Source: Chloroflexota bacterium (GTDB lineage Bacteria; Chloroflexota; UBA11872; VXOZ01). From it: a stretch of 43,473 nt of DNA. The DNA lies in assembly GCA_022824225.1 (NCBI GenBank), contig JAJEAH010000038.1:1-43473 (forward strand). Direction: 5' to 3'. Both the position numbers and the translations under genes were made by a program. The notes under the pieces were generated by a model. That model saw only the letters and a program-made list of their open reading frames with translations, searched no databases and was not told the origin of the DNA. Positions 1 through 43,473 of the stretch are shown here, piece after piece. Each line of letters opens with the position of its first letter. Within the stretch, counting starts at the first letter, position 1.

Positions 1-95
1 AAGAGCGGGGGACAAGCCCTAATGCTGTCGCATTAAGTTCCTGCCTTGGGATACCATGGTAATCTCTGTTGCTAAGGCGATTGAAACTCAGTTTC

Positions 96-135
96 GCTGT
101 CGTAGGGGCACGACATGTCGTGCCCCTACGACAGC
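96..135. repeat. Perfect 40-bp palindrome
   Basis: Two 20-base arms (96-115 and 116-135) are exact reverse complements with no spacer. The central part reads GTAGGGGCACGACA followed by its complement. It could form a cruciform, or a hairpin in RNA. Similar GTAGGGGCACG palindromes are scattered in many bacterial genomes as small mobile or REP-like sequences; that comparison is from memory, the palindrome itself is seen directly. Confidence 0.85.
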
Positions 136-179
136 TTGACAAACCAAGTGGCGACTGTCTATCGCTCGCTTTCGACTTT

Positions 180-226
180 AATGCGACACCATTGGGGGCG
201 AACCCCCCCCCCAATGCTGTCGCATT
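180..226. repeat. Inverted repeat with AATGCGACA arms
   Basis: AATGCGACA at 180-188 is matched by TGTCGCATT at 218-226, and CATTGGGGG inside it by CCCCCAATG at 208-216. The spacer is C-rich. The same AATGCGACA word recurs in the 41-bp tandem array downstream and a related form lies near position 22-34, so it is part of a local repeat family. Confidence 0.75.
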
Positions 227-365
227 GAACTCGGTGGCTTCAGTTTTCTTCGTTCGCGCTGAGCAATTCGGCCCTTCGACAAGCTTAGTGTAGGTAGACC
301 CAGCGCCGGCTCTGTCGAAGCGCAAGCGGTGCGTAGAAAGCTCAGAACAACGGTCTCACGCCTGC

Positions 366-413
366 GCCTGAGCCGTTCACCCTTCGACTTGGCTCAGGGC
401 GAACGGCTCAGGC
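366..413. repeat. Palindromic element with 13-bp outer arms
   Basis: GCCTGAGCCGTTC (366-378) pairs perfectly with GAACGGCTCAGGC (401-413). The interior carries CCCTTCGACTTGGCTCAGGG, the same type of core as in the other dispersed hairpins of this window. Its outer arm sequence differs from those of the copies at 8858, 9376, 10015 and 30429, but is self-complementary as they are. Confidence 0.8.
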
Positions 414-570
414 ACAGGCTCCAATGCGACACGATCGGGGCGAACGGCTGAGGCGCGGGCCTCAATGCGACACGACCGGGGCGAACGGCTCAGGCGCGGG
501 CCTCAATGCGACACGATCAGGGCGAACGGCTGAGGCGCGGACTCTAAATGCGACAACATTGGGGGCCTCC
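405..570. repeat. Tandem array, about 41-bp unit, four copies
   Basis: The word AATGCGAC recurs at 423, 464, 505 and 547, giving steps of 41, 41 and 42 bases. Each unit runs roughly as GGCT(C/G)AGGCGCGGGCCTC, AATGCGACACGA and GGGGCGAAC. The array begins inside the right arm of the hairpin at 366-413, as if that arm had been amplified. No coding function is evident. Confidence 0.8.
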
Positions 571-843
571 AGCCCTTGCCCAATGCCGCCGACACGTGGG
601 CGGTCTGGCTGATGGCGCGCCTGGCGCGGTGCTCCCGCGGGTTGGGCGGGACAATTCGCGCCACATCCGGCGGTCACGGTCGCTTAGCGCGGCGACACGC
701 GCCGCGCAGGGCAGCGCAACCTGCAGTCCACTTACAGACGGTAGCCCGGCTCATGCGAGTGTGCCCAGGCAAAACGCCGTACGCGTGCGCCTGGCTCCTC
801 CGGCCCTCATGCGCGAAGCAGAACCGCCAGCCCGCGTCGGCGG

Positions 844-2166
844 CTACTCCCCCGTCTTCGTGTCGTCCTCGGATACGCCATCCGGCGTATCCGTTGCCGG
901 TACCTTGCGCACAAGCACCTTCTTAATGCGCCTGCCGTCCACCTCCAGCACGGAGACCGTGACGCCGTCCAGCGTGAGTTCGTCGCCTTCGTCGGCCATG
1001 CGGCCCAGGTGGGAGAAGATGATGCCGCCCAGTGTGTCCACTTCTTCGTTTTCCAGGCTGATGTCCAAATGGTCGTTGAGGTCGTGCATGCTGATGGCCG
1101 GGTCTACCACAGCCTCCAACTCATTCACCAGCTCCACCTGCGGCTCTTCGGCGTCGTGCTCGTCCTGAATCTCGCCGACGATCTCTTCCAGCACGTCTTC
1201 GATAGTGACAAGCCCGGCCACACCGCCGAATTCATCCACACAGATGGCCGCGTGCACCCGCTTCTGCCGCACTTCCTGCAGGAAGTCGCTCACCTTCTTC
1301 GACTCCGGCACGAAGTACGGTTCGCGCATTACGTCACGGACGAACGTGGTGAGCTTATTCGCGCGTACGTAGGGCAGCATGTCCTTGACGTACACAACGC
1401 CCCTGATATTGTCGATAGTCTCTTCATACACCGGAATGCGGGAGTACCCGTGCTCGGAGGAGGTGTGGATGGCGTCGGACAGGGAACTATCGCTCTCCAG
1501 CGTTACCATATCCACGCGGGGCGACATAATGTCCCCGACGGTCAATTCCCCCAATTCGAACACGCCATAGATCATCTCGCGTTCGCCTTCCTCGATCACG
1601 CCTTCCTTGCCGCCGGTGTCCACCATGAGCTTGATTTCTTCTTCGGTTACGGTGGGCACGGTGGTCAGCGCCTCGCGGCCAAAGCGATGAGTGATGAGGT
1701 TGCTGGAGCGTGAAATGAGCCAGACAAGCGGATAGAAGACAGACTGTATTACCAGGATCACCCGCGCCGAAAGCAAGGCGAAGCGCTCGGCATGGGTGAT
1801 TGCCATGGTCTTCGGCACGATTTCACCAAGGACGATGCTGACAAAGGCGATGGAGAGGGTGATGAGTATGAGGGCGATGACGTCATTGCCAATGACCGCG
1901 CCCAGGTCGTCGGAGAAACTCACCGCGCCAATGGCGGAAGCCAGAAACCCGACGGTGGTAATGGCGATCTGGATGGTGGTGAGAAAGCGCTCGATGTTGT
2001 CGTGGAAACTACGCACGATGCGCGCGTTTCTGACGCCTTCATCCGCTAGTTGCTGGATGCGCGCGCGGCTTACGGATATGACTGAGGTTTCTGTTGCGGC
2101 AAAGAACCCGTTGAGTATCGTCAGGATGAGAATGCCAAGAATCTGACCCCAACTTGACGGATCCAA
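844..2166 (-). CDS. CNNM/CorC (HlyC)-type membrane protein with CBS pair
   Basis: This 440-residue protein has the standard CNNM/CorC architecture: an N-terminal DUF21/CNNM membrane domain (about residues 1-190, several hydrophobic helices), a pair of CBS domains (about 200-330, including the stretch DIMSPRVDMVTL) and a C-terminal CorC_HlyC domain (about 340-420, with DEFGGVAGLVTIEDVLEEIVGEI). Family members are linked to magnesium or cobalt efflux and related ion homeostasis in the inner membrane; the older name hemolysin is misleading. The start is TTG at 2166, supported by AAGGAG (complement of 2176-2181) nine bases upstream; no better start is nearer. The C-terminal tail is acidic. The next gene upstream on the same strand begins over 150 bases away. 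The family assignment is firm; the transported ion cannot be read from sequence. Confidence 0.93.
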   Translation of the reverse strand: MDPSSWGQILGILILTILNGFFAATETSVISVSRARIQQLADEGVRNARIVRSFHDNIERFLTTIQIAITTVGFLASAIGAVSFSDDLGAVIGNDVIALILITLSIAFVSIVLGEIVPKTMAITHAERFALLSARVILVIQSVFYPLVWLISRSSNLITHRFGREALTTVPTVTEEEIKLMVDTGGKEGVIEEGEREMIYGVFELGELTVGDIMSPRVDMVTLESDSSLSDAIHTSSEHGYSRIPVYEETIDNIRGVVYVKDMLPYVRANKLTTFVRDVMREPYFVPESKKVSDFLQEVRQKRVHAAICVDEFGGVAGLVTIEDVLEEIVGEIQDEHDAEEPQVELVNELEAVVDPAISMHDLNDHLDISLENEEVDTLGGIIFSHLGRMADEGDELTLDGVTVSVLEVDGRRIKKVLVRKVPATDTPDGVSEDDTKTGE

Positions 2167-2322
2167 AATCGATTACTCCTTACTAGAAGACGCCTTCCCT
2201 CTCCCCATCCCTCGCTTTGCCAAACGCGGCAGAGCCCATGCGGCACGGCGGCTAGCCTTGGGCTGCCGGCTGTTGCAGGACGCTGGCTGCCAGCGCCGCG
2301 CTTGCCCGCCCGCCGGCGATGA

Positions 2323-3738
2323 TCACGCGCCGCGCTGCTCGCCGGCGCTTTCGCTTCCGGCTTCCCCGGAGTGCGCGCGTACGCCCCGCACTCGCGCGGG
2401 CACGCCGTAGGCTTTCGCCGAAGGCGGCACGTCCCGGGTAACCACAGACCCGGCGCCGGTCATGGCGTTGCCGCCCACACGCACCGGGGCCACCAGCAGC
2501 GTGCCGCTGCCGATGAACGCGCCTGCGCCGATTTCCGTCGCGTGTTTATCTTTCCCGTCATAGTTGCACGTGATGGCGCCCGCGCCGACGTTGACGTTTG
2601 CGCCGATCACGGCATCACCCAGATAACCCACGTGGTGTATCCTCGCGCCGGGACCTACGCGCGTGTTCTTCAGTTCAGCGAAATTGCCGACTTCCACGCC
2701 CGCGCCCACCACTGTGCCCGGGCGCAGGTGCGCAAACGGGCCGATGCGCACGTGTTCGTCCGCCTCGGCGCCTTCCAGCACCGAATCCGCAACGACTACG
2801 TTGGCCGCCAACCGGCTGTCCTGCAGGCGCGTATTGGGGCCGATGACGCAATTGTCGCCTACTGCCGACGCGCCGTACAGGTGGCAGTTCGGCAAAATCG
2901 TCACATCCCGGCCAATTGTAACCGTATCGTCGATCCAAACGGCTGCGGGGTCAACCAACGTGACGCCGCCGCGCATGGCCCGCGCGCGGCTGCGGGCGCG
3001 CAGCACGCCCTCCGCCTGGGCCAGGTCGGCGCGGTCCGCCACCTGCAGCAATTCTTCAGTAGCGCCCATGTGGCGCACACTCGTCACCGGCGCGCCCGCG
3101 CTACGGGCGCACGCAGCCAAGGCAGCGATGACGTCGGTCGGTTGGTGGCTGTCGGCATGGAGCGGCGGAACTGCCCGGCAATGCTCCTGGAGCCACGACC
3201 GCGCGAACACGGCAATACCGGTACTTTCGGAATCCTTTAGCGGGTCGGCGGTTGTGGTGTCATGCCGCGCCGTCAAGCTGTGTGGCGCGCCGCCACGGTT
3301 GGCCCCCTCCGCGTCGGCATGCGGTGATTCCGCCCCAAAACCGGCGAGCAACGCCACGGCGGCCGCTTGCCGGCTTTGCATGAGGTGGGCCATCGTTGCC
3401 GAGGAGAGCAGCGGCATGGCGCCGTCAACCAGCAATATGGCGGTGACAGACGCCGGCACGGCGGCGAGGGCGGCTTCCAGCCAAAGGGAATCGCGTGCGG
3501 TTACGCAGACTGAATTGGGTTCGAGATAGGCGTGTAGCCCAGCCGTCTGCGGGTCGCACACGACAAGCACGGGCGAGCAACCGGCTGCGCGCGCCGCGTG
3601 TGTGGGATAGGCCGCCATGGGGCGTCCTGCAAGCGCATGCAAGACCGTCGCGTGGCGGGACTGCATCCGCGCGGAATGACCGGGGGCCAAGATGATGGCA
3701 GCGATGGATTGATGGGGGTCTGGATCGCTCTCGGACAT
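2323..3738 (-). CDS. GlmU-like protein; acetyltransferase intact, uridylyltransferase half eroded
   Basis: At 471 residues this has GlmU length. GlmU makes UDP-GlcNAc from glucosamine-1-phosphate in two steps. The C-terminal left-handed beta-helix (about 258-450) is well kept: RIGPFAHLRPG (R339), NFAELKNT (K357), HHVGYLGD (H369, Y372), NVGAGAITCNYDGKDK (N383, K396), then FIGSGTLLVAPV. These match the acetyl-CoA and catalytic positions known in Escherichia coli GlmU. The N-terminal half (1-250) is different: the LAAGxGTRMxSxxPK signature reads LAPGHSARMQSRHAT, so the glycine-threonine and the lysine are lost, and the QxxGTGHA segment is not recognisable. Residues 135-175 look like low-complexity filler. 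It may therefore be a stand-alone glucosamine-1-phosphate or other sugar-phosphate acetyltransferase. The name glmU is withheld for that reason. Confidence 0.85.
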   Translation of the reverse strand: MSESDPDPHQSIAAIILAPGHSARMQSRHATVLHALAGRPMAAYPTHAARAAGCSPVLVVCDPQTAGLHAYLEPNSVCVTARDSLWLEAALAAVPASVTAILLVDGAMPLLSSATMAHLMQSRQAAAVALLAGFGAESPHADAEGANRGGAPHSLTARHDTTTADPLKDSESTGIAVFARSWLQEHCRAVPPLHADSHQPTDVIAALAACARSAGAPVTSVRHMGATEELLQVADRADLAQAEGVLRARSRARAMRGGVTLVDPAAVWIDDTVTIGRDVTILPNCHLYGASAVGDNCVIGPNTRLQDSRLAANVVVADSVLEGAEADEHVRIGPFAHLRPGTVVGAGVEVGNFAELKNTRVGPGARIHHVGYLGDAVIGANVNVGAGAITCNYDGKDKHATEIGAGAFIGSGTLLVAPVRVGGNAMTGAGSVVTRDVPPSAKAYGVPARVRGVRAHSGEAGSESAGEQRGA

Positions 3739-3846
3739 CAGTTACCAGGCAAAGCAGGCTGTGTGCGGCATGGGGGTGCCGGCTTCGTGCCGTTCAGCGC
3801 TGCTGCCTACGCCCTGCCTCCTTCTGCGCCGCTCGCATACCCGCGG

Positions 3847-3918
3847 CTGGGGCGGTAGGATTCGAACCTACGAATGCGGGCTCCAAAGGCCCGTGCCTTA
3901 CCGCTTGGCGACGCCCCA
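3847..3918 (-). tRNA. tRNA-Gln (anticodon TTG)
   Basis: On the minus strand a 72-base cloverleaf folds: acceptor TGGGGCG/CGCCCCA, D-arm with CCAAGCGGTAAGG, anticodon stem CGGGC/GCCCG around loop CTTTGGA (anticodon TTG), T-arm GTAGG-TTCGAAT-CCTAC and discriminator G. After the discriminator the template gives CCG, so the terminal CCA is not encoded and must be added. Confidence 0.96.
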
Positions 3919-4161
3919 CCTGCTCCATCATATCCCCGCCCTGGGGGAGCGTCAAGTATGTCTATCACGGCGCGCGCGTGCCTGCGCATAGTCAGGTAGT
4001 TCGCGTTCCGGCGGGACGCCGCTTCTCAACCTGCGGAATGTGTCTTCATAGGGCGCCGGGAGTCGGGCATTGGGCGCCGCGCGTCAGCGCGCGCAGCCGG
4101 GAAACTGCTACGATTGAAGCAATGTATCCCAACACAATCTTGCCTTAGGACCCTGCCGGAC

Positions 4162-5088
4162 ATGCCCGTTCTGCTCACTCAAGTCCTGGTGGTCGTCGGT
4201 TTGCTTGCCGTCTGCGCTGTCGGAGTGGTCCTCAACATATCCGCGCGCACGGGGGAGAGCCTCATCCACCCCGACCGCACGTGGCGGCTGGACGAATTGC
4301 CCGCCGCGCAGCCCGCGCTGGAACCGCTCGCCTTTCCCGCCGCCACTGACGGCATACGCCTGGCCGGATGGTTTCTCGATCATCCGGAGCCCGTGGGGGC
4401 TATTCTGCTCTTGCACGGCTTTGGCACCAACCACTTTGGCATGATTCACCTTGCCTACGACCTGCAGGCCCGGGGCTTCCAGAGTCTGCTCTTCGACTTT
4501 CGCGGGCACGGCGCCAGCGAAGGCGAGGCGACGACGCTGGGCTTCCACGAGGAAAAGGACGTTTTGGGAGCGCTCGCGTACCTGCGTGCCCGTCCCGGCG
4601 TGGACCCCAACCGCATCGGCGTATACGGTGTCTCCATGGGCGGCGCGACGGCCCTGCTCACCGTGCGAGCGGGACTTGGCGTCCGCGCGGTGGTGACCGA
4701 CTGCGCTTTCGCCACACTGCAAGGCGCTATAGACCATGGCTTTCGGCACATTGCCAACCTACCTCCGGCAATCTTTCGCAGGCCGACGATTTGGTTCGCC
4801 AGCCGGTTTGCCGGCGAGCGACTGGATGACGTGCTCCGCGTTGTCCGGCCTCTGGCCCGGGTCAAGCGGGTCGCGCCGTGTCCGTTGCTGGTCATCCACG
4901 GCACGGAAGACGACGTCGTTTTCGTGCAGGACGCCTACCAGCTCTATCTCGCAGCCGAAGGCGAAAAGGAAATCTGGATCGTCCCGGAGGCCGGGCACGG
5001 ACGGTGCCATTGGCTGCTGGGGGATGTCTACGTCGATCGCGTCACCGCCTTCTACCGCAAGGCGTTTGGTGACACCCGGGAAGAGTGA
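4162..5088 (+). CDS. Alpha/beta hydrolase with N-terminal membrane anchor
   Basis: A 308-residue protein from ATG 4162. A longer frame opens at TTG 4114, but ATG 4162 places the hydrophobic helix (LLTQVLVVVGLLAVCAVGVVL) right after the start and is preferred. After the anchor comes a serine-hydrolase fold: the oxyanion strand LLLHGFGTN, the DFRGHGASEG strand, the nucleophile elbow GVSMGG (Ser), the acid segment VIHGTEDDVV, and the late histidine in EAGHGRCHW. This is the pattern of the membrane-anchored alpha/beta hydrolases (DUF1749/BAAT-like or serine aminopeptidase S33 relatives). It likely acts at the outer face of the membrane or anchored in the cytoplasm on an ester or peptide substrate that cannot be inferred. 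It is convergent with the glycosyltransferase-like gene next to it, 25 bases away. Confidence 0.9.
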   Translation: MPVLLTQVLVVVGLLAVCAVGVVLNISARTGESLIHPDRTWRLDELPAAQPALEPLAFPAATDGIRLAGWFLDHPEPVGAILLLHGFGTNHFGMIHLAYDLQARGFQSLLFDFRGHGASEGEATTLGFHEEKDVLGALAYLRARPGVDPNRIGVYGVSMGGATALLTVRAGLGVRAVVTDCAFATLQGAIDHGFRHIANLPPAIFRRPTIWFASRFAGERLDDVLRVVRPLARVKRVAPCPLLVIHGTEDDVVFVQDAYQLYLAAEGEKEIWIVPEAGHGRCHWLLGDVYVDRVTAFYRKAFGDTREE

Positions 5089-5113
5089 GCGCCGCGCTTG
5101 GGCAGGCGCTGCC

Positions 5114-6874
5114 CTAGTTGGGGACGGTTGCCGCGCTCATGGTGGCGCTCGCCGGCGGACGCACCAACCGCCACACGCGCACCTGCGGTTCGCCGGAGGC
5201 GGCGTAGACCAGGTCCAGGCCGCCGCGGCGGTCCTCCAGCGCCGGAGGCAGTAACGAGAAATCACCCCGCGCGCCGGCGAACGCGTCTTCCACCACATAC
5301 TTGGTCGCCGTGCCGCTCAGCAGGTATGCCATCTCGTAGTCGTCCGTATCGTAACGATACTTCGCGGTAAGGCGGTTGCTGTAGACGTACATGGCAAAGT
5401 GCCGCCGCGCCATGACGACGTCTTCATCAGTTATGTTGGCGCGCAGCCACTGGGCCGACCGAATGAACGACTCCCATTGCGGGTCGAATTGGTAGTACTG
5501 CGCCGGGTCGGCGCTCCAGCGTTCGAGGTTCGTGCGAATGATGGCGACGTTCGCCAGGATGAGCAGACCGATGAGAGCTACCGCGCCCGCCGCCAGCGCA
5601 GCGTGGGCCAATCGGGGATGCACGACCCGCGCCAGGATCGTCCGCCCGCCGCAAAGTGCGTAGTAGCCGAGGAAGGGAATGATGGGTATGAGGAGGCGCC
5701 CGCTGGCGTAGGGCCACGTGAATATGACGCCGAGATAGACGAACGTATAGATCGCCATGAGCGTCCGCTGCCGCTGCAGTTGGATGCCCCAGCCCAAAGC
5801 GGCAACCAGCCAGCCCGCAGCCGCTACCGCGCCGACTGTGAGGCTCAGTGCGGGGCGGTCTACGTCCAGGAAGCCCGCTAGCACGTAGTGGGACATGTTG
5901 TCGGCCACGCGCACAAGTAGGTCGCTGAAGCCGATAGTACCGGCGTCGAAATTCTCTTGGTCCTTGAGGAAGAATTGGTAGGAGTAGATGTTGACCGGCA
6001 GGACGATGGCGTTGCGCACCTGCCACAGGCCGATGAGGGCCGCGTTGATGCCGAATACGAGAAGAGCCGCCCGCGCCTGCCGGTGGACGAGCAGCCAGAG
6101 CACTACGCTGAGGGCAACCGTGGCGCCGATGCCGCGGGCGTAGTAGCAGAGCGCTGCAAATATTGCGATCAGGAGAAGGCCGCTCCAGGTGGATTGGCGG
6201 TTTGCGACGCGGCTATCCTCGGCAGCGGGCGCGCCGCTGCCAGCCGTAGCTGCGTGTGAATCGCCGGGGGAGGGCGAGAGGTCTTGGCCGGCGCGGGAAC
6301 CCTCTGCCGCGCGGGAGTCGGCCTGTGTACGTGGGGCGCGTGGGTGAGAGTGAAGCGCCTGCGGGCCGAACCGCATGGCCGCCCACAGGGCCAGGAGCGA
6401 GAGCAACGTATAGGGCAGTTCCGACATGATTTGCACGGCGTACTCGAGCACAAAGGGGTTGACGGCAAATAGCCCCACGGCGAGCACGGGTTCCAGTCCC
6501 GTTGTGCGATGTGCGCGGGCAAGCAGCAGCCAGAGCAGAACGAGCGAGGCCGCGAATGCCAGCAGTGTCAGCAGCTTGACCGGAATGATGCCGGTGTACG
6601 CGTCGGCGGCCGTGCCGGTCAGCGCCAGTACCCCCGCCACCGCCAGCGGATAGCCGGGGGGATACTTGTTGTGCGGCGGCTGCAAGGGGTCGTTGGCCCA
6701 CGTATAGCCCTGGCCGTTGGCGAGCGCGTCGCCGAGCACGAGAAACTCGGCGTCATCGATGAACACGCCGAGGTGCGGGTGGATCTGCAATCCGCCGAGC
6801 GCCAGGCCCAGGCAGATGAAGATGCCAATGGCTATGCGCTTGCGGCGGGAAGCAGTCTCAAACATGGTGTTCAC
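5114..6874 (-). CDS. Multi-spanning glycosyltransferase-like membrane protein (GT39/ArnT-like)
   Basis: This 586-residue protein begins with a transmembrane helix (AIGIFICLGLALGGL) followed by an acidic loop HLGVFIDDAEFLVLGDALANGQGY and then KYPPGYPLAVAG. An acidic pair in the first extracytoplasmic loop with a later PPGYP is typical of GT-C fold enzymes that use polyprenyl-phosphate sugars (GT39, ArnT, PMT_2 families). About ten further hydrophobic segments follow, then a hydrophilic C-terminal domain (about 455-586). A Ser/Ala-rich insertion at about 165-225 is low complexity. The start is GTG 6874 or ATG 6865; neither has a clear Shine-Dalgarno sequence. The sugar and acceptor are unknown. 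A second GT-C-like protein occurs at 36669. Confidence 0.82.
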   Translation of the reverse strand: MNTMFETASRRKRIAIGIFICLGLALGGLQIHPHLGVFIDDAEFLVLGDALANGQGYTWANDPLQPPHNKYPPGYPLAVAGVLALTGTAADAYTGIIPVKLLTLLAFAASLVLLWLLLARAHRTTGLEPVLAVGLFAVNPFVLEYAVQIMSELPYTLLSLLALWAAMRFGPQALHSHPRAPRTQADSRAAEGSRAGQDLSPSPGDSHAATAGSGAPAAEDSRVANRQSTWSGLLLIAIFAALCYYARGIGATVALSVVLWLLVHRQARAALLVFGINAALIGLWQVRNAIVLPVNIYSYQFFLKDQENFDAGTIGFSDLLVRVADNMSHYVLAGFLDVDRPALSLTVGAVAAAGWLVAALGWGIQLQRQRTLMAIYTFVYLGVIFTWPYASGRLLIPIIPFLGYYALCGGRTILARVVHPRLAHAALAAGAVALIGLLILANVAIIRTNLERWSADPAQYYQFDPQWESFIRSAQWLRANITDEDVVMARRHFAMYVYSNRLTAKYRYDTDDYEMAYLLSGTATKYVVEDAFAGARGDFSLLPPALEDRRGGLDLVYAASGEPQVRVWRLVRPPASATMSAATVPN

Positions 6875-7181
6875 GGCTGGGCTGCGCGGGTGAAAGACGA
6901 CGGCTATTACTAAAGCAAAGGCTCTCGCAAAAGCGACGGGTCTTGCCAGAGCGACGGGTCTTGCTTGAGCTACGGCTATCGCTAGTGCAAGGTCTCACCC
7001 ATTGAGGATAGCCGAATTGCGCAATGGAGACATGGGGCGCAGCGGCAAGCGCCTGTGGCCTAATCCGGCGGCGAGACGATTGGGATTCTGATGACCGGAG
7101 GACGTTTCCATCTGCCGTGCGCAAAGTGAATCGCGTACCAAGAATAGCCGATCTTGGCGGCGTAACGCAGATTGAAAACGA
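6875..7181. other. Intergenic gap with short tandem repeat
   Basis: Between the aldo/keto reductase and the membrane glycosyltransferase, both on the minus strand, lie about 307 bases. They contain the 18-bp array listed separately. The rest, next to the reductase stop codon, shows no gene, RNA or obvious promoter. Confidence 0.5.
6896..6985. repeat. Five degenerate 18-bp tandem units
   Basis: Units start at 6896, 6914, 6932, 6950 and 6968; the two best copies share AGCGACGGGTCTTGC. Because 18 is a multiple of three, the minus strand reads as a six-residue repeat (LARPVA-like) in the same frame as the downstream glycosyltransferase gene, but no ATG, GTG or TTG opens that frame before an upstream TGA. 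It is treated as non-coding. Confidence 0.7.
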
Positions 7182-8162
7182 TTACCAGCGCACGAGGCCG
7201 CGCGCAAAGGCGGAGACCTCGTCGAGCCGGGCCAGGTCTGCCGGCGTCAGGGCCACGTCCGCCGCTGCCAGGTTGTCGGCCAATTGCGCCGGATTCTTCG
7301 GTCCGATGATGGCCGAGGAGACGAACGGCTGGGCCATGACCCATGCCAAGGCGACGGCGCTGGGCGTGGTCTCGTAGCCTTGCGCGAGTTCCCGGAGCAC
7401 GTCAACCACGGCGAGATTCGGCGCGGACAGCATTTGGTCATAGTGCTGAGGCAGCGACGTGATGCCGTCGGGACGTGAAGCGAAGCGCGAATCCGGCGGC
7501 GGGGGTTCGCCCGGCTTGTACTTGCCGGTGAGGAAGCCGCCGCCCAGCGGGCTGTGGGCCACGATGCCGTAACCGACTTCCTGCGCCATGGGCACCACTT
7601 CCTGCTCGATGGCGCGATCGATGAGGCAGTAGCGCGGCTGTTCCACCACCCAGGGCGTCAGCCCGAAACGCTCCGCTAGCCGGAGGGCGTGCGCAATCTG
7701 CCAGGCGGCGAAGTGGGAGGTGCCAATGTATCGCACTTTGCCCTGGCGCACCAGGTCGTCCAGCGCGCGGACGGTCTCTTCCAAGGGCGTGGTCGGATCG
7801 GGGACATGGATGTAGTAAACGTCTATGCAGTCGGTCTGCAGCCGGCGCAACGATCCCTCGACCTCTCGATAGATGTGATAGCGTGAGGAACCTCGCTCAT
7901 TGGGGCCGTCTCCCATGGGGTGGCCGAACTTGCTGGCGAGAACAGCCTCGTGGCGGCGTCCTTTCAGGGCCGCCCCGACGATTTCTTCCGATCGCCCCTT
8001 GAAGTACACGTTGGCCGTGTCGATGTGGTTCACGCCGCGGTCCATGGCGGCATGGATCATGCGTACACCCGCGTCGGTATCGGTGTACTTGCCAAGGGGA
8101 AAGGTGCCGTAGGCGATGGTGGAAACGCGCACGCCGGTCGCGCCTAGCTGTCGATACTCCAT
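7182..8162 (-). CDS. Aldo/keto reductase
   Basis: A 326-residue NAD(P)H-dependent oxidoreductase of the aldo/keto reductase superfamily. The catalytic tetrad is visible: Asp48 and Tyr53 in HIDTANVYFKGRSEEIVG, Lys78 in VLASKFGHPMG, and His119 in DVYYIHVPDP. The cofactor-binding C-terminal part is present (SSAIIGPKNPAQLADNLAAADVALTPADLARLDE). The LGATGVRVSTIAYGTFPLG opening is typical of the YajO/general stress protein 69-like subgroup. Members reduce aldehydes and ketones in the cytoplasm; the substrate is not predictable. ATG at 8162 is the natural start, because the LGxTGxxVS motif follows directly. The YCII-domain gene lies 66 bases upstream on the same strand, so the two may be co-transcribed. 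Confidence 0.94.
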   Translation of the reverse strand: MEYRQLGATGVRVSTIAYGTFPLGKYTDTDAGVRMIHAAMDRGVNHIDTANVYFKGRSEEIVGAALKGRRHEAVLASKFGHPMGDGPNERGSSRYHIYREVEGSLRRLQTDCIDVYYIHVPDPTTPLEETVRALDDLVRQGKVRYIGTSHFAAWQIAHALRLAERFGLTPWVVEQPRYCLIDRAIEQEVVPMAQEVGYGIVAHSPLGGGFLTGKYKPGEPPPPDSRFASRPDGITSLPQHYDQMLSAPNLAVVDVLRELAQGYETTPSAVALAWVMAQPFVSSAIIGPKNPAQLADNLAAADVALTPADLARLDEVSAFARGLVRW

Positions 8163-8228
8163 GGTGCCCTCACGCTGTTTTCATGTGCGACTGAGCCGGG
8201 AATTGCTGGCAAAGAGGTAGCGCGGCGC

Positions 8229-8564
8229 CTACCCGGGCATGGACTTGCACGCGTAGACCTCGATGGAGCAGCCTTCGCCCTGGTCGAGGAACGGGTCTGT
8301 GCGGAGAAGGGCCTGGGCGGCGGCCAAGTCCTCTGCCTGCACGATGCCGTAGCCCATCAGTGTGCCGTCTACGTCGGAGCCGCCGGTGGCGGAAAGCACG
8401 CAACCCACGCCCACCGGCGTTCCGGCATTCACCAGCGAGTCTGCATTGCTTTCCGTCCATGCCTGCCACTTGGCGAAGTGCGCTTGCCGGTCTTCAGGTG
8501 AAGCGCCGCCCATGCGCTGCATGGCTGCCGGCGTTGCGCGGTAGAAGAAGATGAATTGCTGCAT
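8229..8564 (-). CDS. YCII-related domain protein
   Basis: A 111-residue protein starting at ATG 8564 (MQQFIFFYRATP), with GAGGA at a suitable distance upstream; the longer frame to 8750 runs into repeat DNA and is not used. The sequence fits the YCII/YciI-like ferredoxin-fold family: an initial beta strand with aromatic residues, a middle helix with FAKWQAW, then a GYGIVQAEDLAAAQALLRTDPF segment and a closing strand SIEVYACKSM. Proteins of this kind are often called DGPF-domain or YCII-related and many lack a proven function; some are dehydrochlorinase-like or lie next to ECF sigma factors. No sigma-factor gene is nearby. It probably forms a dimer in the cytoplasm. Confidence 0.82.
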   Translation of the reverse strand: MQQFIFFYRATPAAMQRMGGASPEDRQAHFAKWQAWTESNADSLVNAGTPVGVGCVLSATGGSDVDGTLMGYGIVQAEDLAAAQALLRTDPFLDQGEGCSIEVYACKSMPG

Positions 8565-8571
8565 TCCAGTC

Positions 8572-9013
8572 CTCGATGTGAATGACTTCTGTGGTCGGTA
8601 CAGTTCTATTCTAGCAGTTGGGCTCAGATGGGGAGATTCGCGTAGAGGTTGCGCGAGCCCGCGCGTGGCCAAGGCAATCGCGGCGCCAGCGCCGTCCACG
8701 TAGCTCAAGCGTCCATGTAACCCAACAGTCTGCGAAGCCCTCACGGGCATGTAGTCCAGCCGTGAGTGCTGAGCGCTTCGACAAGCTCAGCGCGAACGGA
8801 GTGAATCCCAACCGTGAGTGATGAGCGCTTCGATAAGCTCAGCACAGGCGGAATGGAGTGCTACCGTTCGTGCTGAGCCTGTCGAAGTATGAACGGTAGC
8901 ACGTGTGCGAGAGTTTGCCTTCCCAACTCCAAGACTCGCCCTTCGACCCTTCGACAGCTCAGCACAGGCACAGTCGAAGCATGAAGGGTTGGGCGGGCAG
9001 GACCGGCGCGTGT
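8572..9013. repeat. Dispersed palindromic repeats downstream of the GIY-YIG gene
   Basis: No gene is seen here. The stretch holds several copies of the TTCGACAAGCTCAGC/GCTGAGC core (about 8765-8800, 8824-8845, 8945-8975) and the best preserved hairpin, 8858-8902, with 12-bp arms GTGCTACCGTTC and GAACGGTAGCAC. The right end (8963-9010) is the leader GAAGCATGAAGGGTTGGGCGG-type block that recurs at about 9565, 9920 and 10330. Confidence 0.8.
8858..8902. repeat. Hairpin element with 12-bp outer arms
   Basis: Arms 8858-8869 and 8891-8902 are exact reverse complements. The loop side contains GTGCTGAGCCTGTCGAAGTAT, almost identical to the copy at 30429-30471, while the outermost base pairs differ between the two copies and remain paired in each. 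Confidence 0.85.
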
Positions 9014-9319
9014 TCACCTCTCCGAATCTCTTGCAGCAGAACATCCGCCCTTCGCCAGTCGCGATACTTCCGCCCAATCTCCGCGGCACAGCGCCGCCTT
9101 CTTCTTGCGCGACCAGCCCTTGACCTGTCTCTCACGGACAAGCGCATCCTCACGGGTAGGGAATTCCGCAAAATACACAAGCTGGACTGGCAGCCGGGAG
9201 GCAGTGTAGGCGTTGCCGGCGCCGTCAGCGTGCTGGGCAAGCCGCATCTCTACATCTTCCGTGTGGCCGACGTAGAATGAGCCGTCAGCGCACTTGAGTA
9301 TGTAGAGGTAGAAGGGCAT
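9014..9319 (-). CDS. Single-domain GIY-YIG nuclease family protein
   Basis: A 101-residue protein with the compact GIY-YIG fold: YLYIL (4-8), FYVGHT (15-20, the YIG half), Arg26 in EMRLAQH, and the metal-binding Glu63 in ALVRERQVKGWSRKKK. The family includes YhbQ/UPF0213-like proteins and homing-type nucleases; they cleave DNA using one metal ion. ATG at 9319 fits the usual first residues MPFYLYILKC. It lies inside a repeat unit: its stop codon and last residues (AARDSER) fall in sequence that is repeated at about 9600-9622 and 9955-9979, and its upstream flank from 9347 is repeated at 9628 and 9985. It may be a cargo or mobiliser gene of the repeat family, or a chance passenger. Family assignment is firm; cellular role is inferred. 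Confidence 0.9.
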   Translation of the reverse strand: MPFYLYILKCADGSFYVGHTEDVEMRLAQHADGAGNAYTASRLPVQLVYFAEFPTREDALVRERQVKGWSRKKKAALCRGDWAEVSRLAKGGCSAARDSER

Positions 9320-10375
9320 TTGGGGGTGCCTCGTTGGGGGTTGTTTGGGATCGAGTTTTGTTGCTGTGCCGCTCCGCCCGTCCGTTCACCCTTCGACTAT
9401 GCTCAGGGCGAACGGACGGGCTGCTGTGCTTGGGTGACCACGTTGTGGGCGCGTCGATCTGGCTATGTCACCCGTCCGTTCACCCTCCGACGATTCCCAC
9501 GCGGACGTGTAGCCCAACCGTTCGTGCTGAGCACTTCGACAAGCTCAGCACAGGCACAGTCGAAGCATGAAGGGTTGGGCGGGCAGGACGGGCGCGCTTG
9601 TATTCCTCCGAGTCTCTTGCAGTTGATGGGGATCGAGTTTTGTTGCTGTGCCGTTCCGCCCGTCGGTTCACCCTTCGACTGTGCTCAGGGCGAACGGACG
9701 GGCTGCTGTGCTTGCCCAACCACGTTGTGGGCACGTCCATCTGGCTATGTCGCCCGCCCGTTCACCCTTCGACTGTGCTCAGGGCGAACGGACGGGCTGC
9801 TGTGCTTGGGTGACCACGTTGTGGGCGCGTCCGACCGCTAGTGAGTATTGTCCGCCCGTTCACCTTTCGGCGTTTCCCCCACGGACATGAAGCCCAACCG
9901 TTCGTGCTGAGCACAGTCGAAGCATGAAGGGTTGGGCGGGCAGGACCGGCGCGCTAGCATTCCTCCGAGTTTCTTGCAGTCGATGGTGGTCAAGTTTTGT
10001 TGCTGCGCCGCTCCGCCCGCCCGTTCACCCTTCGACTGTGCTCAGGGCGAACGGGCGGGCTGCTGTGCTTGGCCGACCACGTTGTGGGGGTGTCCATCTG
10101 CTTGCGTCGCCCGCCCGTTCACCCTTCGACTGTGCTCAGGGCGAACGGACGGGCTGCTGAGCTTGGCCAACCACGTTGTGGGCGCGTCCGCCCGCTGGTG
10201 AGTACTGTCCGCCCGTTCACCCTTCAGCGTTTCCCCCACGGACATGCAACCCAACCGTGAGTACTGAGCACTTCGACAAGCTCAGCGCGAACGGAATGTA
10301 GCCCAACCGTTCGTGCTGAGCACAGTCGAAGCATGAAGGGTTGGGCGAGCAGGACGGGCGCCGTGTGGCGGAACT
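9320..10375. repeat. Composite palindromic repeat array (units U2 and U3 plus right part of U1)
   Basis: Three homologous composite units can be followed. Each has a leader with GAAGCATGAAGGGTTGGGCGGGCAG (starting near 8978, 9564, 9920, with a terminal leader near 10328), a TTGCAG...ATCGAGTTTTGTTGCTG joint, one or two hairpins of CCCTTCGACTGTGCTCAGGG type, a CCACGTTGTGGGCGCGTCC spacer, and a block CCCAACCGTTCGTGCTGAGCA. Hairpins with long arms occur at 9376-9421, about 9665-9705, 9757-9800, 10015-10060 and 10112-10155. The small open frames across the array only read through repeats and are not genes. Confidence 0.85.
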
Positions 10376-11425
10376 TCAGCAAGCTTGGAGTTCCTCGATG
10401 ACCTTGCGCACGAGTTCTTGGGGCACGCCGCTCTCGATGCGGGGCTTGCCGACGTCCTCCAACAGAATCCAACGCACCTTGCCGTGGCGGTTCTTCTTAT
10501 CGAGCGCGATGGCGCTCTCAATGGCGGCGGGGTCTACGTTCGTGTACCGCACCGGCAGCTTGTACTGCGCGATGACGGCTTGCTGCCGCGCAAAGGCGTC
10601 TGCACCCAGCAGGCCGAGATGCTGTGCGATTCTGGCCGCGCCGTGCATGCCGATGGCGACCGCTTCGCCGTGGAGATACCTTTCGTAGCCGGTGGCGGCT
10701 TCCAGTGCGTGGCCGATGGTGTGGCCGTAGTTGAGGAGCGCGCGGATGCCCTGCTCTTTGGGGTCTTCCGCCACCACCTTCTGCTTCCAGCGCACGCAGC
10801 GGGGCACGACGGACAGCAGGAAGTCCGACGTCAGGTCGTCCGGGCCGCGGCCGGCAATTTCGTCGAAGAGGGGCGGGTCGAAGAGCAGCGCCGTCTTGAT
10901 CACCTCCGCCCAACCGGCCAGCAGGTCGCGCCGCGCTAGCGATTCCAAGAAGCGGACGTCGATGCACGTAATCAACGCCGGGTAGAACGCCCCCACGAGA
11001 TTCTTGCCTTCCGGCAAGTCGACGGCCACCTTGCCGCCGATGCTGCTGTCGATCTGGGCCACCAAGGTCGTGGGCACGTGGGCCAGCGGCATGCCGCGCA
11101 GGTACGTGGCGGCGACGAAACCCGCCAGATCGCCCACCACGCCGCCGCCAAAGGCGAGAATCAACTCCTTGCGCTCGGCGCGTTGTTCCGCCAACCAGTG
11201 ATAGATGCGCTCGGCTTGGCGTAGGCTCTTGCTGCCCTCGCCCGACGGCACGAGGTACGTGTGGACGGTGTGGCCGCTCTCCGTGAGTATCCGCGCCGGC
11301 GCGTTGCCGGTCTGCTCTGCCACGCGCGCATCGGCGATGAGAAAGAGACGGCCGTCGATGCCGTGGCGCGCCAGAGCGGCGGACAGGTCGGGCAAGATGT
11401 CCCGGCCGACTAGGGCTTCTTCCAT
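10376..11425 (-). CDS. aroB: 3-dehydroquinate synthase
   Basis: AroB converts DAHP to 3-dehydroquinate, the second step of the shikimate pathway, using NAD and zinc. The 349-residue protein shows the family landmarks in order: SGEGSKSL and the Rossmann-like part, FGGGVVGDLAGFVAATYLRGM, VPTTLVAQIDSSIGGKVAVDLPEGKNLVGAFY, the zinc-site Glu in WAEVIKTALL, NYGHTIGHALE and HGEAVAIGM. Length is usual. The ATG at 11425 overlaps the end of aroK by 16 bases, as expected for an operon with translational coupling. It is the last gene of the aroE-aroC-aroK-aroB run. The repeat array starts immediately after its stop codon. Confidence 0.97.
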   Translation of the reverse strand: MEEALVGRDILPDLSAALARHGIDGRLFLIADARVAEQTGNAPARILTESGHTVHTYLVPSGEGSKSLRQAERIYHWLAEQRAERKELILAFGGGVVGDLAGFVAATYLRGMPLAHVPTTLVAQIDSSIGGKVAVDLPEGKNLVGAFYPALITCIDVRFLESLARRDLLAGWAEVIKTALLFDPPLFDEIAGRGPDDLTSDFLLSVVPRCVRWKQKVVAEDPKEQGIRALLNYGHTIGHALEAATGYERYLHGEAVAIGMHGAARIAQHLGLLGADAFARQQAVIAQYKLPVRYTNVDPAAIESAIALDKKNRHGKVRWILLEDVGKPRIESGVPQELVRKVIEELQAC

Positions 11426-11931
11426 GCCGTCACCTGGTTCCAGAGCTCTTGGGCCACGGCCTCGTGGCTCTTCTCGTCGGTGTCCGTAGCCGCGTGAGAG
11501 GCCAAGGAGTATTCGTTGTGCCGTTCGGCGGCCATTTCTCGAATTCTCGCCAGCGGATCCGGCGCGGTGAGCAGGGGACGCGTATGCACGCTCCAGCGCA
11601 AGCGCTCGAGAATTGTCTCAGGTGTGGCGCGCAGCCAGATTACCAAATTGCGGTCGCGCATGGCCGTCCGGTTTGCCGGGTCGAGCACGGCGCCGCCGCC
11701 GGTGCTGATCACCCAGTGCCGCCGGGCGCACACCTCTTGGACAACGCGCCGCTCGAGAACGCGAAAATACGCCTCGCCGCGTTTCTGGAAGAGCTGGGGT
11801 ATGCGCTGGCCTTCCTGGCGCTCGATCTCCGTGTCCGTGTCAACGAAACGCCAGTGCAATTTGCGCGCCAACAGCCTGCCGACGGAGGACTTGCCGGTGC
11901 CTGAAAGGCCGATGAGTACGACGCTCTCTAT
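11410..11931 (-). CDS. aroK: Shikimate kinase, probable non-canonical ATA start
   Basis: AroK phosphorylates shikimate with ATP. Read from ATA at 11931 the protein is 173 residues, the normal family length, and begins xESVVLIGLSGTGKSSVGRLL with the Walker A motif at about 8-16; then DTDTEIE (Asp32, Asp34), FR (Arg57), GGG (78-80), the lid TRPLL (Arg118) and a late Arg. The first ordinary start in this frame (TTG 11871) would remove the whole P-loop, so it cannot be the real start of an active enzyme. No ATG, GTG or TTG is available upstream of the P-loop before the frame leaves aroK homology. ATA overlaps the aroC stop TAG by two bases and follows GGAAGGG by eight bases, a good ribosome-binding arrangement. 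A sequencing error is the alternative. Confidence 0.9.
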   Translation of the reverse strand: MESVVLIGLSGTGKSSVGRLLARKLHWRFVDTDTEIERQEGQRIPQLFQKRGEAYFRVLERRVVQEVCARRHWVISTGGGAVLDPANRTAMRDRNLVIWLRATPETILERLRWSVHTRPLLTAPDPLARIREMAAERHNEYSLASHAATDTDEKSHEAVAQELWNQVTAWKKP

Positions 11932-13103
11932 TGTGGCAGCCCTTCCAGGTAGCCGCGGTAGTTGTGCTCGATCTCCGCCAGGCTGTCGCCCCCGAATTTC
12001 TCCAAAAACGCATCGGCGAGGACGATGGCTACCATGGCTTCGCCAATGACGCCCGCGGCGGGCACGGCGGTGGTGTCGGCGCGCTCGTAGTGGGCTTGCG
12101 CCGGTTCCAGCGTGGCCAGGTCTACCGAAGGCAGGGGGCTGCGAATGGTGGAGATTGGCTTGAGCGCGCCCCGCACCAGGAGCGGCTCGCCGTTGGAGAT
12201 GCCGGCTTCCAAGCCGCCCGCGCGGTTGCTGAGGCGCGAAAAGCCGCTCCCGCGCTCGAACCGAATCTGGTCCTGCACCTGCGAGCCTTGCCGGCGGGCA
12301 TTCTCGAACGCCGGACCAAACTCGACGCCTTTCGTCGCGTTGATGGAGAGAATAGCCGACGCCAAGCGGGAGTCCAAGCGCCGGTCCCAGAAGACGTGGC
12401 TGCCCAGCCCTATGGGCAGGCCCCAGGCCACCACGTTGTACACCCCGCCCAGGCTATCGCCCGCTTCCTTCATCTCGTCGATGAGGGCCACCATCTGCGC
12501 GCTCGCGTCGGGGTCGGGGCAGCGCAGCGGGTCAGCTTCCAGCGCGTCCCAATCCACGGAATCGGGGTCTTGCGTGACCTCGTACTTGGCGTCGATCTCA
12601 ACCGGCCCCAGCACTGAGACGTAGCTGGCAATCTTGATGCCAAAGTGGCTCAACAGCGCCCGGCAGACGCCCGACGCGGCCAGGCGGGCCGCGGTTTCCC
12701 GCGCGCTGGATCGTTCCAGCACGGGCCGCAAATCATCGAAACTGTACTTGAGGACACCGACCAGATCAGCGTGGCCGGGGCGCAGATGCGTCACTTTCTT
12801 GATTGGGGTTTCCACCGGCTCGACCGCCATTATCTCTTGCCAGTTTTCCCAATCCTTGTTGTTGACCAACATGGCGATGGGGCTGCCGATCGTCTTGCCA
12901 TGGCGGACGCCGGAGAGAATATCCGCCGCGTCTTTCTCGATTTGCTGGCGGCGTCCGCGCCCGTGGCCCTGCTGGCGGCGGGTCATGTGGCGGCCAATCT
13001 CGTCCGCCGAAACGGGCAGGCCGGAGGGCATGCCCTCCACGATGGTCAGGAGTGCTTGGCCGTGGGACTCACCGGCGGTCAGTATCTTCAGAACGCGTAA
13101 CAC
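11928..13103 (-). CDS. aroC: Chorismate synthase
   Basis: AroC converts EPSP to chorismate, the last shikimate step, with reduced FMN. At 391 residues it has the length of the longer, Bacillus-type group. Recognisable signatures are TAGESHGQALLTIVEGMPSGLP near the start, RRQQGHGRGRRQQIEKDAADILSGVRHGKTIGSPIAMLVNN, the RPGHADLVGVLKY and RSSARETAARLAASGVCRALL stretch, and SRLSNRAGGLEAGISNGEPLLVRGALKPISTI. The start is GTG 13103 (VLRVLKILTAGESHG); no strong Shine-Dalgarno is visible. Its stop codon overlaps the proposed aroK start. About 150 bases separate it from aroE upstream. Confidence 0.97.
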   Translation of the reverse strand: MLRVLKILTAGESHGQALLTIVEGMPSGLPVSADEIGRHMTRRQQGHGRGRRQQIEKDAADILSGVRHGKTIGSPIAMLVNNKDWENWQEIMAVEPVETPIKKVTHLRPGHADLVGVLKYSFDDLRPVLERSSARETAARLAASGVCRALLSHFGIKIASYVSVLGPVEIDAKYEVTQDPDSVDWDALEADPLRCPDPDASAQMVALIDEMKEAGDSLGGVYNVVAWGLPIGLGSHVFWDRRLDSRLASAILSINATKGVEFGPAFENARRQGSQVQDQIRFERGSGFSRLSNRAGGLEAGISNGEPLLVRGALKPISTIRSPLPSVDLATLEPAQAHYERADTTAVPAAGVIGEAMVAIVLADAFLEKFGGDSLAEIEHNYRGYLEGLPQ

Positions 13104-13255
13104 CGTCGTTAGATGCCTTTTGTGTGTAGGTAAGTGACGCGTGCGGGGCGCTGCCGCCGCAAAACTCGCGCACGGCTAAACTTTACATAAGATAGCCGGG
13201 CCCCGGCAGCCGTAAGACAAGCCAGCCGGTCGGGTCCACCGGCGCGAGCGGCTAC

Positions 13256-14116
13256 TCAACCGCCTAGCGCGGCCAGCGCCTTGGACTTCATAAGTTTAAG
13301 GGGAGCAGGCTTTCCTGTCCAGCGTTCGAAAGCGGCCGCGCCCTGGTAAACCAGCATGGGCAGTCCATCCAAGACGCGCGCGCCGTGGTCTTGGGCGTGG
13401 TGGAGCAGCGGCGTGCGGCGGGGCGTATAGACGAGGTCGAAAACGAGTTGTCCGGGCCGGAACGCGGACGGGCCGAGCGGAGACTTTGTAGGGGCGGGAC
13501 CGTTGGCCATGCCCACTGCCGTGCAATTGACGATAATGTCGGCGGCGCGGGCGGCCTCATCCAGGGCGGGGCTTTGCCAGGGCGCCAAGGCTGTTGCCGC
13601 AGGCAGGACTGTTGAAAGTGACTGCGCGAGGCGTTGGGCGCGTTCCGGATGCCGGTTCGCCAGCGTGATGTGGCCGGCGCCGGCCTGCGCCAGGGCAACC
13701 AGCACGGCGCGCCCCGCGCCGCCCGCGCCCAGCACCAGCACCCGCGCGTCGGTGGGATCAACGTCACCGTCGGCGCGCAACGCGGTCAGAAAGCCGTGGG
13801 CGTCCGTGTTGTCACCGACCAGGGCATCACCGTCTTTGAATACCGTGTTGACGGCGCCGATGGTTGCGGCCGTGGCGGTGCAGCGATCGATAAGGGACGT
13901 GACCGCCTCCTTGTGCGGAATAGTCACGTTGAGGCCGAGCCAGTCCGGCGCGCGGAGCGACTCGACGAACGCGGGGAGGTCGTCCGGCTGGACCGGATAC
14001 GCCCGGTAGCACGCCGAAATCCCGTAGTGTGCGAACGCGGGTTGCTGAAAGGCAGGCGAGATGGTGTGGGTGAGCGGATAGCCGGTAACGCCAACTTTCA
14101 GGTTCGTCTGCGCCAT
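13256..14116 (-). CDS. aroE: Shikimate dehydrogenase (NADP+)
   Basis: AroE reduces 3-dehydroshikimate to shikimate. From ATG 14116 the protein is 286 residues (MAQTNLKVGVTGYPLTHTISP), the usual length; the open frame extends 56 codons further upstream but that part has no homology features. Motifs: the substrate-binding GYPLTHTISPAFQ, the catalytic Lys and Asn in NVTIPHKEAV, GAVNTV, the Asp in GDNTDAHGF, the nucleotide-binding GAGGAGRAVL and NRHPERAQRLA in the NADP adenosine region, and the late GLPMLVYQGAAAFERWTG. It is the first gene of the minus-strand aro operon, followed by aroC after 152 bases; that gap may contain its own promoter but none is convincing. Confidence 0.95.
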   Translation of the reverse strand: MAQTNLKVGVTGYPLTHTISPAFQQPAFAHYGISACYRAYPVQPDDLPAFVESLRAPDWLGLNVTIPHKEAVTSLIDRCTATAATIGAVNTVFKDGDALVGDNTDAHGFLTALRADGDVDPTDARVLVLGAGGAGRAVLVALAQAGAGHITLANRHPERAQRLAQSLSTVLPAATALAPWQSPALDEAARAADIIVNCTAVGMANGPAPTKSPLGPSAFRPGQLVFDLVYTPRRTPLLHHAQDHGARVLDGLPMLVYQGAAAFERWTGKPAPLKLMKSKALAALGG

Positions 14117-14708
14117 CTCTATGTGCGTCCCCAGTCTACTGACACAGTTCTTCGGCTCGCGCACATCAGCGGGCTGCACGCCCGAAGTGGGGCGTTGCGG
14201 TCTGTGCGCGTGTGTTCCGGCGCGCACAGCAGGTGTGCGCCGCATCTGTCCGCGTGAGATGGATTGGCCCGCTGCGCGCCTCAATGCTACTAACTCTGAA
14301 GGCGCCGGTCAACGCGAGCCAATAGCCTTGATGCTGGCCGGCCTCGGCTTGCGGCCTCGATCCTAGCCCGCAACCTCCGGCACGGTCATTTGTGGCGGCG
14401 GGGGCGCCGGGTGAATGAGCGGTGAGTGTGCACGGAGGTCTTTGCGCCAGCGCGGCAGACCATGCGCCAACGGGACAAGGACGGAATGCGGAAAAGGACA
14501 GATGCCATGTACACCGTACCCATCGCAGGCCGTGACGTGCTGTCGCTGCGCTGGCAAACATGGAGTTATACGCCGGACGTCTGCGAGCCGGAAAGGTGCG
14601 AAAAGTTGTATTTTCGCTCGCTGTGGTATCATACCCACATCGGTTACGCGGGACACGTGACCCCAAACACATAAAGGAGTTGTGAAGAGTGAGGCGCTAC
14701 TTATCGTA
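14117..14708. other. Intergenic region between divergent aroE and NYN-TPR genes
   Basis: About 590 bases without a supported gene. Frames here are short and share no recognisable protein features. The last hundred bases are less GC-rich and hold a promoter candidate and an AAAGGAG stretch (14673-14679) ahead of the NYN gene. The part nearest aroE presumably contains the aro operon promoter, though I cannot pick hexamers with confidence. Confidence 0.5.
14606..14632 (+). promoter_or_regulatory. Weak promoter candidate upstream of the NYN-TPR gene
   Basis: TTGTAT (14606-14611) and TATCAT (14627-14632) resemble -35 and -10 hexamers, but the spacer of 15 bases is short. It is the only AT-rich promoter-like pair in this GC-rich gap and is 70-80 bases upstream of the coding start. 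Confidence 0.35.
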
Positions 14709-16574
14709 ATGAATTGTCCAACGTGTGGAAGTTTCAACAAAGGAACCAGTCTGATTTGTGTCGCCTGCGGGCATCCGCTGGAGTCGCTGCGATCCGCAAT
14801 CGGCACACAAGTCAAGGCCGCCAAGCCGCATCGGCTAATGGTTTTCATAGACGCGGCCAACATCGAACGCCAGGCCCGCGATATCGGCATCATGCGCGTG
14901 CCCTGGCACCTGCTTCGAGACCAGCTCCGAGGAGAGGATACGCTCCTCGGAGCGTATTACTATACGGGTACGGACTTGCGGGTAGAGGGGTTTCGCCAGC
15001 AACTCGACTATCTCGTAACCCATGGCTTCCGGGTTGTCCATAAGCGGTCGAAAGAGCTGCCCGGGGGCGGCTACAAAGGCAATCTGGACATCGAGATGTC
15101 ACTGGATATGCTTGATTTCGTGGGTTTCTACGACAAAGCATTCGCGCTAACCGGCGATGGCGACTTCATCCCGGTGTTTTCCCGGCTGCGCGACCGGGGT
15201 GTGCAGGTCATGGTCGGCAACTTTGGCGTGGGCAGCGATCCCGGTCTGAAGCTGGTTGCCGACGGTTTCGTGGATCTCGGCCTGCTGCTATCGCTGGTGA
15301 TCGAACACGATCGGGAGCGCACCGACCAGGTACAGTTCGACCAACCGGAATTGCCGTTGGGCGACACGCTGGATACCCACGTAGACCGCAACATGCTCGC
15401 CTCGCGGCTGTACCACCTGGGGCGCAACGCCCTGGATCGGAACGAACTGTCACAGGCGTTCAACCGCTTGTCGCAGGCCGTGCGCTTGATGCCCCATCAG
15501 GGGCGCTACCGCCACCGCCTGGCGCTCAGCATGGCCGCGCTGGGACGCCACGCCGACGCTGCCGGCGAACTCGAAGACTTGACCCGTCAGCAGGACGTGG
15601 ACGCGGAAGTGTACTACGACCTCGGCCAGATCTACGAGCATCTCGATGCGCCGGAAAAGGCGCTGGAAGCCTACACGCGCTGCAGCAAGATGGACGGCCG
15701 CTACAAGGATGTGCAGTCGCGCAAGCAGGAGCTGGAACGCGCCGTCAAGAGCAACGGCCAAACGACGAACCAACGGAGTAGGGGTTCGCGGTCGCGGCAG
15801 TCGCCGCCGCCAGCCCAACAGCAGCAGGCTGTTGCGGAAACGCCGCGCGGGGATGCTCCGGCGCGGACGGAGTCCGCTCCGGCCGGCGGCCGGCGCAGAC
15901 GAGCGCATCCGCAGCCTAGCGAAAAGCCGGAGGCCCAAAAACCCGAAGCGCGAGCGGAAACAACGCCGACTGCGCCCACGAGTATGTCCGAGGCTTTTCA
16001 GCACACGGTGCGGGGCGCGCACCCGGAAGCGTTGGCGGCACTGGAGCAGTTGGCGCGGCAGGAGCCGGATAGCCTCGAGGTAGCCCTGGCCTTGGCGCAA
16101 CAGCTAGCCGCATCGGGCGAACGCACGCGCGCGGCTATGATGGCGGAACAACTGGTGCTGGATAACCCGGAAAACTACGCGCCGCTGGCTGTGCTCGGGC
16201 GCATTTGCTACGAGCGCGGCAAGTTCAAAGACGCCCTGGAGCAGTATACCCAGGCGTTGGAGCTTGCGAAGCAGGCTAAAGACCTGGCCGCACAGGCCTT
16301 CCTCTACCGCATGCTGGTCTGGACGCATCTGGAAACCGGCAACGAGGCCGAGGCCCTGAAGATCGGTGAGGCCGGGCGTGAAGCGGCGCCGGACGACCAG
16401 CAGTTGCGTCGCCTCGTTGACCGCGTGAAGGGCGTCCGTCCGGCGGCGGCGCCGGAAGCTGAGGCGGACACGACTGGAGCGGAGAACGGCGCACCGTCTG
16501 AGCCGGAAACGATAGAGTCTGAAGAGAACGCTGCCCCCGCAACGGCGGCAGCGGCGAGTCCCGCGACGGAGTGA
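14709..16574 (+). CDS. Zinc ribbon-NYN (LabA/DUF88) domain-TPR fusion protein
   Basis: From ATG 14709 the protein is 621 residues. A small zinc ribbon opens it (C3-x2-C6 ... C17-x2-C20). Residues about 42-205 form a NYN/PIN-like nuclease domain of the LabA/DUF88 type: MVFIDAANIE (D48, N51), GNLDIEMSLDML (D127), ALTGDGDF (D150, D152). Several TPR-like helices follow (about 228-345), then a charged, Pro/Ala/Arg-rich linker (about 348-425), more TPRs (about 430-575) and an acidic Ala-rich tail. NYN domains of this family are predicted RNases; TPRs suggest a protein partner. GTG 14682 is an alternative start giving nine more residues, but the AAAGGAG before it is only two bases away. The exact substrate is unknown. 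Confidence 0.85.
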   Translation: MNCPTCGSFNKGTSLICVACGHPLESLRSAIGTQVKAAKPHRLMVFIDAANIERQARDIGIMRVPWHLLRDQLRGEDTLLGAYYYTGTDLRVEGFRQQLDYLVTHGFRVVHKRSKELPGGGYKGNLDIEMSLDMLDFVGFYDKAFALTGDGDFIPVFSRLRDRGVQVMVGNFGVGSDPGLKLVADGFVDLGLLLSLVIEHDRERTDQVQFDQPELPLGDTLDTHVDRNMLASRLYHLGRNALDRNELSQAFNRLSQAVRLMPHQGRYRHRLALSMAALGRHADAAGELEDLTRQQDVDAEVYYDLGQIYEHLDAPEKALEAYTRCSKMDGRYKDVQSRKQELERAVKSNGQTTNQRSRGSRSRQSPPPAQQQQAVAETPRGDAPARTESAPAGGRRRRAHPQPSEKPEAQKPEARAETTPTAPTSMSEAFQHTVRGAHPEALAALEQLARQEPDSLEVALALAQQLAASGERTRAAMMAEQLVLDNPENYAPLAVLGRICYERGKFKDALEQYTQALELAKQAKDLAAQAFLYRMLVWTHLETGNEAEALKIGEAGREAAPDDQQLRRLVDRVKGVRPAAAPEAEADTTGAENGAPSEPETIESEENAAPATAAAASPATE

Positions 16575-16594
16575 CCGGAAGCGCCGCTGGGGAA

Positions 16595-16627
16595 CGCCCC
16601 CTGCAGGAGTGCATTCTGCGGGGGGCG
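16595..16627 (+). terminator. GC-rich hairpin after the NYN-TPR gene
   Basis: CGCCCCCTGCAG (16595-16606) pairs with CTGCGGGGGGCG (16616-16627) with one mismatch, 20 bases after the stop codon. There is no T tract, so it may be a weak terminator or a transcript-stabilising stem. Two copies of CGGCTTGGCAAAC occur in the remaining gap up to 16860. Confidence 0.4.
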
Positions 16628-16864
16628 ACTGCCCAGCGAACAAGCTTGGCAAGCAGTTGTCCCCGCCTTGGCGCGGTCGTCTCGATTGAACGCCGCGCCC
16701 GCCGTTGATTCCGGTTTGCGGTTCCTGTCTCGCGCCGGCTTGGCAAACCCTCCTGCACGCTAGTCTGGCGTACCGGCGTAGAGTCCAGTGCCGCGTCGGC
16801 TTGGCAAACACCTATGCCGACATACCCGCTCACCTTGCGTTCCGCTACACGCGGCTAGTATCAT

Positions 16865-16897
16865 GTTAACTAAGTAGATTAGTAAACATTAGTTAAC
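16865..16897 (+). promoter_or_regulatory. Putative Rrf2 operator with three related half-sites
   Basis: GTTAACTAA (16865-16873) and TTAGTTAAC (16889-16897) form a perfect 9-bp inverted repeat. Inside it ACTAA (16869-16873) and TTAGT (16879-16883) form a second, overlapping palindrome, so ATTAGTAAAC (16878-16887) and ATTAGTTAAC (16888-16897) are tandem 10-bp copies. The AT-rich block is conspicuous in GC-rich DNA and lies 21 bases before the Rrf2 start. It is read as an autoregulatory operator; promoter hexamers probably overlap it. Confidence 0.6.
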
Positions 16898-16918
16898 GAA
16901 CGGTCTGGCGTCAGCGCT

Positions 16919-17356
16919 ATGCGGATTTCGATGAAGGCGGACTACGCGGTCCGCGCGGTGGTGGACTTGGGTCACCGGTACGGGCAGGGCCTGGTGCAGA
17001 GCGCGGAAATCGCGCGGCGGCAGTACATTCCCGAGGCCTATCTCGACCAGTTACTCACGGCGCTGCGCAAAGCCGGGATCGTGCGCAGCACCCGCGGCCC
17101 ACAGGGCGGCCATGCCCTTGCGCATCCGCCCGACCAGATCACCATGGAACTCGTGGTGTCCACGCTGGAAGGGCCCTTCACGCCAGTGGCGTGTATGGAA
17201 AACGTGGATTTCTGCGCGTTGGTGCCCGGCTGCGGGCAACGGGAAGTGTGGCACGAAGTCCAGGCGGCGGTGAACTCAATCCTGAGCCGCCATTCCATTG
17301 CCGATCTGGTCGCTCGCGAGAAAGAACGCCGCGAGCGCATCGTGTACTATATTTGA
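16919..17356 (+). CDS. Rrf2 family transcriptional regulator with three cysteines
   Basis: A 145-residue DNA-binding protein. The N-terminal winged helix-turn-helix is clear: MKADYAVRAVVDLG, SAEIARRQYIPEAYLDQLLTALRKAGIVRSTRGPQGGHALAHPPDQIT. A cysteine cluster C92-x6-C99-x5-C105 (ACMENVDFCALVPGCG) sits where IscR-type members bind a [2Fe-2S] cluster, with one residue more between the first two. The family includes IscR (iron-sulfur supply), CymR (cysteine metabolism) and NsrR (nitric oxide). The ThiF/MoeB gene starts 38 bases after the stop codon, so control of sulfur metabolism is the natural inference. The start ATG 16919 has no evident Shine-Dalgarno. A possible operator lies just upstream. 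Confidence 0.92.
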   Translation: MRISMKADYAVRAVVDLGHRYGQGLVQSAEIARRQYIPEAYLDQLLTALRKAGIVRSTRGPQGGHALAHPPDQITMELVVSTLEGPFTPVACMENVDFCALVPGCGQREVWHEVQAAVNSILSRHSIADLVAREKERRERIVYYI

Positions 17357-17394
17357 TGCCTACTGACAAGAACAATCGAAGGAGGAATCAACCA

Positions 17395-18258
17395 ATGAGC
17401 AACGTAGCCAGACGGCCCAGCCTCTTCACCCCGGAACAGGTGCAGCGGTACAGCAGGCACATCATTCTCACCGAGGTCGGACCGCTGGGCCAGCGCAAGC
17501 TGATCAATGCCAAGGTCTTGCTGCTTGGCGCGGGCGGACTGGGCTCTCCCGCCGCGCTCTATCTCGCCGCGGCCGGCGTGGGCACCATGGGCATCGTCGA
17601 CTTCGACGAGGTGGACCTGAGTAACTTGCAGCGTCAAATCTTGCACGGCCATTCGGACGTCGGCCGTCCGAAAGTTGCCTCCGCGCAGGACCGCCTGCGC
17701 GAGGTTAATCCCGACGTGAACGTGGTGGCCCATACCGACCACCTCAACTCGGACAACGTGATGGACGTGTTTGCCGACTATGACGTCATCGTGGACGGCA
17801 CGGACAACTTTCCTACGCGCTACCTCGTCAACGATGCCGCGCTCTTCCTGAACAAGCCGGTGGTGCACGGCAGTATCTTCCGGTTCGAGGGACAGGCAAC
17901 GGTGTTCGAACCCGGCAATGGCTGCTACCGCTGCCTCTATCCCGAGCCGCCGCCGCCGGAAATGGCGCCTTCCTGCTCGGAGGCGGGTGTGCTCGGCGTG
18001 CTGCCCGGCATTGTTGGCTCCATCCAGGCCATTGAAACGGTCAAACTGATTCTGGGCATTGGCGATACCCTTACCAACCGCCTCCTGCTCTTCGACGCGC
18101 TGGCAATGTCGTTCCAAGAGGTCAAGCTGCGCCGCGATCCCGCGTGCCCGGTCTGCGGCGAGAATCCAACGGTCACTGAACTGATCGACTACGAAGCCTT
18201 CTGCGGCATGCCGGCGGTTGAGGAAACCCTAGACGTGACCTCCGGTACGGTAACGTAG
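17395..18258 (+). CDS. MoeB/ThiF family E1-like adenylyltransferase
   Basis: A 287-residue protein that would adenylate the C-terminal Gly of a ubiquitin-like sulfur carrier (MoaD, ThiS or CysO). It begins at ATG 17395 with AAGGAGG nine bases upstream; the longer frame is read-through. Features: RYSRHIILTEVGPLGQRKL, ATP-binding GAGGLGSPAALYLAAAGVG (46-64), VDFDEVDLSNLQRQI with the catalytic Arg, DGTDNFPTRYLVND, structural zinc cysteines C177-x2-C180 and C251-x2-C254, and C194 in SCSEAGVLGVLPG, the position of the thioester or persulfide cysteine in relatives. No rhodanese domain is attached, so sulfur must come from another protein. It follows the Rrf2 gene closely and is likely co-transcribed with it. 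Which carrier it serves is unknown; none is encoded nearby. Confidence 0.93.
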   Translation: MSNVARRPSLFTPEQVQRYSRHIILTEVGPLGQRKLINAKVLLLGAGGLGSPAALYLAAAGVGTMGIVDFDEVDLSNLQRQILHGHSDVGRPKVASAQDRLREVNPDVNVVAHTDHLNSDNVMDVFADYDVIVDGTDNFPTRYLVNDAALFLNKPVVHGSIFRFEGQATVFEPGNGCYRCLYPEPPPPEMAPSCSEAGVLGVLPGIVGSIQAIETVKLILGIGDTLTNRLLLFDALAMSFQEVKLRRDPACPVCGENPTVTELIDYEAFCGMPAVEETLDVTSGTVT

Positions 18259-18864
18259 AGACCGGACGGCTGCTGCGCCCGGCGGCGCGAGTCTCTTGCG
18301 GCATTTCGACAAGCTCAATGCGAGCGAGGCAACACTGTTTCGAGCGGTCGAGCCGATGCTTGCAGGGGACTTTTGTGGTGGATAGGCGTTGTGTTGGCGA
18401 TGCTGTTCGCATTTCGACAAGCTCGATGCGAACGGAACAACACAGTTTTCGAAGGGTCTAGCCGATGTTTGCAGGGGACTTGTGTGGTGGATTGGCGTTG
18501 TGTTGGCGATGCTGTTCGCATTTCGACAAGCTCAATGCGAACGGAACCCTGGGCTCCATGCGGGTGTAGTGGTAGACCGTGTCTACGGCGCGCAGGATGA
18601 GACAAATGGGCTTCAGGAATTATTGTGTGGCGGGCGGCTAGGCATTTCAGATTGAGCTTTGGGCATTCTGACAAGCTCGATGCGAACGGATAGCAGCCTC
18701 ACGTGTTAGCGCGCGTCGCCCGCGGTCGACGTGCGTCCCGTGCCGCAAGCCTGGGCTTGTGCCATTGTGCGCGTCAGCCTGCGCGCTTGTCCGCAGGCAG
18801 CCCAGGCAGTAGAGTGAGAGAGTGCCCTGGGCGCCGGTTGGGCGCCCGCCGGTGCGCATAGGGT
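18259..18864. repeat. Tandem 108/109-bp repeats between ThiF and TusB-like genes
   Basis: The word GCATTTCGACAAGCTC begins at 18301, 18409 and 18518, giving steps of 108 and 109 bases; the intervening text (GTTTGCAGGGGAC, GGCGTTGTGTTGGCGATGCTG) is repeated too. A further partial core lies near 18663. Each core is the palindromic motif GCATTTCGACAAGCTC(A/G)ATGCG. The remaining 160 bases before the TusB-like gene carry no gene that I can support. Confidence 0.82.
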
Positions 18865-19167
18865 ATGAGGGCTGCGGAGCGTGCGACGACAGGATTGCGC
18901 CAGATGGCTGCGGAGGCGGTGCTGCATATACTTACCCACGCCGAAAACAGAGAGGCATGGGACGCCATCGCGTCTGAGAGCCGTGAGCGGGCGGTAACCG
19001 TGCTCCTGGTGCAGTCAGCCGTGCTCGCGCCGCCCCATTCCTCCGTGACGGTGGTGGCGTCCCGCGCCGACTGGCAGAAGCACGGCGCCGTGCATCCCCA
19101 CAAGACCGTAGACTACGAGGAAATTCTGCAACTCATTGACGAACACGACGTGATCAGGCGCTGGTAG
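18865..19167 (+). CDS. TusB/DsrH-like sulfur relay protein
   Basis: A protein of 100 residues (or 87 from ATG 18904). From residue 17 it follows the TusB/DsrH pattern: VLHILTHAENREAW at the start, a central strand VTVLLVQSAVLAPP, VTVVASRADWQKHG, and the ending VDYEEILQLIDEHDVIRRW, which resembles the VDY...LVxxHxxVxxW ending of the family. TusB and DsrH are subunits of TusBCD/DsrEFH complexes that pass sulfane sulfur to TusA. Here no TusC/TusD (DsrF/DsrE) gene is adjacent, so it would act alone or with distant partners. The JAMM gene follows three bases after the stop, indicating one transcript. The similarity is judged by eye and is weaker than for its neighbours. Confidence 0.68.
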   Translation: MRAAERATTGLRQMAAEAVLHILTHAENREAWDAIASESRERAVTVLLVQSAVLAPPHSSVTVVASRADWQKHGAVHPHKTVDYEEILQLIDEHDVIRRW

Positions 19168-19170
19168 TCC

Positions 19171-19617
19171 ATGCTGAAGCTTACAGCCGAGCAACGCGCC
19201 GCCATGATCGCGCACGTCCGCGCGGCTGCGCCCAACGAAGGCTGCGGCATGCTGGGCGGCACGGACGGCACAGTGCGTCAGGTGTTTCCCGCCCGCAACG
19301 CCGCGGCGAGCCCCATCCGCTACACTATCCATCCGGCAGACCTGTTGCGCATCGTGCGCACGGTGGAGTACGAGCAGGACTGGCAGATCGTCGGCATTTT
19401 TCACTCACACGTTGCCTCACCGGCATATCCATCGGCGACGGACGTGGCCGAAGCGGAGTTCGACATGGGCGATGGGGAGTTGGCGGAACGGTACCCGGGG
19501 GCAGTGCACGTCGTCATCTCGCTCGCGGATCCGGCGGAGCCGGACGTCCGCGGATTCACGATCCGGCAGGGCGAGATTCGTGAAGTACCCTTGCAGGTTG
19601 TGCCGGATCCGGCTTGA
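19171..19617 (+). CDS. JAMM/Mov34 (Mec+-like) metallopeptidase
   Basis: A 148-residue zinc peptidase of the JAB1/MPN/Mov34 superfamily. The full JAMM signature is present: Glu23 (PNEGCGMLGG), His78 and His80 (GIFHSH), Ser88 and Asp91 (YPSATD), with the exact HxH-x7-S-x2-D spacing. Prokaryotic members such as Mec+ of Mycobacterium remove cysteine from the C terminus of the thiocarboxylated carrier CysO, completing an alternative cysteine biosynthesis route, and they are often next to ThiF/MoeB-like genes. The same partnership is suggested here, 0.9 kb downstream of the E1-like gene and directly after the TusB-like gene. ATG 19171 starts it three bases after the previous stop. No CysO/ThiS-type gene was seen. 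Confidence 0.92.
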   Translation: MLKLTAEQRAAMIAHVRAAAPNEGCGMLGGTDGTVRQVFPARNAAASPIRYTIHPADLLRIVRTVEYEQDWQIVGIFHSHVASPAYPSATDVAEAEFDMGDGELAERYPGAVHVVISLADPAEPDVRGFTIRQGEIREVPLQVVPDPA

Positions 19618-19819
19618 CCAAGCCGTGTGGTTCTGGCGCGCGTGGCGGAAGCTCCCTGGCGCATACGTGGCCGATCTTCCGCTCCGGGCGGTTGAGGTGT
19701 TGTGCCTTTTGCCTGCCAAGAGCCTGCATAGAGCGTACAATGAGAGTATGTTGTGTTTCCGGCCTATGGGGAGGTATTCGCACCTTTTCGGCTGTCAAGT
19801 GCGAGACCGGAGGGCAGAT

Positions 19820-20371
19820 ATGGCGAGCTCCACGCCCGCAATCAAGTTGACCTACGACGACTACCGCAATACGCCGGACGATGAGCGCTACGAACTTCTG
19901 GACGGTGAATTAGTGCTGGCGCCGGCGCCGCGTCTGTCCCACCAGCGGGTGGCTATGCGACTCGGAGCGCTCTTGCACGGCTTCGTGCAGGAGCAAGGTC
20001 TTGGGCAGGTCTTTGCCGCGCCATGCGACGTGGTACTATCGCTCACGAATGTTGTCCAGCCTGACTTGCTCTTCGTTGCCAGGGAACGTGAACATGTGCT
20101 GCGCAACGGCGACAACGTCCGCGGCGCGACCGACGTCGTAATCGAAATCCTCTCTCCCGCCACCGCCGCGCGCGACCGGACAATTGAACGTGAACTTTAC
20201 GCCGAATACGGTGTGAGAGAATACTGGCTAGTGGACCCCGCTGCCAAGACCGTGACGGTGCTGCCGCGGAGTGAGCGCGGCTTTGACGCCGCAGGCGTCT
20301 ACGGCCCTGGGCAGGACTTGACGTCGCCCACGGTGCGCGGTTTTGTGCTGGATCCAGACGAGGTGTTCTAG
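19820..20371 (+). CDS. Uma2 family (DUF820) putative endonuclease
   Basis: A 183-residue member of the Uma2 family, a PD-(D/E)xK-type nuclease fold very common in cyanobacteria and Chloroflexota. ATG 19820 is chosen because GGAGGG (19809-19814) lies five bases upstream; the frame continues back into the JAMM gene without homology. Conserved parts: LTYDDYRNTPDDERYELLDGELV (Glu30), VQPDLLFV (Asp82), DVVIEILSPATAARDR (Glu109) and LYAEYGVREYWLVDP. The residue that is usually Lys in the RDRxxKRxLY segment is Glu123 here, which could impair catalysis. The function of the family is unproven; mobility-related roles have been suggested. It lies between sulfur-related genes but has no obvious link to them. 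Confidence 0.88.
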   Translation: MASSTPAIKLTYDDYRNTPDDERYELLDGELVLAPAPRLSHQRVAMRLGALLHGFVQEQGLGQVFAAPCDVVLSLTNVVQPDLLFVAREREHVLRNGDNVRGATDVVIEILSPATAARDRTIERELYAEYGVREYWLVDPAAKTVTVLPRSERGFDAAGVYGPGQDLTSPTVRGFVLDPDEVF

Positions 20372-20547
20372 CGCGCTTGCCCTGAGCGTTGCCGGGCCTC
20401 TCGCTTGTGAACGGCGCGCGGCAATGTCTCGTCTCGCGTAGAATGACAGTACAGATACGAACTGCAGAGACTGCCTCCGTATCGACGCCGGCCAACGCGC
20501 CGGCACAGTGACGGCGGCAAAGCGCAAGACCCCTGGGAGGTTTGTAG

Positions 20548-21393
20548 ATGGCTACGGCAGCGCTAGACGTAAAGTACGAGAATCTCAAACAGCTCATCGA
20601 GGGCATGGGAAAGACCCTCATCGCCTATTCCGGCGGCGTGGACAGCACCTTCCTGGCGAAGGCGGCCTATGACGCGCTGGGTCGCGACGCGGTGGCGGTT
20701 ACGGCGCTTTCCCCCACCTATCCGGCAACGGAACTGGAAGAGGCGAAAGTCTACGCCGCGGAGATCGGCATCGAGCACCGCCTCATCGAGACTCACGAGT
20801 TGGAAAAAGAGGAATACGCCGTCAACAATCCCGACCGGTGCTTCCACTGCAAGAAGGAACTCTTTACCGAAATGCAGCTCATCGCCCAGGATGAGGGATT
20901 CGACACCATCGTCTACGGCGGCATCATGGACGATCTGGGCGACCACCGGCCGGGCATGGAAGCGGCCGACTTGCTGAACGCCCGCGCGCCGCTGCTGGAG
21001 GCCGAACTGCAGAAACAGGAAATTCGCCAGCTTTCAAGAGAACTCGGCTTGCCCACGTGGAATAAGCCCGGCGGCGCCTGCCTGGCCTCGCGCATTCCCT
21101 ACGGCATGCGGGTCACGCTGGAAAAGCTGCGCCAGGTTGACCAAGCCGAGCATTTCCTACATAAACTTGGCTTTCGGCTGGTGCGCGTACGCCACCACGG
21201 CGACATCGCCCGCATCGAGGCGCCGCCTGAAGATCTGGCCCGCTTATTTGCCGATGACGCCCACACGCGCATCGTGGACGCTCTCAAGGCAATCGGCTTC
21301 AAGTACGTTGCCCTGGATATGGAGGGCTACCGCACAGGTTCGCTCAACGAGACGTTGGCAAACCACAATATCGTACCGTTGCAAACGGTGTAA
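20548..21393 (+). CDS. larE: LarE-type ATP-dependent sulfur transferase
   Basis: LarE inserts sulfur into the pyridinium precursor of the nickel-pincer nucleotide cofactor of lactate racemase. This 281-residue protein has the PP-loop SGGVDS (28-33), the RCFHCKKELF segment with C98-x2-C101, and PGGACLASRIPYG with C178, the position of the sacrificial cysteine of Lactobacillus LarE. The three cysteines together are the pattern reported for the [4Fe-4S]-dependent LarE of Thermotoga, which can work catalytically with an external sulfur donor. GGGAGG lies eight bases before the ATG. No larA, larB or larC is in this window, so either they are elsewhere or this protein serves another sulfur-insertion reaction in the neighbouring sulfur module. 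Family assignment is firm, pathway is open. Confidence 0.9.
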   Translation: MATAALDVKYENLKQLIEGMGKTLIAYSGGVDSTFLAKAAYDALGRDAVAVTALSPTYPATELEEAKVYAAEIGIEHRLIETHELEKEEYAVNNPDRCFHCKKELFTEMQLIAQDEGFDTIVYGGIMDDLGDHRPGMEAADLLNARAPLLEAELQKQEIRQLSRELGLPTWNKPGGACLASRIPYGMRVTLEKLRQVDQAEHFLHKLGFRLVRVRHHGDIARIEAPPEDLARLFADDAHTRIVDALKAIGFKYVALDMEGYRTGSLNETLANHNIVPLQTV

Positions 21394-21576
21394 GGGCTCG
21401 GTTGCCGACCGCCGCGTGCGTCCGGGGGCGCGGGACGAGCGCTGAACGGCGCGATTGGTGGGTCTCTTCGCGAAACGCGAGACTGGCTGATTCTCCGGAA
21501 CTCGATGCGCGGGAGCGGTGGCTGCGCCAAGGCGATTGCTGCGCCAAAGCGAAGGCTGGGCAAAAGGTGAAAGTAT

Positions 21577-21993
21577 ATGGCTGCTCAGAACCGCATCCTG
21601 TTCGTCTACAATGCCGACGGCGGGCTGCTCGCGCAGTTCAAAGACTACGTGCTCAAGATCGTCTCACCGGAGACGTATCCCTGTAGTCTCTGCCAGATTA
21701 CGTATGGCAATTTGGGCATGAAGCGCGCCTGGCGGCGCTTTGTGCGGAGCCTGCCACTTGAGGCGGTGTTCCTGCATCGCGACGAACTGGTGGGCGCGTA
21801 TGCGAGTCTGCGGCACTTCCCGCTGGCCGCGGTCTTCAGCGAGGAAGAGGGTGCGGTCAGTCTGCTAATCTCAGCCGACGAATTGGACGCAACGCCGGAC
21901 CTGCCGGCGCTGCAAGCGTTGGTGCTGGCGCGAGTGCATGAGCGCACGCGTGGCCGTGGGCAAAGCCGCAAAGAGACGGCGACGGTTGCCTGA
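21577..21993 (+). CDS. Conserved hypothetical protein with CxxC motif
   Basis: A 138-residue protein I recognise as belonging to a conserved but uncharacterised bacterial family beginning xxLFVYNADxGLxxxxxDxxxKIxSPxTYPCxLCxxTYGxxGMKxxW. Here these are ILFVYNADGGLL, KIVSPETYPCSLCQITYGNLGMKRAW, then FLHRDEL and PLAAVF. C36-x2-C39 could bind metal or be redox active. No signal peptide or membrane helix is seen; the C-terminal 25 residues are basic and low complexity. The start ATG 21577 has AAGGTGAAAG-like sequence upstream at fair distance. It follows larE by 183 bases on the same strand and may belong to the sulfur group, but this rests on position only. No function is claimed. Confidence 0.8.
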   Translation: MAAQNRILFVYNADGGLLAQFKDYVLKIVSPETYPCSLCQITYGNLGMKRAWRRFVRSLPLEAVFLHRDELVGAYASLRHFPLAAVFSEEEGAVSLLISADELDATPDLPALQALVLARVHERTRGRGQSRKETATVA

Positions 21994-22027
21994 GAGGCCA
22001 ATCGCAACCTTCTTGTCTAGACAAGAA
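21984..22027. repeat. Hairpin and perfect 18-bp palindrome
   Basis: GGTTGC (21984-21989) pairs with GCAACC (22004-22009) across the stop codon of the preceding gene, followed by TTCTTGTCT, a weak terminator form. The T run belongs to a perfect palindrome, TTCTTGTCTAGACAAGAA (22010-22027). TGCCTGAGAGG is repeated at about 21987 and 22063. Confidence 0.5.
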
Positions 22028-22200
22028 CTGCTTGTCCTAAGCACGAACGGCTTTGGCGGTTTTGCCTGAGAGGACCAAGACCAGGTTCCAATTCGAAGCG
22101 CCGCGCGCGTCGACTTGAGCACGACAGTAGACGTAGCTCACAGGACGACATGCGTTGCGCCGCGAGCGCGGCGCTCTAGGCGAAGAGAACATACGAATTC

Positions 22201-22277
22201 TGGTCGGGGTGCCCGGATTCGAACCGGGGGCCTCTTGAACCCCATTCAAGCGCGCTACCAGGCTGCGCCACACCCCG
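22201..22277 (-). tRNA. tRNA-Pro (anticodon GGG), CCA encoded
   Basis: Minus-strand cloverleaf: acceptor CGGGGTG/CACCCCG, D-arm GCGCAGCCTGGTAGCGC, anticodon stem CTTGA/TCAAG around loop ATGGGGT (anticodon GGG), T-arm CCGGTTCGAATCCGG. Discriminator A is followed by CCA in the DNA, unlike the tRNA-Gln gene at 3847. Confidence 0.96.
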
Positions 22278-22453
22278 TTCTCGTGCCGATTCCACCATCC
22301 ACGCGGCTGCGATCCGCGCAGCCTGTCGCTTGCCCGCGCGGGCGAACCTCATTCTAAGGAGGAACGGGCTCACCGGCGCCGGTCAAAGCCACCTCTATTG
22401 TACCAGCGGGATGGCCCCCGCTCAACGAGCACTCCCATCTCGACGCCGGCAGG

Positions 22454-23362
22454 TTAGATGGACGCGCGCACCAACCGGACTGCGAGCGCGCCGGAACCGG
22501 CCAGAATCAAGCACAGCCCGAACGTGGGCAGGCCCAGCGGCGGCCCGTGCAGTGAAGGCCCGTAGAGAAAGAGGACGAGCGCGCCGATCGTCAGGGGCAA
22601 CGACTCACGGAACGCCAGCGCCCGCAGGGCGCGTCCCATGACGGCCAGCGCCATGATTGCCGCCAAGAAGACGCCGCCGCCTGGAAACAGGAGGGGTACG
22701 CGGTCCAGGGCAAGGTCGCTGAACCGTTCGAGAAAGGGCCCGTTTGCGGCGGAAAGGCAGGAGTTGGCAGCGCTCACGCACGCCTGCGCCAATTCGACCA
22801 CCAGCGTTGCTTCCAGCGCAAACACTCCCGTAAGCACCGCGGCGCCGGCCACGCCGAGCGCCAGGGCGGCGCGCATCACGGGATGCGGGCGCGGCAGCAA
22901 TGACGTGAGAGTGAAAAGCACACCCATACCGAGCAAACTGCCGCCGGCCAGACCGAGGTGCACCCAGCGCCAGCGTACGGCGTCAGCCGCCAGCGCGGCA
23001 ACTTGCTCGGCGGCGGTGCCCGCGAACCCCGGGTGGATGCCGGTATTGCTCAGCAGGATGAAGGTGAGAGGAAAGAGCGTCAGGCAAGCTGCCCGCGCGA
23101 TCGCCGCCCCCCGGCTGAGTTTAGGGGTTGCCGGTGCGGCTGACGAACTCTTGCCACTTTCGGGGTCATCCGGCGCAATCGCGGACTCCCGGCTCAATAC
23201 CGGATTTGACGGTGCACTTGCTGAATCCGTGCTCCTGTCTGGGTCCACCGGCGCGGCGGCGTCCTTGCAATCGACGGGGGTCGCCGGCAGAACTTCGGAG
23301 TCACCATCTGTATCCGAAGGAACCGGCGAAACTGAATCGGAATCCCTGTTCGGTTGGCCCAT
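22454..23362 (-). CDS. Membrane protein of unknown function with repetitive N-terminal tail
   Basis: A 302-residue protein I do not recognise at family level. Residues 1-85 are hydrophilic, rich in Asp, Ser, Pro and Ala, and carry a degenerate repeat (SASAPSNPVLSRESAIA ... SSAAPATPKLSRGAAIA). Six hydrophobic segments follow: about 88-106, 133-155, 160-182, 222-245, 250-268 and 275-298. The loop after the first helix has NTGIHPGFAGTAAEQVAAL. The arrangement recalls small DUF-type helical membrane proteins found in actinobacteria and Chloroflexota. The start at 23362 is the first available; since no methionine lies between the tail and helix one, the tail is probably real. It is divergent from the YeeE/YedE gene, with a repeat array between them. 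Confidence 0.65.
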   Translation of the reverse strand: MGQPNRDSDSVSPVPSDTDGDSEVLPATPVDCKDAAAPVDPDRSTDSASAPSNPVLSRESAIAPDDPESGKSSSAAPATPKLSRGAAIARAACLTLFPLTFILLSNTGIHPGFAGTAAEQVAALAADAVRWRWVHLGLAGGSLLGMGVLFTLTSLLPRPHPVMRAALALGVAGAAVLTGVFALEATLVVELAQACVSAANSCLSAANGPFLERFSDLALDRVPLLFPGGGVFLAAIMALAVMGRALRALAFRESLPLTIGALVLFLYGPSLHGPPLGLPTFGLCLILAGSGALAVRLVRASI

Positions 23363-23465
23363 TCTCGACCTTTCGCGCGTACCCGGTGCGCCTCGCTCGC
23401 GCCAACGTCCGGTTTCACGCTAGCCGGGTAGCGCAGCGGCCGTCAACCGGCGGCATCGAGACGCA

Positions 23466-23750
23466 ACTCAAAACCGTTCGCACTGGAGCCGTCGAAGCGC
23501 GTACCACAGATCCGTTCGCACTGAGCCAGCCGAAGTGCCACCGCTGAATCCCGTTCGCACAGGACCCGTCGAAGCGCCAACCACAGAACCGTTCGCACTG
23601 AGCTTGTCGAAGTGCCACCGCTGAGACCCTTTAACACCGAGCTAGCCGCAGCGCACCCGCCGAATCCCGTTCGCACTGAGCCTGTCGAAGTGCAACCGCT
23701 GAACTCCGTTCGCACTGAGCCTGTCGAAGTGCCACCGCTGAATTCCATTC
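23466..23750. repeat. Tandem array of seven 38/39-bp units
   Basis: CGTTCGCAC begins at 23475, 23513, 23552, 23590, (degenerate) 23628, 23668 and 23707. Each unit reads close to CGTTCGCACTGAGCCTGTCG followed by AAGTGCCACCGCTGAATCC. It belongs to the CTGAGCCTGTCGAA repeat family of the window, here in tight tandem form. All of each unit is repeated, so there are no unique spacers and it is not a CRISPR array. Confidence 0.88.
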
Positions 23751-23901
23751 CCCGCAAACGCCGCGAACACACCCAGTCAGGGCAGTAGCCAGCAGAGCCG
23801 AACCGAAACGCGCCCTCAATTCCCCCCGCCGCCGAAATTCACTCACCACCAACAGTCATCCCAATTACTCCTGACCCGAATCTGGCGCGCACGTGCTATA
23901 C

Positions 23902-23930
23902 TTGATAAAATAAAGCAACGAAGTCATAAT
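23902..23930 (+). promoter_or_regulatory. Sigma-70-type promoter for the YeeE/YedE gene
   Basis: TTGATA (23902-23907), a 17-base spacer and CATAAT (23925-23930) form the best promoter match in the window, in an AT-rich patch of GC-rich DNA. Transcription would start near 23937, leaving a leader of about 110 bases before ATG 24047. Confidence 0.65.
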
Positions 23931-24046
23931 AAGGTAAAGACGCCGGTTTGCCGCCATGTGCGGCGTGGTTCGTATGCTAGCATGTGCGTGCGAACCGCAA
24001 AAGCCTTCCGGTTTGTGTCCGCGCCTAGGAGTGAGAAGGGCGAGCG

Positions 24047-25303
24047 ATGGGTACGAATGTCGAAGCGCAGAAAGCGGCCGGGCAGAGCCAACTCGTCTCC
24101 GGCCGGTCGGCCTTGCGGATCGTTGCGGTTGGCGCCGTGCTGGCGATGCTGGCGATACTGGCTGCGGTTGACTCGAGGCTGGCGATCATGTGGCTCTTTG
24201 GCCTCGCCTTTGGCGTCATTCTGCAGCGCAGTCGCCTGTGTTTCGCCTCCGGTTTTCGCGACATCTTCCTGATGAATGACGCCGGCACCATGCGCGCCAT
24301 CGCCATTGGCATTGGCATTGCCACCCTCGGCTTCTGGTTGGTGATGCAGACCATGGTGGCCGATCCCGGCAGCGGCGCGTTGCCCGCGGCAGTCCACGTT
24401 ATTCCTATCGGGCTGCACCTCGTGGTCGGCGGCGTGGCGTTTGGATTTGGCATGGTCATTGCCGGCGGCTGCGTATCGGGCACCATGTACCGCATCGGCG
24501 AGGGCTACGTCGCCTCCTGGGTGGCCATGGGGGGCATTCTGGTCGGACTCTACCTGGCGGCGCGCACCTGGAACTGGTGGTGGACGAATCACATCAGCAA
24601 TATGCCGTCGGTCTTCCTGCCCAAGTGGTTGGGCTACGGCGGAGCCGTGGGGCTCACGCTACTCGCTCTCGCCGGTATCGTGCTCCTGAGCTACTGGTGG
24701 GAATACCGGACCGGCCCCATGCCGAGCTTTGCGCTTGGCAAGCAGGCCGAGCCGCCGGCCATGGAATTGGGCGCAAAGCTGCGGCAAGTGTACGGCTTGG
24801 TTTTCGGCAAGGGCTGGCCCATCGCCGTCGGCGCCATTGCGCTGGCCGTTCTCAACGTCTTCTTCTACATTTTCGACCGCCCGCTGGGCGTAACGGGTGA
24901 GTTGTCCATCTGGTCGGACCGCATCGCGAGCGGCCTCTTGCGACTCCAAGCGCCGGCTTTGCTCGGCGCGGAGGGCCTATCCGGCTGCAATCTGACGGTG
25001 GGCATGGGTTCCTGGTGGACGAGCGAAGGCTTGTTCCTCGACGGCGGCCTCATCATTGGCGCCATGGTGGCGGCCCTTTTGGCCAATGAGTTCAAGGTGC
25101 GGGTGCCGCCGGTGAAGCGGCGCTACGTGCAGTCGGCAATCGGCGGCGTCTTCATGGGCTACGGCGCCGGCATCGCGGTGGGCTGCACCATCGGCGCGTT
25201 CTTTTCGGCCATCCCGTCGCTGGGTCTCAACGGCTGGATATTCGCGCTTTCCTTGCTGCCGGGTGCGTACCTGGGCGTGCGGGTGATCAAACGCATACAG
25301 TAG
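24047..25303 (+). CDS. YeeE/YedE family (TsuA-like) sulfur-compound transporter
   Basis: A 418-residue inner-membrane protein with about ten helices. The family motifs are RSRLCFASGFRD (C65), AGGCVSGTMYRIGEG (C142), LSGCNLTVGMGSWW (C314) and GYGAGIAVGCTIGAFFSAIPSLGLNGWIF (C380). In Spirochaeta thermophila YeeE (TsuA), cysteines lining the protein relay thiosulfate across the membrane; the equivalents appear to be present. A TusA-like gene follows after 116 bases, matching the well-known tsuA-tsuB pairing. Related proteins (YedE) are tied to selenium metabolism, but no selenium gene is nearby. The ATG 24047 is preceded by an AAGGGCGAG stretch. The N-terminal 20 residues are hydrophilic. Likely role: import of thiosulfate or another sulfane-sulfur compound. 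Confidence 0.92.
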   Translation: MGTNVEAQKAAGQSQLVSGRSALRIVAVGAVLAMLAILAAVDSRLAIMWLFGLAFGVILQRSRLCFASGFRDIFLMNDAGTMRAIAIGIGIATLGFWLVMQTMVADPGSGALPAAVHVIPIGLHLVVGGVAFGFGMVIAGGCVSGTMYRIGEGYVASWVAMGGILVGLYLAARTWNWWWTNHISNMPSVFLPKWLGYGGAVGLTLLALAGIVLLSYWWEYRTGPMPSFALGKQAEPPAMELGAKLRQVYGLVFGKGWPIAVGAIALAVLNVFFYIFDRPLGVTGELSIWSDRIASGLLRLQAPALLGAEGLSGCNLTVGMGSWWTSEGLFLDGGLIIGAMVAALLANEFKVRVPPVKRRYVQSAIGGVFMGYGAGIAVGCTIGAFFSAIPSLGLNGWIFALSLLPGAYLGVRVIKRIQ

Positions 25304-25419
25304 TGTGGTGCTGGCCCCCGAGTTGATAGCGGCCGCGGCGCTGCGGGTGCGCCAGCGCGGAAACTAGAACAAGAACGCTGAGCTTAGTAGACTGTGCGTA
25401 CAGGAAGGAGCGACCAGCA

Positions 25420-25707
25420 ATGAAGATCGACGTGCGGGGCGAGATTTGCCCCTATCCCATGATGAAGACGGCGGAGGCGCTCAAGAAGCTGGAGGGGGAT
25501 GAGGCTCTGGAAGTACTCACCGATCACGCCCCGGCCCTGGGCACCATTCCCTGGGAGGCGGCCAAAAACGGCTATGAGACCAGCATCGAGGGCGCTGCCG
25601 ATTCCGAGTGGCGGCTAACGCTGCGCAAGTCCGAGAAGGCCGCCAAGCCGCAGGAACTCATCGCCAACTTGCAGGAGCAACTCGCGGCGCTCAACGTGTC
25701 TGAGTAG
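25420..25707 (+). CDS. TusA-like (TsuB) sulfur carrier protein
   Basis: A 95-residue member of the SirA/TusA/YedF family. The N-terminal motif IDVRGEICPYPMMKTAEALKKL carries the reactive Cys10 in CPxP, followed by the ferredoxin-like fold with LEVLTDHAPALGTIPWEAAKNGYE. Family members carry a persulfide or thiosulfonate on that cysteine. Next to a YeeE/YedE transporter they act as TsuB, taking up the imported sulfur species. GGAAGGAG (25402-25410) lies nine bases before the ATG. The last 20 residues form an extra charged helix beyond the normal domain of about 75 residues. A strong terminator follows 29 bases after the stop, closing the operon. Confidence 0.93.
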   Translation: MKIDVRGEICPYPMMKTAEALKKLEGDEALEVLTDHAPALGTIPWEAAKNGYETSIEGAADSEWRLTLRKSEKAAKPQELIANLQEQLAALNVSE

Positions 25708-25736
25708 GGCGCATACGCTCGGCAAGACGAAAACGG

Positions 25737-25772
25737 GAGACCGGTACCTCACGGTAGGTTCCGGTCTCTTTT
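25737..25772 (+). terminator. Rho-independent terminator after the TusA-like gene
   Basis: GAGACCGG (25737-25744) pairs with CCGGTCTC (25761-25768), with the stem extended by ACC/GGT across one mismatch, followed by TTTT. It separates the sulfur genes from the Gfo/Idh/MocA gene. Confidence 0.85.
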
Positions 25773-25859
25773 GCTATTCTGGACCGGTGAGCGGGTGAGG
25801 CGGGGCGGCGGCCAAGGCGACAGGTGCAGGTGTAGCAAAACATGCAGGAGAAATCACCT

Positions 25860-26873
25860 ATGACGTACGGAGTGGGCATCATTGGCGCGAGTCGCGTGAG
25901 CGGCGGTCACGCGGCGGCAATTGCGGACGTGCCGGAAACAACGTTGGTGGCAGTGGCCGAACCCAATCAGGACCGCCGCGACGCCTTCAGCCGCCGGCAT
26001 GCGTGCACGGCGTACGCCAGCCACGCCGGACTCCTGGCAGACCCCAACGTGGACATTGTCATGATTGGGTTGCCGCACTACCTGCACACCGAGGTCGCGC
26101 TGGCGGCGTGCGCGGCCGGCAAGCACGTCTTTCTGGAAAAACCCATGGCGATGACGGTCGCGGACTGCGACGCCATTCTGGCGGCCAGCGAAGAGGCAGG
26201 CGTCAAGCTCTTGGTTGGGCACACCGAGCACTTCGTTCCGGCCGGGCTGGCCGCCAAGCGGCTCATCCAGGACGGCCAATTGGGCAACGTTGTCTTTGCC
26301 ACCGATACGTGGTACCGCACGTTCGACTTGGCAAACCGCCCGCCTTGGTTCCTGAACCGCGCTGAAGGCGGAGGCGGCATGTGGTACATGAACGGCGTGC
26401 ACATGCTCGACCGTCTCACGTGGCTGGTTGGCAGCCCCATCACCGCCGTGCGCGCCTGGGTGAGCAATCCCATGGTCGGCCAAAACGCCGACGACACCGC
26501 CCTGGCGTGGCTGGACTTCGCCAACGGCGTCCACGCCACCGTGCACCACACGGGCTATCCCCAGGCAGGGCCGGAGCGCAACGAGGTGGAAATCATCGGC
26601 ACTCAGGCGAGCGTCCGCGTGCAGACCCGCGACGACCGCCTTTGGCTCAGCAACGGCACGGATTACGTCGAGCAGCCGGTACCTGCGAACGAGTCTTTCT
26701 CGCTGGAACTCGCCGCCCTCGTCCAAGCCGTCGGGTATGACACGGCGCCGCTCGTCGACGGCCGTTGGGGACGCTACATCGTGGCTGTCGCCCTGGCCTG
26801 TGAAGAGTCCACCCGCACCGGGGAAGTGGTACAAATTCCGCCAGGCCTTTATACCGATCTCACGTCTTGGTAG
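25860..26873 (+). CDS. Gfo/Idh/MocA family oxidoreductase
   Basis: A 337-residue NAD(P)-dependent sugar or cyclitol dehydrogenase. ATG 25860 is preferred over ATG 25842 because AGGAG (25846-25850) lies nine bases before it. The Rossmann half shows VGIIGASRVSGGHAAAI, VAVAEPNQDRRDAF, DIVMIGLPHYLHTEVALAACAAGKHVFLEKPMAMTVADCDAIL; the EKP lysine is the usual catalytic residue. The C-terminal domain contains RAEGGGGMWYMNGVHMLDRLTWLVG, where the GxxxxxGxHxxD pattern supplies the second catalytic His. The second glycine of the GxGxxG motif is replaced (GASRVSG), which is not rare in the family. Convergent with the enolase-superfamily gene, 30 bases away, with which it may share a sugar-acid pathway. 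Confidence 0.93.
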   Translation: MTYGVGIIGASRVSGGHAAAIADVPETTLVAVAEPNQDRRDAFSRRHACTAYASHAGLLADPNVDIVMIGLPHYLHTEVALAACAAGKHVFLEKPMAMTVADCDAILAASEEAGVKLLVGHTEHFVPAGLAAKRLIQDGQLGNVVFATDTWYRTFDLANRPPWFLNRAEGGGGMWYMNGVHMLDRLTWLVGSPITAVRAWVSNPMVGQNADDTALAWLDFANGVHATVHHTGYPQAGPERNEVEIIGTQASVRVQTRDDRLWLSNGTDYVEQPVPANESFSLELAALVQAVGYDTAPLVDGRWGRYIVAVALACEESTRTGEVVQIPPGLYTDLTSW

Positions 26874-26903
26874 CCTCCCGGAACACTCTCCAACACTCAG
26901 AGT

Positions 26904-28043
26904 TTAGGAAACCGTGTGCGCGTCGATGTAGTTCCAGTTGATGTCCCAGCCGAGGCCGGGTTCCTGCGAGACGTGCACGTAGCCCGCGGCGTCCATGGGG
27001 TCGGTCTTGCTGTTCAGCCAGGGTTCGACCTCCTCGTAGTCGATGTGGGGATGCAGCAGGCCGCGTTCGTAGTACTTGCCGGGGTAGTTCATGGCGCAGA
27101 GCACGTGCAGGTTGCCGGGTCCGCCCACGTGCACCTCCATCTGCACGTTGAAGGCTTCGCAGAGGTGGACGACCTTCATGAGGGGCGTAATGCCGCCCAC
27201 GTCGGTCACGCCGCCCCGGCTGATGTCGGACGCACCCCGGGCAATCCACTCGGCGCGGGTGTACAGCTTGCCGTCGGCGGTTTCCGGTCCGACTACGGGT
27301 ATGTCAAGCTGGTCGGCCAGCCACTTGTACGACGACGTGCTGAACTCGTCCATGGGTTCTTCCAACCAATAGTAGTTCAGCTCCTCCAGCGCTCTGCCGA
27401 TGTACAACGCATCTGTGCGGCTGTAGAAGTGGTAGGGGTCGAGCATGAGGTCCATGTCGTCGCCTACGGGCGCGCGCACGGCGGCGCAGGCGGCGATATC
27501 CATCTTGGGATCGGGCGCCCAGGCGATGGGCGGCATCCAGGTGTGCAGCTTGAACGCCGGATAGCCCCGCTCCTTGCACTGCAACGCGAACTCTCCGTAC
27601 TCCTCCGGCGTGCTGAGACCGCCCGGAATCTCGTCGCCGCACATGGTGCTGGCGTAGGCCGGCACTTTGTCGCGAGTCGCGCCCAGCAGCTTGTAGACCG
27701 GCTGGCCCAGAGCGCGCCCCACCAGGTCCCAGATTGCCATGTCCACCGCGCTCAGGGCACGGTCAGTCAGGTCGCGGGACATGCGCTGCCAGTGGTGCAG
27801 CGTCTTCCAGATGCGCTCGCGGTACATGGGGTCTTCGCCGATGGTGGCGGGCTTGATGACGTTCTCCAGCACCTGTGGGCTCGGAGAGCCAAAGCAGTAG
27901 CCGGTTGCGCCGTCGTCGGTGACCACGGTGAGCAGCGATTGCGTGGCCTCGTGCTCCGGGCCGGGATGGGAGTGCCCCTCGGCGTCCCGCACGACGCGGG
28001 AGGGGTAGGTGAACGTCCGAACGTGCATGTCGACGATTTTCAT
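26904..28043 (-). CDS. Enolase superfamily (mandelate racemase/muconate lactonizing type) enzyme
   Basis: A 379-residue protein with the two-domain enolase-superfamily layout: capping domain 1-130 and barrel. Metal ligands are Asp202 (DLMLDPYHF), Glu228 or Glu229 (YWLEEPMDE) and Glu254 (VVGPETADG). The second barrel strand has Lys165-x-His167 (FKLHTW) rather than the usual KxK, and His305 (EVHVGGPG) sits at the His-Asp dyad position of mandelate racemase-type members. Such enzymes abstract an alpha proton from a carboxylate and racemise or dehydrate sugar acids. SAR202 Chloroflexota are known for many paralogs, which fits the proposed host. The substrate is not predictable; sugar-acid dehydration is the likeliest. 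The start ATG 28043 is clear. Confidence 0.92.
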   Translation of the reverse strand: MKIVDMHVRTFTYPSRVVRDAEGHSHPGPEHEATQSLLTVVTDDGATGYCFGSPSPQVLENVIKPATIGEDPMYRERIWKTLHHWQRMSRDLTDRALSAVDMAIWDLVGRALGQPVYKLLGATRDKVPAYASTMCGDEIPGGLSTPEEYGEFALQCKERGYPAFKLHTWMPPIAWAPDPKMDIAACAAVRAPVGDDMDLMLDPYHFYSRTDALYIGRALEELNYYWLEEPMDEFSTSSYKWLADQLDIPVVGPETADGKLYTRAEWIARGASDISRGGVTDVGGITPLMKVVHLCEAFNVQMEVHVGGPGNLHVLCAMNYPGKYYERGLLHPHIDYEEVEPWLNSKTDPMDAAGYVHVSQEPGLGWDINWNYIDAHTVS

Positions 28044-28113
28044 CGTTCATCCGTTCTATAGCAAAAGCGCGTGCAGAGCGGGCACGCCGCATACGATCAG
28101 CAGGCATTCTGCA

Positions 28114-28524
28114 CTATCTTACGGCATCACACCAATATGAGGAATCTGCAAGTTCTTGGGCGTGCAGGTTCTGTTCATCTCGATCTATCGCCGCGATTTT
28201 GGGAAGAACGATGTCCGCATGGTACGGATTGCTCTCATTAGGTGACGCCACGGCCCGGCGTCCCTCACGCGCCGCTTCCCTTGCTACAACGACCAGCCAT
28301 CCATAGAATGTACGGCCACGAGCGCGATCTCGGTTGTCAGCGATAGTTGTTGCCTTAGTGATCCCCGCGCTGCTTAGCCTGTCGACCGATATTTCAGTCA
28401 CGCCTTTTCTTGGCAAGAACGCATAGTGCTTAGCGCGTGAATTCTTGTACCGTCTAGCCTCTCGACTGGAAGAGACTCCTCTGCCAAGCTCTTCCGAATC
28501 TCCTATACCCTCTAACGCATCCAT
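28114..28524 (-). CDS. Uncharacterised protein, second gene of a two-gene module
   Basis: A 136-residue soluble protein without an assigned function. The core reads HYAFLPRKGVTEISVDRLSSAGITKATTIADNRDRARGRTFYGWLVVVAREAAREGRRAVASPNESNPYHADIVLP, followed by HAQELADSSYW. I recall this conserved type (ISVDR, FYGWxVV, NPYHADI, HAQELA) in bacterial genomes as hypothetical proteins paired with a small upstream partner, as here. The His and Asp in NPYHADI and the HAQ motif could be catalytic or metal binding, but that is speculation. It starts (ATG 28524) seven bases after the upstream gene's stop. Base composition is less GC-rich than the surrounding genes, suggesting recent acquisition. The first 25 residues may be variable. 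Confidence 0.72.
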   Translation of the reverse strand: MDALEGIGDSEELGRGVSSSREARRYKNSRAKHYAFLPRKGVTEISVDRLSSAGITKATTIADNRDRARGRTFYGWLVVVAREAAREGRRAVASPNESNPYHADIVLPKIAAIDRDEQNLHAQELADSSYWCDAVR

Positions 28525-28530
28525 GCAGGA

Positions 28531-28914
28531 TTAGTCGCTCTCGGCTTTCAAGTCCAATAGGGCTTCCTTCAAGAAGCTGTCTGGCAGAATATCCGTGGGG
28601 GTGTAACTCTGGCGTCTACGCCCACTCCTCAGGTTGACTAAGCACACGGCTCCCCCTTCCGGTTTGCAAAGCAGTATCACCGATCTTCTCGGGGCCAGAG
28701 CACGAATTGCAATCTCAGCATCCGGTGTGGGATACACCTCGAATCGTTGAGGCACAATTTCGTACATCTCTCTCAAGAGGCGTTTGGCATTGGCTAATGC
28801 CAAGTCGGAAGGTGGCGCAAAGCCCTCCTCTTGAGCTTCAACCGCTGCATGACTCAGATCTGTGAAAGCGTCGGACAAGTCCTTGTGAGGCGCCTTAACT
28901 CGCAAGATCAACAA
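28531..28914 (-). CDS. Uncharacterised protein, first gene of a two-gene module
   Basis: A 127-residue protein without an assigned function. Helical first half: FTDLSHAAVEAQEEGFAPPSDLALANAKRLLREMYEIVPQRFEVYPTPDAEIAIRALAPRRSVILLCKPEGGAVCLVNLRSGRRRQSYTPTDILPDSFLKEALLDL. The strand segments RFEVYPTPDAEIAI, SVILLC and GGAVCLVNL look like a small beta sheet typical of such partner proteins. No signal peptide or membrane segment. The translation start ATG 28914 lies before ILRVKAPHKD. It is followed immediately by the second gene of the module. The pair lies between metabolic genes on an AT-richer stretch. Toxin-antitoxin, defence accessory or regulatory roles are possible; none is supported by a motif. 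Confidence 0.72.
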   Translation of the reverse strand: MLILRVKAPHKDLSDAFTDLSHAAVEAQEEGFAPPSDLALANAKRLLREMYEIVPQRFEVYPTPDAEIAIRALAPRRSVILLCKPEGGAVCLVNLRSGRRRQSYTPTDILPDSFLKEALLDLKAESD

Positions 28915-29000
28915 CTTTCCATGCTTCTATTCCCTCAGCATTTTCGAGTGACTCAACGCCGAGTAATGCTTCTGCTACTGTTCATATGCCTTCTGTCATC

Positions 29001-29028
29001 TTTCGCGCTCTTTTGGTCATGATACTAT
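29001..29028 (+). promoter_or_regulatory. Extended -10 promoter candidate for the DegT-type gene
   Basis: TGATACTAT (29020-29028) has the TGn extension plus a TACTAT hexamer; a poor -35 (TTTCGC, 29001-29006) lies 16 bases upstream. The distance to the coding start is about 55 bases and the surrounding sequence is AT-rich. Confidence 0.35.
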
Positions 29029-29082
29029 AGTGCACACTAACGGCGAAAACGAGTGTTCTAGGAATACGGAAAGTGAGGTCTG

Positions 29083-30387
29083 TTGGCCGTGGCAAAGTTA
29101 GCGATTAATGGCGGTGAGAAGCTGCGCCAGACTCCTTTTGGCAGTTGGCCGCTGGTAGACGATAAGACGATTGACGCGGTGACGGACGTGCTCCGCAGCG
29201 CGCAATGGAACCGGCGTCGCGGCGGCACGCGCACGGCAGACTTCGAACAGCAATTCGCCAGATACCATGACTGTGAGTACGGCCTCTGCGTAAGCAGCGG
29301 CACTGCCGCCTTGGAGGTGGCCGTGCGCGCCGCGGGCGTCGAAATCGGCGATGAGGTCATTGTGCCGCCGTATTCGTTCATGGCCACGGCCAGCGCGCCC
29401 TTGCAGGTGGGCGCCGTGCCGGTGTTCGTGGACATCGACCCGGAAACCTACAATCTCAATCCCGCGCTCATCGAAGACCACATCACGGAGAAGACCCGCG
29501 CCATCTTTGCCGTGCACTTTGGCGGTCTGCCCGCCGACATGGACGCCATTAACACCATCGCCCGCAAGCACGACTTGCTCGTGTTGGAAGACTGCGCCCA
29601 CGCCCACGGCGGCATGCACGCGCAGGGCAAGCTGGGGTCGCTGGGCGATGCCGCCGGCTGGAGCTTCCAGGCCAGCAAGAACCTAACCAGCGGCGAGGGC
29701 GGCTGCGTTACGACAAATGACGAGGACATCTACCGGCGCGCGGTCTACGCCCACGACTTCTGGCGCTCCCACGTGGAATTGGAGAACGACGTCTACGACC
29801 AGCCGGGAGATACCCAGTTCCCGGTGCTCTCGTGGAATTACCGCATGTCGGAGATCATGGGCGCGATTCTGCACTCGCAGTTCCCGCGCCTGGAGGACTG
29901 GGCGGCGCGGCGGGATGCGAACTTCCGCTATCTCGTCGGGCGTCTGGCAGAGATCGAGGGCCTGGCGAACGTACGCATCGATCCATACGTGGAACGAAAC
30001 GCGCTGCATATCTTCATCTTCAGGTACATGAATGCCGACGCCTTTGCGGGCGCGCCGCGCGAACTCGTCGCTCAAGCCGTAAATGCCGAGGGCATCCCCT
30101 GCAGCACCGGCTACGTGCGCCCGCTGCACAAGCACCCGCTGTTCCAGGACGCCTTGCACGGCTCGCTGCGCAGCGGCTTCCCCCTCACCAGCCACTACTA
30201 CGGCCGCCAGATGGACTACCGCCAGGTGGAATGCCCCGAGGCCGAACGCCTCTGCCGCGAGGAGACGCTCTGGATCGGCCAATCGGCGTTTCTCGGGACC
30301 ACGCAGGACATGGACGACATCGCCGACGCATTTGTAAAGGTGCAAGAAAACGCGGCCGAACTGCGGTCACTCGCGGCAGTGAATTGA
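29083..30387 (+). CDS. DegT/DnrJ/EryC1/StrS family aminotransferase
   Basis: A PLP-dependent enzyme of about 434 residues. It begins AKLAINGGEKLRQTPFGSWPLVDDKTIDAV, the opening common in members that act on sugars or cyclitols. Conserved parts are CVSSGTAALEVAVRAAGVEIGDEVIVPPYSFMATA, PVFVDIDPETYNLNPALIE, AIFAVHFGGLPADMDAI, LVLEDCAHAHGG (Asp for the pyridine nitrogen), FQASKNLTSGEGG (the Schiff-base Lys) and NYRMSEIMGAILHSQ. Such proteins make amino sugars or aminocyclitols, for example 3-amino-5-hydroxybenzoate, or act as dehydratases. The start is TTG 29083 or GTG 29089; GAGG at 29075-29078 suits either. No dedicated antibiotic or O-antigen genes surround it, so the pathway is open. The gene is followed by a palindromic element. 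Confidence 0.93.
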   Translation: MAVAKLAINGGEKLRQTPFGSWPLVDDKTIDAVTDVLRSAQWNRRRGGTRTADFEQQFARYHDCEYGLCVSSGTAALEVAVRAAGVEIGDEVIVPPYSFMATASAPLQVGAVPVFVDIDPETYNLNPALIEDHITEKTRAIFAVHFGGLPADMDAINTIARKHDLLVLEDCAHAHGGMHAQGKLGSLGDAAGWSFQASKNLTSGEGGCVTTNDEDIYRRAVYAHDFWRSHVELENDVYDQPGDTQFPVLSWNYRMSEIMGAILHSQFPRLEDWAARRDANFRYLVGRLAEIEGLANVRIDPYVERNALHIFIFRYMNADAFAGAPRELVAQAVNAEGIPCSTGYVRPLHKHPLFQDALHGSLRSGFPLTSHYYGRQMDYRQVECPEAERLCREETLWIGQSAFLGTTQDMDDIADAFVKVQENAAELRSLAAVN

Positions 30388-30428
30388 GGTACAAGCTCTT
30401 GGGTTCCGCCTCCTTGTGCCTGGATAAT

Positions 30429-30471
30429 TCCTACCGTTCGTGCTGAGCCTGTCGAAGTATGAACGGTAGGA
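30429..30471. repeat. Hairpin element with 11-bp outer arms, overlapping a ribosome-binding site
   Basis: TCCTACCGTTC (30429-30439) pairs perfectly with GAACGGTAGGA (30461-30471). The interior GTGCTGAGCCTGTCGAAGTAT matches that at 8858-8902. The right arm supplies the AGGAG (30468-30472) used by the next gene, so folding of the mRNA would hide it. Confidence 0.85.
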
Positions 30472-30482
30472 GACGTGTAACC

Positions 30483-31919
30483 ATGAACAATAGGGCTTTC
30501 TGTAGATTTAGCATCGCGTTCTTTCTGGGAGTCGCGCTGCTGCTGTTGACACCTGGCAGGATGCCGGCTGCCGACTGCCAGTTTGTGCTGGGTTTCAAGA
30601 CGCTCCGCGACCTCATCGGCCACGACATTGTCGGCGAGTGCCTGGATAACGAGCACTACAATGCTATCGGCGATAGTAACCAGCACACCACCGGCGGACT
30701 ACTCGCCTGGCGCAAAGCCGACAACTGGACCGCCTTCACCGACGGCTACCGCACGTGGGTAAACGGCCCCAACGGCCTGCAACAACGGCTCAATACCGAA
30801 CGCTTCGAATGGGAAGCCGACTACGCTGAGATTACGGGACAGGCGGAAAGTAACTCACTTACTCAAGAGGACTTGCGCAATGCTGAGTTGCAGACTGGCT
30901 TGTTTCAGAGACTATTCGAGTTCAGCGACGCACGTGTGCGGTTGCAAGATGGCATCTATGAGGACGTGTTTCGCTATGGGTCCAATGGTTCAGTTTCCGA
31001 GCATCGAAGAATTACAAGAATACGGGAAGAGCACCCCTTTGCTCTCGGCGACCTCGATCGCGATGGCAACGATGATGCTGTCGCAATAGTGGGCATTTGG
31101 GAGGGTGGAAACATCGTCTTTTCTTATCTCACCGCGTTTCGCAATGATGGCGGTGTGCCGGTGCACGTTGCATCCGTTTTGCTAGGCGCTAAGATCGGGA
31201 TAGACTCAATCACAATCTCGGATGGAATCGTTACGGTTCAGACAAGGCAACTGGGGCCGGATGATGCAAATTGCTGCCCTTCACAAGATGTCCTTCTCAG
31301 GTATCGTTTGGCGGGCACTTCGTGGCTGTTGCTAGATGAGTCCATCCAGTCACAGACTCAATCAACTGCTCCTGAGGTCATTACATGGCCGTGGAATAGA
31401 GACCTATCCCCAGAAGATATGTTGGGCTTGCATTTGCGGAATCGTGGAATGAGAGCGGGCTCTACAACCTATAGATTCCTGGCGAGGGCACTACGCGTAT
31501 ACGCCTACAGCGCCTATCCTGTGTACTTGATTTACCTTGATTCTCTAGGTGTTGCCGTAAAGGACGTGGGGAATACAGAAGAATGGGAGGATTTCGTTCA
31601 TGCATACCTCTCAAATCCAGGCATCCGACGTGAAGTGCATAGCGCAGTGGGCAGCTACATGCGGACTACCGAGTACTTAGGGCCAATCTTGACGACGTTC
31701 TTGAAAGGAGAGGTCTACGGCCCGCTACAGGACAAGGTTGATTTCTTGTCTCTAGTTGGCACTGCCATACGGGACAGCTCCTTTGTTTACGTGGATGGAA
31801 GGAGTTGGCAGGGCGAGTGCGGTCCAGGATGCCAGAAGGTTAGGGGTGGCTTAGTGGGACTCCATGTGGACTATGACATAAGCGCCCTCGAGAGACTGCC
31901 AAATCCCTGGAAGGAGTAG
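30483..31919 (+). CDS. Secreted protein with Chloroflexota-type N-terminal module
   Basis: From ATG 30483 the protein is 478 residues; AGGAG lies ten bases upstream, and ATG 30459 lies inside the repeat element and is not preferred. A signal peptide is clear (basic start, FSIAFFLGVALLLLTPG, cleavage near PAADC). Next comes a compact module, DCQFVLGFKTLRDLIGHDIVGECL ... TTGGLLAWRKADNWTAFTDGYRTWVNGPNGLQQRLNTERFEWE, which I have seen repeatedly in predicted secreted Chloroflexota proteins; its function is unknown. A middle region has a calcium-type loop (LGDLDRDGNDDAVAIVG, FG-GAP-like) and beta strands to about 290. The C-terminal 200 residues are not recognised; CGPGC near the end may form a disulfide. 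Likely exported or cell-surface. Confidence 0.8.
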   Translation: MNNRAFCRFSIAFFLGVALLLLTPGRMPAADCQFVLGFKTLRDLIGHDIVGECLDNEHYNAIGDSNQHTTGGLLAWRKADNWTAFTDGYRTWVNGPNGLQQRLNTERFEWEADYAEITGQAESNSLTQEDLRNAELQTGLFQRLFEFSDARVRLQDGIYEDVFRYGSNGSVSEHRRITRIREEHPFALGDLDRDGNDDAVAIVGIWEGGNIVFSYLTAFRNDGGVPVHVASVLLGAKIGIDSITISDGIVTVQTRQLGPDDANCCPSQDVLLRYRLAGTSWLLLDESIQSQTQSTAPEVITWPWNRDLSPEDMLGLHLRNRGMRAGSTTYRFLARALRVYAYSAYPVYLIYLDSLGVAVKDVGNTEEWEDFVHAYLSNPGIRREVHSAVGSYMRTTEYLGPILTTFLKGEVYGPLQDKVDFLSLVGTAIRDSSFVYVDGRSWQGECGPGCQKVRGGLVGLHVDYDISALERLPNPWKE

Positions 31920-31948
31920 AGCTAGCAGGTCGACTACCTCTGCTCTTT

Positions 31949-32040
31949 AGGCAAATGGTCTGGCGACAGGCTCAGCACGAATGGAGGGGGACTACTTCCG
32001 TTCGCCCTGAGCAACTTCGAAGGGTGAATGGAAAAACGAA
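31949..32040. repeat. Diverged palindromic repeat copy
   Basis: TTCCGTTC (31996-32003) pairs with GAATGGAA (32026-32033) except for one G-T type mismatch, enclosing CCCTGAGCAACTTCGAAGGG. A second core (GACAGGCTCAGCACGAATGG) precedes it. This is another locus of the same repeat family, between two plus-strand genes. Confidence 0.7.
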
Positions 32041-32061
32041 TAGACGAGAGAGGTAGAGTGC

Positions 32062-33858
32062 GTGACTGCTAAGGATATGACTACCATCTTGCCGCCGTTG
32101 TGCTGCTACGACCCGGAGTTTGCGCCGTTTGGGCGTTACGGTTTGGAGATGCTCTTTGCCGAGGGGTTGACCGGCGCGGAGGAGCGGAACGTGCGGGAGG
32201 CGCCGCTGGAGGCAGGCGCTGCTAAAGAACGGCAGGCGGTCATTGTCGCGCCGTGCGGTGAGGACACGGGAGCGGAGGCGGCGGCGCTGGCGGCGCTGCG
32301 CCAGGGAACGCCAGTGGTGTTTTTGCGTCCTTCCGCAGAGACGGCGGCGGAACTTGGCATTAAGGATAGGCAGCGGCGCACGGCCAATGAGGCTTACATC
32401 GCGCCGGAGCGCGACCATCCGCTGTGGTTCGCGGCCCTGGGCGACTTTCTGCAATTTCACGGCGCGGCGGATATGTATGGGGAATATGGCGGAAACGAGC
32501 GCGTGCTGGCTTGGGTCGCCGGGCGCGATTGGGCCTTGCCGTTTCCGGCCATCGTCACCGGCACGTACGGCGCGGGGCGGTTTGCCGTTTTCACGTACGA
32601 CCTGGCGGAATCAACGGTCCTCTTCCACCAGGGATGCCCGGACCTGGCCAGCACCGGGGATAGGCCGGATGCCGACGGTGACGGCCTGTTTTCGCCCAGC
32701 GACCTCTTCTTTGGCTACCGCGACCGCACGCTGCTCGATTTGCCGCAGGCCGACCTGCAGCAGCAGTTGCTCGTGCGCATCTTGGAGTGGGCAAGCGCGC
32801 CGCACATGCCATTGGCGCGGCTGTGGTACTATCCCGACGCCGCGCCTGCCATCGTGCTCCTCAACGGCGACAGCGACGGCATGACCCGACCGCAGATGGA
32901 GTGGTACACCAACATGGTGGAAGCCCACGGCGGCGAGTATACGGTCTACCTCATGGAGGAGCACCTCAAGCACCTCACGCCGGAGATGGAGCGCGACTAC
33001 CGGCGGCGGGGCCACTCGGCGGGACCCCATATCTGGCATTCGCTCAAGCCGACCGTGGCGGAAATGCGCGAGCGCATTCAGGAGGAAGTGGCACTCTTTG
33101 AAGATCGTTACGGCTATCCGCCCAAGACCACCCGCCACCACTGCGTCATCTGGCCGGGCTGGGTGGAGACCGCCCAGGCGCTGGCCGACGCCGGTTTTCG
33201 CATGGATACCAATTACCGCGCGGGCGACCACCAGCAATACGGCTACCTGACCGGCAGCGGTCTGCCCATGCGGTTCATCGATGCGGGAGGCGAGTTTATC
33301 GAGCTTTTTGAGCAAGAGACGCTCTTTTGCGATGACTATGTGCTGGTGGACAAGAGTTTCCTGCCGCCCTTGAGCGTGGAGGAGGCTATTGCGGTCTCCA
33401 AGGAGTACATCGACGCCGCCATCGCCAGCTACCACACGGTGGTCCACCTCTACTTCCATCCCATCTACGCTACGGGCATACGCGTTCGGACCGGGCAACT
33501 CATCCATACCGCCGGCTGGTTCGAGGCAGTCTTGAAGTATGCCGCGGCGCTGGACTTGCCCATGCCGAGCACGGACGCGTGGTGCACCTTCAATGAACGG
33601 CGGCGCGCGATGGCGCTCACCAGCCAACATTGGGATGCCGATGCCGGTATGCTCACCTTGCATATCGACGCGCAGGATACGCTGTCCGGCAGCACGCTGC
33701 TGGCGCCGGCATACTATGGCGAAAGAGAGATCGAGCGCGCGCTGCTGGACGGTGAGGAGATGCAACTCATCCGCCGCAGCGTGGGAGGCGAGGCGCGCGG
33801 CTTGGCGGTGGGCGATTTCGCCGCCGGGCCGCATCTGGTGACCGTCCACTACCGCTAG
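32062..33858 (+). CDS. Polysaccharide deacetylase-like protein with amidotransferase-like N-terminus
   Basis: A 598-residue protein starting at GTG 32062, with an AGAGAGGTAGAG stretch upstream. Residues 1-250 look like a class I glutamine-amidotransferase or ThuA-like trefoil fold (VIVAPCGEDTG, GTPVVFLRPS, FPAIVTGTYGAGRFAVFTYDLAESTVLFHQG). Residues about 258-500 resemble the NodB/CE4 barrel: IVLLNGDSDGMT (D270, D272), RRGHSAGPHIWH (H318, H323), TTRHHCVIWPGWVETAQALADAGFRMDTNYR (R358), later VVHLYFHPIYATGI. The C-terminal 100 residues form a beta-sandwich. No signal peptide is visible. CE4 enzymes remove N- or O-acetyl groups from glycans with a metal ion; the N-terminal fusion is common in uncharacterised proteins. 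It opens a cluster of glycan-related genes, but its real substrate is unknown. Confidence 0.78.
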   Translation: MTAKDMTTILPPLCCYDPEFAPFGRYGLEMLFAEGLTGAEERNVREAPLEAGAAKERQAVIVAPCGEDTGAEAAALAALRQGTPVVFLRPSAETAAELGIKDRQRRTANEAYIAPERDHPLWFAALGDFLQFHGAADMYGEYGGNERVLAWVAGRDWALPFPAIVTGTYGAGRFAVFTYDLAESTVLFHQGCPDLASTGDRPDADGDGLFSPSDLFFGYRDRTLLDLPQADLQQQLLVRILEWASAPHMPLARLWYYPDAAPAIVLLNGDSDGMTRPQMEWYTNMVEAHGGEYTVYLMEEHLKHLTPEMERDYRRRGHSAGPHIWHSLKPTVAEMRERIQEEVALFEDRYGYPPKTTRHHCVIWPGWVETAQALADAGFRMDTNYRAGDHQQYGYLTGSGLPMRFIDAGGEFIELFEQETLFCDDYVLVDKSFLPPLSVEEAIAVSKEYIDAAIASYHTVVHLYFHPIYATGIRVRTGQLIHTAGWFEAVLKYAAALDLPMPSTDAWCTFNERRRAMALTSQHWDADAGMLTLHIDAQDTLSGSTLLAPAYYGEREIERALLDGEEMQLIRRSVGGEARGLAVGDFAAGPHLVTVHYR

Positions 33859-33892
33859 CGAACTCCCGCGGCCTTGCCAAACGCCAAAGCGC

Positions 33893-34705
33893 CTACATGA
33901 CCGGCAGCATGCCCATCATCCACAGCATCATCGCGCCCATTCCCAGCATCATAAGCAGCATGAGGGCCATGCGGGCGAGCAGGGCCGCGGTGCGCCAGGG
34001 CGCGTAGCCGAAGCCGACCGCAACGATGCGACCGGCGAGCCGAAATAGCCCCCACAGCCGCAGACCGTACCGTGACCGGCCCGCGGGGTCCGGGTCCAGC
34101 GGCAGGAAGACCACCGGCGCGTCGGCGGCAAGCATGTCCAGCGTGAGGGCGGCCGGCGGCGTAAAGTCCCCGGTCAACCCACCGCGCAGCCGGTTGAGCG
34201 CGCGGCGATGGATAACGCGTAAGCCGGAGTTCAAGTCGAGTACCGGCATCCCCAGGGCGTCCGCGGCGGTCATGTCCATGAACCACGGTAACAGCCGGCG
34301 GTAAGCGGGAACCGGATGCCGTGTGCCAACGCGCACGCCGACCGCCATGTCGGCGTCGAATTCCTGGAGCGTTCGCAGCAGGCCTGGAATGGCCGCGGCG
34401 GCGTAGAGCGTGTGGCGGTCTATGGTGCAGATGAGTTGGTGATTCGTCTGGGCGCAGGCGCCGAGCAGCGCGTTCCCCCAGTCGCCGCCGCTCTGGGGAG
34501 GCGCGCCGGATGCGGCGGCGCGTTCAGCGTTTGCGGTTGGCGCACACCGGTCGTCTTCGCCAACGACGATGATGTCCCACGTCAGACCGGCGTCGCCAAA
34601 ACCGGCGACCGCGCGCGCCACTGCCGCTTGAGCATCCGCATGGAAGAGCAGGACAGCCACGGTTACGGGCGCGGCGTCCGTGTCCCTTCCGCTCACCATC
34701 TCCAT
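33893..34705 (-). CDS. Degenerate GT2-like glycosyltransferase with C-terminal helix
   Basis: A 270-residue protein with the outline of a dolichyl-phosphate-mannose-synthase-like GT2 enzyme: an initial strand VTVAVLLFHADAQAAVARAV, WDIIVVGEDD, a later segment GNALLGACAQTNHQLICTIDRHTLY, then AVGVRVGTRHPVPAYRRLLPWFMDMTAADALGMPVLDLNSGLRVIHRRAL. In active members the third segment carries D-A-D-L-Q; here it reads IDRHTLY (Asp96), so the metal-binding DxD appears lost. The LDLNSGLRVI part, matching the acceptor region, is kept. The final 40 residues are a very Met/Ala/Leu-rich transmembrane helix. It may bind rather than transfer sugars, or be decaying. It is convergent with the deacetylase-like gene, 34 bases away. 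Confidence 0.7.
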   Translation of the reverse strand: MEMVSGRDTDAAPVTVAVLLFHADAQAAVARAVAGFGDAGLTWDIIVVGEDDRCAPTANAERAAASGAPPQSGGDWGNALLGACAQTNHQLICTIDRHTLYAAAAIPGLLRTLQEFDADMAVGVRVGTRHPVPAYRRLLPWFMDMTAADALGMPVLDLNSGLRVIHRRALNRLRGGLTGDFTPPAALTLDMLAADAPVVFLPLDPDPAGRSRYGLRLWGLFRLAGRIVAVGFGYAPWRTAALLARMALMLLMMLGMGAMMLWMMGMLPVM

Positions 34706-34966
34706 GTGGTAGGCCCTTTGCCGTTCGGCTGCGGCCTTGTCGTTGCCGGGCGATGCAGGCGCTGCACTCTGGGCTTAGCCCGCGTCCGTTCTTCGTTCAC
34801 GCAGCCTGCCGGTGACGATCTAGCAACGGCGATATTGCTTTCGCGCGGCGGCGCAGCGGGCAGAACGTATGGAGCATGCTCGTTCCAGGCGTGCTGAAGC
34901 GCGTCAGGCTGCTGCGTGACGCAAGCGACGGGAGCGGGCCGGAAGCGGTCCCGGCACGTATTGTCG

Positions 34967-36436
34967 TCAGGACTCCGCCGAGGCAACGTTCTTCATGTGC
35001 GGACTGACCCTGGCATGCACGCGCCGGGGATACTCATACGTATCGACCCGGTCATCGAGGTGCGCGGGCAACGCCTGGCCCAGGAAGCCCTCCAGCCGCG
35101 CGCGCATGTGCAGAGCCGCTTCCGGGTTGCTTTCGAGCACGTTGGCGGTCTCCAGCGGGTCGTTGCGCAAGTCGTAGAGTTCTTCCTGCACGTGCTGGGC
35201 CGCGGTCTCCTGCGTAACCGTAAAGCCGCCGCTGTCGGTCTTGCGCGGCCCCTGCTCGAAGTCCACGACGTAGTTGTAGTCGTGGTCGCGCACGGTGGCG
35301 TGTTGGCCCCAGCCGGCTATCACGAAATCGCGGACCGAATCTTGCTTGCCGGTAACCAGCGGCCACATGGACTTGCCGTCCAGGCCCCGGTGTTCGACGC
35401 CAAAGAGATCGAGCACCGTCGGCGGCACGTCCTGGTGCTGCACAAAGGCATCCAGCCGCTGGCCGGCGTACTGCTTGTCGGGATGGCGCAGGAACATGTT
35501 GATACGGGTATTGAACCACTGCAAGTGGTCTTCCGACTTGCCAAACCGGTTGCGGTCCAGGAGTTCTGTGCCGTGGTCGGACGTGAAGATGATCACCGTG
35601 TCGCCGAGCAGATGGAGCTGTTCCAGCTTGTCCAAGAAGTGACCGATCCAGGTATCCACGAACGTCACTTCACCGTAGTAGAGCGCCTTGGTCCGTTCGA
35701 TGGCCGACTCGCCGACCACCTCCGTGCCCACGGGCCAGATGTAGTCCTTGACCGAGTCGTCTTTGTAGTAGGCGTCTGCGTAGTGCAGCGGCGGGTCCCA
35801 TGGTTCGTGCGGATCGAAGGAATCGATATAGAGGTAGAACGGGCCATAGGAGGCGTTGTTTTCCACCCAGTCCATGGCGCTCAGGAAGACGCGGGCCGCT
35901 TGGAAGTCATCCTCTTTCGTGCGTTCACCCTGGTTCCAGAGATATTGCAGCATGCCCGTCATGCGCGGCGAGTCCGGCTCGGCGTCCGTATACTTGGTTG
36001 GGTCCACGGCGCCGGGCGGGAGGGTCTTCCAGTGGTCGAACTCCTGGCCGCGCACGAAGTCCCACGAGCAGAAGCCGCGCGTGAAGTTCATGGTCGCTTT
36101 GAACATGTGATACGTATCGGCGATGAAGCCGGTGTTGACACCGGATTCGACCAGGCGTTCGGCTACCGGCGTGTGTTCCGGCGGAATCTTGTGCCAGCCG
36201 CGTGGCGAGGGGCTGGAGCCCAACGTATCGAAGCCAAACCGCCAGGGAAAGCTATCCATGCCGGTAAAGAGCGCGCGGCGCACGGGGATGGTGGGGTACG
36301 CGCAGCCGTAGGCTTCGGTAAAGACGGTGCTTTCCGCCGCCAGGTTGTCAAGCACTGGCGTGCGGATGAAATCAGCGCCGAGTGAATGCACCATGTCGGT
36401 GCGCATGGTATCGAGGCAGATTACGACGACGTTCAT
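34967..36436 (-). CDS. Sulfatase-like (alkaline phosphatase superfamily) hydrolase with Thr at the nucleophile position
   Basis: A 489-residue protein with the sulfatase fold. Landmarks: VVVICLDTMRTDMV (Asp9, Asp14), YPTIPVRRALFTGM (47-60), YLYIDSFDPHEPWDPP (Asp208, His210), FTSDHGTELLD (Asp287, His288) and the C-terminal substrate segment LYDLRNDPLETANV. Active sulfatases have C/S-x-P-x-R, the Cys or Ser being oxidised to formylglycine; here the motif is T49-I-P51-V-R53. Thr is the nucleophile in phosphonate or nucleotide phosphodiesterase members of the same superfamily, so this could be a phosphodiesterase, phosphonate hydrolase or non-formylglycine enzyme. There is no signal peptide. The ATG 36436 is clean. 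It diverges from the membrane glycosyltransferase-like gene. Confidence 0.9.
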   Translation of the reverse strand: MNVVVICLDTMRTDMVHSLGADFIRTPVLDNLAAESTVFTEAYGCAYPTIPVRRALFTGMDSFPWRFGFDTLGSSPSPRGWHKIPPEHTPVAERLVESGVNTGFIADTYHMFKATMNFTRGFCSWDFVRGQEFDHWKTLPPGAVDPTKYTDAEPDSPRMTGMLQYLWNQGERTKEDDFQAARVFLSAMDWVENNASYGPFYLYIDSFDPHEPWDPPLHYADAYYKDDSVKDYIWPVGTEVVGESAIERTKALYYGEVTFVDTWIGHFLDKLEQLHLLGDTVIIFTSDHGTELLDRNRFGKSEDHLQWFNTRINMFLRHPDKQYAGQRLDAFVQHQDVPPTVLDLFGVEHRGLDGKSMWPLVTGKQDSVRDFVIAGWGQHATVRDHDYNYVVDFEQGPRKTDSGGFTVTQETAAQHVQEELYDLRNDPLETANVLESNPEAALHMRARLEGFLGQALPAHLDDRVDTYEYPRRVHARVSPHMKNVASAES

Positions 36437-36668
36437 GATTGTGGGCCCGGACCTCTGCTTGTCTAAACGATATTGCCTCTAGCTAAGCACATTGCGCCAG
36501 GGCCGCGCAAGCCGCGCTGTGGCGGGGCGCGGCAATCTAGTCCGAGTCGCACGGACGGGTGGCGCGGTTGCGCCACGGTTCGCGCCGCCATTAGAATGAG
36601 GCTTGGCATGCGCCGCATGTCTATACGCGTTCCCCACTCCTCAATTCCATTGCTACTCACTTGCGCCC

Positions 36669-38252
36669 ATGGAACAACCAGCTCAAATCGCGGGCAGCGC
36701 GCGCCAAGAACTGACTGCGTGGACACGGCTCGGTTGGCTGCTCAGCGTTGGGTTCCTCGTTGTGACAGCCGTAAGCCGCATTCCCTTTCGCAGCGAGACG
36801 CTGTTTGCGTGGGATTCCGCGAACTACGCCTTCGCGCTCGCCGAGTACAACGTAGTCTTCCACCAGCCGCAGCCTCCCGGCTATCCCCTCTACGTCGGCA
36901 GCGCCAAGCTGCTCTACGGCCTGGGCCTGGACGCCAACGCGAGCTACGTGCTGCTCTCTGTGGCCGCCAGCAGCCTGGCGGTGTGGCTGCTATTCGTGCT
37001 TGGCTGGCGGCTCTACGGCCTGCAAACGGCAATCGTCAGCGCCTTGTTGCTGGCGACGAGCAGTGTATTCTGGAGCCACGGCGAGGTGGCGTATCCGTAC
37101 GCGTTCCTCGCTCTGTTCAGCACACTCGTGTTGTTGTTGCTGGTCGAGACGAAGTTTGGGCCGCGCAACCTGATCGTGCCGGCGGCTTTGGCGTTGGGCG
37201 TGGGCGCGGGGTTCCGGCCGGACCTCCTCCTATTCCTCTTGCCGGTGTGGCTCTACGCGTGGTGGGGACAGACTCTGCGCAGTCTCATTGCCGGTTTCGT
37301 TGTGATGGTCTTGGTTGTCCTGGCTTGGGGAGCGGCCACGGTGCAATTGTCCGGCGGTTGGGAAGCCTACGCAAACGCATCCGGGGAGTACTACGGCTTT
37401 TGGTCGGGGCAGCCCACCGGCCTGATGAGCTATCTGAGCAACGTGATTGACAACACCCGCACATTGACTGCGGTCCTCTATAACGGCGTTGGCCTGGCGC
37501 TCTTGCCCATCGTCTACTTCCTGGGGCGGTACTTCTCGCCGCAGCAGGTCGTCCGGGATGCCCGCACACGGATAGTAACGCTCTGGATTATCGTGCCGTT
37601 CGTCTTCTACATGTTTGCCCACATTGGCAATCCCGGTTACGTGCTGTCGTTTCTGCCGGGCCTGCTAGTCTACGCTGCCTTGGCCGTACGCGGCTTTTCC
37701 CGCGATTGCGAGCAGGCCTATCGCTTTTTCATGACCCAGCGGGGCATGGTCACCACAGCCTTAACGCCGCATCGGGTCTCCGTAGGCATCACCGGCGCGC
37801 TTGTTGCCCTCATCGCGGGCACGAACGCCCTGCTCTTCCTGTTTGCCGCCGGTGAGGGCCGCTATCAGGAGATCCGGCAGATAGACGACATCCTCACCAA
37901 GCAGGTGCGGTACATCACGTTGAACCACACCCCGGCGGACACGCTCATCGTCGCCTTCGACCGCTCGCACCAGCTTGAGTACTACTTGCCGGACTACACC
38001 TTCCGCCTGCTGCTCGATCCCGGCCATCCCACGTACTGGGAGGCGCGGCAGGAGTTTACTGTGCCGGAAGGGGTCACCCGGATCATCCTGCCCGACCTGG
38101 GCAGGAATACCAGCGACCGGACGGACGGCATCGTTCAAGTGGGTCTCGGGCCCGGTGTCAGTCTCTTCGTGGCTACCGTGCGGCCCGGCGATACGCTCAT
38201 ACACGGTTACCAATACGCTTCTGTGCGCCCGAAGGCGGAGGGCGGCGGATGA
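36669..38252 (+). CDS. Multi-spanning glycosyltransferase-like membrane protein (DUF2723/GT-C)
   Basis: A 527-residue protein from ATG 36669 (MEQPAQIAG). The frame continues 22 codons upstream but this is rejected because residues there are not membrane-like. The first helix (LGWLLSVGFLVVTAVS) is followed by RSETLFAWDSANYAFALAEYNVVFHQPQPPGYPLYVGSAKLLY: the Asp in the first loop and the PPGYPLY segment are typical of GT-C type polyprenyl-phosphate sugar transferases and DUF2723 proteins. About ten helices follow, with HGEVAYPYAFLALF, and a C-terminal soluble domain from about residue 420. It overlaps folP by four bases (ATGA), which suggests co-translation although their functions are unrelated. 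Donor and acceptor unknown. Confidence 0.82.
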   Translation: MEQPAQIAGSARQELTAWTRLGWLLSVGFLVVTAVSRIPFRSETLFAWDSANYAFALAEYNVVFHQPQPPGYPLYVGSAKLLYGLGLDANASYVLLSVAASSLAVWLLFVLGWRLYGLQTAIVSALLLATSSVFWSHGEVAYPYAFLALFSTLVLLLLVETKFGPRNLIVPAALALGVGAGFRPDLLLFLLPVWLYAWWGQTLRSLIAGFVVMVLVVLAWGAATVQLSGGWEAYANASGEYYGFWSGQPTGLMSYLSNVIDNTRTLTAVLYNGVGLALLPIVYFLGRYFSPQQVVRDARTRIVTLWIIVPFVFYMFAHIGNPGYVLSFLPGLLVYAALAVRGFSRDCEQAYRFFMTQRGMVTTALTPHRVSVGITGALVALIAGTNALLFLFAAGEGRYQEIRQIDDILTKQVRYITLNHTPADTLIVAFDRSHQLEYYLPDYTFRLLLDPGHPTYWEARQEFTVPEGVTRIILPDLGRNTSDRTDGIVQVGLGPGVSLFVATVRPGDTLIHGYQYASVRPKAEGGG

Positions 38253-39139
38253 GCCTGCCGCTCATTTCCGCTGAACCGCGCTTGCCGGCCACGCGCTGCG
38301 GCGGGCGTACTTTCACGTGGGGCGAACGCACGTACGTCGTTGGGATTCTCAACGTAACGCCCGATTCATTTTCCGGCGACGGCGTGGGCAAGGACGTGAG
38401 TCGCGCCGCGGCGCAGGCGGCGCGATTTGCCGCGGAGGGCGCCGACGTGCTGGACATTGGCGGCGAGTCGACCCGCCCCGGCGCGGTGACTACTTCCCTG
38501 CAGGAAGAACTCGACCGTGTGTTGCCAGCCGTTGAGGCCGTGCGGCGGGAGGTGGACGTGCCCATTTCCATCGATACGTACAAGCCGGCCGTGGCCCGTG
38601 AGGCTGTGCGCGCTGGCGCGTCCATGGTCAATGACGTGTGGGGCTTGCGGGGTGATGCGGACATGGGCGCGACTGTCGCGTCGCTGAACGTGCCGGTGGT
38701 GCTCATGCACAACCGCCGGTCCGTTGCGCAACACTCTTCTCTCGGCGGCTACTACGGAAGCGCCGCCTACGCTGACGTGGCGGAAGACGTGACCCGAGAG
38801 TTGGGCGATACGGTTGCCCGCGCCACGTCATGCGGCATTGCCGGAGAGAACATCATTGTGGACCCTGGGATTGGGTTCGGCAAGACGCCGCCGCAGAACA
38901 TTGCGCTCATGCGAAACCTGAATGTGCTCCGGCGCTTGGGGCAACCGGTGCTCGTTGGTACGTCGCGCAAGTCATTCATCGGGCTTGCCTTGGATCTGCC
39001 CGCGAACGATCGCCTGGAAGGCACGGCGGCTACGGTGGCTCTGGCCATAGCCCAGGGCGTTGACCTCGTGCGCGTGCACGACGTGGGCGCCATGGCACGG
39101 GTTTGCCGCATGACCGATGCCATCGTGCGCGGGGGCTAA
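38249..39139 (+). CDS. folP: Dihydropteroate synthase
   Basis: FolP condenses dihydropterin pyrophosphate with para-aminobenzoate in folate synthesis. The 296-residue protein has the two signatures of the family: VGILNVTPDSFSGDG (loop 1) and GADVLDIGGESTRPGA (loop 2), then SIDTYKPAVAREAVRAGASMVNDVWGL, VVLMHNRR, IIVDPGIGFGKTPPQNIALMRNL and VGTSRKSFIG with the substrate-binding Ser-Arg-Lys, ending in AIAQGVDLVRVHDV. The N-terminus is about 25 residues longer than the shortest members. ATG 38249 overlaps the stop codon of the membrane protein upstream. No other folate gene is near, but chorismate, the source of para-aminobenzoate, is made by the aro genes elsewhere in the window. Confidence 0.97.
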   Translation: MSLPLISAEPRLPATRCGGRTFTWGERTYVVGILNVTPDSFSGDGVGKDVSRAAAQAARFAAEGADVLDIGGESTRPGAVTTSLQEELDRVLPAVEAVRREVDVPISIDTYKPAVAREAVRAGASMVNDVWGLRGDADMGATVASLNVPVVLMHNRRSVAQHSSLGGYYGSAAYADVAEDVTRELGDTVARATSCGIAGENIIVDPGIGFGKTPPQNIALMRNLNVLRRLGQPVLVGTSRKSFIGLALDLPANDRLEGTAATVALAIAQGVDLVRVHDVGAMARVCRMTDAIVRGG

Positions 39140-39280
39140 CCGCCCATGCTCAGAGCCATGCTCTGCCCCGCGACCGGCGCCGGTGTGCGCGATGGCCTGG
39201 CCGCTGACCGATTGGTTTCGTCTTCGCTGTGCGTGCGCAAGACTGGCGTGTCAACCTAGCCTGCGAAAGTAGGTCATCGC

Positions 39281-40579
39281 TTGAACGGCCGGCGCAACTT
39301 CATTCTGGGCGTCTTGAACGGCGTCCTCTTCACTGTAGGCGTCGCGTTTACCAATCCTACCGTGGTATTGCCGTGGTACGTCAGCCAGCTCACCCAGTCC
39401 AACGTGTTGATTGGCATACTGCCTGCGCTGCAGTTGGGCGGCTGGGCGCTGCCCCAGTTGCTGTTCACCAGTTTCCTACAGCGCCGGCGCCACCGGCTCC
39501 GGTACTACCGGCGGGGCGCGGCGGTGCGCAGCACCACTTGGGCGCTCCTTACGGCCACCGTGCTCTTTGCGCCGCAACGGGCGGAAGTCGTGCTTCCCAT
39601 CATGGTGGTCTTGCTGGCGTTCGCGTCGCTCTCCGGCGGCTTTACGGGCTTGGCGTTCTACGACGTGGTCGGGCGCATTGTGGAGCGCCGGCAGCTCTCC
39701 ACATTCTTCTCGCTACGCAACTTCCTGGGCGGTATAGGCGCTTTGGCGGCCGGTTTCGTCGTGCGGCAGGTGCTGGCCGCAGCGGAAGTAAACTTGCAGG
39801 CGGTCGGCCTCCTCTACCTGCTGACATGGGTCTTTACAACAGGGGGCTATCTGGCGTTCGGCAACGTCAAGGAGCCGGAAGGGCCGCCAGCGTTGCCCCA
39901 GCGCACCATGCGCCAGGACCTGCGGCACATTCGGAAGATCCTCACCGAAGATCCGGCCTACCGCGCGTACCTCTCGATCCGCGCGATTTCCATGGCAGCC
40001 CTGATCGCCACGCCCTTCTATGTGGTCTACGGCGCGCAGGCGCTGGAACTGCCGGCGGTTGTGGTGGCGTCTTCCGCGCTTGCGCTCGTCGGCGGCACCA
40101 TCGGCAGCAACGTGGCCTGGGGCTGGCTGGGATCCCGGGGCGGCGGATGGCTGTTGCTGGTAGTGGCTACGGCGCTCAGCATACTCCCGCCGCTGTTGGC
40201 CTTGGGGGCCCAGGCGCTCGCCGCGTCCCAGGCGACGGTCGTGGTCGTGGGTGCGGTATTCTTGGCGTTGTTCGTGGCGCTCGGCATCGTTACGGGCGGA
40301 CAGGAGGTCACCTATTCGGTGCTTGCCATCGAAATTTCACCCGCCTCTGAGCGCATCATCTACCTGGGGTTCACCAACACGCTGGTGGGCATTCTCACGC
40401 TCTTGATCCCGGTCGGCGGCCTCCTGGCCGACCTTGTGTCGTTCGAGGCGCTCTTTGGCGCCGCGGCGGTTGCTTCCCTCGTCGCGGCGGTGTTGGCGGT
40501 GGCCGCCCTGCGCAAGCACGCGCCTCGGCGGCGGGGTCCGGTGGAGCCGACATTGGCGCCGGAGGCAGACGGAGTCTAG
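39281..40579 (+). CDS. Major facilitator superfamily transporter
   Basis: A 432-residue membrane protein with twelve predicted helices in two halves, typical of MFS transporters. It begins at TTG 39281 (NGRRNFILGVLNGVLFTVGVAFTNPTVVLPWYVSQLTQSNVLIGILPAL), with AGGT (39271-39274) six bases upstream. A central cytoplasmic loop holds GNVKEPEGPPALPQRTMRQDLRHIRKILTEDPAYRAYLSIRAIS. Basic residues after helix two (LQRRRHRLRYYRRGAA) follow the positive-inside pattern. Members with this opening are uncharacterised Chloroflexota exporters or importers; no substrate is indicated. The gene is 141 bases after folP and 132 before the isomerase-like gene; these gaps show nothing special. Confidence 0.88.
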   Translation: MNGRRNFILGVLNGVLFTVGVAFTNPTVVLPWYVSQLTQSNVLIGILPALQLGGWALPQLLFTSFLQRRRHRLRYYRRGAAVRSTTWALLTATVLFAPQRAEVVLPIMVVLLAFASLSGGFTGLAFYDVVGRIVERRQLSTFFSLRNFLGGIGALAAGFVVRQVLAAAEVNLQAVGLLYLLTWVFTTGGYLAFGNVKEPEGPPALPQRTMRQDLRHIRKILTEDPAYRAYLSIRAISMAALIATPFYVVYGAQALELPAVVVASSALALVGGTIGSNVAWGWLGSRGGGWLLLVVATALSILPPLLALGAQALAASQATVVVVGAVFLALFVALGIVTGGQEVTYSVLAIEISPASERIIYLGFTNTLVGILTLLIPVGGLLADLVSFEALFGAAAVASLVAAVLAVAALRKHAPRRRGPVEPTLAPEADGV

Positions 40580-40711
40580 CGTCCGGTGGGCGGCGGCTTC
40601 CCAGTGGAATTGCGCCAATCCAGCCAATATGGGGTCGCGGGGGCGGCGGCGCGCCAAGACTGCTAGTATAGTACGCAGGATTTTGACGAGCGCTTACCAA
40701 AGGACGTGGCA

Positions 40712-41560
40712 ATGAAAATCGGTATATTCACCGACGAGGTCCATCCGGACTTTGCGACCGGACTGGGCGTGATGCGCGAAAACGGCATTATGTACGCCGA
40801 GTTGCGCACCATTAATGGCACGAATCTGATGGACCTTTCGCCGGATGAGCTCGACGACGTGGAGCGCCTGCTCACGCAGAACGGCATCCAAGTGAGCGCA
40901 CTGGGCACGCCAATCTTCAAGTGTCCGCTGGAAGGGCGGGAGCGCAAGATCCAGGGCGATACATTTGGCGCGCAGGAAATGACGTATGAAGAGCATTTGG
41001 CGCTCCTGCCGCAGTGCTTTGCGCTGGCGGAGCGCTTTGGCACGCGGGTCGTGCGCTGCTTCTCCTTCTGGCGCGACGATGAACCGGAAGAGGTGTTTGC
41101 GAAAGTAGTGGAACGGTTTGGCCCCGCGTTGGACATAGCAGCCAAGCATGGCTTCGATCTGTGCATGGAAAACGAACCGACGTGCTATGCGGGGGTCGGC
41201 GCGGAATCCAAGCGGCTGATCGAGGCCGTGGGCTCGCCGCATTTGAAGGCCATCTGGGACCCGGGCAACTGCCTGTGGGCGGAAGAAGACCCGTATCCGT
41301 CACACTACGCGGCCATCAAGCCCTATCTCGCGCACATGCACGTCAAAGACGCCCGGTGGGTGGATGGCGAAGTGCAAGCCTGCCGGGTGGGCAAGGGCGC
41401 TACGGACTACGCGGGCCAGTTCCGCGCGCTGGCCAAGGACGGCTATGACGGCGTCTACACGTTGGAGATGCACTACCAGGTGCCGGGCGCTCCGCCGGAA
41501 GCCGCAGCTATCGAATCGGCCAAGGCGCTGCGTGAGATGTTGACGGTGGCAAGCGCCTAG
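40712..41560 (+). CDS. Sugar phosphate isomerase/epimerase-like TIM-barrel protein
   Basis: A 282-residue protein of the xylose-isomerase-like TIM-barrel superfamily (AP endonuclease 2 family). ATG 40712 is preferred over GTG 40706 because AGGA (40701-40704) then lies seven bases upstream. Barrel strands and metal ligands can be followed: MKIGIFTDEV, GIMYAELRTINGTN, GIQVSALGTPIFKCPL, VVRCFSFW, LCMENEPTCYAG (Glu153), LKAIWDPGNCLWA (Asp183), LAHMHVKDA (His208, His210) and the last Glu in VYTLEMHY. Such proteins are epimerases or isomerases of sugars, inosose dehydratases or related lyases. The Gfo/Idh/MocA, enolase-superfamily and DegT genes of the window fit the same range of sugar metabolism. 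A terminator follows. Confidence 0.92.
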   Translation: MKIGIFTDEVHPDFATGLGVMRENGIMYAELRTINGTNLMDLSPDELDDVERLLTQNGIQVSALGTPIFKCPLEGRERKIQGDTFGAQEMTYEEHLALLPQCFALAERFGTRVVRCFSFWRDDEPEEVFAKVVERFGPALDIAAKHGFDLCMENEPTCYAGVGAESKRLIEAVGSPHLKAIWDPGNCLWAEEDPYPSHYAAIKPYLAHMHVKDARWVDGEVQACRVGKGATDYAGQFRALAKDGYDGVYTLEMHYQVPGAPPEAAAIESAKALREMLTVASA

Positions 41561-41597
41561 CAGGTGCGGAGGCCGGCCAGTCCGCGACAAATGAGGA

Positions 41598-41628
41598 GAG
41601 CACCGGCGCTTGGCGCCGGTGCTCTTTT
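41598..41628 (+). terminator. Rho-independent terminator after the isomerase-like gene
   Basis: GAGCACCGGCGC (41598-41609) pairs perfectly with GCGCCGGTGCTC (41613-41624) around a three-base loop, followed by TTTT. It lies between convergent genes; the T tract favours the plus strand. Confidence 0.92.
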
Positions 41629-41661
41629 GTGACTGGTGTGATGGAACCGCTGCGGCCCTAT

Positions 41662-41886
41662 CTACTCGATTTCCGGGATGTCCAGGTCCATGCCGGGGTA
41701 GATGGTCTTCGGGTCTTCCCCGTCAAAGCGCCACTTGTTCTTGTCGAAGATCACCGTCCACTTGCTGGCATCGCCGTACTCACGCTGGGCGATGTCTTCG
41801 AGGGACTCCCCCGGGCCGACTTTTATCGTAGATCGGACGCCGCCACCTGACTTCTTCTTGCCGAACAATGCATCCAGGAAGCCCAT
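41662..41886 (-). CDS. Small cytoplasmic LysM-like protein
   Basis: A 74-residue protein. After a short amphipathic start (MGFLDALFGKKKSGGG) it has a single LysM-type domain: IKVGPGESLEDIAQREYGDASKWTVIFDKNKWRFDGEDPKTIYPGMDLDIPEIE, with the usual G-x-SLxxIAxxxYGD and W..I...N segments and the IYPGxxLxIP ending. LysM domains bind peptidoglycan or chitin sugars; small leaderless forms such as YgaU-like proteins act in the cytoplasm, some binding potassium. A potassium-related RCK remnant lies next door, which makes the YgaU comparison tempting but unproven. ATG 41886 is the natural start. Convergent with the isomerase-like gene across a strong terminator. Confidence 0.88.
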   Translation of the reverse strand: MGFLDALFGKKKSGGGVRSTIKVGPGESLEDIAQREYGDASKWTVIFDKNKWRFDGEDPKTIYPGMDLDIPEIE

Positions 41887-41973
41887 CGCTCACTCCAATC
41901 TTTATTCCAGACACCTAGCCCCCAGACTCCGTCGTTCGCAAGAAAGTATAGCAGCTTCAATTCGGGTTGGCAA

Positions 41974-42432
41974 TGCTGGATATGCCGGAGATTCACCGGG
42001 GCTCTCAACCTGCGGGACATCCACTATGTGGTCGTGGCGTACAATCCGCTGACGGTGAGCGAATCCCGGGAAAAGGACGTGCCGGTGGTGTACGGTGATG
42101 CGGGCAGCGCGGCAGTGCTCGCCCACGCCCGGCTGGAAGAGGCATCGCTCTTGGCCGTGCTCGTGCATGACGACGTGGCGGCGGAGATGGCACTGCACCA
42201 TGCGCGCGCGGTCAACCCCGGGCGGGACATTGTTGCCCGGGCGGGCAGCCGCGAGTCAATCCAGAAGCTGCGCGTTGCCGGCGCTTCCGACGTGGTGCAG
42301 CCGGAATTCGGGGCCGGCGTGGAAGTCATCCAGCACGTCTTCCAGAGATGCGAGATTCACGGCGACGAGTTGGAGCTTCTGGTCGGCGAACGCGGGTCTG
42401 CCTGCTACCGGCACTGGGAATCGCCCCAATGA
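41974..42432 (+). pseudogene. Remnant of a TrkA-N/RCK potassium-transport regulatory domain
   Basis: From about 42010 the frame reads LRDIHYVVVAYNPLTVSESREKDVPVVYGDAGSAAVLAHARLEEASLLAVLVHDDVAAEMALHHARAVNPGRDIVARAGSRESIQKLRVAGASDVVQPEFGAGVEVIQHVF, a clear TrkA-N (RCK) domain as in Kef-type antiporters and Trk systems. Upstream in the same frame (ICRRFTGALN) the place of the GxGxxG nucleotide motif is recognisable but mutated, there is no proper start (GTG 42028 lies inside the fold), and no membrane domain precedes it. The Asp that usually follows VVV in this family (VVVDxNP) is Ala. It is therefore read as the decayed C-terminal part of a Kef-like transporter. A short expressed RCK fragment cannot be excluded. 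Confidence 0.7.
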
Positions 42433-42442
42433 CGGGTTCGGC

Positions 42443-42946
42443 TCAGGCGTCGCGCCAGACCTTGCCGCGTTGCTTCACGTTTGCTAGCAGCGCTTCGTCA
42501 AACGGCGGCGGCGTTGCGAATCCGTCCGGCTGCGGCGGCTGCCATCCCAGGGCAGCCAGGACGGTGGAATGCGTGTAGTAGGCGGTATACGTCTGCCGCA
42601 GCAGCAACGCGAAGTGCTCCGGGTGGGCCGATTCCACGTCGCGCAGCGTCGCGTCGCGCGCGGCGGCGTCCAGTGTCAGGAACGCGACATGTGTGGTTGC
42701 CGCCGTGTCTTCTGCCGCTTCCGCGGAACGGGCCGCGGCCGCGGCTTCGACAGCGCCCAGGGCAGCAATCAATTGGCGGCGCAGGGGCGGCCTGTCGCGC
42801 AGAAAGCCGTCGAGGGTGGCGGCGCAACCCACAGCGCCGGCGCTGGGCATGCCATCTTGTGCCGGAATGAGCCGGTCTTGGATAGCTGCCAGCAAGGCTA
42901 ACTGTTCGGCAGTGAGAATCACGCCGTTCGCTTGCTCCACGCTCAT
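42443..42946 (-). CDS. Gluconate 2-dehydrogenase subunit 3-like protein
   Basis: A 167-residue protein matching the small subunit family of membrane-bound gluconate dehydrogenase and related GMC enzymes: LTAEQLALLAAIQDRLIPAQDGMPSAGAVGCAATLDGFL at the start, an Ala-rich middle, then HPEHFALLLRQTYTAYYTHSTVLAALGWQPPQPDGF. The LIPxxDGMPSAxxxG segment is characteristic. The start ATG 42946 overlaps the GMC oxidoreductase stop by four bases, so the two form an operon and probably a complex. No Tat signal is visible in this subunit, unlike the proteobacterial form. It may help assembly or export of the large subunit. The cytochrome subunit is not in the window. Confidence 0.85.
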   Translation of the reverse strand: MSVEQANGVILTAEQLALLAAIQDRLIPAQDGMPSAGAVGCAATLDGFLRDRPPLRRQLIAALGAVEAAAAARSAEAAEDTAATTHVAFLTLDAAARDATLRDVESAHPEHFALLLRQTYTAYYTHSTVLAALGWQPPQPDGFATPPPFDEALLANVKQRGKVWRDA

Positions 42947-43473
42947 GAGGCGACCTCCCGGAAGTTCTGTTTGAGCCTATCGGAAATGTAGAGCGCCAGG
43001 GCCTGGATGGTGCTGGTGGGATTGACGGCCGCTGACGTGGTGAAGAGACTGCCGTCTATGACGAAGAGATTGGGCACGTCGTGGGCGCGACCGTGGCCGT
43101 CCACCACGGAAGTGCGCGGGTCGTCGCCCATGCGGGCGGTGCCCATCAAGTGCCAGCCCGCCTCGCGCGTAAGCGTCTGGCTCAGCACCGTATGCGCGCC
43201 GGCGGCGTCTAGCAGGTCCCGCGCGCGGTCGATGCCGTAGTCGAGGCTCTTGCGGCTGTTCTCGCTCACGGCATACGTGATGCGGGGCGCCGGAATACCG
43301 TTTGTGTCAGTCAGATTGGGGTCCAGGTCTACCCGGTTGTGGGCTTCCGGCAGGTCTTCGATCATGACGCCGATGGTCAGCATGCGGCGGCTGCGCTCCC
43401 GGTGCACACGATGGTGTTCCGCTCCCCACGGCACGCCGTCGCCGGGGAAGCTGCCAAGCGCGGTGGACACAGG
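42943..43473 (-). CDS. GMC family FAD-dependent oxidoreductase, C-terminal part (cut by window edge)
   Basis: The visible 175 residues are the C-terminal domain of a GMC oxidoreductase; the FAD-binding N-terminal part lies beyond the right edge. Signatures: ITYAVSENSRKSLDYGIDRARDLLDAAGAHTV, the catalytic His in GWHLMGTARMGDDPRTSVVDGHGRAHDVPNLFVIDGSLFTTSAAVNPTSTIQALALYISDRL. The H...N pair with FVIDGSLFPT-like and NPTxTIxALA segments is typical of gluconate, glucose or other sugar-alcohol dehydrogenases of this family. It overlaps the small-subunit gene (ATGA), so they are co-expressed. Likely function: oxidation of sugar-type alcohols with electrons passed to the respiratory chain. Confidence 0.93.
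   Translation of the reverse strand, partial: PVSTALGSFPGDGVPWGAEHHRVHRERSRRMLTIGVMIEDLPEAHNRVDLDPNLTDTNGIPAPRITYAVSENSRKSLDYGIDRARDLLDAAGAHTVLSQTLTREAGWHLMGTARMGDDPRTSVVDGHGRAHDVPNLFVIDGSLFTTSAAVNPTSTIQALALYISDRLKQNFREVAS

Follow-up and report, generated by a model that had tools for sequence, protein, structure and literature searches.

A sulfatase-fold gene from a Chloroflexota bacterium carries threonine at the formylglycine position, with linked replacements across its predicted active site

The window analyzed here comprises positions 1 to 43,473 of contig JAJEAH010000038.1 (forward strand) from the Chloroflexota assembly GCA_022824225.1. The gene under study and the open reading frames around it are:

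34967..36436, minus strand: gene for a 489-aa sulfatase-fold protein with threonine at residue 49 (Thr49), start ATG at 36436
33893..34705, minus strand: family-2 glycosyltransferase (GT2) gene, directly downstream on the same strand (PF00535, 23.7 bits, cut-off 23.3)
34916..36385, plus strand: opposite open reading frame, also of 489 aa, the same length by coincidence; unrelated and most likely spurious
32062..33858, plus strand: gene for a 598-aa protein, conserved near the Thr49 gene in the genus, with no Pfam or NCBIfam match at E ≤ 0.01

An earlier note on 34967-36436 gave no strand; the gene lies on the minus strand. The open frame, at 503 aa, extends only about 14 codons upstream of the ATG and thus leaves no room for a signal peptide; inspection of the protein likewise found no membrane segment or export signal. 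Nor is there an N-terminal membrane domain of the EptA/LtaS/YejM type, the protein beginning with the first core strand. A search of Rfam over 32000-38500 gave no match, and a promoter and terminator scan returned one site of each kind, with 0.3 and 1.8 expected by chance.

The protein belongs to PF00884 (131.3 bits over residues 2-347, cut-off 25). Its T-I-P-V-R stretch, whose threonine is residue 49 of 489, falls on the catalytic motif when HMMER aligns the protein with sulfatases and phosphonate monoester hydrolases (PMHs) of solved structure. Thr49 aligns with the formylglycine Cys/Ser of PF00884, and the replacement of the formylglycine motif described in the earlier note is therefore real. 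None of the NCBIfam models reached its own cut-off with this protein, and a match to PF01663 (34.2 bits, cut-off 23) passed, yet its sole passing stretch covers residues 256-298. A solved structure of a close relative was sought in the PDB, where the best matches were only 7oz8 for the single-sequence query (E 1.3e-21) and the PMH 4uph for the profile query (E 1.5e-48). The nearby Cys45 was considered as a formylglycine site and discarded: its context, C-A-Y-P-T, does not match CxPxR, and Cys occurs at 45 in 0 of 13 other rows of alignment A1.

An AlphaFold2 model built from ten sequences (pTM 0.78, mean pLDDT 68.6) has its first beta strand from residue 2 and places Thr49 at the opening of a helix (49-58), with pLDDT below 50 in the active-site loops 109-120, 210-212, and 291-305. 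Foldseek and VIA-align 2 retrieved structural neighbours at Z about 28-34, among S1 sulfatases, PMHs, and YejM. The closest folds were mostly sulfatases, with a PMH and YejM tied at Z about 29 (YejM: Z 29.0 over 317-318 residues, 15-16% identity), and since rows within 1 Z count as tied, the fold cannot choose between a sulfatase and a phosphoesterase. The claim in the earlier note that the rest of the sulfatase fold is kept is supported.

Thr49 is shared by the closest relatives of the gene. Across six genus sequences (the target gene and its orthologs at loci L022-L025 and L032; amino-acid identity 89-98%), codon 49 is ACC in all six, and dN/dS ranges from 0.026 to 0.074 over the 15 pairs (NG86), which indicates purifying selection. 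In the ortholog at L032 (genome G033), a TAG stop interrupts the frame five residues short of the end, the catalytic part being intact. Beyond the genus, matches at E ≤ 1e-40 were found in 54 of 400 evenly drawn Chloroflexota genomes, with 115 places listed, of which 94 were read and 21 were not fetched. In the phylum of the L026 genome, which is titled Gemmatimonadota, 47 of 64 genomes had a profile match (E ≤ 1e-90), and Thr was found in all 30 loci read, out of many more places listed.

A first alignment of 117 sequences combined the Chloroflexota loci, the 21 PF00884 genes of the source genome, and two Gemmatimonadota loci, with two short pieces dropped; adding plasmid homologs and the PMH RlPMH, and dropping three duplicate or partial rows, gave a reference alignment of 124 rows. 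In a quick tree (93 rows after thinning at 90% identity, with column 49 excluded; SH-aLRT without bootstrap), the target gene falls in a 74-row clade (SH-aLRT 100) of 61 Thr and 13 Cys rows, the latter forming one group (SH-aLRT 99) placed inside the Thr rows. This nesting is not firm, as a single Thr clade is not rejected (p-AU 0.385), and the tree thus does not fix the direction of the Thr/Cys change; long branches were flagged, L026 and L027 among them. Members of the Cys sister clade carry the motif S-L-P-C-M-P-A-R, come from Rhizobium, Paracoccus, and Halobacteria, and are unnamed and annotated as "sulfatase". In the same tree, RlPMH lies outside the clade on a long branch.

This distribution bears directly on the null case of the earlier note, namely that close homologs would have Cys or Ser here, with Thr49 an isolated change in an inactivated sulfatase. 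Thr is not known to give formylglycine, which is what speaks for inactivation; its oxidation would yield a ketone according to Barbeyron et al. 2016 (PMC5066984). Against it, Thr49 is conserved in the genus, the class, the phylum, and the Gemmatimonadota loci read, belongs to a Thr-majority clade, and is accompanied by low dN/dS and by the other catalytic residues. We rejected inactivation on the conservation of Thr49 and on dN/dS, and regard it as extremely improbable.

Several further homologs were encountered in these searches. In two Gemmatimonadota loci another PF00884 gene of the Thr type, with the motif P-T-T-S-A-Y, lies two genes downstream of the first (L026 10685-12100 and L027 10853-12295); these genes are without the motif Arg and without Asp107, and represent another Thr lineage. 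Phage matches comprised 18 records, the ten listed being 22-27% identical, and scans of viral contigs yielded two contigs in all, one bearing L142, L143, and L145 and the other L144, a distant gene. L142 (1-1455) is a full Thr-type gene with the motif P-T-I-P-H-R at the start of an IMG/VR contig. Next to the halobacterial Cys-type sister genes (L134 5795-7533, L137 5795-7533, L140 5780-7548, and L138 5790-7560) stands a gene of about 70 aa annotated as DUF1450, which overlaps the sister gene by 4 bases in the first three and precedes it by 4 bases in L138, an arrangement that suggests translational coupling.

We next compared the predicted active site codon by codon, using the 104 clade rows (91 Thr, 13 Cys) and the 20 outside rows of the reference alignment; these counts include near copies and are not independent.

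36410..36412, minus strand: Asp9 codon, predicted metal ligand; D in all 13 Cys rows and in 90 of the 91 Thr rows, the remaining row having a gap
36407..36409, minus strand: Thr10 codon; T or S in every clade row (103) except one with a gap
36290..36292, minus strand: Thr49 codon, formylglycine position; T in 91 and C in 13 of 104 clade rows
36278..36280, minus strand: Arg53 codon, closing the motif; R in all 104 clade rows and in 18 of the 20 outside rows
36116..36118, minus strand: Asp107 codon, at the sulfate-binding Lys of sulfatases; D in 104 of 104 clade rows
36107..36109, minus strand: His110 codon, of D-x-x-H; H in all 13 Cys rows and in 76 of the 91 Thr rows
35822..35824, minus strand: Asp205 codon, five residues before His210; D or E in all 104 clade rows
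35807..35809, minus strand: His210 codon, predicted general acid/base; H in all 104 clade rows and all 20 outside rows
35804..35806, minus strand: Glu211 codon; E in 104 of 104 clade rows and 0 of 20 outside
35573..35578, minus strand: Asp287-His288 codons (DHG), predicted metal ligands; both invariant across the 104 clade rows and the 20 outside rows
35537..35539, minus strand: Lys300 codon, general-acid partner; K in every clade row (103) except one with a gap

Outside the clade, position 10 is Gln, Glu, or Asp in 17 of 20 rows and Ser in the other three, canonical members having mostly Gln, Asp, or Glu; position 107 is Lys in 14 of 20 and Asp in none, and position 205 is acidic in one of the 19 residues listed for the 20 rows. 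The correspondence of Asp107 with the Lys of G-K-x-H was mapped by two aligners (MAFFT, and HMMER on 5g2v), not from structure, and the predicted metal-ligand residues Asp9, Asp287, and His288 are present and conserved in sequence, the active-site loops of the model being of low confidence. Position 107 is Ser in one further Thr row of the clade (L195, from G252, a genome of the same class), and position 210, His in 29 of the 30 Gemmatimonadota loci, is Asn in L219, so that neither Asp107 nor His210 is absolute. Glu211 is also not exclusive to the clade, occurring in four canonical Cys rows of G252, and Ser at position 10 is found in two canonical Cys rows of the same genome. As judged by alignment, Cys has given place to Thr49, Lys to Asp107, and Gln to Thr/Ser10 while the predicted metal and acid/base residues are kept, and Thr49 is a property of a well-supported clade with linked replacements at positions 10, 107, 205, and 211.

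Mutational work on characterized sulfatases allows some of these positions to be weighed. In choline sulfatase, binding of the sulfate oxygens is ascribed to Lys102 and Asn75, and His201-Lys309 is the general-acid pair; the K102L variant falls under the limit of detection in kcat/KM, and the penalty for C54S is 4.9 kcal/mol, or about 4000-fold in kcat/KM (as described in PMC5870055). In EfAS, Q21A, Q21D, and K110A are reported to abolish activity, and C61S to keep 20-35% of it, which the authors explain by Ser oxidation (PMC12421950). Across S1 sulfatases, Lys113 of AtsA is given as 94% conserved, with Asp there in 87 of 4058 sequences (PMC5066984). Unmodified Thr49 might still hydrolyze sulfate esters in place of formylglycine, as the overall fold and nearest structures, mostly S1 sulfatases, would suggest, and as would the finding that unmodified choline sulfatase (Cys54) is a multiple-turnover enzyme (reported in PMC6189696). 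The consistent exchange of the sulfate-binding Lys for Asp, however, argues against such a sulfatase, given that loss of the equivalent Lys kills both choline sulfatase and EfAS, and so does the cost of C54S; sulfate-ester hydrolysis by Thr49 is accordingly doubtful, and we rate it as quite unlikely. A PehA-type PMH with Thr in place of formylglycine would account for the PMHs among the best profile and fold matches, but the protein is not a member of the NCBIfam PehA model (NF045661, 102.7 bits against a cut-off of 900), and RlPMH, besides its position in the tree, has Tyr at the Asp107 site and Gln at the Thr10 site, all of which makes this assignment very unlikely.

Other members of the superfamily do use Thr nucleophiles, as the earlier note had stated. 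Thr is described as the metal-bound nucleophile in LtaS, EptA, and MCR-1, where it is phosphorylated in the last of these, and is supported in this role for YejM, whose T302A variant loses about 70% of phosphatase activity (PMC7576196). EptA, MCR-1, and LtaS, which are Thr-nucleophile, single-metal relatives, are transferases or synthases in the same account, and the protein could likewise pass a phospho group from Thr49 to an acceptor other than water, perhaps in the building of envelope glycans. The gene neighbourhood within the genus fits such a transferase: GT2 homologs adjoin the Thr49 ortholog in L022-L025, and a divergent PMT-like gene lies beside it in three of the four genus loci (L022, L023, and L025), the divergent gene next to the Thr49 gene itself scoring 21.1 bits with PF13231, below the cut-off of 26.1. 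The apparent lack of a membrane segment or export signal is at odds with it, as are the neighbours in other families, which differ and include substrate-binding proteins (SBPs), GFO/IDH/MocA, AAT, SDR, PhyH, and aldo-keto reductase genes. We consider a transferase unlikely.

ABC importer genes for a binding protein or permease (SBP_bac or BPD_transp_1) adjoin Thr-type genes in L061, L068, and L069; their best NCBIfam names are UgpB, MalE, and UgpA, all far below the cut-offs. A blastp comparison with 13 reference proteins places an SBP or permease gene next to the Thr-type gene in 3 of 14 neighbourhoods. An SBP-like gene precedes the genus ortholog on the same strand in L024, no importer gene lies beside the Thr49 gene itself, and in L070 two tandem Thr-type genes come immediately after a gene for a PF01663 phosphodiesterase. 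Among eight plasmid homologs with flanks (seven Cys, one Thr), ABC importer genes adjoin five, all Cys-type. Because ABC transporters are abundant in these genomes, such adjacency speaks weakly for an imported substrate. In the source genome, listed as 95% complete, neither GDPD (PF03009) nor PhnJ (PF06007) had a match at E ≤ 0.001, and one gene, at C5, scored above the PEP_mutase family cut-off.

Taken together, these results point towards an intact enzyme that is not a classical formylglycine sulfatase, as the earlier note had proposed, and that is probably no sulfatase at all. Since the clade has lost sulfate-binding and formylglycine features but kept the predicted metal and leaving-group chemistry, and since Thr nucleophiles have precedents, we infer a phospho-Thr mechanism on a phosphorus ester: at roughly even odds (probability about 0.5), the protein would be an active, cytosolic, metal-dependent hydrolase of the alkaline phosphatase superfamily. 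One divalent metal would be held by Asp9, Asp287, His288, and the side chain of Thr49; a phosphodiester or phosphonate ester would be attacked at its phosphorus by unmodified Thr49, His210 and Lys300 would together protonate the leaving group, and the resulting phospho-Thr49 intermediate, as in EptA/LtaS, would then be hydrolyzed. Asp107, Asp/Glu205, and Glu211 would take over the side of the pocket where sulfatases have the sulfate-binding Lys, and might suit a cationic part of the substrate or a second metal. The analysis itself establishes which residues are present, their conservation, the class of fold, purifying selection, and the clade; the role of Thr49 as nucleophile, the choice of phosphorus over sulfur, and that of hydrolysis over transfer are each inferred here.

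The importer genes of L061, L068, and L069, the SBP-like gene of L024, the PF01663 gene of L070, and the absence of a GDPD match count for this reading. Counted against it are the absence of a PhnJ match, the lack of an importer gene beside the Thr49 gene, the low transporter scores and the 3 of 14 neighbourhoods, the exceptions at positions 107 and 210, the activity retained by EfAS C61S, the mostly sulfatase folds among structural neighbours, and the weak model loops, as well as the Cys sister clade, which shares all other residues of the constellation and thereby indicates that this constellation is also compatible with formylglycine. The phosphonate- or phosphodiester-cleaving role suggested in the earlier note is a candidate function: it would suit both a nucleophilic Thr and a pocket that has lost the sulfate-binding Lys, but the genome has no PhnJ or GDPD match.

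A bolder extension is that the clade constitutes a separate enzyme class on a sulfatase scaffold, in which Asp107, Asp/Glu205, and Glu211, together with His110/His210, would make a second metal or cation site, phospho-Thr would be hydrolyzed without formylglycine chemistry, and the Cys sister group would mark a switch between formylglycine and Thr catalysis in an active site that otherwise stayed the same. This proposal is weakened by the occurrence of Glu211 outside the clade and by the one exception at Asp107, and we hold it to be speculative and on the improbable side. If true, a sizeable share of reported Chloroflexota "arylsulfatase" expansions would be phosphoesterases. The Cys sister group, having the same other residues, offers a direct way to ask how the chemistry at the nucleophile, by formylglycine or by Thr, goes together with the choice of sulfate or phosphate as substrate.

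The prevalence of Thr-type genes also matters for how sulfatase counts are read. Thr occupies the aligned position in 6 of the 21 PF00884 genes of the source genome, five of them in the Thr-type clade. The sixth, L020 (C12:35652-36674), has T-T-G-A-R and Trp for the sulfate-binding Lys, and sits beside Cys sulfatases in the tree; by its sequence, it may be a genuinely isolated change and perhaps inactive. The same genome has one FGE gene, which presumably serves its 15 Cys-type genes. In G252, 66 places were found, and the stretches fetched gave 66 distinct open reading frames (17 T, 46 C, and 3 without the residue; three fragments without the motif region were not fetched as such). Two of the 17 (L203_p2_231 and L201_p1_292) are evidently wrong-frame or misaligned, which leaves 15, among them the truncated L203_p0 and L195, without Asp107. 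Sulfatase counts serve to infer diets of sulfated polysaccharides, and the COG3119 expansion of SAR202 Chloroflexota has been read in this way (PMC6946804); neither the source genome nor G252 has been shown to be SAR202. The Thr-type genes, 5 of 21 PF00884 genes in the source genome and 15 of 66 open reading frames in G252, ought to be left out of tallies of formylglycine sulfatases, and for the Thr49 gene the automatic annotation as a "sulfatase" is likely misleading.

PF00884 proteins with Thr at this position were known before, Thr being reported in 30 of the 59 PF00884 seed sequences (PMC5066984). For the large T-x-P-x-R branch, with linked acids and a Cys sister group, we found no description in the literature, consulted mostly as titles and abstract beginnings. 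The acesulfame sulfatase (PMC11500405) was set aside as a Cys enzyme.

Compared with known systems, the protein resembles SulfAtlas S1 sulfatases in its fold, the predicted Asp9/Asp287/His288 metal site, the His210-Lys300 pair, and the x-P-x-R that follows the nucleophile. It departs from the S1 patterns given in PMC5066984 at three signatures, having T-I-P-V-R for [CS]-x-P-x-R, Asp9-Thr10 for the first metal signature [DE]-[DQ], and Ala106-Asp107 for the Gly-Lys second signature (Gly112-Lys113 of AtsA), and it further differs by the acid at 205 and by Glu211, the latter also present in a few canonical rows. PehA PMHs (RlPMH, BcPMH, and ArPMH) share the fold, the Asp-His metal pair, and the predicted phosphorus chemistry, yet they have formylglycine where this protein has Thr49, as well as Gln13 and a Tyr at the Asp107 site, are 18-24% identical in fold alignments, and form a separate branch in the tree. 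EptA/MCR-1, LtaS, and YejM are alike in the metal-bound Thr nucleophile, predicted here, but are membrane-anchored and outward-facing, and they are not known to have x-P-x-R. Glu31-Thr32 of MCR-1 resembles Asp9-Thr10, and the Asp-His pair is also present in MCR-1 and LtaS (as described in PMC7576196). The closest counterpart in residues is the Cys sister clade, which has the same Asp-Thr/Ser, Asp107, Asp/Glu205, His-Glu211, Asp-His, and Lys300, and differs in having Cys at position 49, where formylglycine is possible.
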